Assembly (NCBI RefSeq): GCF_002289455.1
Contig: NZ_NTFS01000001.1
Location: 1 to 59,301, forward strand
Length of the DNA stretch: 59,301 bases
Direction of reading: 5' to 3'
DNA from: Brunnivagina elsteri CCALA 953
Lineage (GTDB): Bacteria; Cyanobacteriota; Cyanobacteriia; Cyanobacteriales; Nostocaceae
Both the position numbers and the translations under genes were made by a program. The notes beneath the pieces were generated by a model. It saw only the letters and a program-made list of their open reading frames with translations, was not told the DNA's origin and ran no database searches. The first letter of the stretch is position 1, and each line of letters starts with the position of its first letter. Shown piece by piece: positions 1 through 59,301 of the stretch.

Positions 1-212
1 CTTCAAGCGCTTGCAGACAGCCTACTTGCCAACTGCGTTCCACTGCTGCGGGGATAATTTGTGTAATTGACATATCCGGGAAGGTGACACTGGTATCACC
101 TGAGTTCGATGTATTCCCCATCCTGTAGTAGATAAATAATTAATTTACCACTGTCGTAAATCCATACTTCTGGAACACCAATGGTTCTGTACGCATCAAT
201 CGTGGTTAAAGT
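1..212 (-). pseudogene. Uma2-family endonuclease fragment, truncated and frameshifted
   Basis: Read on the minus strand, the stretch from about 210 down to the window edge encodes the C-terminal part of a Uma2 (DUF820) family nuclease. One frame gives DAYRTIGVPEVWIYDSGKL and ends at a stop (96-98); the continuation, DTSVTFPDMSITQIIPAAVE, is in another frame. The shift lies near 96-106. The N-terminal half is missing: at about 212 the reading runs into a small palindromic repeat (218-237). The 3' end is off the window. I infer a decayed gene, one of three Uma2 loci in this window. The alternative is a sequencing error, but that would not explain the missing N-terminus. Confidence 0.6.
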
Positions 213-217
213 TGTAG

Positions 218-237
218 GGGCGAATGGTTATTCGCCC
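218..237. repeat. Small palindromic repeat (GGGCGAAT/ATTCGCCC hairpin)
   Basis: Perfect 8-bp stem with a four-base loop (GGTT), preceded by TA and one more G, followed by CTCTTTG. It has the same layout as hairpins at 292-311, 4542-4561, 32222-32241 and 57168-57187, but with a different arm sequence, so the base pairing is kept while the sequence changes. Confidence 0.7.
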
Positions 238-283
238 TCTTTGATTAACAATTTGCCCTTGTAATTCACAATAAAGAGGGTTA

Positions 284-311
284 ATAAAAAAGGGTTAACA
301 GCCGTTAACCC
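284..311 (-). terminator. Rho-independent-type terminator of the 350-2479 gene
   Basis: On the minus strand GGGTTAAC, a four-base loop and GTTAACCC form a perfect stem (292-299 with 304-311), followed directly by TTTTTTATT. It starts about 39 bases after the stop codon of the upstream gene. It belongs to the covarying hairpin family noted at 218-237. Confidence 0.7.
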
Positions 312-349
312 CTACGGTATTTTTCGTGTGATTTCTGACAATTCAAATG

Positions 350-2479
350 TTACTGTCCAGTTGTGGTGGTTGTTGTAGACTCTTGGTTTTGGGGCTCTTG
401 GGTTGGTTGCGGTTCGGGGATGAGAGATGCACGCCAAGTACGAATTTGCTGCCTTGCTTCGCTATATGCTGCCGTATCCCGTGGAATTAATCGCGCTGTC
501 TCAATTGCCTTTTCGACATCAGATTCAGATTGCGATCGCGCGATATCTAACAATTGTTGACTCCATTGGTCAATTGCTGGGTTGACATCGTTACGTAAGG
601 CACTGCTATCGGAGACTTTGTTTGCCAAACGGATGGCTTCCGATAATGCATCAGGGGTTCCCCGTAATGCAATTTCCCGCGCTTTGCCCCAATTATTACG
701 GGAGTCTACTTGTCCTTGCCAATTATTAATGGCGGATTGGGCTTCACCTGCAAGTGGTCTATTACCAGTAATTTGGTTTGCGGTTTGGATGGCTGCGGGT
801 AAATCTCCACTACTTGCTAGTTCCCTAGCTCTATCTAAGTAAGGTTGGTCTTGGGCACGTTGAATTGTTGCTGTCCATTCGTTGATTCTTTTACGTGCTT
901 CCGGATACAATGCTCGACCACGGCGAATTTGACTTGCTTCTGCGATCGCAGATTGTAAGGAAGTACCATCTTGAGAATATGCTAGTTGTTCGGCACGGTC
1001 TAAGAAAGGACGGTCTTGGACGGTTTGTATCTGCGCTAACCAACGACCAATTTCTTGACGGGCTTCTCTGGAACGAGGATTGTTTGCGGGCACTAACTGG
1101 GCTTCGGTAATCGCTGCTGATAAGTCTGCTATGCTACCCTGACTTGCCAATGTTCTGGCTCGATCCAACCTGGCAACATCACCGATTTCGACTTGCCAGC
1201 CAGCAATTAACTCCTGGGCTTTTTGATACACAGCCCGTTCGGGTTTGATTTGCTGTGCTTGGGCGATTGCGGATTCTAATCCGGATATGGTGCCAATCCA
1301 AGCGTTACGCTTTGCCTCGGCAATGGCGATGAAATCTTCAGTTTCGGTTTGCAAACCTCCATTGACTGGGATTTGCTGGGCAATGGAAATTGCCTCATCG
1401 GCATCGCGTTTGTCAAGTTTTTTCTCAGCGATATCGAGCATCTGACGACCAAAAACTGGAATTGCCTCCGTTGCTTTTTGGTACATATAGCTGTCAGTCG
1501 TTACCGACTGAGCTAGCTTAATTGCTTCAATAATTTTCTCAACAACTCCTGTTTTTGCTAAGTCTTCAGCTTTTGCCAGCTTATCACCGTCTTCGCGAGA
1601 CTTGGTAATTAAGTCACTTAATTGCTGGTACTTAGTCGTTTCCCAATACTTATTATCTAAACGTAGCAATTTCGATGCGGTCATAAACGCTTGCTGCCAG
1701 CGAGCATTACGCATTGCCTCTTCAGTTTCTTGATAAATACTTTCGCCTTTTGCCCAAAGCGACTGCCATTTCTGGATTTGTTCTTCCACCAGTTTATATG
1801 CAGGCATGTCGTTAGGAATGCGCTTTGCGGTTGCGATCGCTTCATCTAGTTTCCCCGCTTGAAAACTCTCTGAAGCTAGCTTTAAAACATCTTTTGACCA
1901 TTCTTCTAAAAAACGGTCAACTTCCGCCCGTAACGGGTGATTTTCTGGCAATCCCTTCACCAATTCCATTGCCTGCAACAAATCGTTAACGGTTTGCTTG
2001 GAAGCTGCTAACTGAGCGCAATGCATCCGCACGGAAGCACTAGCAAGCGGCCAGAAAATTGCCGGACAGTTGGGAGCAGATGGTAACTTAAACAACATTG
2101 CCATCGAAATAAATGCGATCGTTCCTGGCACAAAAGCCAACAACACAGTCCACAACACCCAACTTTTCGTCCAACGTGGCAACTTTCCAGAAATTTTACC
2201 TGTTGCCGACTGCTTACCTTGCACTTCGGTTTGTAGCAATGTTTTTCCAGATATATTTGTTTTTTCCTGCTTCACAGACTTAGCCGTTGACTTCGCATTG
2301 GGCTTGTTATTGGACTTATCATTGGACTTATCATTGGATTTATCACTTGAATCTGTACCAGGGGCAGCAGACATATTTCTTCCATTAAGTTGTTGTTTCC
2401 GGGATAGTTGGGTCAAATCATTTGACTTATTGACCGTGGCTTTTGACCAACTTTCTGGAATATCCCGCTCTGTCATCAC
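350..2479 (-). CDS. Cyanobacterial membrane-anchored helical-repeat protein, unknown function
   Basis: A 709-residue protein. Residues 1-100 are hydrophilic and low in complexity, with a short SNDK/SNNK tandem near 45-60. One clear membrane segment follows at about 107-130 (WVLWTVLLAFVPGTIAFISM). The remaining ~570 residues are helical and repetitive: a unit of roughly 55-60 residues recurs with the pattern 'A...AI..A..I......Y..A...I..W'. This resembles a TPR/SPOR-like solenoid facing one side of the membrane. It ends in a Thr-rich tail. I recognise it as a conserved cyanobacterial type but know no assigned function. It stands alone, and its 3' end is followed by a terminator hairpin (284-311). 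Alternative in-frame starts exist (Met2, Met36). Confidence 0.85.
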   Translation of the reverse strand: MMTERDIPESWSKATVNKSNDLTQLSRKQQLNGRNMSAAPGTDSSDKSNDKSNDKSNNKPNAKSTAKSVKQEKTNISGKTLLQTEVQGKQSATGKISGKLPRWTKSWVLWTVLLAFVPGTIAFISMAMLFKLPSAPNCPAIFWPLASASVRMHCAQLAASKQTVNDLLQAMELVKGLPENHPLRAEVDRFLEEWSKDVLKLASESFQAGKLDEAIATAKRIPNDMPAYKLVEEQIQKWQSLWAKGESIYQETEEAMRNARWQQAFMTASKLLRLDNKYWETTKYQQLSDLITKSREDGDKLAKAEDLAKTGVVEKIIEAIKLAQSVTTDSYMYQKATEAIPVFGRQMLDIAEKKLDKRDADEAISIAQQIPVNGGLQTETEDFIAIAEAKRNAWIGTISGLESAIAQAQQIKPERAVYQKAQELIAGWQVEIGDVARLDRARTLASQGSIADLSAAITEAQLVPANNPRSREARQEIGRWLAQIQTVQDRPFLDRAEQLAYSQDGTSLQSAIAEASQIRRGRALYPEARKRINEWTATIQRAQDQPYLDRARELASSGDLPAAIQTANQITGNRPLAGEAQSAINNWQGQVDSRNNWGKAREIALRGTPDALSEAIRLANKVSDSSALRNDVNPAIDQWSQQLLDIARSQSESDVEKAIETARLIPRDTAAYSEARQQIRTWRASLIPEPQPTQEPQNQESTTTTTTGQ

Positions 2480-2627
2480 TCACACCAAATGATTTTATAA
2501 CGATCTTTTTTATTTGCGATTAAAAATTACTTCGTTGCCATCGTAACTTTCTCGTTTGCAAAAAGCTAGCACCCGCACTATCATATCTCCACAAATACCA
2601 TTAATCAAAATTTCATATAGTTTATTT

Positions 2628-3539
2628 TTATACCTCTTTATAAGCTAAAGAATCAGCTTGTAATTCATTGATTAACTGCTCTAAATGGTCGCTACTGGCT
2701 TGATATACTGAGCCACAAAACTCACATGTTGCTTCAGCCCCATTGTCAGTGACAATCATATCTTGTAGTTCAGACTCTCCAAACAATTTCAAAGCTCTCA
2801 AAACTCCATCGAACGAGCAAGCACAATGAAAGCGTAACATTTGGGTTTCTGGGAAAATGTGAAGTCCCATATCACCCAAAATTTCCTGAAAAATTTCGCT
2901 CAAGGTTTTGCCAGCTTGCATTAATGGGGTAAAGTCTGCCAAAGCAGCCATCCGCGACTCCAAGGTTTCCACAAGAATTTCATCACGAGCAGCTTTCGGT
3001 AAAACCTGTACCAACAAACCACCTGCGGCTGTAACTCCACTTTCTTCTACAAATACACCCACAATTAAACCAGAGGGAGTTTGTTCGGAAGTTGCTAAAT
3101 AATAGGCTACATCTTCACCAATTTCACCCGAAACAAGCTCTACAGTACTGGAATAAGGATAACCATAACCGATATCGCGGACGACGTAGAGAAAGCCTTT
3201 ACCAACTATCCCACCAACGTCTAATTTGCCTCTGGCATTCTTTGGTAGTTCTGCGAGTGGATTACCAACGTAACCGCGCACAGTTCCATCTAAACCCGCA
3301 TCTACCAATATACCACCCAGAGGACCGTCGCCTTTGATGCGGAGATTGACCCGCGAACCAGGTTTTTTCATCCCGGAAGCCATTAATAACCCGCAAGTCA
3401 TTGTCCTTCCTAATGCAGCTGTGGCATCGGGGGAAAGCTTGTGTCGTTGTCGTGCTTCTTCTGTTAACCTTGTGGTGATAGCACCAACAACTCTGATACC
3501 TCCATCAGCAGCCGTAGCACGAATTAATTGATCCGCCAT
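2628..3539 (-). CDS. hslO: Redox-regulated chaperone Hsp33
   Basis: 303 residues, the usual Hsp33 length. Hsp33 is a cytoplasmic holdase that becomes active when its C-terminal zinc cysteines are oxidised, for example by peroxide plus heat or hypochlorite. The N-terminal domain shows the family pattern around residues 40-95 (GRTMTCGLLMASGMK, IKGDGPLGGI, DGTVRGYVGNP). The zinc/redox switch is visible as CxC at C239/C241 and CxxC at C272/C275 (CEFC). The ATG at 3539 gives the standard MADQLIRATAADGGIRV start. No operon partner; the gene before it on the same strand is about 260 bases away (the reverse-strand neighbour to its left at 2479). Confidence 0.95.
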   Translation of the reverse strand: MADQLIRATAADGGIRVVGAITTRLTEEARQRHKLSPDATAALGRTMTCGLLMASGMKKPGSRVNLRIKGDGPLGGILVDAGLDGTVRGYVGNPLAELPKNARGKLDVGGIVGKGFLYVVRDIGYGYPYSSTVELVSGEIGEDVAYYLATSEQTPSGLIVGVFVEESGVTAAGGLLVQVLPKAARDEILVETLESRMAALADFTPLMQAGKTLSEIFQEILGDMGLHIFPETQMLRFHCACSFDGVLRALKLFGESELQDMIVTDNGAEATCEFCGSVYQASSDHLEQLINELQADSLAYKEV

Positions 3540-3798
3540 GAAACCCCTTACACTGCTTCATACACATTTCTTTATATTTTAGTGTGTTAGAGTAATCCAA
3601 GAAATAAATGATCCAACTGTTGATCCTGAGTCGCTATGTAATAGACAGAGATGCTTCATTGCGCTTCGCTCCATTCAGCATGACAATTGGGCACTTTTTT
3701 ACTTGGAACACTCTTAGTGGTTAATACTCATTTCCCAATACCCAATGCCCAACTAGATAGTTACAATTACATACAGAACTGAACTATTACCAATTAAC

Positions 3799-4182
3799 AT
3801 GCTCGGAAATTTCCAACAAAGCCAATTACGTATCGAAGTAGAAGCAACCGCAGACGCAATCCGTAATAGTTTAATGCGTCCTGCACAACTGGAAAAATGG
3901 CTTCCTTCTGGTGGTTTTAGCACAGGAATGCCTGAAGAACTGCATCCAGGGTTGCAATTTACCAAACAAATTGGACCATTTGCGATTCAACATCAAGTAG
4001 ATATTGCCACTTCCAATTCTCTGCGTTTGCTATTAAGTCAGGGAATTGATGGTTTTCATGAGTGGTATTGGGGTGAAGGTTGGGTACAGTCACGAGTTGA
4101 AGGTGTGACTATTTTCCCTCTTTCTTTGGGGCAAAGTTTGAGTTTATTGAGTTTGCGGCAGTTTTTAACAAAAAAAGATTAA
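3799..4182 (+). CDS. SRPBCC-superfamily-like cyanobacterial protein
   Basis: 127 residues. The sequence follows the START/SRPBCC (polyketide cyclase-like) layout: an N-terminal strand with 'RIEVEATADAIRNSLMRPAQLEKWL' style (strand, then the 'W' after the substrate-cavity helix), a G-rich loop, then strands ending in 'GIDGFHEWYWGEGWVQSRVEG'. Such proteins bind hydrophobic ligands; no catalytic residues can be named. It is flanked by repeats on both sides and has no operon partner. The assignment is from fold-like pattern only. Confidence 0.7.
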   Translation: MLGNFQQSQLRIEVEATADAIRNSLMRPAQLEKWLPSGGFSTGMPEELHPGLQFTKQIGPFAIQHQVDIATSNSLRLLLSQGIDGFHEWYWGEGWVQSRVEGVTIFPLSLGQSLSLLSLRQFLTKKD

Positions 4183-4273
4183 CCAAAAAATGTGGAGATG
4201 AGGTACGTGGGATATTTGGATTGCGATCGCCCTTGGTGTTAAGCTTGGCTTATTGCATTTCTATAGATAATAG

Positions 4274-4480
4274 TTATAGTGCTTCTCGTTTGGATGCAAT
4301 ATAAATCAGGGCAAATAAGCGAACACCAAGAAATAAATTCTTCACAATTGTAGGGATGGGGTGAGTCCACTTGGCGGTGTCGGTTTCCGTCCCCGAAGTT
4401 TGCTCAACGCGGGGAACCCGCGCACGCAACTTCTCTTCGTCAAAGTGGCGAATCCGAAGGGTCTCCCCACCCTTCCCATG
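4274..4480. repeat. Mosaic of interspersed repeats upstream of rsmG
   Basis: The gap 4183-4606 has no gene. From 4274 it holds one end (TTATAGTGCTTCTCGTTTGG) of a MITE-like element also found at 8529-8633 and 46343-46450. It is followed at about 4355-4480 by a mosaic motif containing GGCGGTGTCGGTTTCCGTCC, whose reverse complement recurs near 34630-34670. Confidence 0.55.
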
Positions 4481-4541
4481 ATAGCGTTGGTAAGTATACG
4501 ATTTGGAAATTTTATTTTTTGGAAGTCCCTAATAAATAAAA

Positions 4542-4561
4542 GGGCAAACAACCGTTTGCCC
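4542..4561 (-). repeat. Small palindromic repeat GGGCAAAC/GTTTGCCC
   Basis: Perfect 8-bp stem with a four-base loop. On the minus strand it is preceded by TAG and followed by TTTTATTTATT, a terminator-like layout, but no minus-strand gene ends just before it. A member of the dispersed hairpin family. Confidence 0.65.
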
Positions 4562-4606
4562 CTACAATATTTGTGGAAATACTGCATTTACTAGTTTCAA
4601 ATCCCA

Positions 4607-5365
4607 GTGAACGATTTAAATTCTGTTTTGCTGCCAGAAATGCTTGATATCTGGCAAGATACTTTGAATTGGCAACCGAGCAATGCACAGCAAGCATTAT
4701 TCCAACGACTCTATGAATTGGTTCTCGTCGGGAATCAAAAGCTTAACCTTACCCGCATTACCGAGGTAAATGATTTTTGGGAAAAGCATTTGTGGGATTC
4801 TATACGGGGATTTAAAGTTTGTTTAGAGGGATTGAGCAAAATGACCTCTTCTCCAAGTTCCTTATCTATGATTGATATTGGTACTGGTGCTGGTTTTCCT
4901 GGTATTCCTGCTGCGATAGTAATTCCCTATAGTCAAGTTGATTTACTTGATTCAACTCAGAAAAAACTTACTTTTATCGATCAAGTGATAGGGGAACTCA
5001 AGTTAGATAATGTGAAAACTGTTATTGGTAGGGCAGAAGAGGTTGGACAATTGCGTTCATTTCGTCAGCAGTACAATGTAGCTTTAATTCGTGCTGTAGC
5101 TTCTGCTACAGTTTGCGCTGAATATTCTTTACCTTTGCTCAAAAAAGGCGGTTTGGCAATTATTTATCGCGGAACTTGGACGGATGAGGAAAATTCTGCT
5201 TTGGAAAATGCTATATCGGGATTAGGTGGAAAAATTGAATGTATCGATAAATTTGAAACACCTTTAACTAATAGTACTCGTCATTGTTTACATGTACGAA
5301 AAATAGCACACACTCCCGCAGAATATCCCCGTGCGATCGGTATACCAACCCAATATCCACTTTAG
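4607..5365 (+). CDS. rsmG: 16S rRNA (guanine-527-N7)-methyltransferase
   Basis: 252 residues. RsmG (GidB) uses S-adenosylmethionine to methylate G527 of 16S rRNA in the 30S subunit. The Rossmann-fold methyltransferase core is clear: the SAM motif I is MIDIGTGAGFPGIPAAI (about residues 86-102), with DLLDSTQKKLTFI after it and a conserved 'NVKTVIGRAEEVG' loop. The N-terminal 'NLTRITEVNDFWEKHLWDS' and the C-terminal PRAIGIPTQYPL are family signatures. The start is GTG at 4607. It faces the DUF3386 gene tail-to-tail across a hairpin at 5430-5448. Confidence 0.95.
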   Translation: MNDLNSVLLPEMLDIWQDTLNWQPSNAQQALFQRLYELVLVGNQKLNLTRITEVNDFWEKHLWDSIRGFKVCLEGLSKMTSSPSSLSMIDIGTGAGFPGIPAAIVIPYSQVDLLDSTQKKLTFIDQVIGELKLDNVKTVIGRAEEVGQLRSFRQQYNVALIRAVASATVCAEYSLPLLKKGGLAIIYRGTWTDEENSALENAISGLGGKIECIDKFETPLTNSTRHCLHVRKIAHTPAEYPRAIGIPTQYPL

Positions 5366-5429
5366 GAGACTTCCAGAAAATAAAATATTCCAACTATAAA
5401 TTTATTCAGTTGTATTATTGCATGAGTGA

Positions 5430-5448
5430 GGGTGGGAAGACCCCACCC
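5430..5448. terminator. Hairpin between convergent genes rsmG and DUF3386
   Basis: GGGTGGG (5430-5436) pairs with CCCACCC (5442-5448) over a short loop. It lies in the 108-base gap between convergent stops and may end transcription from both sides; there is no strong T tract. A near-identical GGGTGGGGAGACCCCACCCC motif is present near 48283-48302, so it is also a repeat. Confidence 0.5.
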
Positions 5449-5473
5449 CTACGTTAATTAAATAAACGGAATA

Positions 5474-6124
5474 TTAATTGTTTTCCATCAACTTGATGTT
5501 GGAGAAAATAAATTCTTGAACCGATGGTTTGCCATCAATATCGGTAGTAATTTCACGACGATTGAGGATGGAGTATTTACCTACTTTTTCATATTCGTCA
5601 ACGAAATCGCTTTTTCCACCCTTTTGTTCGCCAGTTTTGGGGTCATGATACACGGAGTCATAAGTATGAGATAAATAACCTTCACCAGTTTCATGGCTGC
5701 TAAAGGTGTTGATTGTGACAACTACGCCGTGAATATGACGATGAACCAAACAGACTTCATTGTTGCGAAGTTTATATTTATCACCTTCAGCTTTGCCACC
5801 CATTAAAATCTCTACAGCACCATCCGCATCGGTAGCACCATAGCGGAAAATGTTTTCACCGTGGGTTTGTTCAAAAGCACGACGAACGCGGTGAACTGCG
5901 ATTTCCCAAGCTTGTCCGTGGATGGCTTTTTGTGCTTCTTCATCTTCCACGTTTAACACTTCTGCTTTGAGGTTAGTACTAATTTTTACCTGCCCTTTAT
6001 ATTCTTTCCCGTCATATTTATACTTAATATCCGCAGTATATCCAGGAAATTCTTTGTCCCAGGTGTAGCGATTGTCGTATGCAGCACGGAATAGTTCTTG
6101 GGCAGATACTTGTGTTGCTGTCAT
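5474..6124 (-). CDS. DUF3386 family protein
   Basis: 216 residues from the chosen ATG at 6122-6124. This start is preferred over the upstream one at 6184 because the well-conserved family N-terminus MTATQVSAQELFRAAYDNRY begins here and an AGGAGA ribosome binding site lies 5-6 bases before it. DUF3386 is common in cyanobacteria and has no known function that I can name. The sequence is mostly beta-rich and hydrophilic with no signal peptide or membrane segment, so it is likely cytoplasmic. It is divergent from the GAF-LuxR regulator at 6229 (about 105 bases apart), so the two could share a control region. Confidence 0.85.
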   Translation of the reverse strand: MTATQVSAQELFRAAYDNRYTWDKEFPGYTADIKYKYDGKEYKGQVKISTNLKAEVLNVEDEEAQKAIHGQAWEIAVHRVRRAFEQTHGENIFRYGATDADGAVEILMGGKAEGDKYKLRNNEVCLVHRHIHGVVVTINTFSSHETGEGYLSHTYDSVYHDPKTGEQKGGKSDFVDEYEKVGKYSILNRREITTDIDGKPSVQEFIFSNIKLMENN

Positions 6125-6228
6125 GTCAATTCTCCTATAGACGGTTCTTTGTGGTAGCTTTTTACTTGCTTCTCTCATTAGCATAGAAGTAATGACTCAA
6201 ATAGCCTAGACCCCAACTGGGTACACAT

Positions 6229-6936
6229 ATGGCAAATTCCCTGCAAAACCTGTTAAGTGCGATCGCATCTTCCACAAATGAACAAGAATTACAAATTGCG
6301 ATCGTGGAGACGGTTGGTGAGTATTTTTACGTGCAACGCTGGGGGATTTACCTTTTCGATGAACAACCGCAAGTTAGGGTAAATGCCCAAGGTTTTCCCG
6401 ATATTGCTAACAGTATTCCGGAAATTTGCTTGCGGGGCAATCCTGTGGGAAAGTATGTTGTCGAGCGTCATGCACCAGCCCACGAGCAGTTAATATTACC
6501 TGGTGGGGATTGGAAGGATTTTTGTTCGCGAGATGACCACGCGCATGTTATGAGTGGTCCTATTGTCGCTGATGGTTGTCTTGTGGGTACGTTAAATTTA
6601 GCACGAGCTACGGGAAATCCGGCTTTTACAGCGAATGATTTAGCGGATTTGAGCGCTTTGTGCTTACATTTGTCGGCAAAGTTAGCATCTTTAAGAGCGA
6701 AATCGCAAGTCACATTAAATAATTCAGCTTTAGCAAGTCGATTAACGAAACGGGAATTAGAAATCGCGGAATTGGTTGCTCAAGGGTTAACAAACGCTGA
6801 AATTGGAGAAAAACTTTGGATTACGCAAAATTCTGTGAAACAAGCGTTAAAGCGGATGTTTCGTAAATTGGAGGTATCAGCAAGGGCGGAAATGGTAGCC
6901 AAATTACAAGAGATTTTATCGCCAAACATTGGATAA
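6229..6936 (+). CDS. LuxR-type transcriptional regulator with GAF domain
   Basis: 235 residues. Residues about 5-155 form a GAF-like sensor domain (QNLLSAIASSTNEQELQIAI... then 'GPIVADGCLVGTLNLAR...F'). Residues about 170-230 are a LuxR/FixJ helix-turn-helix: LTKRELEIAELVAQGLTNAE followed by IGEKLWITQNSVKQALKRMF. GAF domains bind small molecules or chromophores; no bilin-attachment Cys is evident in the usual place, so the ligand is unknown. No kinase partner is adjacent. It lies divergent to the DUF3386 gene. Confidence 0.9.
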   Translation: MANSLQNLLSAIASSTNEQELQIAIVETVGEYFYVQRWGIYLFDEQPQVRVNAQGFPDIANSIPEICLRGNPVGKYVVERHAPAHEQLILPGGDWKDFCSRDDHAHVMSGPIVADGCLVGTLNLARATGNPAFTANDLADLSALCLHLSAKLASLRAKSQVTLNNSALASRLTKRELEIAELVAQGLTNAEIGEKLWITQNSVKQALKRMFRKLEVSARAEMVAKLQEILSPNIG

Positions 6937-7090
6937 AATAAATTTTAAGTTCGAGTATTTAAGCTCAAGTCAATAACTAAAGTAAAATATTAATTAACTA
7001 TTATTGATAATACCTGAAAAGATGATTATATAAGCTTTCATTCTTTTGCTTTTTTACTTTTATCTTGTCCTATTGGGGTTATTTTTCGCC

Positions 7091-8494
7091 ATGTTCTTAA
7101 TGCCAGAGTCAGCTAAAACTATTAAAATTTTTGTTGCTTACTCTCCTTCAAATCAAGATAAGCAATTAAAACAACTTTTAGAAAAGCAATTAAAGACACT
7201 GCAAGATAAAAATGTAGTGATTTACTGGTATCATCATCAAAAAAATGAAAGTTTAGATAATTCGGGAAATATTCCTGAGGATGCATTAGGTTGCGATACT
7301 TCAGAGGAGTTGTCCGATTTTTTGCTGTATGAAAATTTTTATCAATTACAGACTGCTGATGTGATTGTGTTGTTGGTTAGTGGCGATTTTTTGACTTTAA
7401 TTCAAAATGAGATTGATTGGAATAGCGAAATAAGTAAACTCAGAGAAAAACACCAACTAGGAGAAATTGTTGCAATTCCAATACTTGTAGACAAGACTCA
7501 AGGTTGGCAGAAATTATTAGGTAATTTTACCCCTTTACCAAAAAATGGAATGCCTGTTCAAAATTGGCAGAATCCTGATGCTGCCTTTACCGATATTTTT
7601 CAAGATATAGAGGCAGTCGTGGAAGAAATCAGAGAATATAACGAACGTTTGCAAGAATATAGATATAGTTTTGCAAATGCCATTAGGGAAAAATTCCCAC
7701 TGAGCAATCAAGCTGTGAAGAATTTAAATGATATCCAGAAAAAATTACTGCTAAAAAATTCAGACTTACAATTAGTTGAAACAGAAATAACTGCCCAGAT
7801 TAGACAAGAGCATGATTATAAAATACAACAATATCGACAAGAACTAATTCATTTTTTAGGTAATCGAAAAAATCAAAAAAAAATAGTAGCAGAAGACAGG
7901 AGAAATTTAAAACTGATTCAAGAATATCTGGGATTAAATGATGAAGATGTCATCAAAATTGAACAATCAGTTTTGGAAACAAAAGCGACAAAAGACATCA
8001 AAAATTTGTTTGCGATCGCATCCCAATCTGCTCTGAAAATTTTTGCGATTGCGCTGATAATTGCCAGTGCTGCATCAATCACATTTTTTCTCAGACTAAA
8101 TGCAAATAATCAAGCTCAGAGATTTATCGCACAAGCAGAAAGTAAGTTTAAAAAAGCCGATTATCAAGGAGCAGTAACAGATTTTACACAAGCAATTAAA
8201 AGTCAGCCTCAAAATATTGATGCCTATATTGGACGTGGAAATGCTCTCTCCTATCTCAAAGATTACCAAGCAGCTATTCAAGATTATACGCAAGTAATAA
8301 ACATGCCTTCCGAGTCTGCGATCGCTTATATGAATCGTGCCGTAGTTAAATGCACATTGGGAGAACAAAAAGCCGCAAATCAAGATTATCAAAAAGCTGC
8401 AAAAATATATAAGGAATTAGGTGCATTAAATGATATGCAGAAAGCTTTGGAAAGGTTGAATAATCTCCAAGTCTGTTTACCTACAAAGTCATAA
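7091..8494 (+). CDS. TIR-like domain, transmembrane helix and TPR protein
   Basis: 467 residues from ATG 7091 (or 464 from ATG 7100); a TTG at 7046 would add a hydrophobic leader but the TIR-like strand KTIKIFVAYSPSNQD should sit near the N-terminus, so I prefer 7091. Residues about 8-180 look like a TIR/toll-like fold: strand A 'KIFVAYS', a middle strand 'ADVIVLLVSGDFL' and 'IVAIPILVD'. A charged helical linker follows (180-305), then a single membrane segment at about 313-334 and two to three TPR units (340-450; 'YQGAVTDFTQAIKSQPQNIDA'). The layout suggests a membrane-bound signalling or immune-type protein. No catalytic glutamate for NADase activity can be assigned with certainty. Confidence 0.75.
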   Translation: MFLMPESAKTIKIFVAYSPSNQDKQLKQLLEKQLKTLQDKNVVIYWYHHQKNESLDNSGNIPEDALGCDTSEELSDFLLYENFYQLQTADVIVLLVSGDFLTLIQNEIDWNSEISKLREKHQLGEIVAIPILVDKTQGWQKLLGNFTPLPKNGMPVQNWQNPDAAFTDIFQDIEAVVEEIREYNERLQEYRYSFANAIREKFPLSNQAVKNLNDIQKKLLLKNSDLQLVETEITAQIRQEHDYKIQQYRQELIHFLGNRKNQKKIVAEDRRNLKLIQEYLGLNDEDVIKIEQSVLETKATKDIKNLFAIASQSALKIFAIALIIASAASITFFLRLNANNQAQRFIAQAESKFKKADYQGAVTDFTQAIKSQPQNIDAYIGRGNALSYLKDYQAAIQDYTQVINMPSESAIAYMNRAVVKCTLGEQKAANQDYQKAAKIYKELGALNDMQKALERLNNLQVCLPTKS

Positions 8495-8528
8495 ATAGTT
8501 ATTTATCAAAGTTAGGAATATAAATAAG

Positions 8529-8633
8529 ATACAGCAGTTCTCAATTGAGTTGAAATACAGTTTGAGGATACTGTAGGTGAACTCACGGTTGTTTGCCCTG
8601 ATTTATATTTTATCCAAATGAGAATTGCTATAA
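8529..8633. mobile_element. MITE-like element, ~105 bp
   Basis: It begins CAGCAGTTCTCAATTGAG and ends GAGAATTGCTATA, so the ends are imperfect inverted repeats. Its body aligns along its length with the reverse complement of 46343-46450 (shared AAATACAGTTTG and ACGGTTGTTTGCCCTG blocks). A partial copy is at 4274. It sits in the otherwise gene-free gap 8495-8908, in which I see nothing else. Confidence 0.6.
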
Positions 8634-8908
8634 ATATATAAATATTTTAGTATAGCAGCGAACAAAGCAACTACATATAGTTAGAGAAATATTAAGATTA
8701 TGCCAAATTAAAGCTAGTTTGTGACGCTCTTCACTTGGAAATAGTAATTTAATTTTGATAACTTGATAAAGTTGGAATTTAAAACCTTGGCTTTAACAAC
8801 TTAAAAATCAAGGTGTTTGTATGTTGCATTGATTGAGCAAAAGTGGAAACTAAGTCCGAATTTTTGTGCATTTAAAAAACAAAATCGTAGTTCTTCAATC
8901 ACTCAAAT

Positions 8909-9958
8909 ATGGAACACATGAACCAGAAAAAATTATGCTCTGTTGTTGTTTTGTTAACAACTTTTTTAGGAATATCTTCAACTGCTAGTAACGCAACAGT
9001 TCCCAAAGCTACATCTTCTCAAAGAATATCATTTGAGAATACTGTTAATACTGAAAATCCTCAGGATGTCAGTAAAAATATCACTCTAAAACCTGTCATT
9101 ACTCAAGTTCATTCCCATGAATTAACAGGCTTTCCAGCAACAACTTTGTATATCCGAAATATTCCCTTTCTTACCTTTATTGCTGAAAAGGCTGCAAATG
9201 TAGATAATAAAAATCCTACTGAAAGGGCAAATATTATTGCATCTAAAATAAATCAGTTAGCCTTTAACAAAGTTGACGCAAATCAAATCAAAGTAAGCGT
9301 GAAAGAAAACCGCTATATCATTACAATTGACGGTGAAGAACTGGTAGAAATCAATAATTATACTCGATTACCTGACACCACTAAAAATCTCGCACAAGAC
9401 GCATTACAAGCCACAAATCGCTTGCGAAGACTTATTGGTGGTGCTAATCCTCTAAACCAAATAGATGGTGTTGCTTCTATTCCAAAAAAAACGCAGGAAG
9501 TTAGTATTATTGAACCAAAATTATCAATTGAAAAACCAATCAAGCCTAAAATAAAGCGTAAAATATCGCAGCAACAGTCAAAGCCACAAGAACCGACTAC
9601 AAAACCGCAACGTATCCCTAAATCACTACGACGTAAGCAAGTAACCCAAGGGAATCGGGAAAAAACCCGTTTTTCGTCAAGTGGGATGGCTTCTTATTAT
9701 GGTTCAGAAAGTGGTTCTCGCACCGCAACAGGGGAAAGATTCAATCCTTACGCTCTTACCGCAGCACATCGAACACTTCCATTTGGTACAAGAATTCGCG
9801 TTACCAATCTCTGGAATGGTCGTTCTGTAATTCTACGAGTTAACGATCGCGGTCCTTTTATTCGCGGTAGAATCGTTGATGTTTCTTATGGTGCTGCTAG
9901 ACAATTAGGGATGATTGGTAGTGGTGTCGCATCGGTCAAAATAGAAATTTTGGGTTAA
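8909..9958 (+). CDS. rlpA: RlpA-like septal ring lytic transglycosylase/DPBB protein
   Basis: 349 residues. Start ATG 8909; an ATG three codons later (MNQKKLCSVVVLL) is equally possible. An N-terminal signal peptide (about residues 1-27, cut near TASNA) sends it to the periplasm. Residues about 28-250 are a low-complexity/linker region with a Lys/Pro/Gln-rich end. The last ~95 residues form the RlpA double-psi beta-barrel: GMASYYGSESGSRTATGERF, ALTAAHRTLPFGTRIRVTN, VILRVNDRGPFIRGRIVDVS. The D of NDRGPF and the H of AAHRTLP are the family's conserved polar residues. RlpA proteins act on peptidoglycan at cell division. No SPOR domain is seen. Confidence 0.9.
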   Translation: MEHMNQKKLCSVVVLLTTFLGISSTASNATVPKATSSQRISFENTVNTENPQDVSKNITLKPVITQVHSHELTGFPATTLYIRNIPFLTFIAEKAANVDNKNPTERANIIASKINQLAFNKVDANQIKVSVKENRYIITIDGEELVEINNYTRLPDTTKNLAQDALQATNRLRRLIGGANPLNQIDGVASIPKKTQEVSIIEPKLSIEKPIKPKIKRKISQQQSKPQEPTTKPQRIPKSLRRKQVTQGNREKTRFSSSGMASYYGSESGSRTATGERFNPYALTAAHRTLPFGTRIRVTNLWNGRSVILRVNDRGPFIRGRIVDVSYGAARQLGMIGSGVASVKIEILG

Positions 9959-9979
9959 GATCAAAATATTAAAGACTGT

Positions 9980-10023
9980 AAGGGCATAGAGTTTGTTTCT
10001 TGCTAGTACGGCTATTTGCCCTT
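9980..10023 (+). terminator. Putative hairpin after rlpA
   Basis: AAGGGCA (9980-9986) pairs with TGCCCTT (10017-10023) around a 30-base loop, followed by ATTGTCTTTG. It lies 22 bases after the rlpA stop. The long loop and weak T tract make it a modest terminator candidate. Confidence 0.35.
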
Positions 10024-10151
10024 ATTGTCTTTGATTACAGGGTTCTCAAGTTAAAATTTTGATTTTTCGTTTGCTTTGCACAGACTTCTACCCAACTTCC
10101 AGCTACAAAAGTAATTGACGGGCGATCGCCAGAAATGGGATAACCTAGCAT

Positions 10152-10961
10152 ATGGAATTCTTAACTATACTTCTATCCAGTCTGCTGGGTTTAATTTCTT
10201 CTGTTGGACTTGTTGTCGATCGCACTGCTGAAGATGCTATTCGTTCCCAATTCGCCAAAGCCGAACAGTTACAAGTACGTGTAGACAATGCCCCAACGCA
10301 TCAATTACTACAAGGGAAAATAGATCGGGTGCGAATTGCCGGACGTTCGCTACAATTAAAGCATTCCCATATTCGCATCGCCGTTTTTGAGCTAGAAACC
10401 GACAGAATTGAACTCGATACTCGTACTATTGGTAAAAAACGACCGAAGTTCAAACGACCTTTACAAGCGGGTTTACGCTTGGTTTTAACTGAAGCAGATG
10501 TAAATAAAGTTTTACAGTCTCCGGAATTTTTATCCCGTCTGCGAAAACTGAATATAATTTCTGCAAATCTCACAAATAAGGACTCTAACCCCGTATACCG
10601 TTTTGTCAATCCTAGAGTAAAATTTTTAACCAATCAACGTGTCAATTTACAAGTAGAAATACAGGAGGATGGTAATAGTGAATCGGTAGTTGTAAATCTG
10701 GAAACAGGATTAGATATAGTTGCAGGACGAAAATTACAGCTAGTTCAACCAATTGCAAAAGTGAACGAGGAAGAAGTACCTCCTCGATTCTTAAATGCTA
10801 TAGTAAGCAACCTCAATCAATGCTTGGATTTGCGTAACTTAGAAACTGAAGGTTTATTAATGCGAATTATAAAATTAAAAATGAAACCGGGCAAACTAGA
10901 AATTGGTACTTTTGTCAGAATTGAACCGTCTTCAAAATTCTTAGAAACTATCAGATTTTAA
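10152..10961 (+). CDS. DUF2993 (LmeA-like) lipid-binding-type protein
   Basis: 269 residues. It matches the DUF2993 family of cyanobacteria and actinobacteria: an N-terminal hydrophobic stretch (MEFLTILLSSLLGLISSVGL) likely acts as a membrane anchor or signal, followed by the conserved 'AEDAIRSQFAKAEQLQVRVDNAPTHQLLQGKIDRVRIAGR' type region (about 27-65) and further amphipathic strands. In actinobacteria a member (LmeA) binds phosphoinositides in the periplasm; whether that holds here is unknown. It is followed 67 bases later by the GerMN protein on the same strand, so the two may be co-transcribed. Confidence 0.85.
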   Translation: MEFLTILLSSLLGLISSVGLVVDRTAEDAIRSQFAKAEQLQVRVDNAPTHQLLQGKIDRVRIAGRSLQLKHSHIRIAVFELETDRIELDTRTIGKKRPKFKRPLQAGLRLVLTEADVNKVLQSPEFLSRLRKLNIISANLTNKDSNPVYRFVNPRVKFLTNQRVNLQVEIQEDGNSESVVVNLETGLDIVAGRKLQLVQPIAKVNEEEVPPRFLNAIVSNLNQCLDLRNLETEGLLMRIIKLKMKPGKLEIGTFVRIEPSSKFLETIRF

Positions 10962-11028
10962 GTTCTGTCGTAAGTCAGGTTTACCCCTCACACATACATT
11001 GATTTAGCTACAAGGAAGGTCTGGTAAT

Positions 11029-11646
11029 ATGAGAGATGAGCAGAGAAATAATCGTATCTCTTCAGGTGTAATTGCTGCTGTATCGGCTGCGGTTGTAGCT
11101 GTGAGTGGAGGAGTTGCTTGGTTTACTTGGAACACGATTAATAGTCAAAATTCAACCGTTAACAATCCTGTAAAAGTAAATCCTGCTAATCCTCCGAAGA
11201 GAAATATTGCGAACGAACGCACAGCAGAAATTTATTTGCTTAAGGATACAGGAAAAAAATTTGAATTAGTTGCTTTACCAGTGGAAGTTGCAGCAACCAA
11301 AGATAAACCAAATGAATTTTTAGAAGCTGCTTTTGGCAGTTTGCTCACAGCAAAAAATGATGGTGATACTAGTAGCGTCATTCCATCTGGAACCAAAATT
11401 TTAGATGTAAAAGTTGAAAACGACGCTATTCGCGTCGATTTATCAAATGAATTTACAAGTGGTGGTGGTAGTGCCTCTATGACTGGACGTGTGGGACAAG
11501 TTGTTTATACTGCTACTAGCCTGAATAATAATGCGAAGGTTTACATTAATGTCAATGGTAAGGAACTTGATGTATTAGGTGGAGAAGGATTGGAATTAGA
11601 ACAACCCTTAACTCGTGAAAGTTTTAAGAAAAATTATCAGCTTTAG
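11029..11646 (+). CDS. GerMN-domain protein, membrane anchored
   Basis: 205 residues with a strong AAGGAAGG ribosome binding site before the ATG at 11029. A membrane anchor lies at about residues 13-35 (VIAAVSAAVVAVSGGVAWFT). The remainder is a GerMN domain (about 65-190): 'TAEIYLLKDTGKKFELVALP', then a middle part with 'NEFLEAAFGSLL' and the typical 'IPSGTKILDVKVENDAIRVDLS' beta region. In spore formers the domain occurs in germination/sporulation lipoproteins; in cyanobacteria it occurs in cell-envelope proteins of unknown role. It is downstream of and probably co-expressed with the DUF2993 gene. Confidence 0.9.
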   Translation: MRDEQRNNRISSGVIAAVSAAVVAVSGGVAWFTWNTINSQNSTVNNPVKVNPANPPKRNIANERTAEIYLLKDTGKKFELVALPVEVAATKDKPNEFLEAAFGSLLTAKNDGDTSSVIPSGTKILDVKVENDAIRVDLSNEFTSGGGSASMTGRVGQVVYTATSLNNNAKVYINVNGKELDVLGGEGLELEQPLTRESFKKNYQL

Positions 11647-11761
11647 TTGATGGGGTAATGGTTAGCGGTTAATGATTCATGATTAATGGGTAATGGGTAA
11701 TTGTTAGTAGGGAATAACTAATAACTCATAACTTAGTAACTCATAACTCATAACCAATACC
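11647..11761. repeat. Short degenerate tandem repeats (TAATGG/ACTCATA type)
   Basis: The 115-base gap between the convergent GerMN and ArsR genes is almost entirely short degenerate tandem repeats: GGTAATGG/TTAATG units, then ATAACTCATAACT units. Similar short tandem repeats occur at 25275-25390 and 49064-49117 and are typical of Nostocales gaps. Confidence 0.7.
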
Positions 11762-12106
11762 CTATTTTGTATTTAATATGCGAAAATTCTGGGCTTGTTG
11801 CTCAAGTCTAGTTGCGAGGCGATCGCACACTCGATTACACAAATCAAAAATCATGTCATCCTCAACTCGGTAATAAGCACAAGTGCCTTCACTGCGACGA
11901 CTCAAAATCCCAGCTTGCCACATTACCTTTAAATGTTTGGACACGTTCGCTTGAGAAGTCTGTGTTGCCTCCACCAATTCTTGTACGCACTTTTCATCAT
12001 CCCGCAGTAAATGCAACAGTCGCAAGCGCATAGGCTCGCTCAGTAAGCTGAAGTACTCAGCTATTTGTTGCACAACTTCTGGCGGCATAGGCAACATTTG
12101 CTTCAT
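11762..12106 (-). CDS. ArsR/SmtB-family transcriptional repressor
   Basis: 114 residues, winged helix. The recognition region is TSQANVSKHLKVMWQAGILS (about 50-69), followed by the wing 'RRSEGTCAYYRVED'. Members repress stress or metal genes and release DNA on binding a metal ion or on thiol oxidation. Cysteines are at C40 (EKCVQEL), C76, C90 and C94; C40 is in the alpha3 area where ArsR/CadC and persulfide-sensing BigR/SqrR proteins have key Cys. The C90/C94 pair is in the last helix. The effector cannot be named from this. No transporter or enzyme target is adjacent; the upstream 490-base gap would hold its promoter. Confidence 0.9.
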   Translation of the reverse strand: MKQMLPMPPEVVQQIAEYFSLLSEPMRLRLLHLLRDDEKCVQELVEATQTSQANVSKHLKVMWQAGILSRRSEGTCAYYRVEDDMIFDLCNRVCDRLATRLEQQAQNFRILNTK

Positions 12107-12430
12107 TATTAATTGACCCGCAAGAACTAAACTGAAACTATTAGAAATTTAAACGGTTAGCTATTGAGTTTACATACATTGATAGTTCCTAAAACAATTG
12201 ATACTTATACCATTAATTTCAGTTTGCAAGCAACCTTGCTGAGTAAACTACCAAAACCCTACTTCCTCAAGCTGTTAATACTTGAGGAAAACCTTTGTAT
12301 GTTAAATATCGAGCAATGCTAATCCGCATCGGCGTTTAAAATAGTACCATTTTTGCTTATGTACAATCTATGTATGAGCAAATAAGCTCTAAAGCTGTGT
12401 TTATATATGATATTGGCGAATTATAATTAT

Positions 12431-12491
12431 TTTTTCAGACCGCATATTCTTGTTCGATGTGGTGTAAAAACAAGGTTGCTAGTCTGAAAAA
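12431..12491. other. Two-part hairpin in the arsR-accB gap
   Basis: TTTTTCAGAC (12431-12440) pairs perfectly with GTCTGAAAAA (12482-12491). Inside, CTTGTT pairs with AACAAG. It lies about 105 bases beyond the accB stop and is symmetrical enough to work on either strand (A/T tracts on both sides), so it may be a bidirectional terminator or a small RNA. The rest of the gap 12107-12597 shows nothing I can name. Confidence 0.45.
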
Positions 12492-12597
12492 TGTTTGTTT
12501 GATATGGCAGCAAACTTGGCGCAATTAATTAAAATCCTGGTTTTGTCTACCAATTTAATTAATCTCTTGTGGAGATATTGCGCGAATTTTCGGCTAC

Positions 12598-13134
12598 CTA
12601 ATCAGGATTTATTCTTACCAACGGTTGTCCGTACTCCACTGGTTCGCCATTCTGCACCAAAATTTCTACAACTTGACCAGATATTTCAGTTTCGATTTCG
12701 TTCATTAGCTTCATTGCTTCGATGATACAAACCGTATCACCTTTACGAACTCGACCACCTACCTCAATAAATGGGGCTTCTCCCGGTGCAGAGGAGCGAT
12801 AAAATGTCCCTACCATTGGTGATGGCACCTCAACATATTTTGATTCAATGGCGCTTGGAGGATGGGGGGAAGGCGAAACATCCACGCTACGATTAGCTGA
12901 TGCCTCTGTAAGGGGAGGTGACACCACAATAGGTGGTGTCAGAGCATTGATAGCCAATCCCGACCCTTCCACGCCCCCTAACCCCGCTTGCCCCACGGAC
13001 AATAGTTGATGAGGAACGCTAACAGCTTTACGTACTGTTATCTCAAAGTCACCGCTTTTGAGGGTTACTTCTGCAATATCTGTTTGTGCAATAGTTGTCA
13101 ATAATTGGCGGATTTCATTAAAGTCCAATGGCAC
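12598..13134 (-). CDS. accB: Biotin carboxyl carrier protein of acetyl-CoA carboxylase
   Basis: 178 residues from the GTG at 13132-13134. This start is chosen because the cyanobacterial N-terminus is (M)[19 protein letters not shown] and a GAGG motif lies about 10 bases before it; a TTG seven codons upstream is less likely. AccB carries biotin for AccC and AccA/AccD, making malonyl-CoA, the first step of fatty acid synthesis. The biotinyl domain is at the C-terminus with the attachment Lys in [10 protein letters not shown] Pro/Ala/Ser-rich linker lies in between. It follows efp with 145 bases between them, the usual cyanobacterial efp-accB pair. Confidence 0.96.
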
Positions 13135-13260
13135 AGTTTTTATTACCTCATGCAATTAGTACGATTCAAAGACATATTCATAAAATAGAATCGCAGTCGG
13201 GGCTGGGAGTTTCCTATTTTGAAAGAGGAAATCGGGATTTGCTCTTTTACTGCCTACTCA

Positions 13261-13290
13261 GTAGGGAGTGTCAACTAAGCTACTCCCTAC
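13261..13290 (-). other. Intercistronic hairpin overlapping the efp stop
   Basis: GTAGGGAGT (13261-13269) pairs with ACTCCCTAC (13282-13290), a perfect 9-bp stem that includes the efp stop codon (13280-13282). No T tract follows. It could tune read-through or protect the efp end of the efp-accB transcript. Confidence 0.5.
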
Positions 13291-13837
13291 CCATATATTT
13301 ATCGTCGCGTGTATCAACACGGATGCGTTCGCCTTGGGTGATAAACAAAGGTACCATTACCATCGCCCCAGTTTCCAGCTTTGCTGGCTTACTGCCACCC
13401 GTTGCTGTATCACCTTTTACACCTGGGTCTGTCTCAATAATTTCGAGAACTACTGAGTTCGGAAGTTCAACTTCCAAGACTTGTTCGCCCCAGCGAATGA
13501 CGCTAGCTTCCATACCTTCCTTAAGATACTTGACTTTATCGCCAATTTGTGCAGTGGTAAGTCGTCCTTCCTCATAGCTTTCCATATCCATAAAAACGTA
13601 TTCCTCACCTTCTTTGTAGGTGTGTTGCATGACGCTTTTTTCGAGATTAGCTTGAGGTAAGGTTTCGCCGGCACGGAAGGTTTTTTCAATAGTATTCCCG
13701 GTTTGAACGTTTTTCAGCTTTGTGCGGACAAATGCTGCGCCTTTACCAGGTTTAACATGAAGGAATTCTGTAACCCGCCATACGGAGCCGTCTATTACAA
13801 TCGAAACACCAGGTCGAAAGTCGTTGCTGGAAATCAT
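13280..13837 (-). CDS. efp: Translation elongation factor P
   Basis: 185 residues from ATG 13835-13837, exactly the usual EF-P length; the longer reading to 13870 adds 11 non-conserved residues. EF-P enters the ribosomal E site and relieves stalling at polyproline stretches. The three beta-barrel domains are recognisable: domain I with [20 protein letters not shown], '[20 protein letters not shown]' with the loop Lys (PGKG), and domain III ending '[17 protein letters not shown]'. The loop has K in PGKGAAF, so it is a Lys- rather than Arg-type EF-P. It heads the efp-accB pair. Confidence 0.97.
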
Positions 13838-14120
13838 GAAACTTTCTTTCTTTTTGAAGACAATCGGCATTTATTGTACCGCTCAAGCGGTGGATTTTGT
13901 CAGTTGAGGTGATTGAATTAATGGAAAAGGTGGTTTTTGTAGTGGTGGGTCAAAGTAGGATAAGGGAAAAATGCGATCGCATAAGTATTGTATTTATCTG
14001 TAAATCCCTGGTTTTGACTGGCAAAAATCCCTAACTAAGGAAAAATTGCCAAAATGCCGAATTTATAGTTGTTTGGTGATTTTATATTCTAAATTTTATA
14101 CTACTGTTGTTGAATGTAGC

Positions 14121-14213
14121 TTAATTACTGCGGGTGAAGAAGATTGCCGCGAGAACTATTAGACTAGACAAGGTTAAGGGAACCCAGAGATTGGGTAAAT
14201 CGGAAGGATTCAT
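14121..14213 (-). CDS. Candidate 30-residue single-helix membrane peptide
   Basis: ATG at 14211-14213 to TAA at 14121-14123. The reading is MNPSDLPNLWVPLTLSSLIV followed by LAAIFFTRSN: a short polar head with Pro, one hydrophobic helix and a charged tail. This is the pattern of the small subunits of photosynthetic or NDH complexes in cyanobacteria (psb, pet, ndh small proteins), but I do not recognise it as a named one. There is no clear ribosome binding site. It lies alone in the otherwise empty 545-base gap 13871-14414. Confidence 0.4.
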   Translation of the reverse strand: MNPSDLPNLWVPLTLSSLIVLAAIFFTRSN

Positions 14214-14414
14214 TTTTGGGTATTCGTGGTAATTTGTTTGATTTTAGCGATAATGCTGAGATTAGTAATTCATGCAATTAGTGAATATTAAATTACGTGT
14301 ATTCACTCAAGCGACTTATATTTATTTGCCGCCATCATGTAAGGATACCAGCCAAGTTTATAAACAATTATTGACTGGTTGAATTTAATTACACAGTGGA
14401 GAGTATAGAGTTTT

Positions 14415-14645
14415 ATGGAAACTTATTTAAGTCATGGTTGTGATGGAGATAATGTTGTCTACCTGCAAGAATGTTTAAATAGTTTTGGTTATGATTTAGA
14501 CGTTGATGGCATTTTTGGTGATGACACTCAAGAGGCTGTTGAGGATTTCCAGTCTGCCCAAGGTTTGGAAGCTGACGGTATTGTTGGATCGATGACTTGG
14601 GATGCTATTCAAAATATACTTGCAAGTTTTGAACCTGCCTGTTAA
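14415..14645 (+). CDS. Small peptidoglycan-binding (PG_binding_1) protein
   Basis: 76 residues, essentially one PG_binding_1 domain: 'GDNVVYLQECLNSFGYDLDVDGIFGDDTQEAVEDFQSAQGLEADGIVG' with the repeated DG-x-hydrophobic-G turns. Such domains bind cell-wall peptidoglycan. There is no signal peptide and no catalytic partner, so either it is part of a scattered set of free-standing modules or it acts inside the cell. A good terminator follows at 14687-14716. The next gene starts 150 bases later and is probably separate. Confidence 0.85.
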   Translation: METYLSHGCDGDNVVYLQECLNSFGYDLDVDGIFGDDTQEAVEDFQSAQGLEADGIVGSMTWDAIQNILASFEPAC

Positions 14646-14686
14646 TTATTATTAATTTTTGTCTCCGTATTTCAAATATAAAGTAG

Positions 14687-14716
14687 CCATTCTGATTAAT
14701 TTTAGAATGGTTTTTT
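14687..14716 (+). terminator. Rho-independent terminator after the PG-binding gene
   Basis: CCATTCT (14687-14693) pairs with AGAATGG (14704-14710) and is followed by TTTTTTATTATTTT. It lies 42 bases after the stop codon. Confidence 0.85.
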
Positions 14717-14794
14717 ATTATTTTATTGCGCTGCCAAAGTCTCAATTTGCGAGATAATTTTCCTATACAGCAGTGCTGAGTAGGGGAAAGTATT

Positions 14795-17443
14795 GTGACA
14801 TCTCCAGACATCGTAATTTGGTTACAGGAACGCACACCTTTAGGGATTTTAGCGGATGAGGTGTTAGGTGCGATCGCATCTGAGATGACTGAAAAAATCG
14901 TTCCTTCTGATACAGAAATAGTAATTGAGGGTACTTTACCGGAAGCTCTTTACATAATTAAACAAGGACGAATTGAAGCAACTAGCAATAACTCCAAAAA
15001 TCCAGCTTTGTGCTGTGGTTTGCTTCCTGGTACGGCAATTAACCTCAAGGAATTACTTTTAAATGAAATTGCCCCAAGTACAATTAAAACCCTGACTGAA
15101 TGCCACTTATGGGTTGTTTCTGCGGCAAAATTCGCTGAAATCACGAATCAATATCCAGAAATTGCTCAATTTGTATCTCGTTTGCTGGCAGCAGAACTGG
15201 CACAATTAGCTTCAGCGTTCACATATGAGCAGGAACGTTCTTTGGAATTGCGTCCTTATCTTGTTACGAAAGCGCAACGGGGTATAGTCGGTTCGAGTCG
15301 TTATGCAGTAAAGTTACGCGAACAAATTCGTGAAGCTGCAAATAATCGCAAATCGGTGTTAGTTTTTGGTGAACCTGGTTTAGAAAAAGATAATATTGCG
15401 GCTTTAATTCATTATGGTTCAGCTTCCCGTCGCGAACCAATTATTAAAATTAATTGTGGAATTTTACAAGTAAGTGGAGCCGATTTATTTGGTAGGGTTG
15501 GTGGTAAACCGGGATTGTTGGAGTATTTGGGAAATGGGACTTTAATTCTGAATAATATTCAAGAATTGCCAAAAGAGTTATTACCCGCAGTGACAAATTT
15601 ACTGCAAACAAACACTTTTACACCTGTTAGCCGTTCTGGTGAAACAGTTGCAGAATCTCGCATTAGTAATGTCCGCATAATTATTGTATCGGAAAAGACG
15701 ATTTCAGCAATTAAACGCAGGATTGAATATGCAATCAAAGTACCACCTTTAAGGGTGCGAAAGGCTGACATTCGCTCACAAATCGAATATTACATTAGTT
15801 TGTATGCCCGTTCTAGGGGTTTGACAAAACCTGCTGTGACACCAGAAGCCTTACGTCGCTTACAATCCTATGATTTCCCTGGCAATTTGAAGGAATTAGA
15901 AAGTCTTGTCGAGCGTGCGATCGTTCAAGCTGAAAATAATCGAGAACTCACTGAGGAGATTTTTTGGGCTGTAGAAACGAAGAAAAAACGGTTTCGCGTT
16001 AATTTGCTGAATATTTATCCAGGTTTACGGAGATTTTTACGCAGTGATTGGTATCCTGACAAAATTAATTATGGAATTACGACAATTGGATTTGCTTTTA
16101 TTCTTGTAGTGTTATTTTTAGGACCACAAACAAGGGATAAAAACTTTGTTTTGAATATATTTTGGGATTGGTGGTGGGCTGGATTCCTGTTTCTATTTCC
16201 CTTTTTAGGACGAATTTGGTGTGCATTTTGTCCGTTTATGATTTATGGTGAAATTACCCAGAAGTTATCTTTAAAATTGTTTCCTCGCCATTTGAAAAAG
16301 TGGCAAAGGGAGAAAGCAGAAAAGTGGGGTGGATGGTTTCTTTTTGGTTTCTTTTCTTTAATTTTTTTGTGGGAAGAACTTTGGAATCTGGAAGATACGG
16401 CTTATCTTTCGGGTTGTTTGCTGCTATTAATTACTGCTGGTGCGGTTCTATTTTCTGTCCTGTTTGAACGGCGGTTTTGGTGTCGTTATTTATGTCCAAT
16501 TGGTGGGATGAATGGGTTATTTGCTAAGTTATCGATGACTGAATTAAGGGCGCAGCAAGGTATTTGTTCGGCAACTTGTACTACCTATCAATGTTATAAA
16601 GGTGGTGTTGCAAAAGGTGAGGGAATGGAAACAAATGGTTGTCCTTTATATTCCCATCCCGCACAGTTGCAAGATAACCGCGATTGTGTTTTGTGTATGA
16701 CTTGTTTGAAAGCATGTCCCCATCGTTCGGTTGAGTTTAATTTGCGTCCTCCGGGAATTGAATTGTGGACAACTCATGTAGCTCGAAGTTATGAAGTTGC
16801 ATTATTATTTTTACTTTTGGGTGGGATATTTCTCCATCGCTTACCGGAAATGAAAGTTTGGTTGAATTTTAATTTTAATTTAAGTTTTGATTTAAGTTTT
16901 GATTTAACTAATTTTTGGCAACATTTAGTTTTATCTTTATTGGCTTTGATGATTCCAGTTACTGTACCTTTTATTGCTTACGGTTTAATGTTGGGGTTTT
17001 GTTGGTTGAAGAATAAAATAAATAAGAACATAAACAATCAAAACCGCAGATTAACGCGGATGAACGCAGATGGAACATCTATTTCTATTGCTGTTGTTAA
17101 GGATAATTTAATTAAACCTAGAAAATTTGTGGAATTGTCTTATGGCTATTTACCATTAGTATTGGGTGGTAATTTAGCCCATTATTTACGTTTAGCATTG
17201 GGAGAAGGTGGAAAAATTTTACCTGTGGCTTTTACTACTTTTGGTTTGAATGGGAGTTCTCTGCCTATATTGGTAGCACATCCTGCTGTGATTAGTTTTT
17301 TGCAGGGAATAACTTTGGTTTTTGCTGTTTTATGTTCGGTGATATTAACTCAAAAAATTGCTCGTCAATCTTTGCGGAGTTTATTATTACAGCATCTAGC
17401 AATAATTATTTTAGGAGTTAGTATGTGGGCTATTATTGTGTAG
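14795..17443 (+). CDS. cNMP-binding / degenerate sigma54-activator AAA+ / membrane polyferredoxin fusion
   Basis: 882 residues, GTG start with AGGGGAAAG ribosome binding site. Residues ~10-135: cNMP-binding (CAP_ED-like) domain. Residues ~160-390: an NtrC-type AAA+ domain, but with a changed Walker A (GEPGLEKD, 192-199), Walker B acidics replaced (LILNNIQELP; normally LDEIGELP) and no GAFTGA loop. Residues ~420-880: membrane part like NapH/NosR/CcoG, with several helices and cysteine clusters CxxCP (C476/C479), CxxxCP (C563/C567), C591/C595/C600 and a ferredoxin-like CxxCxxCxxxCP (C631, C634, C637, C641). Cyanobacteria lack sigma54, so the AAA+ part has probably become a signal-transfer domain. 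I infer a membrane redox protein controlled by a nucleotide. A short repeat-derived insert (RRLTRMNADG) is at 751-760. Confidence 0.8.
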   Translation: MTSPDIVIWLQERTPLGILADEVLGAIASEMTEKIVPSDTEIVIEGTLPEALYIIKQGRIEATSNNSKNPALCCGLLPGTAINLKELLLNEIAPSTIKTLTECHLWVVSAAKFAEITNQYPEIAQFVSRLLAAELAQLASAFTYEQERSLELRPYLVTKAQRGIVGSSRYAVKLREQIREAANNRKSVLVFGEPGLEKDNIAALIHYGSASRREPIIKINCGILQVSGADLFGRVGGKPGLLEYLGNGTLILNNIQELPKELLPAVTNLLQTNTFTPVSRSGETVAESRISNVRIIIVSEKTISAIKRRIEYAIKVPPLRVRKADIRSQIEYYISLYARSRGLTKPAVTPEALRRLQSYDFPGNLKELESLVERAIVQAENNRELTEEIFWAVETKKKRFRVNLLNIYPGLRRFLRSDWYPDKINYGITTIGFAFILVVLFLGPQTRDKNFVLNIFWDWWWAGFLFLFPFLGRIWCAFCPFMIYGEITQKLSLKLFPRHLKKWQREKAEKWGGWFLFGFFSLIFLWEELWNLEDTAYLSGCLLLLITAGAVLFSVLFERRFWCRYLCPIGGMNGLFAKLSMTELRAQQGICSATCTTYQCYKGGVAKGEGMETNGCPLYSHPAQLQDNRDCVLCMTCLKACPHRSVEFNLRPPGIELWTTHVARSYEVALLFLLLGGIFLHRLPEMKVWLNFNFNLSFDLSFDLTNFWQHLVLSLLALMIPVTVPFIAYGLMLGFCWLKNKINKNINNQNRRLTRMNADGTSISIAVVKDNLIKPRKFVELSYGYLPLVLGGNLAHYLRLALGEGGKILPVAFTTFGLNGSSLPILVAHPAVISFLQGITLVFAVLCSVILTQKIARQSLRSLLLQHLAIIILGVSMWAIIV

Positions 17444-17748
17444 ATGTAAATTCAGTAATTTGTTCTTCAAAGCCTAGAAGTCTTTCTATACAAAATTAAA
17501 CCTAATCAATATATCTCGATAGATTTAAATCGCGATCGCATAATTCAACTTATGCAACATACAAAAATAAAACTCAGTTAAATCACTTAAAGTTATATTT
17601 TTTGATGTATCGGAATTTTTAATATAAATTTTGTAATTTTTCTTTTTCCCATATTTCGTTGGTTTAGTTACAGTTCCAATCAATATATAGGAGCAAGAAT
17701 AATAATTATTTAACAATGCAGCTTCTATATTTGTAATGCTGCCAATAT
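17444..17748. other. Gap without recognised gene
   Basis: AT-rich gap of 305 bases between the fusion protein and the channel gene. A 63-codon minus-strand frame is present but is lysine/tyrosine-rich with no known pattern and no ribosome binding site; I do not call it. A HIP1-type site is at about 17532. Nothing else seen. Confidence 0.6.
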
Positions 17749-19440
17749 ATGAAACCTCGTATTATTGTTTGTGGCTTAGGACGTACTGGTTATAAGATAT
17801 TTCGTCTGCTGCGTCAACAAGGAGCATTGGTAGTCGGTATTCATAATCGCTCCATTCCAGGTGAAACCGGAGAAGACGTAATTGTCGGAAATTTACATGG
17901 AGCAGCGACTCTGAAAGCAGCTGGGATTGAATGGGCAAATACTTTAGTTATTGCCAGTTCCGATGATGCAGCTAACTTGTCTGTGACAATGCAAGCCCGC
18001 GTACTCAATCCTCGGATTCGGATTATTAACCGATTTTTCAATACTAACTTGGGCGATCGCCTTGACCAAACTTTACACGACCACATGAGTATGAGTGTAG
18101 CTGGTTTAGCAGCACCCGTATTTGCATTCGCTGCACTTGGTAATAAAGCAATTGGACATATTAAATTATTTAACGAAACATGGCCCATTCATGAAGAGTA
18201 TATCGATAACAAGCACCCTTGGCACGGTCGGCAACTAGACGATTTGTGGGATAATCGATCGCGAATGTTAATTTATTATCTGCCAGTTGAAGGCGATATA
18301 GATTTAATTTCGGCAATTCACAAAAGACAGAGATTGCGGGAAGGCGATCGCATTATAGTTGGTAGTAAACCTCGTGTTCGCTCCGTTCGCAAGTCTTTAG
18401 TTCTCAAGTTTTTCAAAATCCTCACAAATTTACGTCAGTTCCAAGAACATGCTCGTTCCCTTGTGGCAATGGCTGTCACCCTATTTTTTGTAATTGCGAT
18501 CGCAACCCTAATCTACACTTCCGCTAATACCAATGTCTCTGTTGTCGATGCTTTATATTTTGCTGTTGGGATGATTACTGGGGCAGGTGGAAATGATAAA
18601 GTAATCGAAAATGCCCCAGTTAGTATCAAATTATTTACAGTAGTCATGATGCTAATTGGTGCATCTGTGATTGGTTTGCTTTATGCAATACTCAACGATT
18701 TCGTTCTCGGTAGCCGTTTCCGGCAATTTTTAGATGCATCTCGTGTTCCCGTCAAAAATCATTACATCGTTTGCGGCTTGAGCGGCACTGGTATAAAAAT
18801 TGTGCAGCATCTCCACACAAGCGGACATGAAGTAGTTGTCCTGGAAGCAGACATCAACAACCGTTTTATTAACACTGCACGGGGCTTGGGAATACCCGTA
18901 ATTAACGGCGATGCCAGCTTTCCAGCCATGCTCCAAGCTGCAAATGTCGAAACAGCAGCAGCACTGATTGCCGTCTGCGGAAACGATGCTACCAACCTGG
19001 AAATAGCCCTTAATGCCAAAGGAATCACCCCAAAAGTCCCAATTATCGTCCGTTATGCCGATCCAGATTTTGCCCGTATCGCACAGCAAGTATTCGATTT
19101 CGACGCAGTGCTAAGTCCAGCAGAGCTTGCTGCACCAGCGTTTGCAGCCGCCGCATTAGGTGGTCGTGTTCTGGGGAATGGGATTACTGCTGATAGTCTT
19201 TGGGTTGCGATCGCGACGTTAATTACTGTCACCCATCCTTTTTATTGTCTCAAAGTCGAAGAGGCTGCAATGTTAGCAGATTTTGTACCATTGTATGTAG
19301 AAACAAATAATACAAGCTTACATGGATGGGATTTATTAGCTACTTATTTATGCCCAGGCGATGTATTATATTTAACTATGCCAGCCACTAAATTACACAT
19401 GTTATGGCGACAACCATCACCAAAAGCAACAGCAAACTAA
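17749..19440 (+). CDS. Two-RCK potassium-channel-like protein (TrkA-N/Ion_trans_2)
   Basis: 563 residues. A Rossmann TrkA-N/RCK domain (IIVCGLGRTGYKIFRLLRQQ, ~1-140) and its C-terminal TrkA-C part (~140-210) come first. Then come two membrane helices (~239-257 and ~295-315) with a pore loop between, and a second RCK domain (YIVCGLSGTGIKIVQHLHTS, ~339 on) with its TrkA-C end. The order RCK-pore-RCK in one chain fits a ligand-gated K+ channel. The pore loop reads FAVGMITGAGGNDK instead of the usual T-x-GYG filter, so selectivity may differ or be lost. Function is inferred from domains. The gene stands alone. Confidence 0.85.
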   Translation: MKPRIIVCGLGRTGYKIFRLLRQQGALVVGIHNRSIPGETGEDVIVGNLHGAATLKAAGIEWANTLVIASSDDAANLSVTMQARVLNPRIRIINRFFNTNLGDRLDQTLHDHMSMSVAGLAAPVFAFAALGNKAIGHIKLFNETWPIHEEYIDNKHPWHGRQLDDLWDNRSRMLIYYLPVEGDIDLISAIHKRQRLREGDRIIVGSKPRVRSVRKSLVLKFFKILTNLRQFQEHARSLVAMAVTLFFVIAIATLIYTSANTNVSVVDALYFAVGMITGAGGNDKVIENAPVSIKLFTVVMMLIGASVIGLLYAILNDFVLGSRFRQFLDASRVPVKNHYIVCGLSGTGIKIVQHLHTSGHEVVVLEADINNRFINTARGLGIPVINGDASFPAMLQAANVETAAALIAVCGNDATNLEIALNAKGITPKVPIIVRYADPDFARIAQQVFDFDAVLSPAELAAPAFAAAALGGRVLGNGITADSLWVAIATLITVTHPFYCLKVEEAAMLADFVPLYVETNNTSLHGWDLLATYLCPGDVLYLTMPATKLHMLWRQPSPKATAN

Positions 19441-19566
19441 CATTTAAACGGTTTCCACCCACTCCACACATTTTTGTATATGATGTGGGAACTATACTAA
19501 AAACGGTTAGAAATTGAACTTCTCAAATGGCTAATAGCTAATAGCTCGGGGTATAAAATCGACCAG

Positions 19567-20136
19567 TTACCAAATCTTTTGCAAATTCAACTCAAACCCA
19601 GGTAATATGTCTTCTCCCGAAACAGTCATAGGAGAATCTAAAACTTCAACTTCTTTACCAAAACGATAAATTTCCACATTTTGATTTTTAGTATCAATTA
19701 ACCACCCCAGCAACACCCCATTATCGATATACTCCTGCATTTTTTGTTGTAATTTTTTCAGAGAATCGCTATTAGAACGTAACTCCACAACAAAATCGGG
19801 TGCGATCGCGGAAAATTCTTTTTGCTGTTGGGTTGGTGTCAATGCATTCCAGCGTTCGGTTTTGATCCAAGAAGCATCAGGGGAATAAACAGCACCATTA
19901 TCCAGAGTAAACCCCGTAGAAGAATCAAAACCAATTCCCAAATCTGTTTTCTCAATCCAGGCAAACAGTTGACCAATTAAACTAAAGTTCTTTTTACCCG
20001 TCCAGGGAAACGTAGGTGGCATAACTATAATTTCTCCGGTAGATGAGCGTTCGAGTTGTAAATGGTTATTTTCTTTACATAATTCTTGAAACCCTTCATG
20101 ACTGAGATTAGGAATTTTTAGAGTGATGGAATTCAT
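19567..20136 (-). CDS. Uma2-family (PD-(D/E)XK-like) endonuclease
   Basis: 189 residues. Uma2 (DUF820) proteins are abundant in cyanobacteria and share a restriction-endonuclease-like core. The likely catalytic residues are D in YSPDASWI, E in DFVVELRS and K in the following 'KLQQKMQEYIDNGVLLGWLID' helix. All are present, so it looks intact. The N-terminus MNSITLKIPNLSHEGFQELC is standard. Function in the cell is unknown. It lies 57 bases downstream of the isrB gene on the same strand. Two other Uma2 loci exist in this window (55589-56170 and the fragment at 1-212). Confidence 0.88.
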   Translation of the reverse strand: MNSITLKIPNLSHEGFQELCKENNHLQLERSSTGEIIVMPPTFPWTGKKNFSLIGQLFAWIEKTDLGIGFDSSTGFTLDNGAVYSPDASWIKTERWNALTPTQQQKEFSAIAPDFVVELRSNSDSLKKLQQKMQEYIDNGVLLGWLIDTKNQNVEIYRFGKEVEVLDSPMTVSGEDILPGFELNLQKIW

Positions 20137-20193
20137 ACATTTATATTAATTAATATTAATGGCTTTCATAAAAATACTCGGTATGCGGGAAAC

Positions 20194-21354
20194 TCAGGTT
20201 TTTAAACCTGAGAGGGAAGCGACGCGTGCGGTTTTAACCGCAGTGGTAATTAGTCCAATAGAGCGTCTAATTAGTCGGACTTTGTTTTTACTGAATTGAC
20301 CTAATCTTTTCCAGTTTTGGTCGGAGACAGAAACTTGTTTTTCGGTATCACCACTTACCCAACCTCTATATGTTTTATTGCCTTGGGTGGCTTCAACATA
20401 ATCACCTTTTCTAAAACCATGCCTCGTAACCGTTCCACCGTATTTACGGCGAAGTTGCCGGACAGAAGATTCTGTCCCGGCACATTCGCGTCTGTTTCCA
20501 CCCTTAGACGGAGCCATTAAATGTAGTTGCCTACGACTAATTGGAGGACGACTTAAAATCGTAAATTGAGAATTAGTAATAGTTACATTACCTTCCCATG
20601 ATGCACCATGATTTTTAATTCCTTCCCATGTTTTGTATTGAACAAATTTAGAACAAGCAAGTGTAACAGCATCTACTGCATGTGTCTCTGGGATTTGCAA
20701 AGACTTGTCAGATTTTTCTTTATGTAATCCCAAGTATTTACGAAGATTTGATGTTTCCCAACCTTTTTTTAATTCCACATTAGCTAGGTTTGATAGTCGG
20801 TTAATTTGATATCTTTGTCCAACCATGACAGGGCTAAAACTCTTACTTCCTCGTGCTTCAACCTCTTCAACAACAATTGTTTTTACTGGGTAAATTTCAC
20901 ACAATAAAGAGATTGTGCGGTATTCCAAATCTTTGTTAGCTTGAATACTTGGAGGTAGTTTGCAGCTACGACGATTATCAAATCTAGCTTGTCGATGGCT
21001 ACGTTTACTGAAAGATAATTTTCGGTTAATTCGTCTACCACGTCTACCACCGCGCATCATAGACCGTTGTTTCATTCTGTCTTTAACTGTTTTAAATGGA
21101 AGGGCTAAGTGCAACATTTGTAGTGTGTATTTTTGAGATTGAACCGCTACACCAGAAAACATTTTACCTGGGTCTAATCCAATTACAATCTCTTGTGTTT
21201 GAGTATCAGATGCTTTATTGACTAACTGAACATAAAAAATACCTAACTTATTGAAATTACCAATTGCCTTCCCTTCTTTAATCCAACGTCTAGCGCGGCT
21301 AGGCTTTGTTGGCATTAATGGTGTATTGTCTGCTAAAATTACTGGTACTCGCAT
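20194..21354 (-). CDS. isrB: IsrB-type RNA-guided nickase homologue (RRXRR/PLMP, RuvC, no HNH)
   Basis: 386 residues. An N-terminal PLMP motif lies at 12-15 (RRXRR domain). RuvC-I follows at 57-62 (IGLDPG, D61), then the Arg-rich bridge helix (~98-129), RuvC-II 'TIVVEEVEARG' (E163/E164) and RuvC-III 'ETHAVDAVTLA' (H225, D228). Only ~60 residues separate RuvC-II and -III, so no HNH domain is inserted. That defines IsrB as opposed to IscB/Cas9. IsrB uses an omega-RNA to direct nicking of one DNA strand. The C-terminal ~140 residues would be the RNA/target-motif contact region. No TnpA transposase is nearby. The last codons encode two palindromes (20197-20216, 20228-20243) that probably mark the element's end. 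Confidence 0.88.
   Translation of the reverse strand: MRVPVILADNTPLMPTKPSRARRWIKEGKAIGNFNKLGIFYVQLVNKASDTQTQEIVIGLDPGKMFSGVAVQSQKYTLQMLHLALPFKTVKDRMKQRSMMRGGRRGRRINRKLSFSKRSHRQARFDNRRSCKLPPSIQANKDLEYRTISLLCEIYPVKTIVVEEVEARGSKSFSPVMVGQRYQINRLSNLANVELKKGWETSNLRKYLGLHKEKSDKSLQIPETHAVDAVTLACSKFVQYKTWEGIKNHGASWEGNVTITNSQFTILSRPPISRRQLHLMAPSKGGNRRECAGTESSVRQLRRKYGGTVTRHGFRKGDYVEATQGNKTYRGWVSGDTEKQVSVSDQNWKRLGQFSKNKVRLIRRSIGLITTAVKTARVASLSGLKT
20197..20245. repeat. Palindromes spanning the isrB 3' end
   Basis: TGCGGTT/AACCGCA (about 20228-20243) and CTCAGGTTT/AAACCTGAG (about 20189-20208) are two perfect short palindromes. Together they cover the last 16 or so codons and the stop of isrB. They are probably the right-end structure of the element that carries isrB, read through as protein. 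Confidence 0.5.
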
Positions 21355-21660
21355 AAAGAGATAATCCTTGGAGTAAAGTTTAAGTCCCCTCGCTCAACTA
21401 ATCCAAAATGTCTTGTCTTTAACCAACGACTGAACAAACAGTCTTGCAGATAATCCAAACTGGGGAAGTATTTGGAAGTGCGTATCAGGATTAGTCTCAG
21501 TGAGCTAGTCAAACACGTAATCTTTGTTAATTACAAGCTCAGTCCCTTTAGGGCTGAGTTATTGACAGCTATATCTTTGTTAACTGTATTATATCCAATC
21601 AAGACATTATTCCTCCGCAAACCTGATATTATCTGCGGAGGAACTGTATTACCATTTTAT
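21355..21660 (-). ncRNA. Probable omega-RNA region of isrB
   Basis: About 300 bases without a gene directly upstream of isrB on its own strand, where IscB/IsrB omega-RNAs are encoded. It contains hairpins with strong pairing: CTCAGTCCC/GGGCTGAG (21538-21558), and CCTCCGCA/TGCGGAGG (21612-21641, perfect 8-bp, no T tract so not a plain terminator). Two copies of the motif TCTTTGTTAA (near 21521 and 21574) and repeated ATAATCC/ACTAATCC blocks could form the pseudoknot pairings. Established for the family: scaffold next to the ORF, guide at the far 5' end, which would lie near 21650-21700. The exact ends cannot be fixed by eye. Confidence 0.6.
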
Positions 21661-21663
21661 TTC

Positions 21664-21700
21664 CCAGCTTAATTTTCCAGCTTAATTGTCCAGCCAAATT
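21664..21700. repeat. 13-base tandem repeats
   Basis: Three imperfect copies of a CCAGCTTAATT(TT/GT) unit in a row between the isrB upstream region and the ctaB stop codon. They may mark the outer end of the isrB element. Confidence 0.5.
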
Positions 21701-21705
21701 TCAAC

Positions 21706-22668
21706 TTACAGAGCAGCTAGGAATAGATGAATTTGAGCAACTGCAAGATTAACAACATTATGGGTAAAAGGCAGACTATCAACCACCATACCCAAACACA
21801 ACAGCATCATGTAGGAAATCGAATAGAGAAACAAACCTTTAGCTGTCGGTTTATCCTCTGGATTTTGCAACAATTGCCATGCTTTGCGAATAAAAACAAT
21901 ACCCAGAGGCAATGCGATCGCACCATACAAAAAACCGCTTTCATGTAACGGGTAAATCAACAAAAAGCTGGTCAATACAGTTATTAAGGTATACCACCAA
22001 ATTTGCCATACTGTTGCCTTTGCTCCAGCAATCACTGGTAACATTGGTATCCCAACTTTTGCGTAATCATCCCGAATCATCAACGCCAAAGCCCAGAAAT
22101 GGGGAGGAGTCCAAACAAAGACGATCGCAAAAATCAACCAAGCAGCCCAGCTTAAACCACCAGTCACCGCAGCCCAACCCACTAAAGCGGGAACAGCCCC
22201 AGCAGCGCCACCAATTACAATATTTTGGGTACTATGACGCTTGAGAAGATGAGTATAAATTAGGACGTAAAATACGATGCCAGACATTGCTAGAGAAGCG
22301 GCTAACAAATTGGCAAAGATAGATAAAAGGGCAAAAGAAAGAACAGCAAGGACAACGGCAAAAACCAGAGCATCGCGAGGTTGAACTTTACCCGAAGGCA
22401 AAGGACGGTGACGGGTTCGCTCCATATCATAATCAATATCGCGATCGTAGACACAATTAATTGTCTGGGCACTAGCAGCCGCCAAAGTACCACCAGTTAG
22501 AGTTACTAACAACAATAAAGGGTCAACTTCTCCTTTAGCAGCAATCCACATGCTACCTGCGGTTGTGATTAGCAGTAATGGAATAATTCGAGGTTTCGTA
22601 AGTTGGTAGTAGCTCTGAACCACTTCCAGAAAAGTTTGGTGGTGGCGAGAGACATTAGTCTCAATCAT
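21706..22668 (-). CDS. ctaB: Protohaem IX farnesyltransferase (haem O synthase)
   Basis: 320 residues, UbiA-type prenyltransferase with about eight to nine membrane helices. It adds farnesyl to haem B to give haem O, the precursor of haem A for the oxidase encoded at 24257-27968. The first Asp-rich motif is [20 protein letters not shown] (about residues 87-106), and a second conserved loop is near '[16 protein letters not shown]'. The usual N-terminal '[19 protein letters not shown]' is present. It is downstream of ctaA (147-base gap) on the same strand, presumably one transcript. Confidence 0.97.
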
Positions 22669-22815
22669 TTTGGCACTGGTTCCTTTTTATACAGTTATGT
22701 TTTACGAGTTAGGCAAGGTATGTCCAAGAGAAAAGTCATTTTAGAAATCATTAACTTCTAACTCCTGTAGAGACGACCTGACGAGTCGTCTCTACCTAAT
22801 TCCTAACCCTTTTCA

Positions 22816-23802
22816 TTAATTTGATTCTGCTGGCTGCGAACTTGTCGAATTTAACAAGGTGTCACCAGAACGTATATTCTCATTACTATACACGTCGCTC
22901 TTTAGACTTGAGTCTCGGATAGCGAGAACGGTAAACACAGTCAATATTCCCAGCAGGGTTGCTCCAATTGCTTGATGGGAAACAGTTAATAGCTCGACTT
23001 GTAAGTGCAATCTAAAAGTTGCAATTCCTAAGAAAATCTGAAGAATTAGCAAACTAAATGCCATATTTGCTAATCTTCGTAGCGCTGGGTGTAAAGCGGG
23101 AGTTCGCCATGCGATGAAGGCGACTGTTAGAGTTGCTACGGTGGGAGGTACTAGTCCAAAAATATGACTGTACATAACAGCACAGAGTTGATATCCGGCA
23201 AAACATTGGTGAAGTGCCCAACGGGAACCAACTACCGCACCTAGAAGACTTTGTATGTATACCAGAATAGCGGCACTTAAACCAATCCAAGGTAGTTTCC
23301 CTGCCGTTCCAGTTCCTTGATAGGGAGTCAACGCTGTTCCAATAATTAACAGGGTTGTAAAGAACAATAATGCCGTTCCCAAGTGAGCCGTGACGATATC
23401 AAAACGTAACAGTTGAGTTACGGTCAAGCCACCGAGTATACCTTGGAAAACAATCAAAGATAAAGCAAAAGCACATGCCCAAGGTACCCAAGCGGGTAAA
23501 TGACGACGATACCAGAGACTAATGGAAGCAAGTGCGATCGCGCTGATTCCAATTAACGAAGCATCTAGCCGATGGAACCATTCCAAAAACACTTGGAGGT
23601 TCATTTGTTTCGTTGGTATAAGTTCACCGTAACACAAAGGCCAGTCAGGACAAGCGAGTCCAGCATTCATCACGCGGGTAGCACTGCCAATCGCCATCAA
23701 AATCAATGTGGCAATACACATCTTCCAAACCAAGCGACGAATTTTATCCTTTGGTTGTGTTTCGGCTTCACTATTCTGTTGAATAAGAATAAATTCGCTC
23801 AT
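22816..23802 (-). CDS. ctaA: Haem A synthase (COX15/CtaA family)
   Basis: 328 residues with eight expected membrane helices. It oxidises the methyl group of haem O to a formyl group, giving haem A. The conserved histidines are visible: 'FLEWFHRLDASLIG' (helix 2), 'DIVTAHLGTALLFF', and the later pair 'LLTVSHQAIGATLL' and 'ALHQCFAGYQLCAVMYSHIFGLVP'. The N-terminus 'GSATRVMNAGLACPDWPLCYG' is diagnostic. It is divergent from coxB with 454 bases between them, so haem supply and oxidase genes are next to each other. Confidence 0.96.
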   Translation of the reverse strand: MSEFILIQQNSEAETQPKDKIRRLVWKMCIATLILMAIGSATRVMNAGLACPDWPLCYGELIPTKQMNLQVFLEWFHRLDASLIGISAIALASISLWYRRHLPAWVPWACAFALSLIVFQGILGGLTVTQLLRFDIVTAHLGTALLFFTTLLIIGTALTPYQGTGTAGKLPWIGLSAAILVYIQSLLGAVVGSRWALHQCFAGYQLCAVMYSHIFGLVPPTVATLTVAFIAWRTPALHPALRRLANMAFSLLILQIFLGIATFRLHLQVELLTVSHQAIGATLLGILTVFTVLAIRDSSLKSDVYSNENIRSGDTLLNSTSSQPAESN

Positions 23803-24256
23803 GTTTCAAGATACCTTTTGCCTGGTCTGTCACGAACAATTTTTAAAATAGTCATTTGGGTATTGGGGATTGGTTATTGGTCATTGGGAATCAAAAATTA
23901 TTCCTTTCCCTTTCTTTTTTACTCTTTTCCTATTCCACCCTAGCTCATAGATTCCTTCATTAATGTTCGGTCTCAGTTATACTTTGACTTGATGTCATAT
24001 CTACCAGCCTAAAGCTTTACAGATTTTTAATTAGTTAGGGAGTAACGGCTCTAATCCTATCCCATTACAATGTTTACCTTAATTGACATCTATCCCTTGA
24101 CATATCTAGCTAATCCTCTCTACTCAAGATGGGTATCAGCATCTAAAAAATTAATAATTTATTCAACTTGTTTCCAGCTATCTCTGATAGGCTCGACTAA
24201 CTTAGTAAGTAAGTAGTTTTATCCAAAGTAGTAATGTCGTTTACATTTATTGACCC

Positions 24257-25270
24257 GTGAAAATTCCAAGTTCAATCTGGACCTTACTCATTGGCATCGT
24301 GCTGACCCTAGTCAGCCTCTGGTATGGTCAAAATAATGGCTTGTTACCAGTAGCAGCCACTGATGAAGCCTCTTTAATAGACGGCTTGTTCAACACAATG
24401 ATGGTCATCTCCGTAGGCATTTTCCTACTAGTACAAGGTGTTTTAATCTACAGCATCATCAAATACCGTCGTCGTGCTGGTGATGACACCGATGGACCTC
24501 CAGTGCATGGTAACGTGCCATTAGAAATTCTCTGGACAGCAGTCCCAGCAATTATCGTTCTTGGTATATCTGTATACAGTTTTGAGGTATACAATGACAT
24601 TGGCGGCTTTGACCCTCATGGTGGTCATGATGCACCCTTGGTAAACGTTAGCTCCAGCGTTAGCTCAAAAGTCAACCCCAAAGGAATTGCATTTGCTGCG
24701 ACCTTGGCAGATGACCATAGTAAAATGGGACATCAAATGGGTAAGCAAATTGCCCAATTAAATGATACTGGGATAGAAGCGGACACCAAAGTAAAACCAG
24801 CCGATGTGCATGTAAATATCATGGGTATCCAATATGCTTTTATTTTTAGCTATCCAGACACTGGGGTTTCCTCTGGTGAGTTGCATGTACCCATAGGCAA
24901 GAAAACTGAGGTGACAATGACTGGAAGTGATGTCATTCATGCATTTTGGGTTCCTGAGTTCCGAATTAAGCAAGATATAATTCCTGGAAGGGAAACAAAA
25001 CTCAGTTTCACACCAAAAGTCGAGGGTGATTATGCCCTGATTTGTGCTGAGTTATGCGGACCATACCACGGGGCAATGCGAACCCATGTGATTGTGGAAC
25101 CTCAAGAAGCATACGACAAATGGACGCAGGAGCAATTAGTTGCACAAGCTGAAACTTTAAATCAAGCGGTTGCTTATAATCCCGTAAATAAATCTACAGA
25201 TGAATTTCTTACTCCCTACGTTCGAGAAATGGGGATTCAGCCGGAAGTATTACATCAAGTTCACAAGTAG
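24257..25270 (+). CDS. coxB: Cytochrome c oxidase subunit II
   Basis: 337 residues, GTG start. Subunit II of aa3-type cytochrome c oxidase accepts electrons from cytochrome c (or plastocyanin) at the CuA centre. An N-terminal signal/membrane segment (~6-24) and a second helix (~47-68) anchor it, followed by the 'GNVPLEILWTAVPAIIVLGI' turn. The CuA site is intact: 'ALICAELCGPYHGAMRT' (C-x3-C, H, M near the C-terminus) with an upstream His in 'DVIHAFWVPEF'. The extra ~80-residue stretch after residue 120 contains many His/Asp. First gene of the coxBAC operon. Confidence 0.96.
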   Translation: MKIPSSIWTLLIGIVLTLVSLWYGQNNGLLPVAATDEASLIDGLFNTMMVISVGIFLLVQGVLIYSIIKYRRRAGDDTDGPPVHGNVPLEILWTAVPAIIVLGISVYSFEVYNDIGGFDPHGGHDAPLVNVSSSVSSKVNPKGIAFAATLADDHSKMGHQMGKQIAQLNDTGIEADTKVKPADVHVNIMGIQYAFIFSYPDTGVSSGELHVPIGKKTEVTMTGSDVIHAFWVPEFRIKQDIIPGRETKLSFTPKVEGDYALICAELCGPYHGAMRTHVIVEPQEAYDKWTQEQLVAQAETLNQAVAYNPVNKSTDEFLTPYVREMGIQPEVLHQVHK

Positions 25271-25405
25271 TTAGTAATTATTTGCTAATTGTCAATGGTT
25301 AATGGTCAATTGTTAGTGGTTAGTGGTTGGGAATTAATAATTTTCAATCAGAAACTAATAGCTAGTAACCAACTAATAACTAATAACCAATAACAAAAAA
25401 ATCCT
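25271..25405. repeat. Short tandem repeats between coxB and coxA
   Basis: The 135-base spacer is built almost wholly from degenerate TTAGTGG / GTCAATGG / AACTAATA units. It has no promoter-like feature, so coxB and coxA are probably co-transcribed through it. Confidence 0.6.
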
Positions 25406-27082
25406 ATGACACAAACACCAACTCAACAAATATCTGAGACTTCAGCGCAAATTCACGGTCATGGTGAGAGAAAATGGTGGCATTTTTTCACCTTTAGCAC
25501 CGACCATAAAGTAATTGGGATTCAATATCTTGTCACCAGTTTCATCTTCTACTGTATCGGTGGGTTGATGGCTGAATTGGTGCGTACCGAGTTGCGGACA
25601 CCAGAAACCGATTTTGTCACCCCGGAAGTATATAACAGCTTGTTTACGCTCCATGCCACAATCATGATTTTTTTGTGGATTGTACCTACTGGTGCGGGTT
25701 TTGCCAATTACCTGATTCCCTTGATGATTGGGGCAAGGGATATGGCTTTCCCGAAACTGAATGCTGTGGCTTTTTGGATGATTCCCCCAGCAGGTATATT
25801 GTTGATTGCGAGTTTGGCTATAGGGGATGCACCTGATGCTGGTTGGACTTCTTACCCACCTTTGAGTTTAGTTACGGGTAAAGTTGGGGAAGGCATCTGG
25901 ATTATGAGTGTCCTTCTGCTGGGTACATCGTCGATTTTGGGAGCAATTAACTTTCTCACCACTATCCTGAAAATGCGTGTTCCTAGCATGGGTATTCACG
26001 ATATGCCTCTGTTTTGTTGGGCAATGCTAGCAACTTCCGCATTAGCTTTAGTCTCAACTCCAGTATTGGCAGCAGGTTTGATTTTGCTGTCGTTTGATTT
26101 GATTGCGGGAACGGCATTTTTTAACCCCTCTGGAGGTGGTGATCCGGTAGTTTACCAACACATGTTTTGGTTTTACTCCCATCCGGCGGTTTATATTATG
26201 ATTCTGCCGTTTTTTGGTTGTATTTCCGAAATATTACCGATTCATTCCCGCAAACCAATTTTTGGTTATAAAGCGATCGCATACTCTTCTTTAGCGATTA
26301 GTTTTCTGGGACTAATTGTATGGGCACATCACATGTTTACCAGTGGTGTTCCTGGCTGGTTACGGATGTTTTTCATGATTACCACCATGATTATTGCCGT
26401 GCCTACTGGGATTAAAATTTTTGGATGGCTGGCAACTATGTGGGGTGGAAAGATTAGCCTCAATAGTCCGATGCTTTTTGCTGTAAGTTTTTTGGGAACA
26501 TTTGTTATCGGTGGTATCAGTGGTGTCATGTTGGCGGCTGTACCATTTGATATCCATGTTCATGATACCTATTTTGTTGTCGCTCACCTGCATTATGTAT
26601 TATTTGGTGGTAGTGTTCTCGGTATTTTTGCTGCAATTTACCACTGGTTCCCGAAGATGACGGGAAGGATGTACAGCGAATTTTGGGGGCGATTTCACTG
26701 CATACTCACAGTTGTGGGTTTGAATATGACCTTCTTACCAATGCACAAGCTAGGTTTGATGGGGATGAATCGACGCATTGCTCAGTATGACCCCAAATTT
26801 ACACTCATCAATGAAATTTGTACTTACGGTTCTTACATTCTCGCCGTTTCTACCTTCCCATTTATCATCAATATGGTTTGGAGTTGGTTTTACGGTGAAA
26901 AAGCTGGTGATAATCCCTGGAAAGCTTTAACCCTGGAGTGGATGACAACCTCACCACCTGCAATTGAGAATTTCGATCCTTTACCAGTATTGGTGACTGG
27001 TCCATACGCATATGGTGTACATAATACGACTGAAGCCCCACCACCATCTCAACCAGAACCAACATTGACTCCTGTTGGTTGA
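25406..27082 (+). CDS. coxA: Cytochrome c oxidase subunit I
   Basis: 558 residues, twelve membrane helices, the catalytic subunit holding haem a and the haem a3-CuB centre where O2 is reduced. Conserved sites are visible: 'LFTLHATIMIFLWIVPTGAGF' (haem a His), the CuB/Tyr region 'HMFWFYSHPAVYIMILP' (H-x3-Y), the His-His pair 'VWAHHMFTSG', and 'VAHLHYVLFGG' (haem a3/a His pair). These are standard for an A1-type oxidase. Second gene of coxBAC, likely the vegetative respiratory oxidase, but cox paralogue assignment (cox1/2/3) cannot be made from sequence here. Confidence 0.97.
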   Translation: MTQTPTQQISETSAQIHGHGERKWWHFFTFSTDHKVIGIQYLVTSFIFYCIGGLMAELVRTELRTPETDFVTPEVYNSLFTLHATIMIFLWIVPTGAGFANYLIPLMIGARDMAFPKLNAVAFWMIPPAGILLIASLAIGDAPDAGWTSYPPLSLVTGKVGEGIWIMSVLLLGTSSILGAINFLTTILKMRVPSMGIHDMPLFCWAMLATSALALVSTPVLAAGLILLSFDLIAGTAFFNPSGGGDPVVYQHMFWFYSHPAVYIMILPFFGCISEILPIHSRKPIFGYKAIAYSSLAISFLGLIVWAHHMFTSGVPGWLRMFFMITTMIIAVPTGIKIFGWLATMWGGKISLNSPMLFAVSFLGTFVIGGISGVMLAAVPFDIHVHDTYFVVAHLHYVLFGGSVLGIFAAIYHWFPKMTGRMYSEFWGRFHCILTVVGLNMTFLPMHKLGLMGMNRRIAQYDPKFTLINEICTYGSYILAVSTFPFIINMVWSWFYGEKAGDNPWKALTLEWMTTSPPAIENFDPLPVLVTGPYAYGVHNTTEAPPPSQPEPTLTPVG

Positions 27083-27347
27083 TTTTTGTTGATGTCGTTG
27101 GGTAGGTAATGCGATCGCGATACAGCAGCGTGCGTTTTTATTGAATACAGAGAGACGTGATGTATCGCTTCTCTACAAGGGGTTTCAGATTGTCGTTATG
27201 TATTTCATTTACCTACAATCTGCTCTGCGATCGCGTTTCCCAATTTCTATCATTAAGGTTTTTTACTGATTTGATATTGAGCATAAAATCTCAAATCCTT
27301 TACAAAATCTAAAAATTGCAAATCTTCAATTTATCTAATGTAGCTTC

Positions 27348-27968
27348 ATGCAAAGTCCAACAATCGACTCAGCAAAAACTGAACTCAACCATCACCACAT
27401 TGCCGAAACCGCACATCATGAAGAACATCCCGATCATCGGATGTTTGGGTTGGTTTTATTCTTGGTTGCGGAAGGGATGATTTTTATGGGTTTGTTCGGT
27501 GCTTTTTTAGTATTCCGGGCAACCTTACCTGTTTTCCCCCCTGAAGGTACTCCAGAATTAGAATTATTATTACCTGGGGTTAATACTTTTATCCTCATTT
27601 CTAGCAGTTTTGTGATTCACAATGCTGACACTGCAATTAAGAAGAATAATGTCCGGGGAATGCAATTTTGGTTTGCAATTACAGCTGCAATGGGAATTTT
27701 ATTCCTATGTGGTCAGGTTTACGAGTATACACACCTCGAATTTGGTTTAACCACTAATCTATTTGCCAGTGCATTCTACGTGTTGACAGGATTTCACGGT
27801 TTGCACGTCACAATTGGAGTCTTGGCAATTTTATCCGTTTTGTGGCGATCGCGTACTTCTAACCATTACAGTAACGAGCATCATTTTGGTATCGAAGCTG
27901 CTGAATTATACTGGCACTTCGTCGATGTTGTTTGGATTATTCTATTTGGTCTACTGTATTTGTTGTAA
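27348..27968 (+). CDS. coxC: Cytochrome c oxidase subunit III
   Basis: 206 residues with five membrane helices, the short form of subunit III common in bacteria. It stabilises subunit I and the O2 path. Signature parts: 'FGLVLFLVAEGMIFMGLFGA' (helix I), 'GFHGLHVTIGVLAIL' and the end 'AAELYWHFVDVVWIILFGLLYLL'. Third gene of the operon; the 265-base spacer from coxA holds two HIP1-type sites but no clear terminator. A strong terminator-like hairpin follows at 28074-28120. Confidence 0.96.
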   Translation: MQSPTIDSAKTELNHHHIAETAHHEEHPDHRMFGLVLFLVAEGMIFMGLFGAFLVFRATLPVFPPEGTPELELLLPGVNTFILISSSFVIHNADTAIKKNNVRGMQFWFAITAAMGILFLCGQVYEYTHLEFGLTTNLFASAFYVLTGFHGLHVTIGVLAILSVLWRSRTSNHYSNEHHFGIEAAELYWHFVDVVWIILFGLLYLL

Positions 27969-28073
27969 GGATTCAGAAAGCAGAAGGCAGAAGGAATATT
28001 ACTTGTAATAGAAGCTTTGAAGTAGTGGATTTATTTATGCCAAGCTGTACTAGTGAATTGTAAATATTCGTAG

Positions 28074-28120
28074 GGGCATGATATTAGTTAAAAAGTAATT
28101 AATATCATGCCCTTATTTTT
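28074..28120 (+). terminator. Terminator of the coxBAC operon
   Basis: GGGCATGATATTA (28074-28086) pairs perfectly with TAATATCATGCCC (28100-28112), followed by TTATTTTT. It lies about 105 bases after coxC. It shows the TAGGGG...CCCTTATT frame of the small hairpin family but with a longer arm. The remaining gap to 28459 is AT-rich with nothing else recognised. Confidence 0.75.
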
Positions 28121-28459
28121 CAGTATTTAATTACAAAGAAGTAACAAGATAATTGATGGAGATTTGAAAATTAAGTAAAAAAAACGTAGTAATTTAAATT
28201 GCCTCAATTAGAACTGAAAATTTCACTATTAAGAAAGTGTATTTTCTATTTGTGGTTATTTTGGTTCATATTTTTTTAATCTTGTAAAATTGTAATTACT
28301 AGAAGTCGGATATGGCATGTCATACACCGATTAAGTTCGTTTATATACTAAAAGATACTTATCTCCTAATTATTTGGAAATAAGTATATTTGAATATCTG
28401 ATGTGATTAAAAAGTAATTAAAAAGTAATTAATTTTAGTATAATTACTGTTCTCTTCTA

Positions 28460-29521
28460 TTACATACTACGCCAAAGATAAACTCTCTTATCAAAGCCAC
28501 CTGTAGCAAGGGTTTGACCATCTGGACTAAATGCGATCGCACTTACCCAATCACTATGAGCGTACAAACTAGTAATTAATTCACCAGTATTAATATTCCA
28601 AAGTCTGACACCATCACGTCCAGCACTAGCTAAAATATCACCATCGGGATGTAGCGCGATCGCATTTACCCAATCAGTATGTCCTGTTAAAGTGCGTTCA
28701 ACTTTTCCACTGTTGAGATTCCACAGCTTGATTGTGCGATCGCGACTTGCACTAATTAAGGTGTCACCATTACGGGTAAAATTAAGGCTACTAACCGTAC
28801 TTGAATGGGCTACAAATGTACGAATTATTTTACCACTTGACAAATTCCACAACTTAATGGTGCCGGAACTATCACCACTCGCCAAAATTTGACCGTCAGG
28901 ACTAATCGCCACAGTGTAAACTAAGTTATCGAACTTTGCTAAAGTCGCAAGCGGACGACGTTGGAGCAAATCCCACATCCTAATGCCATCAACAGCACCA
29001 CTAACGAGTATTTTACTATCGGGAGTCACCGCTAAAGACATCACATTACTGCTATGGGTGACTAAAGAACGTAAAAAGCTATTATCCTTCAGGTTCCAAA
29101 TATTAATAGTGCTGTCACTGCCACAACTAATCAGGTTTTGCCCATCTGGTGAAATTAATAACGACTGTACCGCAGTTTTTTGCGCTCTATTAATAATGCC
29201 TTTTTTTCGACCTTTGACCACATCCCACAACAGAATATAACCATCATTGTCAGAACCACCACTTGCCACAGTTAAACCATCTGGACTAAAAGCAAGGGAT
29301 TTGATAGTACCCAAATGTCCCTTGAGGCTGTAAAGTAATTGTGGGTTGGAAAATCTGCTTCTTGTAGCGGGTTGGCTTGTGTCGGGTATATCCCCATTTT
29401 TCGCGGCACTTATCTTTGGAACAGACTTAGGAACAGCTAACCCAGGGTATTCCATTATGCATAGGTTGAAAACTGTTAAACAAGTCAACAGAAAAGACGA
29501 GCGAATTAAAATATTATTCAT
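28460..29521 (-). CDS. Secreted/periplasmic WD40-repeat protein
   Basis: 353 residues from ATG 29519-29521 (a start at 29560 is also open but places charged residues before the leader). A signal-peptide-like segment MNNILIRSSFLLTCLTVFNL is at the N-terminus; after it comes a 40-residue linker and then seven WD40 repeats filling the remainder, e.g. 'SLKGHLGTIKSLAFSPDGLTVASGG' style blades ending in 'LWD' or 'LWN'. That is enough for one beta-propeller. WD40 propellers are scaffold proteins; no enzymatic domain is attached. Partner unknown. It lies alone, with HIP1 sites inside. Confidence 0.88.
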   Translation of the reverse strand: MNNILIRSSFLLTCLTVFNLCIMEYPGLAVPKSVPKISAAKNGDIPDTSQPATRSRFSNPQLLYSLKGHLGTIKSLAFSPDGLTVASGGSDNDGYILLWDVVKGRKKGIINRAQKTAVQSLLISPDGQNLISCGSDSTINIWNLKDNSFLRSLVTHSSNVMSLAVTPDSKILVSGAVDGIRMWDLLQRRPLATLAKFDNLVYTVAISPDGQILASGDSSGTIKLWNLSSGKIIRTFVAHSSTVSSLNFTRNGDTLISASRDRTIKLWNLNSGKVERTLTGHTDWVNAIALHPDGDILASAGRDGVRLWNINTGELITSLYAHSDWVSAIAFSPDGQTLATGGFDKRVYLWRSM

Positions 29522-29680
29522 ACTCACCAAAATATTGACCCTCACTTTGCTCATTCTCATTGCGATCGCTCCTCACTCAATTAAATCAGGGCAACATACT
29601 ATACAAGCATATTTCCCATATTCACCTCGATGAGAAAAAGCATGTTCGGATTTTAGACCCATCTGGTCGTCTAAATATGA

Positions 29681-29983
29681 CTATTGGGGGGGTTGTTTCT
29701 TTTGAATGCTTAACATTGGCAATGCAGAACTTGAAGAACGTGAGGGTAGATAAAGCTGTGTTGTCGCTTTTTCCTCTTTTGGTAAAGGACGATTTTGTTG
29801 GATTTTCCAAAATCTCCATGCTAAAGTCAAACCTGCCGTTCCCAAACCAAATGCGAACAAAGACCAACTATCATCAAATCCACCAATCAATGCATCAATG
29901 ATACCTACCGTAATTAGTAAGCTCACAATGGGGTCTTTACGGTATGCTGATTTTAATAAACGAGGTAACGCAACATTCATCAC
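29681..29983 (-). CDS. Small cyanobacterial membrane protein, unknown function
   Basis: 100 residues (98 or 99 if the second Met is used). Two hydrophobic segments at about 18-35 (IVSLLITVGIIDALIGG) and 40-58 (WSLFAFGLGTAGLTLAWRFW) form a helical hairpin; the C-terminal 35 residues are polar, with a Ser run. I recognise it only as a conserved small protein type in cyanobacteria; no function is known to me. It has no operon partner. An overlapping plus-strand frame (29560-29901) is not coding-like. Confidence 0.7.
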   Translation of the reverse strand: MMNVALPRLLKSAYRKDPIVSLLITVGIIDALIGGFDDSWSLFAFGLGTAGLTLAWRFWKIQQNRPLPKEEKATTQLYLPSRSSSSALPMLSIQKKQPPQ

Positions 29984-30282
29984 AGTTGGTTCTTTTAACC
30001 TTTTGAATAAACTGACTTGACTGACTTGAATAAACTGACTTGTGATGTTTCAGATGAAACTCTATCAACATCTATTATTATAATTTTTATATATGGATTC
30101 AGGCTGTATATAAGTAGACTTTGGGGTTTGTGGAAGAATCTAGGTGATAGAAATTAATCCATTATTACCCTTTAAGCCTTGATAATAATCGCAATATAGC
30201 CCAGAATCATCTAAAAAATCTAGATGATTCTAGAGCCTCTAATTACTAGATTACAACTTAAAGATTGTAATTTCCGGCAATC
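29984..30282. other. Gap with short repeats and a hairpin
   Basis: 300 bases without a gene. It has short TGACTTG direct repeats (30010-30042), and a perfect 11-bp hairpin AGAATCATCTA/TAGATGATTCT (30203-30213 with 30221-30231) about 50 bases beyond the hli stop, a likely terminator of hli with a T-rich loop. Confidence 0.5.
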
Positions 30283-30453
30283 TTACCGTAAACCTAACCA
30301 CGATAGTACTCCTTTATTGGTGACATATTCAATCACCACGATTAGGAGAAAGCCTACCATTGCCGCTCGACCATTTAAACGTTCTGCATATCCATTAAAT
30401 CCAAGCTTCGGTTCTTCCAACTTTGGGTTAACACTGGGCTGTGGTTGAGTCAT
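30283..30453 (-). CDS. hli: High-light-inducible protein (Hlip/SCP)
   Basis: 56 residues from ATG 30451-30453, preferred over 30477 because an AGAGG site precedes it and Hlips are 40-70 residues long. One membrane helix carries the chlorophyll-binding motif 'FNGYAERLNGRAAMVGFLLI' (E-x-x-N-x-R-x-A-M-x-G-F). These proteins bind chlorophyll and carotenoids at photosystem II and protect it in excess light; expression is normally stress-induced. The N-terminus is a polar, Pro-rich tail. Cyanobacteria usually have several copies; which Hlip subtype this is cannot be set. Confidence 0.93.
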   Translation of the reverse strand: MTQPQPSVNPKLEEPKLGFNGYAERLNGRAAMVGFLLIVVIEYVTNKGVLSWLGLR

Positions 30454-30800
30454 GATTTTCAAACCTCTTTTTGGCAAACTTAAACTTAAAACACTTAAAC
30501 TTAAAGCTCTTTGTGGCAGGGAATCATTACTAAAAATCCTACTGCTATTGAAAGCTAACGCATAAAACCTTTAATTCGTTGGTGCGATCGGCAAAATATA
30601 ATGCGATCGCTCAAGTTATGAAAAGTTATTTTTCTTTATATATTTTAGTAATACTTGGGCAATAGTCAATAAAAAATTTGGAAAATCTGGTATTGGGAGT
30701 AACCAATTGATTACCCATTGCCTATTTTCCAATTAAGTATCTTTAATTTCAAATTGGCAAGCTCGTCTAAGAGACACTAAACTTAAGCAAAAATAGTAAC

Positions 30801-30898
30801 CGCTCAATAATCCGGGGTAAATCGCTCAGTGACAAGCCTCAAATGGCGTAAAATCGTTCCTGAACTGGTAGTCCGCCCCGATTTATTGAGCGACTACC
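30801..30898 (+). promoter_or_regulatory. Structured leader of ald with two competing stems
   Basis: CGCTCAATAATCCGGGG (30801-30817) can pair with CCCCGATTTATTGAGCG (30876-30892), enclosing about 58 bases. The right arm also takes part in a competing stem: GGTAGTCCGC (from about 30867) with GCGACTACC (30890-30898). The two structures exclude each other, which is the logic of an RNA switch. It ends about 38 bases before the ald start codon. I do not recognise it as a known riboswitch class. Confidence 0.45.
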
Positions 30899-30935
30899 AA
30901 AAATAGACTAAGTAAAAATAAATCAGAGGCAGTCA

Positions 30936-32030
30936 ATGGAAATTGGTGTTCCCAAGGAATCGAAAGACCAAGAGTTTCGAGTGGGGTTGAGTCCTTCTAG
31001 TGTGCGTGTGTTAAAGGAAAGTGGTCATCAAGTTTTCGTGGAAACACAAGCTGGTAATGGTGCTGGATTTAACGATGATGATTACCGTATTTCTGGTGCG
31101 GAAATTGTTTCAACAGCAGAATTAGCATGGAATCGCGAGTTGGTTGTTAAGGTCAAAGAGCCTCTGGTATCTGAGTATAATTTATTGCAGAAAGGTCAAA
31201 TTTTATTTACATATTTACATTTAGCTGCCGATAGAAAATTAACCGAGCATTTGATTGACTCTGGTGTTACAGCAGTTGCATACGAAACAGTCGAACAACC
31301 GGGAACAAATCGCTTACCGTTGCTAACACCAATGAGTATTATCGCTGGACGCTTATCGGTACAGTTTGGGGCAAGGTATTTAGAAAGTCAGCAAGGTGGT
31401 AGAGGTGTATTATTAGGTGGTATACCTGGTGTCAAACCGGGCAAAGTCGTAATTTTAGGTGGTGGAGTTGTCGGAACGGAAGCAGCCAGGATTGCTGTGG
31501 GAATGGGTGCTGCGGTACAGATATTAGATGTTAATGTCGATCGCTTGAGTTATTTGGAGACTTTGTTTGGTTCCCGTGTCGAACTACTTTACAGCAACTC
31601 CGTTCATATTGAAGCTGCTGTTAAAGAAGCCGATTTGCTGATTGGTGCGGTATTACTGTTGGGAAGAAGGGCACCAATATTAGTATCTCGTGAATTGGTA
31701 GCAACAATGCATCCAGGTTCGGTAATTGTTGACGTTGCTGTTGACCAAGGTGGATGTGTGGAAACTTTACATCCAACATCGCATACAAATCCAGTTTATA
31801 TCGAAGAAGGTGTGGTTCATTATGGTGTGCCGAATATGCCTGGTGCAGTACCTTGGACAGCGACGCAAGCATTAAATAATAGTACTTTACCTTTTGTACA
31901 GCAGTTGGCTAATTCTGGCTTGAAAGCTTTGGAAATTAACCCTTCTCTCGCTAAAGGTGTCAATGTACAGAATCATCGTTTGGTACATCCCGCAGTACAA
32001 GAGGTATTCCCAGATTTGGTTAATAGTTAA
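30936..32030 (+). CDS. ald: Alanine dehydrogenase
   Basis: 364 residues. It reversibly converts L-alanine and NAD+ to pyruvate, ammonium and NADH; in heterocystous cyanobacteria it takes part in nitrogen/carbon exchange. The N-terminal domain shows MEIGVPKESKDQEFRVGLSP with R15, then 'VVKVKEPL' (Lys near 74) and 'FTYLHLAADR' with H95, the catalytic set of the family. The NAD-binding Rossmann motif is 'KVVILGGGVVGTEAARIAVG' (~168-187). AGAGG precedes the ATG. It is preceded by a structured leader (30801-30898) and followed by a GC-rich hairpin (32083-32107). Confidence 0.96.
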   Translation: MEIGVPKESKDQEFRVGLSPSSVRVLKESGHQVFVETQAGNGAGFNDDDYRISGAEIVSTAELAWNRELVVKVKEPLVSEYNLLQKGQILFTYLHLAADRKLTEHLIDSGVTAVAYETVEQPGTNRLPLLTPMSIIAGRLSVQFGARYLESQQGGRGVLLGGIPGVKPGKVVILGGGVVGTEAARIAVGMGAAVQILDVNVDRLSYLETLFGSRVELLYSNSVHIEAAVKEADLLIGAVLLLGRRAPILVSRELVATMHPGSVIVDVAVDQGGCVETLHPTSHTNPVYIEEGVVHYGVPNMPGAVPWTATQALNNSTLPFVQQLANSGLKALEINPSLAKGVNVQNHRLVHPAVQEVFPDLVNS

Positions 32031-32082
32031 TAGTTATACTGCGAACGGCTTAAAACTTTACTAATATAGAACCCCTCTCCAA

Positions 32083-32107
32083 CCTCTCCCCTTACCAAGG
32101 GGAGAGG
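32083..32107 (+). terminator. Hairpin after ald
   Basis: CCTCTCCCC (32083-32091) pairs with GGGGAGAGG (32099-32107), perfect 9-bp. It is followed by CTTAAG with no T tract. The motif is a common cyanobacterial interspersed repeat; it may act as a terminator. Confidence 0.45.
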
Positions 32108-32221
32108 CTTAAGAAATTGAATTTGTATACTAGTCAAAGTCTATTTTCTAACCGTTTTTAGTATAATTCAGAAACCCGGTTTCTCCCACAACGATAAAAC
32201 TCTAAATACCAGTAAAAATAA

Positions 32222-32241
32222 GGGCAAACAGCCGTTTGCCC
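32222..32241 (-). terminator. Terminator hairpin of the 32265-33341 gene
   Basis: On the minus strand GGGGCAAAC, a short loop and GTTTGCCC then TTATTTTTACT; stem perfect over 8 bp. It begins 24 bases after the stop codon. Member of the dispersed covarying hairpin family. Confidence 0.7.
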
Positions 32242-32264
32242 CTACAATGTTTGGACAATATAAA

Positions 32265-33341
32265 TTACTCAGGATTTTCTTCTTCTGATATCTCCGATGC
32301 AGCTTGAAAATAATCTGAGGATATTTGCGAGTTTTCCGTCTTATTTCCGTAAATACGCTTTTGGTAAGCAGTACCCAGATAATATTGAGTATTAGCCCAT
32401 TTTTCGGGAAATTGATCGCGTTGAAATATCTCTAATGCTGCCTTGTGACATTCAATTGCAACTTCAATATTTGTCGCTTTTTCACCAATAATGCGCTTTA
32501 AGTAAGCATTGCCGAGAAAATTTTGAACCTCTGCCCATTGTTGGGGAAAGCGATCGCGTCGATATGCTCTGAGTGCGACTTCATAACCTGCGATCGCAAT
32601 TTCTAAATTATCTGTTGCTTCCCCATATGAAAAGTCTTGAATTAAAGTAGCAAATTTAACAATATCTGCGGCAATGTTGTGGGCAATATCAGGCTTAACC
32701 ACAGCCAGGGTACTTGTAGCCCAATCCTCTAAAGCTTCAGCAAAACCAGTATCTAGGTTGTCTAAATTATCCTCAAGTAAAAGATAAAGAGCTTGTATGT
32801 CACCACTAGCAACTACCCGCAAAATATCACCAAGCAAATCTAAGTAATCTCTAGATATGGCAACAGAATCACCACTTAACGCTTGAGTCAATGGTTCTGC
32901 AATATTTTGCAAAAACTCAGCAGCCCGCTCTTCTCCAATTTCAGTCAGCATCTTGGCAAATCGCTGCAAAGACAATACAAATCCAGCATCGATTAATTCT
33001 TGATTTGCCCGTAAAATTCCTGTCTCCGCACCACTAGGACAATTTAACAGTGCCTCAATCAATTCCAGATGTGCCGAGAATATTTCCCCATCCTGAGAAT
33101 ATTCAATCCCTTCTGGTGAGAGTATTTCCTTGAGTTGCTCTGCCAAATCCCGCAAAAAATCGGCTGTGGCATTTGCACCCTTTTCTGTTGCTCTAGTTGC
33201 TACCTGTTCCATCAATTGGACTAAATTTGTATCTACCAATTCCAAATTTGCTTGCAGGAGAGCCAACTCATCTCCACTCGGACAACGTAGCAGTTCCCGA
33301 ATTAGGGACATATATGCCCGGAGACGGCTTCTATCTATCAA
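32265..33341 (-). CDS. Three-repeat plus TPR-like protein, CHAT-type architecture without CHAT
   Basis: 358 residues, TTG start supported by GAGGT six bases before it; an ATG ten codons later is the alternative. Residues 1-75 and ~88-155 are two clear copies of a helical repeat (LIRELLRCPSGDELALLQAN... and LIEALLNCPSGAETGILRAN...), with a more divergent third (~165-235). Then two 43-residue TPR-like units: 'RRDRFPQQWAEVQNFLGNAYLKR' and 'QRDQFPEKWANTQYYLGTAYQKR'. In cyanobacteria such repeats commonly precede a CHAT protease domain; here the protein ends without one. It may be a truncated or free-standing adaptor. A terminator hairpin follows. Confidence 0.75.
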   Translation of the reverse strand: MIDRSRLRAYMSLIRELLRCPSGDELALLQANLELVDTNLVQLMEQVATRATEKGANATADFLRDLAEQLKEILSPEGIEYSQDGEIFSAHLELIEALLNCPSGAETGILRANQELIDAGFVLSLQRFAKMLTEIGEERAAEFLQNIAEPLTQALSGDSVAISRDYLDLLGDILRVVASGDIQALYLLLEDNLDNLDTGFAEALEDWATSTLAVVKPDIAHNIAADIVKFATLIQDFSYGEATDNLEIAIAGYEVALRAYRRDRFPQQWAEVQNFLGNAYLKRIIGEKATNIEVAIECHKAALEIFQRDQFPEKWANTQYYLGTAYQKRIYGNKTENSQISSDYFQAASEISEEENPE

Positions 33342-33527
33342 GGGCTACCTCAGTAATTTGATAGTTTTCATATATTAATTTATACAAAATAAGCTGATAT
33401 ATCTAGGACAGACGAATACATTATCGAAAAAGCCGAATTACCCAAAAAAGCGCGATCGCACTTGGGACATCACCGCTAAGATAAAGATAGTCTGTGTTTA
33501 GATTTGTATAGTTAGGATTACGTTGTC

Positions 33528-34547
33528 ATGGCTGCCGCAGTTTCGATTCAAAATCTAAAAAAGCGCTATGGGACGGTTGAGGCTGTCAAGGATGTCTCTT
33601 TTGAGATAGAACCAGGAGAAATTTTTGGTTTACTTGGTCCCAATGGTGCGGGGAAAACAACAACTTTGCGTGCTTTGTGTACTCTAACTACACCTGACGC
33701 AGGCAAAATCGAAGTATCTGGTATTTCTGTAGTCGAAAATCCCAAAGCAGCAAGACAACGCTTGGGTTATGTGGCGCAGGAAGTCGCTCTAGATAAAATA
33801 CTTACAGGTAGGGAGATGCTGCAATTGCAAGCAGCACTATATCATTTACCTGCGGCAGTGACAAAGCAACGCATTAATACAGTAATCGAGTTACTGGGGT
33901 TGCAGGAATATGCCGATATAAAAACAGGAACTTATTCAGGTGGGATACGCAAGCGTTTAGATTTAGCTGCGGGATTGCTCCACGCACCGGATGTATTAGT
34001 TCTCGACGAACCAACAGTTGGACTTGATATTGAGAGTCGGTTTGTAGTTTGGGAATTTTTGCGAAAACTGCGGGAAGCTGGAACCACAGTATTAATTACC
34101 AGCCATTATTTAGAAGAAGTGGACGCACTTGCCGATCGCGTTGCCATAATTGACCGTGGTGTAGTCATCGCAGCAGGTACACCATCCCAATTAAAGGATA
34201 GAGTTGGGGGCGATCGCGTTACACTTCGGATTCGCGAATTTTCTCCTCCAGACGAAGCCGAAAAAGCTAAAGATTTGCTGAAATCCTTGCCATTCGTGCA
34301 AGAAGTAATTATTAATAGCGCTCAAGGAAACTCCCTCAACTTAGTTGTCACACCACAAAATGACACCTTAATTACCATTCAGCAAGCCTTAAATAACGCT
34401 GGTTTACCGATGTTTGGCATTGCCCAATCCCGTCCAAGTCTAGATGATGTATATTTAGCAGCCACAGGAAGCACTCTCATGGATGCAGAAATGGCAGCAG
34501 TCGCAAACCGCGACACCAAAGCCGAGAAAAAGCAGAATATGAGATAA
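33528..34547 (+). CDS. ABC transporter ATP-binding protein (DrrA-type exporter)
   Basis: 339 residues. Walker A GPNGAGKTTT (~36-45), signature 'YSGGIRKRLDLA' (~138-149; SGG rather than SGGQ), Walker B 'VLVLDEPTVGLD' (~159-170) and the H-loop 'VLITSHYLEEVDALADRVAI'. The ~110-residue C-terminal extension (from about 225) is typical of DrrA/CcmA-like ATPases that drive ABC-2 permeases. Substrate is unknown; homologues export drugs, lipids or polysaccharide precursors. Its partner permease starts 197 bases downstream on the same strand. Confidence 0.93.
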   Translation: MAAAVSIQNLKKRYGTVEAVKDVSFEIEPGEIFGLLGPNGAGKTTTLRALCTLTTPDAGKIEVSGISVVENPKAARQRLGYVAQEVALDKILTGREMLQLQAALYHLPAAVTKQRINTVIELLGLQEYADIKTGTYSGGIRKRLDLAAGLLHAPDVLVLDEPTVGLDIESRFVVWEFLRKLREAGTTVLITSHYLEEVDALADRVAIIDRGVVIAAGTPSQLKDRVGGDRVTLRIREFSPPDEAEKAKDLLKSLPFVQEVIINSAQGNSLNLVVTPQNDTLITIQQALNNAGLPMFGIAQSRPSLDDVYLAATGSTLMDAEMAAVANRDTKAEKKQNMR

Positions 34548-34599
34548 GGCTAATAATTAAACTTTGACCTCAGTACAAAATTGCAAATATTCTCCGCGT

Positions 34600-34690
34600 A
34601 ACTCTGCGCTTACCACTGCGTACCCACCGAAGTTTGGCGGGACGGAAACCGACACCGCCAACTTCTCTCCGCGTTTAAAAGCCAAACCCC
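34600..34690. repeat. Interspersed mosaic repeat between ABC genes
   Basis: The 197-base spacer contains CTCCGCGTAACTCTGCGC and a block whose reverse complement reads GGCGGTGTCGGTTTCCGTCC, also found at about 4371-4400. Common repeat motifs of filamentous cyanobacteria; no gene. Confidence 0.55.
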
Positions 34691-34744
34691 AAAGCCTTTT
34701 CAGTATATTTTCAATCCTCAATCCCCATTAACCTAAAAATAACT

Positions 34745-35644
34745 ATGAGTAATACCTTAACACCTCCCAAATCAGACCCAAACTGGCAACAAGTAGCATC
34801 CCCACAGCTTTACAAAAATGCTGCACCATCTAATTTTTTGAGTGAAACCATTCAAGAAACCCTAGCACTCACAAAACGGCTTTTCATCCAGTTACAGCGT
34901 CGTCCTTCAAGTTTACTTGCGGGAATAATTCAACCTGTAATGTGGTTAGTATTATTCGGGGCTTTATTCCAGAATGCACCAAAAGGTATTTTTGGCAATA
35001 CCACAAATTACGGACAATTCTTAGCGGCTGGTGTAATAGTATTTACAGCCTTTGCCGGAGCATTAAACGCTGGATTACCGATCATGTTCGATCGCGAATT
35101 TGGTTTCCTCAATCGACTATTAGTCGCACCCTTAGCATCACGGTTTTCGATTGTATTTGCCTCAGCAATCTTTATTATTAGCCAAAGTTTACTACAAGCT
35201 GCCGTAATCGTCGGTGCTGCCGCATTCCTTGGTGCAGGTTTACCCGATGTCGCTGGATTGGCTACTATTACCCTGATTGTGTTTACACTAGCTTTAGGTG
35301 TAACAGCCTTGAGCTTGGGTTTAGCCTTTACCTTACCGGGACATATCGAACTCATTGCCGTGATTTTCGTGAGTACCTTACCAATGCTCTTTGCCAGTAC
35401 CGCATTAGCACCTTTAGCATTTATGCCCGATTGGTTGCAAGTCATCGCCACAATTAACCCCCTTAGCTATGCGATCGAACCGATTCGCTACTTATATACC
35501 CACAGCGATTGGAATTTGAATAGTATTGTCATGCGATCGTTTTGGGGTGATGTCAGCTTTGGTGGTGCGTTATTAGTGCTGGTTGGTTTTGCTGCTGTAG
35601 CATTAATTAGTATTCAACCACGCTTACGCAAGACACTTTCTTAG
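34745..35644 (+). CDS. ABC-2 type transporter permease
   Basis: 299 residues with six membrane helices in the C-terminal ~240 residues and a hydrophilic 45-residue N-terminus. The ABC-2 pattern is seen in 'LFIQLQRRPSSLLAGIIQPVMWLVLFGALF', the 'FDREFGFLNRLLVAPLASR' segment after helix 2, and the later 'LPMLFASTALAPLAFMPDWLQVIATINPLSYAIEPIRYLY' stretch typical of DrrB-like proteins. It pairs with the ATPase at 33528. Together they form a complete (homodimeric) exporter. Confidence 0.93.
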   Translation: MSNTLTPPKSDPNWQQVASPQLYKNAAPSNFLSETIQETLALTKRLFIQLQRRPSSLLAGIIQPVMWLVLFGALFQNAPKGIFGNTTNYGQFLAAGVIVFTAFAGALNAGLPIMFDREFGFLNRLLVAPLASRFSIVFASAIFIISQSLLQAAVIVGAAAFLGAGLPDVAGLATITLIVFTLALGVTALSLGLAFTLPGHIELIAVIFVSTLPMLFASTALAPLAFMPDWLQVIATINPLSYAIEPIRYLYTHSDWNLNSIVMRSFWGDVSFGGALLVLVGFAAVALISIQPRLRKTLS

Positions 35645-35713
35645 ACTAGAAACAATCATTATTACTTAGAATAGTAAACAATTTCAATTTAGAATATTTG
35701 AGGGGCAAACTGT

Positions 35714-36079
35714 ATGAAAATCCGTGCATTAGCATTAGCAAGTATTATCGGGTTGAGTTTAGCAACTGCTGTAGTGCCACAAAAAAGCATGGCACAACTG
35801 ACAAACTCGCAAAACTACGACCAACCCAACGCCAACGATCCATTTAATAACCAAGGTGGTCAACAAAATGGGTTCAACATGTTTCAACTACTGCACAATG
35901 CCCAACTAGGCATTGGTAGTTACAATCCAGATGCAGCAAACGAACAGCGTCAGCAACTTGACGAAGCAGCAACATCATTTTTTGCCAGACAACGGCAGCG
36001 AATGCAACAAGGAAATGTGCAACCCAGTAATCAACCAGGTTCGACAATTTTTAAGTTAGAACCTGCATCAAACAAGTAG
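35714..36079 (+). CDS. Small secreted protein, Gln/Asn-rich
   Basis: 121 residues. A clear signal peptide (residues ~1-28; MKIRALALASIIGLSLATAV then cut after SMAQ) leads to an 93-residue mature part rich in Gln and Asn: 'NPDAANEQRQQLDEAATSFFARQRQRMQQG'. No domain is recognised. It follows the ABC permease by 70 bases on the same strand and could be in the same transcript. It ends at a terminator (36104-36126). Confidence 0.75.
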   Translation: MKIRALALASIIGLSLATAVVPQKSMAQLTNSQNYDQPNANDPFNNQGGQQNGFNMFQLLHNAQLGIGSYNPDAANEQRQQLDEAATSFFARQRQRMQQGNVQPSNQPGSTIFKLEPASNK

Positions 36080-36103
36080 TATTTTGTTGATTTCATCTTA
36101 TGG

Positions 36104-36140
36104 ATGGGCATTTCTTGTCCGCCCATTTTATTAACTTTTT
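36104..36140 (+). terminator. Terminator between the secreted protein and intI
   Basis: ATGGGC (36104-36109) pairs with GCCCAT (36121-36126), followed by TTTATTAACTTTTTTT. It separates the ABC/secreted gene group from the convergent integrase remnant. Confidence 0.65.
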
Positions 36141-36464
36141 TTGATTAATCCAGGGGACTACGGACACCTTTTCCACCACGGTTAAGTACATGGGTATAAA
36201 TCATGGTGGTTTTGACATCTTTGTGTCCGAGTAATTCCTGCACCGTACGGATATCGTAACCATTTTGGAGCAAATGTGTAGCAAAACTATGGCGAAACGT
36301 ATGACAACCCACCTTTTTTTGAATATTTGCGGATCGAACAGCTTGTTTTAAGGCTTTTTGTAGGCTACTTTCGTGTAAGTGATGGCTACGCATTTCGCCG
36401 CTACGGGGGTCTTTGGATATACTACCGGAAGGAAAGACAAATTGCCAAATCCAATCGTATTTTG

Positions 36465-36482
36465 CCTCACATATTTTCTTTC
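36465..36482 (-). other. Frameshift site in intI
   Basis: Upstream frame reads ALERKYV; downstream frame reads [18 protein letters not shown]. The frames switch within GAAAATATGTG on the minus strand. The total coding length after MITE removal is one base short of a multiple of three, so a single-base deletion is the simplest explanation. Confidence 0.75.
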
Positions 36483-36764
36483 CAAGGCATAGGCTAAATA
36501 AACCGAGCCGTAGCCTTTTTCTAAGTCTTGTAGGTGCAGCAGCTTAACACCCTGTAAATGCATTTTTAACTCTTCTGCGATGCTTTCAGGTAACATTGTC
36601 ACCCTACTTTCATTACCCTTTGTATCGCGTACTGTAATTTGATTTTGCTCAAAATCAATATCTTTAACCCGTAAACTTAGTCCTTCAGTTAACCTTAAAC
36701 CAGTACCGTATAGTAATTTGATTAGAAGCTTGTGTACTCCTGATAAATTATCAATAATTGCTAA

Positions 36765-36955
36765 GAGCATGTTTGAAAAGTTTTAGGATGTATAAATTGT
36801 CATTCTGAGTGGAGCTTTGCGGAACGTACGCGCTACGCGTTGCCGCAGGCTAGAATCTAGAGTTTAGCCTACGTACTGAGATGCTGAGTCCCAAGGGGAC
36901 ACGCTACGCGAACGTTCCTCAGCATGACATAGAAGGAGACTTTTCAAACACCCTC
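36765..36955. mobile_element. MITE, 191 bp, IS5-group-like ends, inserted in intI
   Basis: Terminal inverted repeats of 17 bases: GAGCATGTTTGAAAAGT at 36765 and the complement of GAGGGTGTTTGAAAAGT ending at 36955 (15 of 17 match). TAA is duplicated at both sides (36762-36764 and 36956-36958). No coding capacity; the inside is a mosaic with GCTACGC-type motifs. End sequence and 3-bp TNA-type duplication fit the IS5 family (IS1031-like), which would supply the transposase in trans. Confidence 0.85.
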
Positions 36956-37300
36956 TAAGACTTCTTCTTTTACCAGGACAGTTGGTAAATATTTAGATTT
37001 TTTTGCTCTAACTGCATCTACTTTTAAATCTAAATCTTGTTTTAATACATGCTTGTAGAGAAATAGAACTGCATGAAGTGCTTGATTTTGAGTAGATGCA
37101 GCAACTTTCTGATTAACAGCCAAATCTGTCAAAAACGCTTCAATCTCAGCACTCCCCATCTCCTTGGGGTGTTTTTTATCATGAAAAAATATGTACCGTC
37201 GAATCCAGTAAACATAAGTTTTCTCTGTTTGATATGAATAATGTTTCACTCGAATGGCATCTTGTACCTGCTCCATTAGCTTTTTTGGACGTTGTTCCAT

Positions 37301-37314
37301 AGTACATTTGTTGG
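37301..37314 (-). promoter_or_regulatory. LexA-box-like sequence at the intI start
   Basis: AGTACATTTGTTGG directly before the intI start codon matches the cyanobacterial LexA box pattern (RGTAC-N3-DGTWC) except at the last C. IntI genes in other bacteria are LexA-controlled. One mismatch at a conserved position makes this weak. Confidence 0.25.
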
Positions 37315-37409
37315 TAGATATAGCTTCTTGTATCCCGATAAATCATGTTATCCGGACAACATTGGGATAACCCCGATACTTACACTGAAAATTCTGTTTA
37401 ACCAAGCAA

Positions 37410-37617
37410 ATGGGGGGTTTATACGGAATAGTTCTTTTGAATAACCCTGCATGGGGATTTATACGGAATATTTTCCGTATAACCCGCTTAAAAAGGTTAC
37501 TTATGAGGAAAGATTCGGAATAATACAGTGATTGGGGGGATTAAACAGAATAGTTCGGTATAAGTACCTTGTGGAAGGAGATTATATGGAAACTTTCGGT
37601 ATAATAAATAGTTATGC
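37410..37617 (+). other. Candidate attI recombination region
   Basis: Between the intI start and the first cassette. It holds four degenerate copies of a ~35-45-base unit (starting near 37410, 37451, 37531 and 37575), each with the pattern GGGG-ATT-ATACGGAATA-TTC-GTATAA. One copy contains a perfect palindrome ATACGGAATATTTTCCGTAT (37461-37480). It ends at the core site GTTATGC (37611-37617), which is the exact reverse complement of the R'' box GCATAAC of the first attC. attI sites typically have an array of integrase-binding direct repeats before the core. Confidence 0.5.
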
Positions 37618-37699
37618 GGCTCGTCCAATGGAATAGATGACTGAGCCAGAGAATTAGCAATAGTCCATTAGAGTGAGGTGAATTTACAGAGAAGATATT

Positions 37700-38143
37700 A
37701 TGGCGATCGAAATCAAAATTCTCAACCACGGCGACTTGGATATTCTCAAAAATGTCGATCCAGATGTATTCGATGATCCCATTAATATCGCACGAGCTAT
37801 TGAGTTCCTCGGCGATCCTCGCCATCACTTAGGTGTTGCGATTGATGGCGATCTTGTCGTCGGATTTGTCTCAGCCGTTCATTACGTTCATCCTGATAAG
37901 CCTTGTCCAGAACTGTGGATTAATGAAATTGGTGTCGCAGCAAGCCATCAGCGGCAAGGCATAGGGAAGCAATTGATGAATGCGATATTTGCGGTGGGGC
38001 GGGAGTTGGATTGTGAGTCTGCTTGGGTGTTGACAGATCGCGAAAATACAGCCGCGATTAGCCTTTACTCAGTTGTTGGCAATCCAGAATCACCAACTGA
38101 CCATGTTATGTTCTCGTTCGATCTAGGGCGATCAAATTCATAA
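37700..38143 (+). CDS. GNAT acetyltransferase in integron cassette, AAC(3)-I-like
   Basis: 147 residues, GNAT fold. Acetyl-CoA binding motif A is intact: 'INEIGVAASHQRQGIGKQLM' with Q/R-x-x-G-x-G/A, followed by 'LDCESAWVLTDRENTAAISLYSVVG' and a final beta strand 'DHVMFSFDL'. This resembles aminoglycoside 3-N-acetyltransferase type I (AAC(3)-I), common in integron cassettes, but whether the substrate is an aminoglycoside cannot be shown. It is the only gene of cassette 1 (37612-38277), in the standard orientation with its 3' end facing the attC. A GAGAAG box precedes the ATG. Confidence 0.85.
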   Translation: MAIEIKILNHGDLDILKNVDPDVFDDPINIARAIEFLGDPRHHLGVAIDGDLVVGFVSAVHYVHPDKPCPELWINEIGVAASHQRQGIGKQLMNAIFAVGRELDCESAWVLTDRENTAAISLYSVVGNPESPTDHVMFSFDLGRSNS

Positions 38144-38194
38144 GAATGGAGAGTGAGATCCCATTGCTGTAGTAACAGTCCATATGCGATCGCC

Positions 38195-38283
38195 GCATAA
38201 CAACCCCAATGCACACAGACCGTACACAAGGTTATCTGTGAGTATTCAAGGTCGCTAGCGGCGGGTGATTGGGAGCGTTATAA
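38195..38283 (+). other. Integron attC recombination site 1
   Basis: R'' GCATAAC (38195-38201) and R' GTTATAA (38277-38283). The adjoining L arms pair as in attC: CCCAATGCAC on the left with GTGATTGGG on the right, leaving one unpaired G in the left arm (the extrahelical base that gives the strand preference). Total 89 bases, within the normal 57-141 range. R' is off the GTTRRRY consensus by one base (T). It ends the GNAT cassette. Confidence 0.75.
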
Positions 38284-38356
38284 ATTTAATACCAAATGCG
38301 ATCGCGTTATAAAAAGGAAAAACTGCGATCGCTCTCAATTGATTCAGATAGCGTAG

Positions 38357-38482
38357 ATATTTCAGTTAAGTCAGACTAAAGGAGATACAGTTCAAATCCA
38401 GGGGAAGTTGGCGGAGATAAGTCTCGACTTCGGCTATGTGCTGCCTATCCTTTGTACGCCCAACGAACTAATGGGAGATTAG
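38357..38482 (+). pseudogene. Remnant of an MNT-type nucleotidyltransferase
   Basis: A 41-codon open frame without start codon reads 'GKLAEISLDFGYVLPILCTPNELMGD' at its end. The 'AEISLDFGYVLPI' stretch resembles the region after the active-site Asp pair in MNT (minimal nucleotidyltransferase) proteins of MNT/HEPN toxin-antitoxin pairs. A stretch upstream in another frame (DSDSVDISVKSD) may be the preceding part, shifted. Lies in cassette 2 between attC1 and higA. The identification rests on a short match. Confidence 0.35.
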
Positions 38483-38485
38483 GTC

Positions 38486-38587
38486 ATGTGGATAGATAAA
38501 ATTGTCGAAGAAATCCACCGCATTCGCGAAGAGTATGCGAAGTCTTTCAACTACGATTTGGACGCAATATTTGCGATTTTCATTTAG
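38486..38587 (+). pseudogene. Truncated small conserved cyanobacterial gene
   Basis: 33 codons: MWIDKIVEEIHRIREEYAKS then FNYDLDAIFAIFI and stop. It matches the start of a small hydrophilic cyanobacterial family (WxDPIVEEVRKIREE...FNYDL..I) usually near 70 residues and often next to PIN- or nucleotidyltransferase-type genes. It is cut short after about 29 family residues. GGGAGATTAGG precedes the ATG. It may have been part of a toxin-antitoxin locus. Confidence 0.45.
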
Positions 38588-38612
38588 GCTTCCTTTGTAG
38601 GCTAAGTCATAG

Positions 38613-38930
38613 CTAGCCTACACCAGCAATGATTTGTCCGATGTCTTGGGGAGTCGCACCTGTTGCCAACATTGCTCGGATCAGCAATTCAAGTGAAACT
38701 GATGGATCGCCATTTTCAGCTTTGGCAATCCGAGGTTGGCTAGAGCCAATTTTAGTGGCAAGTTCACTTTGAGTCATTATCTTCTGCCGCTGACTTTTCA
38801 AACTCTTGCTAAGAGCTAGCTTGATTTCAACAAAGATAATCTCTTCAGGTGTTAATTCTAAAAAGTCTGAAACAGTTCCAATTTTCCAGCCTTTTGATTC
38901 CAAAAGCTCTTGTTTCGTCTGCTCCATCAT
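38613..38930 (-). CDS. higA: HigA-type antitoxin (XRE helix-turn-helix)
   Basis: 105 residues. The C-terminal half is an XRE/HTH_3 fold: 'MTQSELATKIGSSQPRIAKAENGDPSVSLELL' (about 52-83). The N-terminal ~45 residues include a Leu/Glu-rich helix 'LELTPEEIIFVEIKLALSKSL', the usual pattern of HigA partners of Gp49/HigB toxins. It starts one base after the toxin stop (38932-38934), so it is translationally coupled; the toxin-first order is the hig order. It is oriented against the cassette direction, as is common for toxin-antitoxin cassettes. It binds the toxin and probably the operator at 39286-39303. Confidence 0.88.
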   Translation of the reverse strand: MMEQTKQELLESKGWKIGTVSDFLELTPEEIIFVEIKLALSKSLKSQRQKIMTQSELATKIGSSQPRIAKAENGDPSVSLELLIRAMLATGATPQDIGQIIAGVG

Positions 38931-38931
38931 C

Positions 38932-39277
38932 TTATTCCTGCTGGTCAGTATCGTATTTACTCAAGCGTTTCTTACAAACCTCAATTACACTTTTAGGTGT
39001 TGCTCTTGTTGTCTTATTAAATACCTCAATAATCAAGATTGCATCTTCATCGATTCGATAAATAATCCTCCAATTTTTATCCACGTCTCTAATACGTAGC
39101 TCATGAATGACAATGATATCCTATACTTGGCATAGGACGCGAATGTGGTAAACCAAGGGTTTCGCCTTCCTGTAGTTTTCTGAGTAAGACACCTGCCTCT
39201 ATCCGTGCTTCTAAACTGAAAGGTGGAGTTTTAACCTCACCATGCAGCCAAGCCAAAGGTTTGCTTTGATCACCCAT
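38932..39277 (-). pseudogene. higB: HigB/RelE-type toxin broken by a 4-bp duplication
   Basis: From ATG 39275-39277: 'MGDQSKPLAWLHGEVKTPPF' and 'GVLLRKLQEGETLGLPHSRPM', then in another frame 'HELRIRDVDKNWRIIYRIDEDAILII' and a C-terminus ending with TDQQE before TAA 38932-38934. This is the Gp49-like/HigB mRNA interferase fold. The frames join at a tandem TCAT-TCAT (plus strand ATGAATGA, 39103-39110). Removing one copy gives a continuous 113-residue protein. The antitoxin downstream is intact. Confidence 0.8.
39103..39110 (-). other. 4-bp tandem duplication causing the higB frameshift
   Basis: ATGAATGA on the plus strand. Without one copy the reading goes 'GYHCHELRIRDVDKN' as in intact HigB proteins; with it the frame stops 2 codons later. 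Confidence 0.75.
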
Positions 39278-39285
39278 CCTGCATT

Positions 39286-39303
39286 TATATCATATCTGAT
39301 ATA
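39286..39303. promoter_or_regulatory. Putative HigA operator
   Basis: TATATCATATCTGATATA is an inverted repeat (7-bp arms with a 4-base spacer) lying 9 bases upstream of the higB start. HigA antitoxins bind such palindromes to repress their own operon. Confidence 0.5.
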
Positions 39304-39329
39304 CTAATGTATAGTAATGCGTCCCTGCT

Positions 39330-39415
39330 GTCTAACAAACCGGTTGGAGCGGACTGGCAAAGTTGGTCGTGTTGTACCAAAGGTCACTAACAGCCGCTCA
39401 ACCGGAACGTTAAAT
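39330..39415 (+). other. Integron attC recombination site 2 (near-canonical)
   Basis: R'' GTCTAAC (39330-39336) fits RYYYAAC and R' GTTAAAT (39409-39415) fits GTTRRRY exactly. The arms CCGGTTGGAGCGG and CCGCTCAACCGG pair with one unpaired G on the left arm, the standard extrahelical base. Total 86 bases. It ends cassette 2. The R'' (reverse complement GTTAGAC) does not match the cassette start GTTATAA at 38277, so the cassette is probably a fusion of two. Confidence 0.88.
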
Positions 39416-39681
39416 CGACCACTTTACTTAGTGTATTTGTACTATGTACTGCAATTATTGGTAAGTGGCGTATTTAATGGACGATCACGATCGCGAAGCT
39501 TAATAAGCTAAAAAGCACCTAAATCATATATTAGGGCAGGCAGGGATGCCCACCCCACAATAATTATAATAATTTAGATTATATGATTTAAATGCGGAAC
39601 AGCTTACCAAAATCGCACCTAAAAAATCCAACTGGATAGAAAAAGAATTTAAATTTTTCGTTATAAGTGATTGTTTTCAAG
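39416..39681. other. Region after the last attC
   Basis: About 265 bases without gene, AT-rich, with a HIP1-like site near 39487 and an AGGGCAGGCAGGGATGCCCAC repeat motif near 39532. No further attC was found, so the cassette array appears to end here. Confidence 0.5.
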
Positions 39682-39752
39682 TAGGGGTGTAGTTCGCTTC
39701 TGTTTTAGTAGTATAATTGCACTACTAAAGATAGCTTGCATTAACACCCCTA
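39682..39752. repeat. Nested inverted repeats near the prxQ 3' end
   Basis: Outer arms TAGGGGTGT (39682-39690) and ACACCCCTA (39744-39752); inner arms TTTAGTAGT (39704-39712) and ACTACTAAA (39721-39729); all perfect. It may be a short non-autonomous element or the prxQ terminator region. Confidence 0.55.
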
Positions 39753-39772
39753 TCTAAGCCATGTGTAAAAAA

Positions 39773-40210
39773 TTACAACCCTAGCGCTGCCAAAACATCA
39801 CTTGCGTGAGTAGTAGTATTCACAGTTCCATCAACGTGAATAATTTTGCCGTTACCATCGATGACATAGGTGACACGCTTGGCATAACCACCACCATCAA
39901 CATCGTAGGCTTTAATCAAGCTTTGATTAGTGTCTGCCAAAAGTGGAAAATTTAAATTGTACTTTTGGGTAAACGCTTGGTGAGAAGCTTCATTATCAGC
40001 GCTGACTCCCAACACAACCACATCTTTGTTTTGATAATTGGGTTGAGCATCTCGAAAACTACAAGCTTGCTTGGTGCAACCTGGAGTGTCATCTTTGGGG
40101 TAAAAATATAGGACTACAGTTTTACCCTGGAAATCGGATAATGAAACGGTGTTACCGTTTGTATCTTTGACAGTAAATGCAGGTGCATCAGAACCAATTG
40201 TTAAAGCCAT
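39773..40210 (-). CDS. prxQ: Peroxiredoxin Q (Bcp)
   Basis: 145 residues. Thioredoxin-dependent peroxidase that reduces hydrogen peroxide and alkyl peroxides. The peroxidatic Cys is C45 in 'YPKDDTPGCTKQACSFRD' with the resolving Cys at C50, the spacing that defines PrxQ. The remainder, 'VVVLGVSADNEASHQAFTQK' and 'LPLLADTNQSLIKAYDV'-like segments, is standard. No signal peptide; in cyanobacteria it is soluble. Monocistronic. Confidence 0.95.
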   Translation of the reverse strand: MALTIGSDAPAFTVKDTNGNTVSLSDFQGKTVVLYFYPKDDTPGCTKQACSFRDAQPNYQNKDVVVLGVSADNEASHQAFTQKYNLNFPLLADTNQSLIKAYDVDGGGYAKRVTYVIDGNGKIIHVDGTVNTTTHASDVLAALGL

Positions 40211-40362
40211 AATTAACTCTCCCTGTGTGGCGAATGTTAATGCACCGTAATTTTACAATAATTTACAATAGTTAAGACAAGAGAAGGGAAAAAAGGGAAA
40301 GCAGAAAAATTCATTAATATCCCCAATCCCCAATCCCCATTGCCCAATTCCCCAAATAAACT

Positions 40363-40767
40363 ATGTCTGCTGCAAATTTTTCTAATCCCACACCTTTTAT
40401 ATATTCAACTCAAACCCTGACACGTGCCGATCGCTCGCTGATTTGTTCGCCATTTAAATATGCCTTATTTGAGACAATGGGTAAAAACAGAGTTGCGATC
40501 GCAGAAATTGCTGGTAATGTTGGCGTTGTTAAGAGTTATACCAAGCGTTCTTTGTCAGAATTAGTCACCGATAACGAACTTGTGTGGTTAATTCAGGTGG
40601 GGATATTACGTCGCGAAGTCGATGGACAGGGGATTACAGATAGTTTTCGCCTCACACCCCTTGGTCGTAAAATAGTCGAAACATATCAAACCAAATCTTG
40701 GCGAAATCCCTCATGGAGCGATCGCATTTACGAAACTATAACTCGCTGGTTGAGACTACCCTTCTAG
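40363..40767 (+). CDS. Conserved cyanobacterial protein (Npun_F0494-type)
   Basis: 134 residues. The sequence, 'IYSTQTLTRADRSLICSPFKYALFETM' and the region near 'AIAEIAGNVGVVKSYTKRSLSE', plus 'RREVDGQGITDSFRLTPLGRKIV', resembles a family named after a Nostoc punctiforme gene, present across cyanobacteria. The C-terminal part has winged-helix-like character (R..T.LGR...). No function is known to me. Stand-alone gene between prxQ (divergent) and cobQ. Confidence 0.65.
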   Translation: MSAANFSNPTPFIYSTQTLTRADRSLICSPFKYALFETMGKNRVAIAEIAGNVGVVKSYTKRSLSELVTDNELVWLIQVGILRREVDGQGITDSFRLTPLGRKIVETYQTKSWRNPSWSDRIYETITRWLRLPF

Positions 40768-41030
40768 AATTAGATGGTAATGAGTTATCAATAAAGGATA
40801 AAAGGGAACAATAAATACGGAAACGTCAATCCCATTTATGAAAACTTTAATGTAGTGTTGGTTAATGATTAGGGGTTTTTGCTTAGTGGTGATTGGTTTG
40901 TGCTTGTGTTTTCCGTAACTACTAGCTATAAACCAGTCAAATATAACTACTAAGTTTTGACCATTCATATCACATTTACTACATCCGATTTTTCCCTAAG
41001 ACTCCGACTCAATCTAAAAATAGAAAAATT

Positions 41031-42506
41031 ATGAAAGCAATTATGGTGGTGGGAACTACATCCAGCGCGGGAAAATCACTGATAACAGCAGCGATTTGTC
41101 GAATTTTGTCCCGTAGAGGCTGGCGAGTTGCTCCCTTTAAAGGTCAAAATATGGCTAATAATGCCTATGTGACTGCGAGTGGTGGCGAAATGGGCTATGC
41201 TCAAGCAGTTCAAGCTTGGGCTGCTGGAGTCGTTCCTTGGGTGGAAATGAACCCGATTTTGCTCAAACCTCAAGGTGATATGACTTCCCAGGTGATTATT
41301 AAGGGTAAACCTGTTGGTAAAGTTACGGCATCTGATTATTACGAACAATATTTTGATATCGGTTGGAAAGCGATTGAAGAATCCCTACAGCATTTGCAAA
41401 CCGAATTTGATTTGTTGATTTGTGAAGGTGCGGGAAGTCCAGCAGAAATCAATCTCAAACACCGCGACTTGACGAATATGCGAGTCGCAAAACATCTGAA
41501 TGCATCGACAATATTAGTCGTTGACATTGATAGAGGTGGTGCTTTTGCCCATGTTATCGGAACACTGGAATTACTGGAACCCGACGAACGCGCTTTAATT
41601 AAAGGTATTGTGATTAATAAATTTCGAGGACAGCGATCGCTCCTCGATTCCGGGATTAAATGGCTCGAAGAACGTACTGGTATCCCGGTAATAGGTGTAA
41701 TTCCTTACCTCGATCAAGTATTTCCGGCGGAGGATTCCCTTGATTTATTAGAGCGCAAATCCCACAAGCAAGGTAGTGAATTGAATATTGCGGTAATTAG
41801 ATTACCTCGTATTTCCAACTTTACTGATTTTGACCCCCTCGAATCCGAACCCAGTGTTAACATCAAATTCCTCAGTCCCAAGCAAGATTTGGGACATCCT
41901 GATGCCGTAATTATTCCCGGTACAAAGACGACAATTCCTGACCTATTGATGATGCAAAAAACAGGGATGGCTGAGGCAATTCAGCATTATGCAGCTTCTG
42001 GTGGCACGGTTTTAGGGATTTGTGGTGGGTATCAAATCTTGGGACATATGATTGCCGATCCAGAAGGTGTCGAAGGTCAAGCGGGTAGATTCCAAGGGTT
42101 AGGATTATTACCAATAAAAACTGTAATTACTGGACAAAAAATTGCCCGTCAGCGTCAAGTCAGTTCCAACTTCCCCCAAGCTGGTTTACCCGTAACCGGA
42201 TTTGAGATTCACCAAGGGCGATCGCGTACTGAAATTCCACCGAATGATACTCAAGGTTTCCAAACATTATTCGATGACCCCAATTTAGGTTTAGTCGATG
42301 GTTGTCAATCGGTTTGGGGTACTTATTTACATGGTATTTTTGATAATGGACCCTGGAGACGTGCTTGGTTAAATCGCCTACGTCAACAACGCGGTTTAAA
42401 GTCATTACCTACGGGTGTTGCGAATTATCGCGAACAACGGGAAAATCTCTTAGATTCCCTTGCCACCGAAGTCGAACGTCACCTAGATTTATCGACATTT
42501 TTGTAA
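41031..42506 (+). CDS. cobQ: Cobyric acid synthase
   Basis: 491 residues, usual length. The enzyme amidates four carboxylates of adenosylcobyrinic a,c-diamide using glutamine and ATP, a late step of cobalamin synthesis. N-terminal P-loop domain: 'MVVGTTSSAGKSLITAAICR' (~4-23). C-terminal class I glutaminase domain: nucleophile Cys in 'TVLGICGGYQILGHMI' and His/Glu region near 'VDGCQSVWGTYLHGIFDN'. Followed 83 bases later by a ferredoxin on the same strand. Confidence 0.96.
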   Translation: MKAIMVVGTTSSAGKSLITAAICRILSRRGWRVAPFKGQNMANNAYVTASGGEMGYAQAVQAWAAGVVPWVEMNPILLKPQGDMTSQVIIKGKPVGKVTASDYYEQYFDIGWKAIEESLQHLQTEFDLLICEGAGSPAEINLKHRDLTNMRVAKHLNASTILVVDIDRGGAFAHVIGTLELLEPDERALIKGIVINKFRGQRSLLDSGIKWLEERTGIPVIGVIPYLDQVFPAEDSLDLLERKSHKQGSELNIAVIRLPRISNFTDFDPLESEPSVNIKFLSPKQDLGHPDAVIIPGTKTTIPDLLMMQKTGMAEAIQHYAASGGTVLGICGGYQILGHMIADPEGVEGQAGRFQGLGLLPIKTVITGQKIARQRQVSSNFPQAGLPVTGFEIHQGRSRTEIPPNDTQGFQTLFDDPNLGLVDGCQSVWGTYLHGIFDNGPWRRAWLNRLRQQRGLKSLPTGVANYREQRENLLDSLATEVERHLDLSTFL

Positions 42507-42589
42507 CATTCCCCCGTAGAGACGACCCGATGGGTCGTCCAAATAGCAATTAAAATTGTAAAATCGCATATTAATAAATCCAAAATCAA

Positions 42590-42829
42590 ATGAGTGTTCG
42601 TATCCGCTTTTTACCCGACGATATTACCGTCGATGCCATAATTGGCGAACCCCTGCTTGATGTAGCCGATCGCGCTGGGGTATCTATTCCTACAGGTTGT
42701 TTAATGGGTTCTTGTCACGCTTGTACAGTGGAATACGAACATGGAGATGTTGTCCGTGCTTGTATTTCCGCAGTTCCCCCTGGACGGAATGAGTTAATTA
42801 TTCATTTGTTTAGCGATCCAACTTGGTAA
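42590..42829 (+). CDS. Small [2Fe-2S] ferredoxin
   Basis: 79 residues with the plant-type cluster motif: C37, C42 and C45 in 'PTGCLMGSCHACTVEY' and C58 in 'VRACIS'. The pattern C-x4-C-x2-C-x12-C is close to that of photosynthetic-type ferredoxins, but the protein is shorter than PetF (about 98) and ends in 'IIHLFSDPTW'. It is an electron carrier; its partner is unknown. It follows cobQ on the same strand and could be co-transcribed. Confidence 0.9.
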   Translation: MSVRIRFLPDDITVDAIIGEPLLDVADRAGVSIPTGCLMGSCHACTVEYEHGDVVRACISAVPPGRNELIIHLFSDPTW

Positions 42830-42962
42830 GGTGTTAATTTTGTGGCAAATTAACCTAAAATCTATCACACAATTTTTGTAAGAATGATATTTTTGGAACC
42901 GTAAAGACGTTCAAGTACAACATCTCTTAAAACCCCCAGTAATAAGGCTAACTGAATTTTAC

Positions 42963-43313
42963 TTAAAAATCTTGATTCAGCAATAATTCAAACTCAGATT
43001 GCAGAGCTTTTATATCAGCTAATCTGGCAACAATTAAGTTATCTTTCCCTGCATCTTTTAAGCGAGATTTCCAGTAGCAAATACTATCAGAATTATTCAT
43101 CCAAAAACTAATTACAGTTTCAACTACTTCATCGCTATTCCAAGACATTTTTGGTGTTACAGATTCTGCTGTCTCCAGGAAAGCATCAAGAGTACAAGTG
43201 TGGGTTCCCAAGTATTCTACACCTTGATTTGGCTGACTTTGACCACTTTGCAACTGCTGATTAAAAAAGTGCAAAACTGGAGATACCCCTATAATATCGA
43301 ATGCATATTTCAT
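42963..43313 (-). CDS. Conserved hypothetical protein
   Basis: 116 residues, soluble, no signal or membrane segment. Starts MKYAFDIIGVSPVLHFFNQQ and contains 'WNSDEVVETVISFWMNNSDS' with Trp/Asp-rich motifs. I recognise no domain. It is divergent from the EamA transporter (43660) across a gap with a long hairpin and repeats. Confidence 0.65.
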   Translation of the reverse strand: MKYAFDIIGVSPVLHFFNQQLQSGQSQPNQGVEYLGTHTCTLDAFLETAESVTPKMSWNSDEVVETVISFWMNNSDSICYWKSRLKDAGKDNLIVARLADIKALQSEFELLLNQDF

Positions 43314-43390
43314 TCCAATCCTCCAATTAGTTAATCGGTTGGTTTTGGTATTAGCAAAAAATAATCTGTATCTCTATATGACCCCATCAA

Positions 43391-43440
43391 TAGTTATTCT
43401 TTTTTTGATAGCTATAAACCTCTCAAAAAAAGAATAACTA
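43391..43440. other. 18-bp perfect hairpin in the divergent gap
   Basis: TAGTTATTCTTTTTTTGA (43391-43408) pairs without mismatch with TCAAAAAAAGAATAACTA (43423-43440); loop 14 bases. Too long and too perfect to be chance. Possible remnant of a mobile element end, cruciform, or terminator. Confidence 0.7.
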
Positions 43441-43457
43441 CCGATAATTAGCTTCAC

Positions 43458-43546
43458 CGATTAGCAGTTGATGACTGCGAGTGCTAAAAATAGTAAATAG
43501 TAAATTAGCAGTTAATAGATGAGAGTGCTAATAGTTATTCCTGTCT
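43458..43546. repeat. Pair of imperfect direct repeats upstream of the EamA gene
   Basis: GATTAGCAGTTGATGACTGC...GAGTGCTAA (43460-43489) and AATTAGCAGTTAATAGATGA...GAGTGCTAA (43503-43533) are two copies; each also carries TTAGCA/TGCTAA arms. They lie 120-200 bases before the transporter start and could be regulator sites or STRR-like repeats. Confidence 0.45.
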
Positions 43547-43659
43547 TTCTCTTAGATTAATCAATATTTTCAAAGATTGCAAATAGATATGTACTATTTT
43601 TAATATATTATTTTGGATGTATTATTTTTAATATATTATTTTGAACAAACTTATTATTT

Positions 43660-44580
43660 GTGCCATTAGAGACAAAATTTGCTGGTGAGATTGCCGCTTT
43701 AGTTGCAGCAATTTTATGGTGTGTATCATCAGTGGTTTATGGACGTGTCGGAGCTACGATTCCACCATTGCACCTAAATTTGATTAAAGGAATAGTTGCG
43801 ATCGCATTCCTACTGGTGACAATCGCAATTACAGGAGACTTTTTCCCCGTACTACCTCCAATTCCCTTCTGTTTGCTGCTGTTAAGCGGTGTTATTGGCA
43901 TTGGATTGGGAGATACGGCATTTTTGGCTGCCATCAATAGTATGGGTGCTAGACGGGTATTATTAATGGAAACCCTAGCACCACCAATAACGGCTTTGCT
44001 GGCTTTGATATTTCTCCAAGAAAGCTTAAATATCAGCGCTTGGTGTGGTGTTCTATTAACTATTTTGGGTGTTGCTTGGGTAATTAGCGAACGCACTGCG
44101 GAGGTGGATGGGAAGAGAGACGAAAGATTGGCTCCCAGATGGCGTGGAATTGGGTTTGCGCTGCTTGCTGCTGTTGCTAATGCTTCGGGGGCTGTTCTCT
44201 CAAGGGCGGCGCTTGCTGGGACTAATATTAACCCGTTATGGGCAGCTTTAATTAGGTTAGGTGCTGCCATATTTTTACTGCTACCTTGGATTATTTGGCA
44301 GCAGCAATCAAGAACAACTCCTGTTTTTGCCTATTGGAAATCGAGAAAAGTCATTATGGCAACTTGCTTTGCTGCCTTCTGCGGAACCTACTTAGGTATT
44401 TGGTTCCAACAAGTGGCAATTAAACTTACTGCGGTGGGGATTGCTTCGACTTTATTGCAAACGAGTCCAGTGTTTATACTACCCTTGTCGATGTGGATGG
44501 GGGAGAAGGTTAGTTTGAGAGCGATCGCAGGGGTTTTGGTTGCGATCGCAGGGATTGCATTACTGTTCTATCTGAAGTAA
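43660..44580 (+). CDS. EamA/DMT-family transporter
   Basis: 306 residues, GTG start. Ten membrane helices in two EamA halves (~8-140 and ~165-305), as in drug/metabolite transporters such as amino-acid or nucleotide-sugar exporters. Half motifs are visible: 'IGLGDTAFLAAINSMGARRV' and 'YLGIWFQQVAIKLTAVGIAS'. Substrate unknown. It stands alone. Two HIP1 sites are present near its 3' end. Confidence 0.9.
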   Translation: MPLETKFAGEIAALVAAILWCVSSVVYGRVGATIPPLHLNLIKGIVAIAFLLVTIAITGDFFPVLPPIPFCLLLLSGVIGIGLGDTAFLAAINSMGARRVLLMETLAPPITALLALIFLQESLNISAWCGVLLTILGVAWVISERTAEVDGKRDERLAPRWRGIGFALLAAVANASGAVLSRAALAGTNINPLWAALIRLGAAIFLLLPWIIWQQQSRTTPVFAYWKSRKVIMATCFAAFCGTYLGIWFQQVAIKLTAVGIASTLLQTSPVFILPLSMWMGEKVSLRAIAGVLVAIAGIALLFYLK

Positions 44581-44804
44581 CCGCAACTTGAGAAGAAGCT
44601 GAGGATATAGAACTGAATATTTTCATAGATTATCAACGGTTAACGCACACCTGATATACCAGTATCATTATTCACAAGTTAAAAAGCACAAATTCAGCAT
44701 CATAAATTCGGAAACACAAGTTAAAAAATACATGTTAAAAAATATTTGACGCAGATTGCAAGTTGCAAGCCTAAAATCCAAATCTAAAATCCAAACCTAA
44801 AATC

Positions 44805-45713
44805 TCAGTTAGATTCGGGATAAAATCCATTTTCTTGCCATAACAAACTTTGACGCTGGGATTCAGAAACTTTACTTGAAAGCAAATGTAAATTTTCTTG
44901 CGTCATTGAATATTGATTTAAAAACGATAATTTCGGCAAGCGTGATGTGTAATCAAAAAATAATGCAAATCTATCTGATGCGATAGGTTTTTTTCCCCGA
45001 TGGAAAACACTGCCAGTTGCCGCAATCACTACTGTACCAGCTTTCCCCGTACAAGATTGATAATGGGAGTCTGATAAAGCCTGTTCCATTCTTTGACTTT
45101 TGACATATCCATGTCTGTATTTAAGTTTTTCTGCTACCTGTTTGCTTAAAGATAAGGGTATGTACTCAAATGGACCATTTTCCTCATTCACATCTTGGAG
45201 ATAAATAATTACTTTGAAAACCCTCAAATCTTCGATATCGATATGCCATAACCTAGACATATCCTCAATATTATTGGCAATATCCCGACGAAAATAAGCT
45301 CCATGAAAAGCAACAGGTAAACCCAAATAATTTTCCGCAATGTTGAGTATACGTTGATCGAGTCCCCAAAGGCAAATCTCGGAATTTTCCATCATTTGCC
45401 GAGAACTGGCATGAACCACATATTCATTTTTTGTGCCTGGAATACTCTTTGGTATTTGCGACATCAAATTTTGTGACACCTCAAACATTTTCTTTGATGA
45501 AGGAATTGACAATGCATCTAATGAAGTGATTGCTACCCCTTCACGCTTAACTGTTTCTACTAAATTTAAATCTTTTGGAGAAAGCATTGGCAAATGTTCT
45601 ACATGTTGCTTTACAGCAGCTTGATAACTCAACTCCACTTGCCGTTGTAAAGGCGGTATCCTGTAGATACGCTTCAATATTTTGTTACTTGTTTGCTTTA
45701 CGAGATTACCCAT
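44805..45713 (-). CDS. PhyH-type Fe(II)/2-oxoglutarate dioxygenase-like protein
   Basis: 302 residues. The iron site of the phytanoyl-CoA dioxygenase family can be read as H157-x-D159 (LWHIDIED), a distal H238 (SVFHRGKKP) and R248 for 2-oxoglutarate. Between them the jelly-roll strands include 'FKVIIYLQDVNEENGPFEYI'. Homologues hydroxylate small molecules or secondary metabolites; substrate unknown. The gene is monocistronic and next to a kilobase gap. Confidence 0.75.
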   Translation of the reverse strand: MGNLVKQTSNKILKRIYRIPPLQRQVELSYQAAVKQHVEHLPMLSPKDLNLVETVKREGVAITSLDALSIPSSKKMFEVSQNLMSQIPKSIPGTKNEYVVHASSRQMMENSEICLWGLDQRILNIAENYLGLPVAFHGAYFRRDIANNIEDMSRLWHIDIEDLRVFKVIIYLQDVNEENGPFEYIPLSLSKQVAEKLKYRHGYVKSQRMEQALSDSHYQSCTGKAGTVVIAATGSVFHRGKKPIASDRFALFFDYTSRLPKLSFLNQYSMTQENLHLLSSKVSESQRQSLLWQENGFYPESN

Positions 45714-46738
45714 CTTTAATTCTTCTACGAGTTTTCTATGAGTACTATAATTTATATACTATTGTAAGTAACTTTACTAATAAAAATCTCCTTCTTCACC
45801 TTTCTTTTATGTAAAAATTATTGCAATCTTTACAAAGTTTCACTTCTGCTTATTCAAATTTTCATAATTCATATAATTATTGGATAAACTTTCCGGATAA
45901 TTCTTTTTATCGCCGTAAACATTATTCTTTATTTCGATAATATGGAATAAGTAGCAAATATCAAGTTAGTACAAGTATGTAGAATTAAAAGATAGTTTTG
46001 TTTATTTGCTTTTAAACTATTTTTAACTTTAGTTGGAGAAAATAATATTCAAATTATTTAACTTGAACCAGACAAAGCCTAATACCAATTTAATATGAAG
46101 ACGCATAGAAAGAACCCCACCCCCTACCTCCTATCCCGCTTGCGGCAGGGCTGTTTCATTCTTTATAGAAAAATCTGGAAGTCTTATTTTTTCGTTTGAA
46201 TTTAGGTTAGTCGTAGGGGCAGGGTCTCCCTGCCCCTCATACCGTGTGCTAAACTTATTTTCTCTGGAAAATGTTGTTGGTTTTTAGGAGATTTTGCGGA
46301 AAATTATTCGTGTTATTTTTTGGTTGTGGGATTAAAAAAATTTATAGCGCTTCTTGTTTGAATGAAATACAATCCAGGGCAAACAACCGTCGGTTCCCCT
46401 ACAACACTCTTAATCACAAACTGTATTTAAATCAACTGAGAACCGCTATATTCGCGATCGCAATGAAAAAATTACCTCTTCCACTCCAAAGCCGTTTCCT
46501 GGTTGTATCTTAACTCGCTCGGCAGATACTTATGGTACAAGTATCGCGCTAGCATTTAACGGTGAATCTCAAGAAGAAGATGGTAGCGATGTTCTTTTAG
46601 ATACATCTTTGCGGAGAAAGAGAAGATTTAGTGTTTGTATAAAAATAAGATAAATTTATAGACACATACTAATATCCCCGACTGAAAAAAATCGGGGATG
46701 TTGGTATGGTTTGTTGTAAATAGTCCGAATCCGAGGGA
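45714..46738. other. Gene-free kilobase of repeats
   Basis: No convincing gene. 46106-46150 has CCCCCTACCTCC- and CCCGCTTGCGGCAGGG-type repeats; 46213-46240 a GTAGGGGCAGGGTCTCCCTG hairpin; 46343-46450 a MITE-like copy; 46674-46699 a hairpin ATCCCCGA/TCGGGGAT in the prx 3' region. Fragments such as 'GESQEEDGSDVLLDTSLR' (46561-46614) may be gene debris but cannot be identified. Confidence 0.5.
46343..46450. mobile_element. MITE-like element, second copy
   Basis: In reverse complement it starts TATAGCGGTTCTCAGTTGAT and ends AGAAGCGCTATAAA, matching the copy at 8529-8633 along its length, with the same GGTTGTTTGCCCTG core. Imperfect terminal inverted repeats TATAGCG.TTCT. Confidence 0.65.
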
Positions 46739-47308
46739 TTAGCCAATAAATGACATGCGAGGAGCAACTTCTTGGGAACGTTCTACACCTTTAAGATAAG
46801 CTAGTACAGTGTCTGCATCAGATACTTCAAATGGGTCGATCGCACAGTTATCTTCATATCCTGCTTCTGCAAAGATTTTTTCAATATTGCAATCGTTAAC
46901 AACCATTGCATATCGCCAAGAACGCATCCCAAAACCAATATTGGATTTGTCTACCAACATTCCCATTTTACGGGTAAATTCTCCGCTTCCATCTGGCAGT
47001 AAAAAGACATTGTTTGCCCCTACTTGCTTGCCCCATTGAAACATTACAAAGGCATCATTTACTGACAAACAAATAATCTGATCGATACCTTGGGCTTTAA
47101 ATTGATCGTACAATTCTTCATAACGTGGTAGGTGTGTTGAAGAACAAGTCGGGGTAAATGCACCAGGAAGTGCAAACAAAACTATTCTTTTACCTGCAAA
47201 AATCTCTTGGGTTGTGCGATCTTGCCAACGAAATGGATTAGGAGTGACAGATTCATCACGAACACGAGTTTTGAAGACGACATCAGGAACACGGGAAATA
47301 GCTGTCAT
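46739..47308 (-). CDS. Type II (Prx5-like) peroxiredoxin
   Basis: 189 residues. Peroxidatic Cys C55 in 'FALPGAFTPTCSSTHLPRYE', the Prx5/type II pattern. It reduces hydrogen and alkyl peroxides, with glutaredoxin, glutathione or thioredoxin as donor. Further Cys at about C80, C139 and C154; a resolving Cys cannot be set. It is divergent from the perR-like gene at 47582 across a 273-base gap with a palindrome, so peroxide control by that repressor is likely. Confidence 0.93.
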   Translation of the reverse strand: MTAISRVPDVVFKTRVRDESVTPNPFRWQDRTTQEIFAGKRIVLFALPGAFTPTCSSTHLPRYEELYDQFKAQGIDQIICLSVNDAFVMFQWGKQVGANNVFLLPDGSGEFTRKMGMLVDKSNIGFGMRSWRYAMVVNDCNIEKIFAEAGYEDNCAIDPFEVSDADTVLAYLKGVERSQEVAPRMSFIG

Positions 47309-47440
47309 AGATACCTCATAATATTTTTGAAGGGTTGATTCTCGGATGCGATATGCCCTTGCCGTTAAGCTTTTGTATTAACCTTTGCTTATCGCATCTA
47401 AATCAGAATAGTTCTGATTTAAGAATGTGTCAATACTAGT

Positions 47441-47456
47441 AGTTATCATGATAATT
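47441..47456. promoter_or_regulatory. Candidate PerR/Fur box
   Basis: TTATCATGATAA (47443-47454) is a perfect palindrome inside AGTTATCATGATAATT, close to the Fur/PerR-type ATTATNATNATAAT pattern. It lies in the shared prx/perR control region, so the repressor could regulate both. Confidence 0.55.
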
Positions 47457-47581
47457 AATGTACTCTTAGTTAAGATAAGCTCCTAAACAATATGTGTTAT
47501 GATGTTTTTCTCAGTAGAGATGCTTCAGTAGAACGTTTGTACGATTAATTCTATACTTCAAGCCAAACACATAGTATTGGT

Positions 47582-47995
47582 ATGCAGCAACAAGTGAATG
47601 AGATTATTCAAGTTCTAAAAAGTAAACAACTGCGAGTAACTCCGCAAAGGTTTGCTGTGTATGCAAATTTACTTGCAAGAACAGATCATCCTACCGTTGA
47701 GCAAATTTTGACAGATTTGAATAGGGATGTACCGACTTCTTCCCAGGCAACTGTATATGCTGCACTTCAGGCATTGCGGGATGTGGGTTTGGTGAGAGAA
47801 GTGTTGTTAGATGAAGGTATTTGTCGTTACGATGCCAATATATCCCAGCATCATCATTTTCGTTGTACTTGTTGTGGAGCTATAGAGGATATTTCTTGGA
47901 ATGCCTTTCCCTATCTTGATTTAAGTGTTTTGCGTGAGGGGTTGAAAGCAGAAAGCTACGAGGTGACAGTAAAAGGAATTTGCGATCGCTGTTAA
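47582..47995 (+). CDS. perR: PerR-like Fur-family repressor
   Basis: 137 residues. Winged helix ('KSKQLRVTPQRFAVYANLLA', 'VPTSSQATVYAALQALRDVG') and a dimer domain with the HHHF motif (90-93). Structural zinc is from C95-x2-C98 and C134-x2-C137 (CTCC and CDRC at the very end). PerR senses peroxide by metal-catalysed His oxidation. Assignment to PerR over Fur/Zur is from length, two CxxC pairs and the adjacent peroxiredoxin; not proven. Confidence 0.88.
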   Translation: MQQQVNEIIQVLKSKQLRVTPQRFAVYANLLARTDHPTVEQILTDLNRDVPTSSQATVYAALQALRDVGLVREVLLDEGICRYDANISQHHHFRCTCCGAIEDISWNAFPYLDLSVLREGLKAESYEVTVKGICDRC

Positions 47996-48177
47996 TTTGG
48001 GTAATTGGGGATTTCCAGAAAATAAAATATCCTAATCACCTACGTAGGGCTTGCTGAATAAAGCTATAACCTTTGCCAAATATGAGTTTTAACCATTTTG
48101 AAGGTAAACAAGTGCAAGGTTATGGGATTTAAAGGCTCAAAATCCATGCACTTTGGCGGAAAATCGCGGGGTGAATT

Positions 48178-48327
48178 TTGGATTTGACCTCCAAAACCAC
48201 CATTATTCAAGCTGTGTGGCATCTAGATTCCCTTTGTGGAGTTTTTCAGCAGACCCTACGTATCACCATATTATCTGAAAGGGTGGGGAGACCCCACCCC
48301 TACAACAATCTAAAATCCAAAATCTCA
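48178..48327. repeat. Repeat-derived sequence before ung
   Basis: The gap 47996-48327 holds common repeat motifs (GGGTGGGGAGACCCCACCCC near 48283 and 'ATCTAAAATCCAAAATCTC'). An open frame runs in from 48178 in the ung frame but shows no conserved sequence, so it is not part of ung. Confidence 0.6.
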
Positions 48328-49005
48328 ATGTTGCATTTAAAACTTCCTGCTTCTTGGCATTCAGTACTTGCAGAGGAATTGGATAAACCCTATTTTCGTC
48401 AACTCGAAGATTTTCTGATTGAAGAACGGCAAACCCAAACTATTTATCCACCAGAAACCGATGTATTTTCAGCATTTGAATTAACATCTTACGACAAAGT
48501 GAGAGTTTTACTACTTGGACAAGACCCATATCACGATCGCAATCAAGCACATGGTTTGTGTTTCTCAGTAAAACCAGGGATAAAACTACCTCGGTCGCTT
48601 GGGAATATATACAAAGAACTCAAGGATGATATTGGCTTAGAGATTCCTGAGAGCGGTTATTTAGTTAACTGGGCAAAGCAAGGAATACTGATGCTTAACG
48701 CAGTTTTAACAGTGCGATCGCATGAGGCAAATTCCCATAAAAATAAAGGTTGGGAAATATTTACTGATGCAGTAATTAGTAAAGTTAATGACAAATCCCA
48801 CCCAGTCATATTTGTATTGTGGGGTGGGTATGCACAAAAAAAGCTCAAATTAATTGATACGACTAAGCACGCAGTAATTCAATCCGCACATCCATCACCG
48901 CTTTCGGCAAGGAATGGTTTTTTTGGTAGCAAACCATTTTCAGCAATTAATTCAGCATTGCTTAAACATAATCAACCAGAAATTGATTGGAAAATTAGGG
49001 AATAG
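48328..49005 (+). CDS. ung: Uracil-DNA glycosylase, family 1
   Basis: 225 residues from ATG 48328, the usual Ung size. Removes uracil from DNA in base excision repair. Catalytic motif 'VLLLGQDPYHDRNQAHGLCF' with D66 (GQDPYH 64-69), and the second active-site loop 'AHPSPLSARNGFFGSKPF'. The in-frame 50 codons upstream to 48178 are repeat-derived and are left out. It is unrelated to the family 4 enzyme at 56434. Confidence 0.96.
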   Translation: MLHLKLPASWHSVLAEELDKPYFRQLEDFLIEERQTQTIYPPETDVFSAFELTSYDKVRVLLLGQDPYHDRNQAHGLCFSVKPGIKLPRSLGNIYKELKDDIGLEIPESGYLVNWAKQGILMLNAVLTVRSHEANSHKNKGWEIFTDAVISKVNDKSHPVIFVLWGGYAQKKLKLIDTTKHAVIQSAHPSPLSARNGFFGSKPFSAINSALLKHNQPEIDWKIRE

Positions 49006-49063
49006 GGGATTGGGCAGGAAGGAGTCAGTAGTGCAGTGGGCAGGAGTCAGTATTTTATTCAAC

Positions 49064-49117
49064 TCCTGATTCCTGATTCCTAATTCCTAATTCCTAACTC
49101 CTAATTCCTAATTCCTA
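49064..49117. repeat. Heptamer tandem repeat (TCCTAAT)n
   Basis: About seven degenerate copies of TCCTAAT/TCCTGAT in tandem between ung and the kinase (convergent ends). Short tandemly repeated repetitive sequence typical of heterocystous cyanobacteria. Confidence 0.8.
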
Positions 49118-49123
49118 ACTCAT

Positions 49124-50866
49124 TTAATTACTATCTACAGAACTGCGTTCCTGCACTTCCTGAGTAGGAACAACAACATCAGAACCCGATCGCTTGGAAG
49201 AATTAGATGATGGTTCTGTAGGTACAACGACGGAATTAGCAGGACGTGACGTTTCTGATGATTTTTTCTTTTCGACTGGTGTGGTGCGCGAATCACGTAC
49301 ACCTCGTAACCTGTCCACTAAAGAGGGAGAGGCAGGTGTTTTGGGAGTATTTGAGGAGGAACCGCTTGAATCATCTGAACTATTGCGACGCGTTGTTGAA
49401 TTAGAATTTTTTGGTGTTTCTTCGTTGCCGTTGCTGTTATTGCTATCGTTGTTATTGGAATTTCTCAGCTTTGTGTCGGAATTATCAGAATTTTCGGAAT
49501 TACGCTGGTAAGTTCTATTTTTCCTTGAGCTATTGTTAGTTGAATTCTCATCACTGTCAACTCGACGACGTTTACGTCGTGGTGAGGTTGGTGTTGTGGA
49601 TGATTCGACACGAGAAGTTGTCGAAGATTTATTTGCCGAATTATTAGCTTCTGAGGTTGTGGTTTCTTTGGTTGGTGAAGATGTAGTTTCGGGTACAGTT
49701 GAAGCACCAGCAAAAGGAGTGGGAATAATATTGCTTGGTTGTTCGACTACTGCTGGTGATGGAGCTTTGGTTACGGAGTTTGAACCAGCTCGTATAGCGC
49801 TAAAACCTGCGGCAGCTGCGAGCATTGATATTCCCGTAGCAATAAAAACCTTAGGTGTCAAAATTTTACTAGCAATGGCTTTGACGTTTGTTCCTTTTGG
49901 AAGTGCCGATGGAGGTTTGTTTTTGACTCTGCTACCGATATGGTTGCCGATGTGGGTTGCTGCAACTGCTGCTTCCACTTTTGGAGGTTCTTGGGTTGAT
50001 AAATCTATGGTTTGAACTGCGTTGGTGCGAATGGGTTGTGGTGCTGCTACGGTTAGGGGACTCGGTAGCAGTTTTAACCATTCTGCTACTGTTGTCGGGC
50101 GAAATCTGGCATCAACAGCCATCCCACGCATAATAGCTTGGTTAACTGCGGCACTGAGATGGGGTTGTAGTTCGCGGGGAGATGGCATTTTTTCGCGATC
50201 GCGTAACAATGCTGGCATCGGTAATTGTCCTGTTAGCAGCGTATATAGCGTCGCTGCTAAACCATAAATGTCAGTTGCTGGAGTGCGAGGTGCTTGCGAG
50301 AGATATTGCTCGATTGGTGAATAGCCCTCGGAAACCATCCCTGTATGGGTTTGGCGAACTCCACCATTAAATTCGCGGGCAATGCCAAAGTCAATCAGTA
50401 CTACTTCTTGAGTGCCTCGACGGAGGATAATATTATCGGGTTTGATATCGCGGTGCAATAACCCGTTTTTGTGGACTACCTCTAAAGCCGCTCCAATTTG
50501 GCGAATGTAGTGAATGGCTGTAGCTTCAGTCAGGGGTATCCCTGCCATCACATAAGCTTCTCCCAAGGTTTCCCCAGGGATGTACTCCATTACCATGTAT
50601 GGCAAGCCATCTTCAATAAAAAAGTCGCTAACTCTGACAATATTTGGGTGTACGCAAGTAGCTAAACGTCGCGCTTCATCCTGAAATTGACGCTCAAATT
50701 TGGCAAAATCAGCATGTTGCCGCAGCTTTTCATTCAGGGTTTTAATCACCACTACCTGATGCAAAAAGTGATGATTCGCTTTGAATGTAATACCAAAGCC
50801 TCCCCGACCGATTTCGCGGTCTAGAGTATATTTGCCACCCTGTAATGTTGTACCAGCAGCTACCAT
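49124..50866 (-). CDS. Transmembrane Ser/Thr protein kinase
   Basis: 580 residues. N-terminal eukaryotic-type kinase (~13-275): Gly loop '[12 protein letters not shown]', K42 in VVIK, catalytic D140 in HRDIKPDN, D159 in DFGIA, and the activation '[11 protein letters not shown]'. Then a linker, one membrane helix (~338-356, '[19 protein letters not shown]') and a ~220-residue Ser/Asn/Thr-rich tail that would be outside the cell or in the wall. Low-complexity extracytoplasmic tails are typical of cyanobacterial PknB-like kinases. Substrate unknown. Start ATG 50866. Confidence 0.92.
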
Positions 50867-51348
50867 AATAATTTTTGGTTCGAGGTTTGCTTTTTGAGTT
50901 TGTTTCGGTTCGAGCAGTCTAATTTATTTGATTCTAGATGAGTCTAGACGATTCACCTAATCATTCAGCACTAAAAGTCAAAATTTAGTTTGCTTTTTAT
51001 AATTTTTGGTAGAAGTAGATACATGTGGGAAGCGAGTATTTTACGATCTAGATAGTAATGATAAGGCAAGAATGGGATTATTGTATCTCTAACTATCCTC
51101 TGAAAAATATGCATTTTTGCTTTGAAGACGATAAAACCATGCTTTTAGTTGCAACACCACTTATTTCTTTAACTTTTATCACATTATTTTTTTTATGATG
51201 AATTGCTAATTAATTAGTCATTGAATAAAATTTACTGCCAAATAATAGAGTACAAGCATTTTATACCAAGTTTGAAAAAAGTCCGCATTTTGTTTCTAAT
51301 TGTTCATAAATCAATTTGATGCAGCTAAATTGAAGGATAAAATAAAAC
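50867..51348. other. Gap without recognised gene
   Basis: 482 AT-rich bases between two minus-strand genes; upstream control region of the kinase. A short GATTCTAGATGAGTCTAGAC element lies at about 50930-50950. Nothing else recognised. Confidence 0.6.
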
Positions 51349-52482
51349 TTAAACCAAGCGTTGCCTCAACCACAGTGCCAGCAAGGGTAATGCTAGTTGA
51401 TATCGCTGTTCGGCACTATAAATTAAACCTTTGTGTTGGAGTCCTATCAACGCTCCCTGTAAACTGCCACCACGAGACAACACATGTTTTTGAATATACT
51501 CACGACTCTGCGGTTTTTCCGTAGGGTCGCAGGCTAATGATTCTAGCAAGTGTACTTGGTTGGGTGGTAGCAGCATTAAAAGTGATTCAAAGGTCATCGA
51601 TAAATCTTTGAGCAATCCGTCGATCGCCTCTTGAACTGCCTGCTCGGTGATTAAATCATTGGGACGATGTATCCCCTGCAAGCGGCGAATTAATGCCATT
51701 GCATCGCCAATGTGCCCTTGTACTGCGTCTAAAAATAGCTGTAATGCTTTGGAACGGGGGTCAAATGTTAATCCTTGAGTATGTAAAATTCCCCTTGCCC
51801 AAACTGCGATGATATCTTTTGCTAAAGGTGCTAATTCCAAAACTTCCAGGGGATAATTGCTTTCTTCGACATGGTTATTTGTCTCGGCAATAGTTGCAAT
51901 TAAAACATAGCTGATACGAGTTTGTACTTTAATTTCCCGCCTAAATGTCGCTTCCCATAATCCACCACGATCCCACGAACGAATATGTGGAAATGCATAC
52001 AAAATCAATACTCCCCGCTTGTCGTCATCTTCGGCTAGTCGTTGCGGTAGCTTGAGCAAAAATTCAAACGCTTGCCATAGTTGTTTTTGATTTAAACCCC
52101 GTAGTAATTTCAACTTGCTGCTGGCTTCATTTTCAAAAACAAAATATTCACTAGTGCTTGTTGTCACCCAATTTTGAATTGGTTGATTGTCAAAGTTTTG
52201 ACTAATCGTTTCTGCCAGTAATTGCACAAACCGCTCACCATCGGTAGCGCGAATACAGTCTATTTCCATCACTACAGCATTTACTTCTTTGGCTGCTGCA
52301 CGTACTAGGGTACGTCTACCGCTACCAGGTACTCCTGCAATTAGCAAGTCACCATCCTTTGCCAAAACTTCAACTATTTCTTGAAATTCCCGCGATCGCC
52401 CAATTAATTCTAATGGAGTTGACAAGTCTAAGTACACCAGCCTTTTGCCTTTTAATTTCACCCAAGTTGTAACGCAAAGCAT
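51349..52482 (-). CDS. AAA/STAND-like P-loop protein with altered Walker A
   Basis: 377 residues. 'LELIGRSREFQEIVEVLAKDG' leads to a nucleotide-binding motif GVPGSGRRTLV (about 49-59) in which the Walker A Lys is Arg. A Walker-B-like segment 'RGVLILYAFPHIRSWD' lacks the usual D-D/E pair. A helical lid and a winged-helix-like C-terminal region follow ('SREYIQKHVLSRGGSLQGALIGLQHKGLIY'). This fits a NACHT/STAND- or Orc1/Cdc6-like fold that may bind but not hydrolyse ATP. No effector domain; role unknown. Confidence 0.65.
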   Translation of the reverse strand: MLCVTTWVKLKGKRLVYLDLSTPLELIGRSREFQEIVEVLAKDGDLLIAGVPGSGRRTLVRAAAKEVNAVVMEIDCIRATDGERFVQLLAETISQNFDNQPIQNWVTTSTSEYFVFENEASSKLKLLRGLNQKQLWQAFEFLLKLPQRLAEDDDKRGVLILYAFPHIRSWDRGGLWEATFRREIKVQTRISYVLIATIAETNNHVEESNYPLEVLELAPLAKDIIAVWARGILHTQGLTFDPRSKALQLFLDAVQGHIGDAMALIRRLQGIHRPNDLITEQAVQEAIDGLLKDLSMTFESLLMLLPPNQVHLLESLACDPTEKPQSREYIQKHVLSRGGSLQGALIGLQHKGLIYSAEQRYQLALPLLALWLRQRLV

Positions 52483-52644
52483 ACTAACTCCACTAGTTTA
52501 TCTGCAATAACCATTGAGATAATTTATGCAAATTATCAGAATTAAGAAGTGTCATCTAGATTACAGCACTAATAAGTCGTGCTATTAATTATTTAACACA
52601 GAGTTTTGACTATTCGTTGAATATTTGTTCGCAGGGAAATAATT

Positions 52645-55392
52645 ATGGTGCAGGTTGTATCAACCGTAGATTTGCCGAGTAAGCAAAGTCAGGTTTGGCA
52701 TTCAATGGAAATTGGGGAAGCGATCGCATTACTGCAAACTAATTCTGACAAGGGTTTAAATGGCTTTGAAGTGAAGGAGCGAGTCAGTAGGTATGGTGCA
52801 AACGAACTGACAGCAAAGAAAGGACAATCTTGGTGGTTAAAGTTTCTGTTGCAATTTAACCAACCGTTACTAATTATTTTGTTGTGTGCGGGTTTGGTGA
52901 AAGCGCTCTCAGGTAGTTTTGTGAATGCGGGGGTAATTTGGGGTGTTACGACTACCAATGCCATCATTGGATTTATCCAAGAGTCAAAAGCAGAAGGTGC
53001 GATCGCGGCACTCGCACAGGCAATCACTACTGAGACTACAGTCATTCGCGATGGTCAAAAAGTTCGCATTCCCTCCCGTGAGTTAGTGCCAGGAGATTTG
53101 GTATTTCTAATTTCCGGTGATAAAGTCCCAGCAGATTTACGGTTGATACAAGTCAAAAATTTTCAAGTTGATGAATCGGGATTGACAGGTGAATCGGTGG
53201 CAGTGGAAAAGAATCTCAAGATACTGCATCCAGACACTTCAATTGGCGATCGCAAAAACATGGCATATGCGGGTGGTTTTGTCACCTTTGGACAAGGTAC
53301 GGGAATTGTCGTTGCGACGGGAAATGAAACCGAAACTGGGAAGATTTCTCAGTTAATGCAACAGCATTCCCATCTAGCTACACCACTAACTCGGAAATTC
53401 GATAAATTCAGTCAGAATTGGTTGCGAATAGTTCTCGGATTAGCCACTCTCACCTTTGTTGTGGGATTGAGTACTAGAGACTTCAATGATGCTCTCGAAG
53501 CTGCTGTAACCCTAACAGTAAGTGCCATTCCCGAAGGTTTGCCAGCAGTCGTAACTGTAACTCTAGCAATTGGTGTTTCTCGAATGGCAAAGAGGAATGC
53601 GATTATTCGTAAATTACCTGCTGTCGAAACCCTCGGAAGTGCCACAGTCATCTGTTCTGATAAGACAGGAACTTTGACTGAAAACCAGATGACTGTTCAG
53701 GCAATCTATGCTAGTGGACATCAGTATGCATTGACGGGAGTTGGATACATACCCGAAGGTGATGTGATTCGCGACGAACGAGCAATTGACTTAAACAGCG
53801 ATAAAGGTTTGCAAGAGTGTCTATTAGCTGGTGTGTTATGTAACGATTCCCAACTGGAGCATAAAGATGGTCGATGGACTGTATTGGGGGACCCCACGGA
53901 AGGTGCTTTAATAGCTTCAGCAGCCAAAGCAGGCTTTAATCAAAAGGTTATTTCTAGACAAATGCCTCGACTTGATGTGATTCCCTTCGAGTCTGACTAT
54001 CAATACATGGCAACCCTGCATCAAACATCCAGAGGCAAAATTATCTATGTCAAAGGTTCTGCTGAATCGATTCTCAAACGCTGCCAGTTGCTGTTGAATA
54101 CTAAAGGTGACTCACGCCCTATCGATTGTGTGGAAACCCTGCGTCAGACAACCATCGAGCGCGAAGTCAATATCATGGCACGACAAGGTTTGCGGGTATT
54201 GGCATTGGCAAAAAAAGCCGTACCTGATAACCAAACTACCGTAGACCATACGGATATTGAGAAAGACTTGATTTTCCTGGGTTTACAGGGAATGATCGAT
54301 CCACCCCGCGAAAGTGCGATCGCAGCTGTCAAAGCCTGTCAAGATGCGGGAATCCAAGTAAAAATGATTACAGGCGACCATGCTGTTACAGCGCAAGCGA
54401 TCGCGCGACGTATGGGTATAAATAAAAATGGTTCTGTACTGGCATTTACGGGTACGGAATTAGCCAAGATGGATAAAACTGAACTTGCCCATGTGGCTGA
54501 AGAAGGTGTGGTATTTGCCCGTGTTGCCCCGGAACAAAAGCTGCGTTTGGTGGAAGCGCTACAGTCGGAGGGTGAAGTTGTCGCGATGACGGGGGATGGT
54601 GTCAATGATGCCCCTGCACTTAAACAAGCTGACATCGGTATTGCAATGGGTGGTGCTGGTACAGAAGTAGCGAAAGAAGCATCTGATATGTTGCTTACTG
54701 ATGATAATTTTGCTTCAATTGAAGCTGCTGTGGAGGAAGGACGAGCAGTTTATAAAAATCTTTTGAAAGCAATTTGTTTTATTCTTCCCGTAAATGGTGG
54801 GGAATCAATGACGATTTTATTAAGCACTTTGTTAGGAAATGATTTGCCGATTTTATCACTACAAGTACTGTGGTTGAATATGTTGAATTCCATCACGATG
54901 ACTGTTCCTTTAGCTTTTGAACCAAAGGGATTAGATGTGATGAAGCAAGTGCCACGTGACCCGAATGAACCATTAATTTCGGGAAGTCGAATGAAGCGAA
55001 TATTAGCAATTTCTCTGTTTAATTGGATTGTGATATTTGGAGTATTTGAATATATTCGCGTTTCCACAGGGAATATTGCCCTTGCCAGAACAATGGCGAT
55101 AAATGCTTTGATTGCTGGACGGATTTTCTACATGTTGAGTATTAGTCAATTAATTCCAAATTTGATTGCCAAGTTAGATGGCACAATTGAAGAAAATGTT
55201 GATGTTCCTGCTATTGGATTTGGGATAATTGGGGCAATATTATTACAGATTGTCTTTGCTCATGTACCGTTGATTAATCAGGTGTTTGAGACTGCTCCAT
55301 TAAGTTTTCAGCAGTGGTTATTTTGTTTAGGTGTTGGTTCCCCGATGATTATTTGGGCTGCATTTGTGAATAAAATTGACCCTCCAAATTGA
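52645..55392 (+). CDS. P-type cation-transporting ATPase (P2-type)
   Basis: 915 residues. Actuator loop 'DESGLTGESVAVEKN' (~176-190), M4 motif 'VSAIPEGLPAVVTVTLAIG' (~292-310), phosphorylated D339 in SDKTGTLTENQ, and hinge 'MTGDGVNDAPALKQADIGIA'. These make it P2-type like Ca2+- and Na+-ATPases. The M6 segment 'LWLNMLNSITMTVPLAFEP' lacks the TDG/Asp of PacL/SERCA, so the ion is not safely Ca2+. A terminator follows at 55461. Confidence 0.92.
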   Translation: MVQVVSTVDLPSKQSQVWHSMEIGEAIALLQTNSDKGLNGFEVKERVSRYGANELTAKKGQSWWLKFLLQFNQPLLIILLCAGLVKALSGSFVNAGVIWGVTTTNAIIGFIQESKAEGAIAALAQAITTETTVIRDGQKVRIPSRELVPGDLVFLISGDKVPADLRLIQVKNFQVDESGLTGESVAVEKNLKILHPDTSIGDRKNMAYAGGFVTFGQGTGIVVATGNETETGKISQLMQQHSHLATPLTRKFDKFSQNWLRIVLGLATLTFVVGLSTRDFNDALEAAVTLTVSAIPEGLPAVVTVTLAIGVSRMAKRNAIIRKLPAVETLGSATVICSDKTGTLTENQMTVQAIYASGHQYALTGVGYIPEGDVIRDERAIDLNSDKGLQECLLAGVLCNDSQLEHKDGRWTVLGDPTEGALIASAAKAGFNQKVISRQMPRLDVIPFESDYQYMATLHQTSRGKIIYVKGSAESILKRCQLLLNTKGDSRPIDCVETLRQTTIEREVNIMARQGLRVLALAKKAVPDNQTTVDHTDIEKDLIFLGLQGMIDPPRESAIAAVKACQDAGIQVKMITGDHAVTAQAIARRMGINKNGSVLAFTGTELAKMDKTELAHVAEEGVVFARVAPEQKLRLVEALQSEGEVVAMTGDGVNDAPALKQADIGIAMGGAGTEVAKEASDMLLTDDNFASIEAAVEEGRAVYKNLLKAICFILPVNGGESMTILLSTLLGNDLPILSLQVLWLNMLNSITMTVPLAFEPKGLDVMKQVPRDPNEPLISGSRMKRILAISLFNWIVIFGVFEYIRVSTGNIALARTMAINALIAGRIFYMLSISQLIPNLIAKLDGTIEENVDVPAIGFGIIGAILLQIVFAHVPLINQVFETAPLSFQQWLFCLGVGSPMIIWAAFVNKIDPPN

Positions 55393-55460
55393 TTAGAATT
55401 AATTAGAATAATTTCCTCACGCAGAGACGGGGAGGCGCAGAGAGGATGAGATAATATTAG

Positions 55461-55483
55461 GGTGGGCATTGCTCACCTTTTTT
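55461..55483 (+). terminator. Terminator of the P-type ATPase gene
   Basis: GGTGGGC (55461-55467) and GCTCACC (55471-55477) pair (one G-T), followed by TTTTTT. Lies 69 bases after the stop codon. Confidence 0.8.
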
Positions 55484-55588
55484 ATAGTAAAATGCCTATG
55501 AACTTATAGGAGTCAGAACTAAAAAGAACAATACTTTATAAATTTTATAATTTTAAACTTACTAATACCAACAACACAAACTCATCTT

Positions 55589-56170
55589 ATGGTTGCCAAT
55601 CCTCAATTTAAATACATGACACCTGAAGAATTCCTGGTATGGGAAAAAACCCAGGAACTACGCTATGAGTACATTGATGGAGAAGTATTCGCAATGACAG
55701 GGGGAACCAAACCCCATAACCGCATTGCGATAAACTTTACCACAGCCGTAGATGGTTTCCTGGGGGAAAAAGGCTGTGATATATATATGAACGATGTGAA
55801 AGTAGAATTATTTCCATCAGGACCTTATCATTATCCGGATGTGGTGGTCACTTGCGACGAGAGAGATAAGGAATCAATTGATTTAGTCCGATTTCCTTGT
55901 TTGATTGTTGAGGTTTTATCACCTTCAACTGAAGCATTCGACCGAGGTAAAAAATTTACTCGCTACCGACAATTAAGTAGTTTGAAAGAATATGTTTTAA
56001 TTGAATCTGATGAAGTTGGGGTGGAATGTTTTCGTCGGAATGATGAAGGTTTGTGGGTATTACATACCTATGGTAGTGGGGATACTTTGAATTTGGAAAG
56101 TATTGGGTTTTCTATTGCTGTAGATAAGTTATATCGGCAGGTACGGTTTGATGTCGAAGCAAAAAACTAA
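55589..56170 (+). CDS. Uma2-family endonuclease
   Basis: 193 residues, intact. MVANPQFKYMTPEEFLVWEK, 'YHYPDVVVTC' (Asp), 'PCLIVEVLSPSTEAFDRGKK' (Glu; Lys in the following segment) and 'YRQLSSLKEYVLIESDEVGV' are the Uma2 hallmarks. Catalytic D, E and K are all in place. Function in the cell is unknown; these genes are numerous and often horizontally exchanged in cyanobacteria. Confidence 0.9.
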   Translation: MVANPQFKYMTPEEFLVWEKTQELRYEYIDGEVFAMTGGTKPHNRIAINFTTAVDGFLGEKGCDIYMNDVKVELFPSGPYHYPDVVVTCDERDKESIDLVRFPCLIVEVLSPSTEAFDRGKKFTRYRQLSSLKEYVLIESDEVGVECFRRNDEGLWVLHTYGSGDTLNLESIGFSIAVDKLYRQVRFDVEAKN

Positions 56171-56433
56171 GTATAGCTAGATTACTGAGGTAAGTTTTGC
56201 CATTAAAACTTACCAGAATGAGAGTATAAATCACTGATAGAAGAGTGATAAGTAATCGTATTCGCTAATTTTGGGTAATTTATTTTTCAGCTCCCTGCTA
56301 AAATAGTGAAAGTATAAATACTAGTAAAACCAAAATAGAACGCAGCAGAATATATTAGTGAACACTTGCTTAAATCACAAGTTATGTAACGAAAATTTTG
56401 ATACCTGATGCTTCTAATTAATAAAAAAGTTTC

Positions 56434-57126
56434 ATGAGTAGCGATAGTCAACTCGATTTGTTTGATTTAAACGAACCCAGTCTCAAACCACAATTAAACG
56501 AACTGATTCCCACAGATGCAAAAATTCCCATTCCTTTGGGAACTTATCCCAGTATGATGGAATTAACACAACATTGTAATCAGTGTCACCGTTGTGGATT
56601 GGGAGAAACCCGTACCCACGCTGTCATCGGACGCGGAAATCCAAAAGCTCTCATTATGGTTGTTGGAGAAGCTCCAGGACAGCACGAAGACCAAACTGGT
56701 TTACCTTTTGTTGGTCGTTCTGGTCAACTTCTAGAGAAAATCTTGGCATCAGTTCGATTAAATACAGAGAATGATGTCTATATCGGTAATATTGCGAAAT
56801 GCCGACCACCGGAAAACCGCACCCCCACAGCTAAGGAAATGGCAGCTTGCAAACCTTACATATTTGAACAAATTCGTCTTGTGAACCCAAAAATAATCCT
56901 TTTGACAGGGGCAACAGCAGTAAAAGGTTTAATTGGCGATCGCGGTTCGATGACAAGTATTCGTGGTAAATGGATCGAGTGGGAAGGTAAATTATGTATG
57001 CCAATTTTTCACCCTTCCTATTTGTTACGAAATCCCACACGCGATCGCGGTGGTCCAAAATGGCTGATGTGGCAAGATATACAAGCTGTACGCGCCAAAT
57101 ACGATGAAATTCGTAACGCCAATTAA
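56434..57126 (+). CDS. Uracil-DNA glycosylase, family 4 ([4Fe-4S])
   Basis: 230 residues. 'LIMVVGEAPGQHEDQTGLPF' (active-site loop GEAPG with E/Q) and 'MPIFHPSYLLRNP' (second loop) are diagnostic of UDG family 4. Cluster cysteines C48/C51/C54 (the pattern 'CNQCHRCG'), C123 and C139; four of these would ligate the [4Fe-4S]. It removes uracil from DNA. Family 4 is typical of thermophiles, archaea and many cyanobacteria. It is convergent with the GH57 gene, with a hairpin in between. Confidence 0.93.
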   Translation: MSSDSQLDLFDLNEPSLKPQLNELIPTDAKIPIPLGTYPSMMELTQHCNQCHRCGLGETRTHAVIGRGNPKALIMVVGEAPGQHEDQTGLPFVGRSGQLLEKILASVRLNTENDVYIGNIAKCRPPENRTPTAKEMAACKPYIFEQIRLVNPKIILLTGATAVKGLIGDRGSMTSIRGKWIEWEGKLCMPIFHPSYLLRNPTRDRGGPKWLMWQDIQAVRAKYDEIRNAN

Positions 57127-57167
57127 AATTTTAAATTACCGAGTAATATTCTGAAGCCAAATCGTAG

Positions 57168-57195
57168 GGGCAAACGGTTGTTTGCCCTTATTATT
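57168..57195. terminator. Bidirectional terminator hairpin between udg and GH57
   Basis: GGGCAAAC (57168-57175) pairs with GTTTGCCC (57180-57187), followed by TTATTATTTG. It lies between convergent stops. Canonical member of the hairpin family (TAGGGGCAAACGGTTGTTTG...). Confidence 0.75.
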
Positions 57196-57212
57196 TGTCC
57201 TTGTTTAATTCC

Positions 57213-58802
57213 CTATAAAGGACGATAAGAACGATAGTTGACATTCGGGAAAATATTATCCATCAGTTCAACCTTTTCCAACCAACCGCTATCGATTTTA
57301 CCAATTTTGATATCTTCATAAAGCTTATTAAACCGCATCAAATGCGATCGCGTTCTTCGCACTGCATAAGGTACCATTGTCCCCGTCCGCATAATAAAAG
57401 CCCAGTCGGAAGATTGTGCTAAAAGTAACTCCCGTGCCGCTTGATTCAATCCTCGCAATTCCAATTCATCAGCCGCTTCAATGGTCGAAATCTCAATCAT
57501 TCGTTCCGCAGCTTTATGCAAGTGTGGGTAAATCCACGCATTTGTATCGTTTAACCAATACTCATGAAATCCCTTGTAACCCCAACTTGATTGGGATGGA
57601 CGACAAACTTGCTGATTTGGTTCTGCCCGCAAATAATCCGCCAAGTGGGTCATCTGATAGGTTTTTTGGTCGTACCAAGACTTGCGGAACAAATAATCAA
57701 TGAACCACGGACCTTCATACCACCAATGTCCAAATAACTCCGCATCGTAAGGGGAAACCACAATTGGCGATCGCCCCATAATTCCATGTAAATTCGCGAC
57801 TTGCTGTTCCCGATTATACATAAAGTTAGCAGCATGTTCTGCGGACTTTTCTCTTGCCCAATATGGGTCATAAAGCGTCTTGTCAGACAATCCTAAACCA
57901 CGCCCAGTGATTTTATGATACTTAATTCCCGTATTCTTACGCTGCCCATTTGGCATAATATAAGGCTTAATGTACTCATACTCAGCCTCCCAACCCAAAT
58001 CTTTGTAAAATTCGCGGTACTCAGCAGCACCAGGATAACCAACCTCCGAAGACCACACTTGCTGGGAAGACTCATGATCCCTTCCAAATGCAGCTACACC
58101 CGTTTCTGTGAAAATAGGGGCGTAGGTTCCAAAACGAGGACGTGGACGAGCATAAAGAATACCATGTCCATCAATTAGGAAATAACGTAAACCCACATCC
58201 GCGAGCATCCGCTCTAAACCTTCGTAGTAAGCACATTCCGGCAACCAAATACCTCGCGGAGGTCGTCCAAATGTCTCCCCGTAATGGTCGTAAGCTACTT
58301 GAAGTTGTGACCACACAGCTTGCGGGTACATTTTCATCAAAGGCAAATAACCATGTGTAGCACCGCAAGTCATAATTTCGAGATTATTAGAATCTTGAAA
58401 TTGTTTAAAAGCTGTGATTAAATCGCCTTTGTGATGCTCCCAAATTTTGCGTGTCGAACTAAACTCGCTAGCGTAGTGTTCACCAAGATATTTTAGATGA
58501 CCGTTGTTAGCATTTCGCTCAATTTCGCGCCCGATTAGTTCTTCTAGTTGAGCTAGATGGGCATCATAGCGTTCTTGTAACAAAGGGTCACGCAACATCG
58601 ACACCAAAGGAGGTGTCATACTCATAGTAATTTTAAAGTCAATGCCGTCTTGCTTTAATCCTTCAAATACTCGTAATAGTGGAATATAAGTTTCTGTAAT
58701 AGCTTCATAAAGCCATTCTTCCTCCAGCACATAATCACTTTCTGGGTGACGAACGAAGGGCAGATGTGCGTGGAGAACAAGCGCAACGTAGCCTATAGCC
58801 AT
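57213..58802 (-). CDS. GH57 1,4-alpha-glucan branching enzyme-type protein
   Basis: 529 residues. N-terminal 'MAIGYVALVLHAHLPFVRHP' with the GH57 His-x-His motif, nucleophile region 'RGIWLPECAYYEG' (E189), and the acid/base region 'VVSPYDAELFGHWWYEGPWF' (Asp). GH57 members of this subtype branch glycogen (AmyC/GH57 GBE); family members also include amylases. In cyanobacteria it contributes to glycogen structure. ATG start at 58802. Monocistronic. Confidence 0.92.
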   Translation of the reverse strand: MAIGYVALVLHAHLPFVRHPESDYVLEEEWLYEAITETYIPLLRVFEGLKQDGIDFKITMSMTPPLVSMLRDPLLQERYDAHLAQLEELIGREIERNANNGHLKYLGEHYASEFSSTRKIWEHHKGDLITAFKQFQDSNNLEIMTCGATHGYLPLMKMYPQAVWSQLQVAYDHYGETFGRPPRGIWLPECAYYEGLERMLADVGLRYFLIDGHGILYARPRPRFGTYAPIFTETGVAAFGRDHESSQQVWSSEVGYPGAAEYREFYKDLGWEAEYEYIKPYIMPNGQRKNTGIKYHKITGRGLGLSDKTLYDPYWAREKSAEHAANFMYNREQQVANLHGIMGRSPIVVSPYDAELFGHWWYEGPWFIDYLFRKSWYDQKTYQMTHLADYLRAEPNQQVCRPSQSSWGYKGFHEYWLNDTNAWIYPHLHKAAERMIEISTIEAADELELRGLNQAARELLLAQSSDWAFIMRTGTMVPYAVRRTRSHLMRFNKLYEDIKIGKIDSGWLEKVELMDNIFPNVNYRSYRPL

Positions 58803-59301
58803 AGATGATTCCGGGTTTGGTAGGTGTAATTAACTTTGAGCAACCAGAGCATTATTGAGAAAGTTTGCACAAAAATATTTTCCTACCAAGGCAAAGTTAG
58901 GAAAGTCTTTTTCTCAAAGTTTTGTCTTTTAGGGCAACAGTTGCTGGTTTGGCGTAAGTTAACAATATTTTAAGATGTTCTCTGGACAGTTATAGATTTT
59001 ATTTAATTCTTTATAAATCTTAATCAAGAATTTCAGTAAAAACCCTGGGATCGAAAAGTTTTCAAGCATAGGTTTTTTTTGGATATTGGAAATAGTTGAG
59101 AATTTTATCAACTATTTAACAAGCTTGTTCTGTTTAATTCCCCTGCTTAAGAAGGGCAGCGTGTTTTGTGTCGGGGTAAAATCCCCCGTTCGCGCTACTC
59201 TACGAGAAAGCGTACCACTCCGTGGAAGCAAGCTACGCAATTCGTAATACTCGCAGAGCGAGAAGCTAAAGCTACGCAATTATGTTTTGTAACGGAGAGA
59301 A
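58803..59301. other. Gap at the window edge, with a mosaic repeat
   Basis: About 500 bases upstream of the GH57 gene, AT-rich with its probable promoter. From about 59150 to the end it is a mosaic repeat rich in GCTACGC and GAGAAGC motifs. No gene seen. Confidence 0.5.

Follow-up and report, generated by a model that had tools for sequence, protein, structure and literature searches.

An NtrC-type AAA+ domain with altered catalytic motifs, fused to a NapH-like membrane iron-sulfur module in cyanobacteria and Desulfobacterota

The AAA+ domain of bacterial enhancer-binding proteins typically carries the P-loop GESGTGKE. It was previously reported that 29 cyanobacteria lack both sigma54 and its activators and that two regulators, VpsR and YplP, are without a proper GAFTGA (PMC3162934). 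A second set of proteins, NapH and MauN (TIGR02163, PF12801), combines membrane CxxCP/CxxxCP motifs with ferredoxin-type Cys sets. Here, we describe a cyanobacterial protein in which an AAA+ domain of the first kind lies between a CNBD-fold domain and a membrane iron-sulfur module of the second kind, a module that we presume to be comparable with NosR and CcoG as well. The parts are known, and the architecture is undescribed: we found no description of this fusion family in the open-access literature (PubMed Central). The fusion proteins appear to form a family of regulated electron carriers that has so far gone undescribed.

Domain layout and the altered AAA+ core

We analyzed a window of 59,301 nucleotides from Brunnivagina elsteri CCALA 953 (GCF_002289455.1, contig NZ_NTFS01000001.1, positions 1 to 59,301, forward strand). 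The fusion gene occupies 14795..17443 on the plus strand, as do all of the features within it, and encodes 882 amino acids with full-length orthologues. Its GTG start is supported, since the orthologues share the same first residue (MTSPx). An earlier note on this DNA, made from the letters alone, had proposed an NtrC-type AAA+ domain between a nucleotide-binding domain and a NapH/NosR/CcoG-like membrane iron-sulfur part. Pfam and NCBIfam gave the order CNBD-fold domain, NtrC-type AAA+, lid, and NapH-like membrane Fe-S module. The CNBD-fold domain spans residues 36 to 120 (14900..15154; PF00027 cNMP_binding, 38.9 bits against a cut-off of 27.5), the AAA+ core residues 164 to 304 (15284..15706; PF00158 Sigma54_activat, 57.5 bits against 20.2), and the lid residues 320 to 383 (15752..15943; PF25601 AAA_lid_14, 48.6 bits). 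NorR/NifA/NtrX-type NCBIfam matches at 129 to 404 fell far under their curated cut-offs.

Aligned with NtrC-type proteins, the AAA+ core is altered in several catalytic features. The GAFTGA loop is missing, with DLFGR-----VGGKPG in the window protein against ELFGYEKGAFTGAVGSKPG; the deletion site is DLFGRVGGKP, residues 231 to 240 (15485..15514). Walker B reads LILNNI (residues 250 to 255, 15542..15559), where N253 and N254 replace the D-E pair. The loss of GAFTGA and of both Walker B acidic residues thus stands as it was first read. Walker A reads GEPGLEKD (residues 192 to 199, 15368..15391). Judged from the letters, the P-loop lesion that matters is Gly197 to Glu, because enhancer-binding proteins normally have GESGTGKE at this site, and the Asp after the Lys is a mild change. 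We found two further losses in the alignment: a deletion has removed the arginine-finger segment (FRxDLYYRL), and Glu300 stands in place of the Asn of sensor I. Both positions were assigned as in PspF and NtrC.

An AlphaFold model of residues 1 to 400 had a mean pLDDT of 79, with the AAA+ core mostly between 75 and 92. With this model, the best Foldseek matches in the PDB were NtrX, DmpR, NtrC1, FlrC, PspF, and NifA, and VpsR was also matched; NtrC1 (3m0e) gave a TM score of 0.84 on the target and an rmsd of 2.1. The predicted structure is therefore an NtrC-type fold, and profile searches detected no second ATPase domain in the window protein. Sequence, conservation, and model agree with the earlier reading of an inactive NtrC-type AAA+, and as predicted the pocket is an NtrC pocket stripped of its catalytic residues.

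The NapH-like module covers residues 419 to 690 (16049..16864), as delimited by TIGR02163 (53 bits), PF12801, and hydropathy. Pfam found two Fer4_5 copies in the membrane part (38.7 bits), and the NapH/MauN match at 469 to 649 reached 53.2 bits, below the curated family cut-off of 213. The resemblance to NapH that had been proposed is confirmed at this level. The module has a membrane CxxCP motif (C476/C479, 16220..16234), a membrane CxxxCP motif (C563/C567, 16481..16498), a first soluble Cys set (C591, C595, C600, and C616; 16565..16642), and the ferredoxin motif CVLCMTCLKAC (C631, C634, C637, and C641; 16685..16717). These 12 Fe-S-type Cys residues are invariant in all 69 aligned cyanobacterial members, and the module is a membrane polyferredoxin in the broad sense. 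It very probably carries electrons on bound Fe-S clusters, putatively 4Fe-4S, and quinone is its putative membrane partner. Residues 691 to 882 (16865..17440) form C-terminal membrane helices by hydropathy, with E804 and Q837 invariant. A PDB sequence search with the membrane part returned short ferredoxin matches only. The full-length AlphaFold model is poor in this part (mean pLDDT, 58.5), and we used that model only for the CNBD.

The N-terminal domain had been called a cNMP sensor, and it was suggested that a cyclic nucleotide, acting through this domain, may gate the whole protein, which would be a redox enzyme or sensor. The beta-roll fold is indeed present, both by Pfam and by a structure match of the full-length model, and the sequence matches are PKG and PKA regulatory subunits. 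However, the phosphate-binding cassette is not conserved. HMMER aligns the Glu and Arg of the PKG cassette with Leu and Ala; with the register shifted by two residues, a cassette E86-x8-S95 appears, again with no Arg in the window protein. Among the 52 sequences of the window type (group A, below), E86 is found in 30, and position 95, Ser in the window protein, is Arg in 11. The cassette residues are likewise not conserved in group B. Two Desulfobacterota relatives (L163 and L164) keep a canonical GE...PR cassette, which favors gating. Yet the CNBD is absent from group C and from L102, L106, L129, and L122, where the AAA+ and Fe-S parts are kept; no CNBD remnant was found upstream of the CNBD-less members. 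Thus, a cyclic nucleotide is not an obligatory input. Neither the cNMP sensor nor the gating is supported, and we regard cyclic-nucleotide gating as improbable.

Conservation and gene neighborhoods in cyanobacteria

We searched 292 cyanobacterial genomes from 116 genera (E <= 1e-40; groups A, B, and C pooled) and found fusion homologues in 73 genomes and 47 genera. A tree of the cyanobacterial members, of which 69 were aligned with the window protein included, contains three groups. The window type makes up group A (52 rows). Group C is nested within A, lacks the CNBD, and comes from a single family with genomes of 2.3 to 3.7 Mb. Group B is a separate branch of 9 rows (support, 100/100), and it includes a second fusion member in the same genome as the window (41%), in which the P-loop is intact and Walker B is D-N.

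The altered P-loop, GEPGL(E/G)KDN, is kept in groups A and C, where Lys198, Asp199, and Glu300 are each found in 60 of 60 sequences. This demonstrates that the altered pocket is maintained and is not decaying. Within group A, N253 is found in 50 and N254 in 49 of the 52 rows. The altered motifs are conserved phylum-wide, which, as judged from the alignment, is far beyond chance.

These data also bear on whether ATP or ADP occupancy of the pocket, and not hydrolysis, controls the redox module. Such a switch would fit group B, where all 9 sequences have GxGKT and 8 of the 9 have Walker B D-N, the invariance of Lys198, the third P-loop Gly that 10 of the 52 group A sequences retain, and the ATP-bound structure of a Walker-B-substituted NtrC1 (3m0e). 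However, Mg-ATP binding is unlikely in group A, because the window protein has Glu in place of Gly197, has Glu300 at sensor I, and has lost both Walker B acids. Nucleotide may still be bound without hydrolysis, but we regard a nucleotide-occupancy switch as improbable.

The AAA+ core and lid are retained in every aligned cyanobacterial member, whereas the CNBD has been lost repeatedly. In group A, column conservation averages 0.85 in the NapH part, 0.71 in the AAA+ core, and 0.51 in the CNBD. The protein is probably an electron carrier of the membrane, equipped with an AAA+ module that serves in assembly, docking, or relay without hydrolysis. As a NapH/NosR/CcoG-type polyferredoxin integral to the membrane, it would belong to the electron-transport chain and move electrons between the membrane, where the path probably leads to the quinone pool, and a soluble partner. 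The cytosolic NtrC-derived core and lid would serve in non-hydrolytic self-assembly, partner docking, or conformational relay, and the divergent CNBD-fold domain would be an optional input domain. In other words, the AAA+ remnant presumably regulates or assembles the redox part. We favor the electron carrier because the 12 Cys residues are invariant and the NapH part is the most conserved, because group B, with the same layout, sits in a redox and sulfur gene setting, and because the same fusion with a dead Walker B recurs in Desulfobacterota.

The main rival is a redox sensor, in which the membrane Fe-S part would sense quinone or a low-potential redox state, with the AAA+ remnant signaling to another protein, such as a kinase or a sigma70-type RNA polymerase. 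Regulators that lack GAFTGA, VpsR among them, work without sigma54. VpsR, noted along with YplP in PMC3162934, was among the matches of both the PDB sequence search and Foldseek. However, the Pfam scan found no DNA-binding domain (HTH) in any fusion member scanned, the protein is membrane anchored, and conservation peaks in the electron-transfer part. Thus, the electron carrier is the most likely reading, and a sensor with a protein output is rather unlikely.

Gene context counts against the electron carrier in group A: the 52 loci share no neighbor, and context names no partner. The poor full-length model of the membrane part and the low score of the module relative to the NapH cut-off also weigh against this reading. 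Electron transfer by group A is deduced from the redox module alone. A TrkA/ion-channel gene lies downstream of the fusion gene in the window and is near the group A gene in only 5 loci. We also observed an RRXRR-family protein in the window (20194-21354, minus strand; PF14239, 386 aa), possibly IsrB/IscB-like, and found no Rfam RNA between positions 10000 and 25000.

For group B, the neighbors are sulfur and redox genes, which suggests that this group serves sulfide or thiol redox metabolism and points to a sulfide-handling role. cysK lies close downstream of the group B gene on the same strand at four loci (L009, L107, L108, and L112) and on two plasmids, and Rieske, rhodanese, and NifX-like genes are found nearby, joined in some cases by psbA or DsrE genes. 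In the same genome as the window, on an 8.6-kb contig (L137, contig C208, 108-7861), the group B fusion shares one direction with Rieske, NifX-like, rhodanese, and cysK genes, a NUDIX-like gene, and other small genes that are thiol/permease-like. Because clusters of this kind are also found on plasmids, it appears to be a mobile sulfide-response cluster. Loci in two other genomes (L109, 1028-13627; L110, 330-14465) have HdrA-, HdrB-, and HdrC-like genes together with NifX-like, rhodanese-like, and DUF2214 genes and the group B fusion. Public annotation calls the group B proteins "nitrogen assimilation regulatory protein" or "cyclic nucleotide-binding domain-containing protein." These names, and "sigma 54-interacting," can hide redox proteins in cyanobacteria.

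Relatives in Desulfobacterota and the presence of sigma54

We searched 148 genomes of Desulfobacterota, the phylum of Malonomonas rubra and of bacteria of the sulfate-reducer type, with the membrane part and found matches in 22. Thirteen complete or nearly complete proteins have the order CNBD, AAA+, lid, and NapH-like module; a contig end truncates a fourteenth (L154). GAFTGA and the Walker B D-E pair are both missing from all 13 fusions, although sigma54 is present in 10/10 tested Desulfobacterota genomes with a fusion. An FHA domain precedes the CNBD in two of the Desulfobacterota proteins (L156, 5984-9148; L158, 4766-7972), and two others (L149 and L152) have GAF domains. Input domains have therefore been exchanged. 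In a tree of the NapH part, the cyanobacterial members form one clade (100/100), and a single clade of the fused proteins from both phyla is mildly rejected (AU p 0.027, with long branches present). Loss or repeated fusion may explain this distribution.

The earlier note had stated that cyanobacteria lack sigma54. This is true of the genome studied here, in which a profile search did not find sigma54 (PF04552), but two Nostocaceae genomes (G009 and G020) have rpoN. The orthologue of the window protein in both is still the dead version without GAFTGA. The proposal that the AAA+ degenerated owing to the cyanobacterial loss of sigma54 is thus refuted, because sigma54-bearing Desulfobacterota and two rpoN-bearing cyanobacteria keep the dead version. 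Since the Desulfobacterota fusions are dead despite sigma54, the dead AAA+ goes with the fusion and not with the loss of sigma54. The same comparison applies to a decaying relic of a sigma54 activator. The missing sigma54 of the host genome would agree with a relic; however, the altered motifs are conserved phylum-wide and are also found in sigma54-bearing genomes. With the catalytic changes conserved across cyanobacteria, we rejected this explanation as very improbable.

We made several observations on the cyanobacterial sigma54 genes themselves. In the two Nostocaceae genomes (L126, 3787-7820, on the G020 chromosome; L125 from 4507 and G009:C334:15545-16015), sigma54 adjoins an NtrC-type response regulator with an intact GAFTGA. 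L126 also has a neighboring histidine kinase, and its rpoN shows core-binding and DNA-binding domains and a weak match to the activator-interacting domain. This gene is on an 11.6-Mb contig, so contamination is unlikely for G020. A fragmentary sigma54 DNA-binding domain with an open frame of 207 aa was seen in a further genome from this family (G168:C1:411956-412339), and one cyanobacterial genome with no detectable sigma54 (G050) has a PAS-AAA+-Fis NtrC-type regulator with GSFTGA (L127, 5092-6453, minus strand).

Comparison with known systems

The fusion is a clear example of a pseudo-ATPase that has taken on a new role, in sigma54-less cyanobacteria and in sigma54-bearing Desulfobacterota: the AAA+ core of a transcription activator is kept in a probable membrane electron-transfer protein, and the substitutions at its catalytic residues are conserved. 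More tentatively, these proteins may form an undescribed, widespread class in which the dead AAA+ would be an oligomeric membrane collar that positions or gates polyferredoxin modules, with exchangeable inputs (CNBD, FHA, and GAF), and in which the sulfide-linked group B would connect Hdr-like or cysteine metabolism with the quinone pool. We hold this broader picture to be possible, with the odds against it.

The window protein shares the AAA+ fold and lid with the enhancer-binding proteins NtrC, NorR, and NifA (PF00158), which are its best HMM and fold matches, but it lacks their GAFTGA, Walker B acids, arginine-finger segment, and HTH and is membrane-anchored. It has the loss of GAFTGA in common with VpsR and other NtrC-type regulators of this kind, in which no contact with sigma54 is expected; however, VpsR is soluble and binds c-di-GMP (PDB titles), whereas the C terminus of the window protein is a membrane Fe-S module. 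It shares with NapH and MauN the membrane motifs and the ferredoxin-type Cys sets, but it scores far under their cut-off and has extra C-terminal helices and the N-terminal fusion to CNBD and AAA+. Finally, a homologous redox module, with neither AAA+ nor other cytosolic domains of this type fused to it, is found in stand-alone 4Fe-4S membrane proteins from Deinococcus, haloarchaea, and Desulfobacterota.
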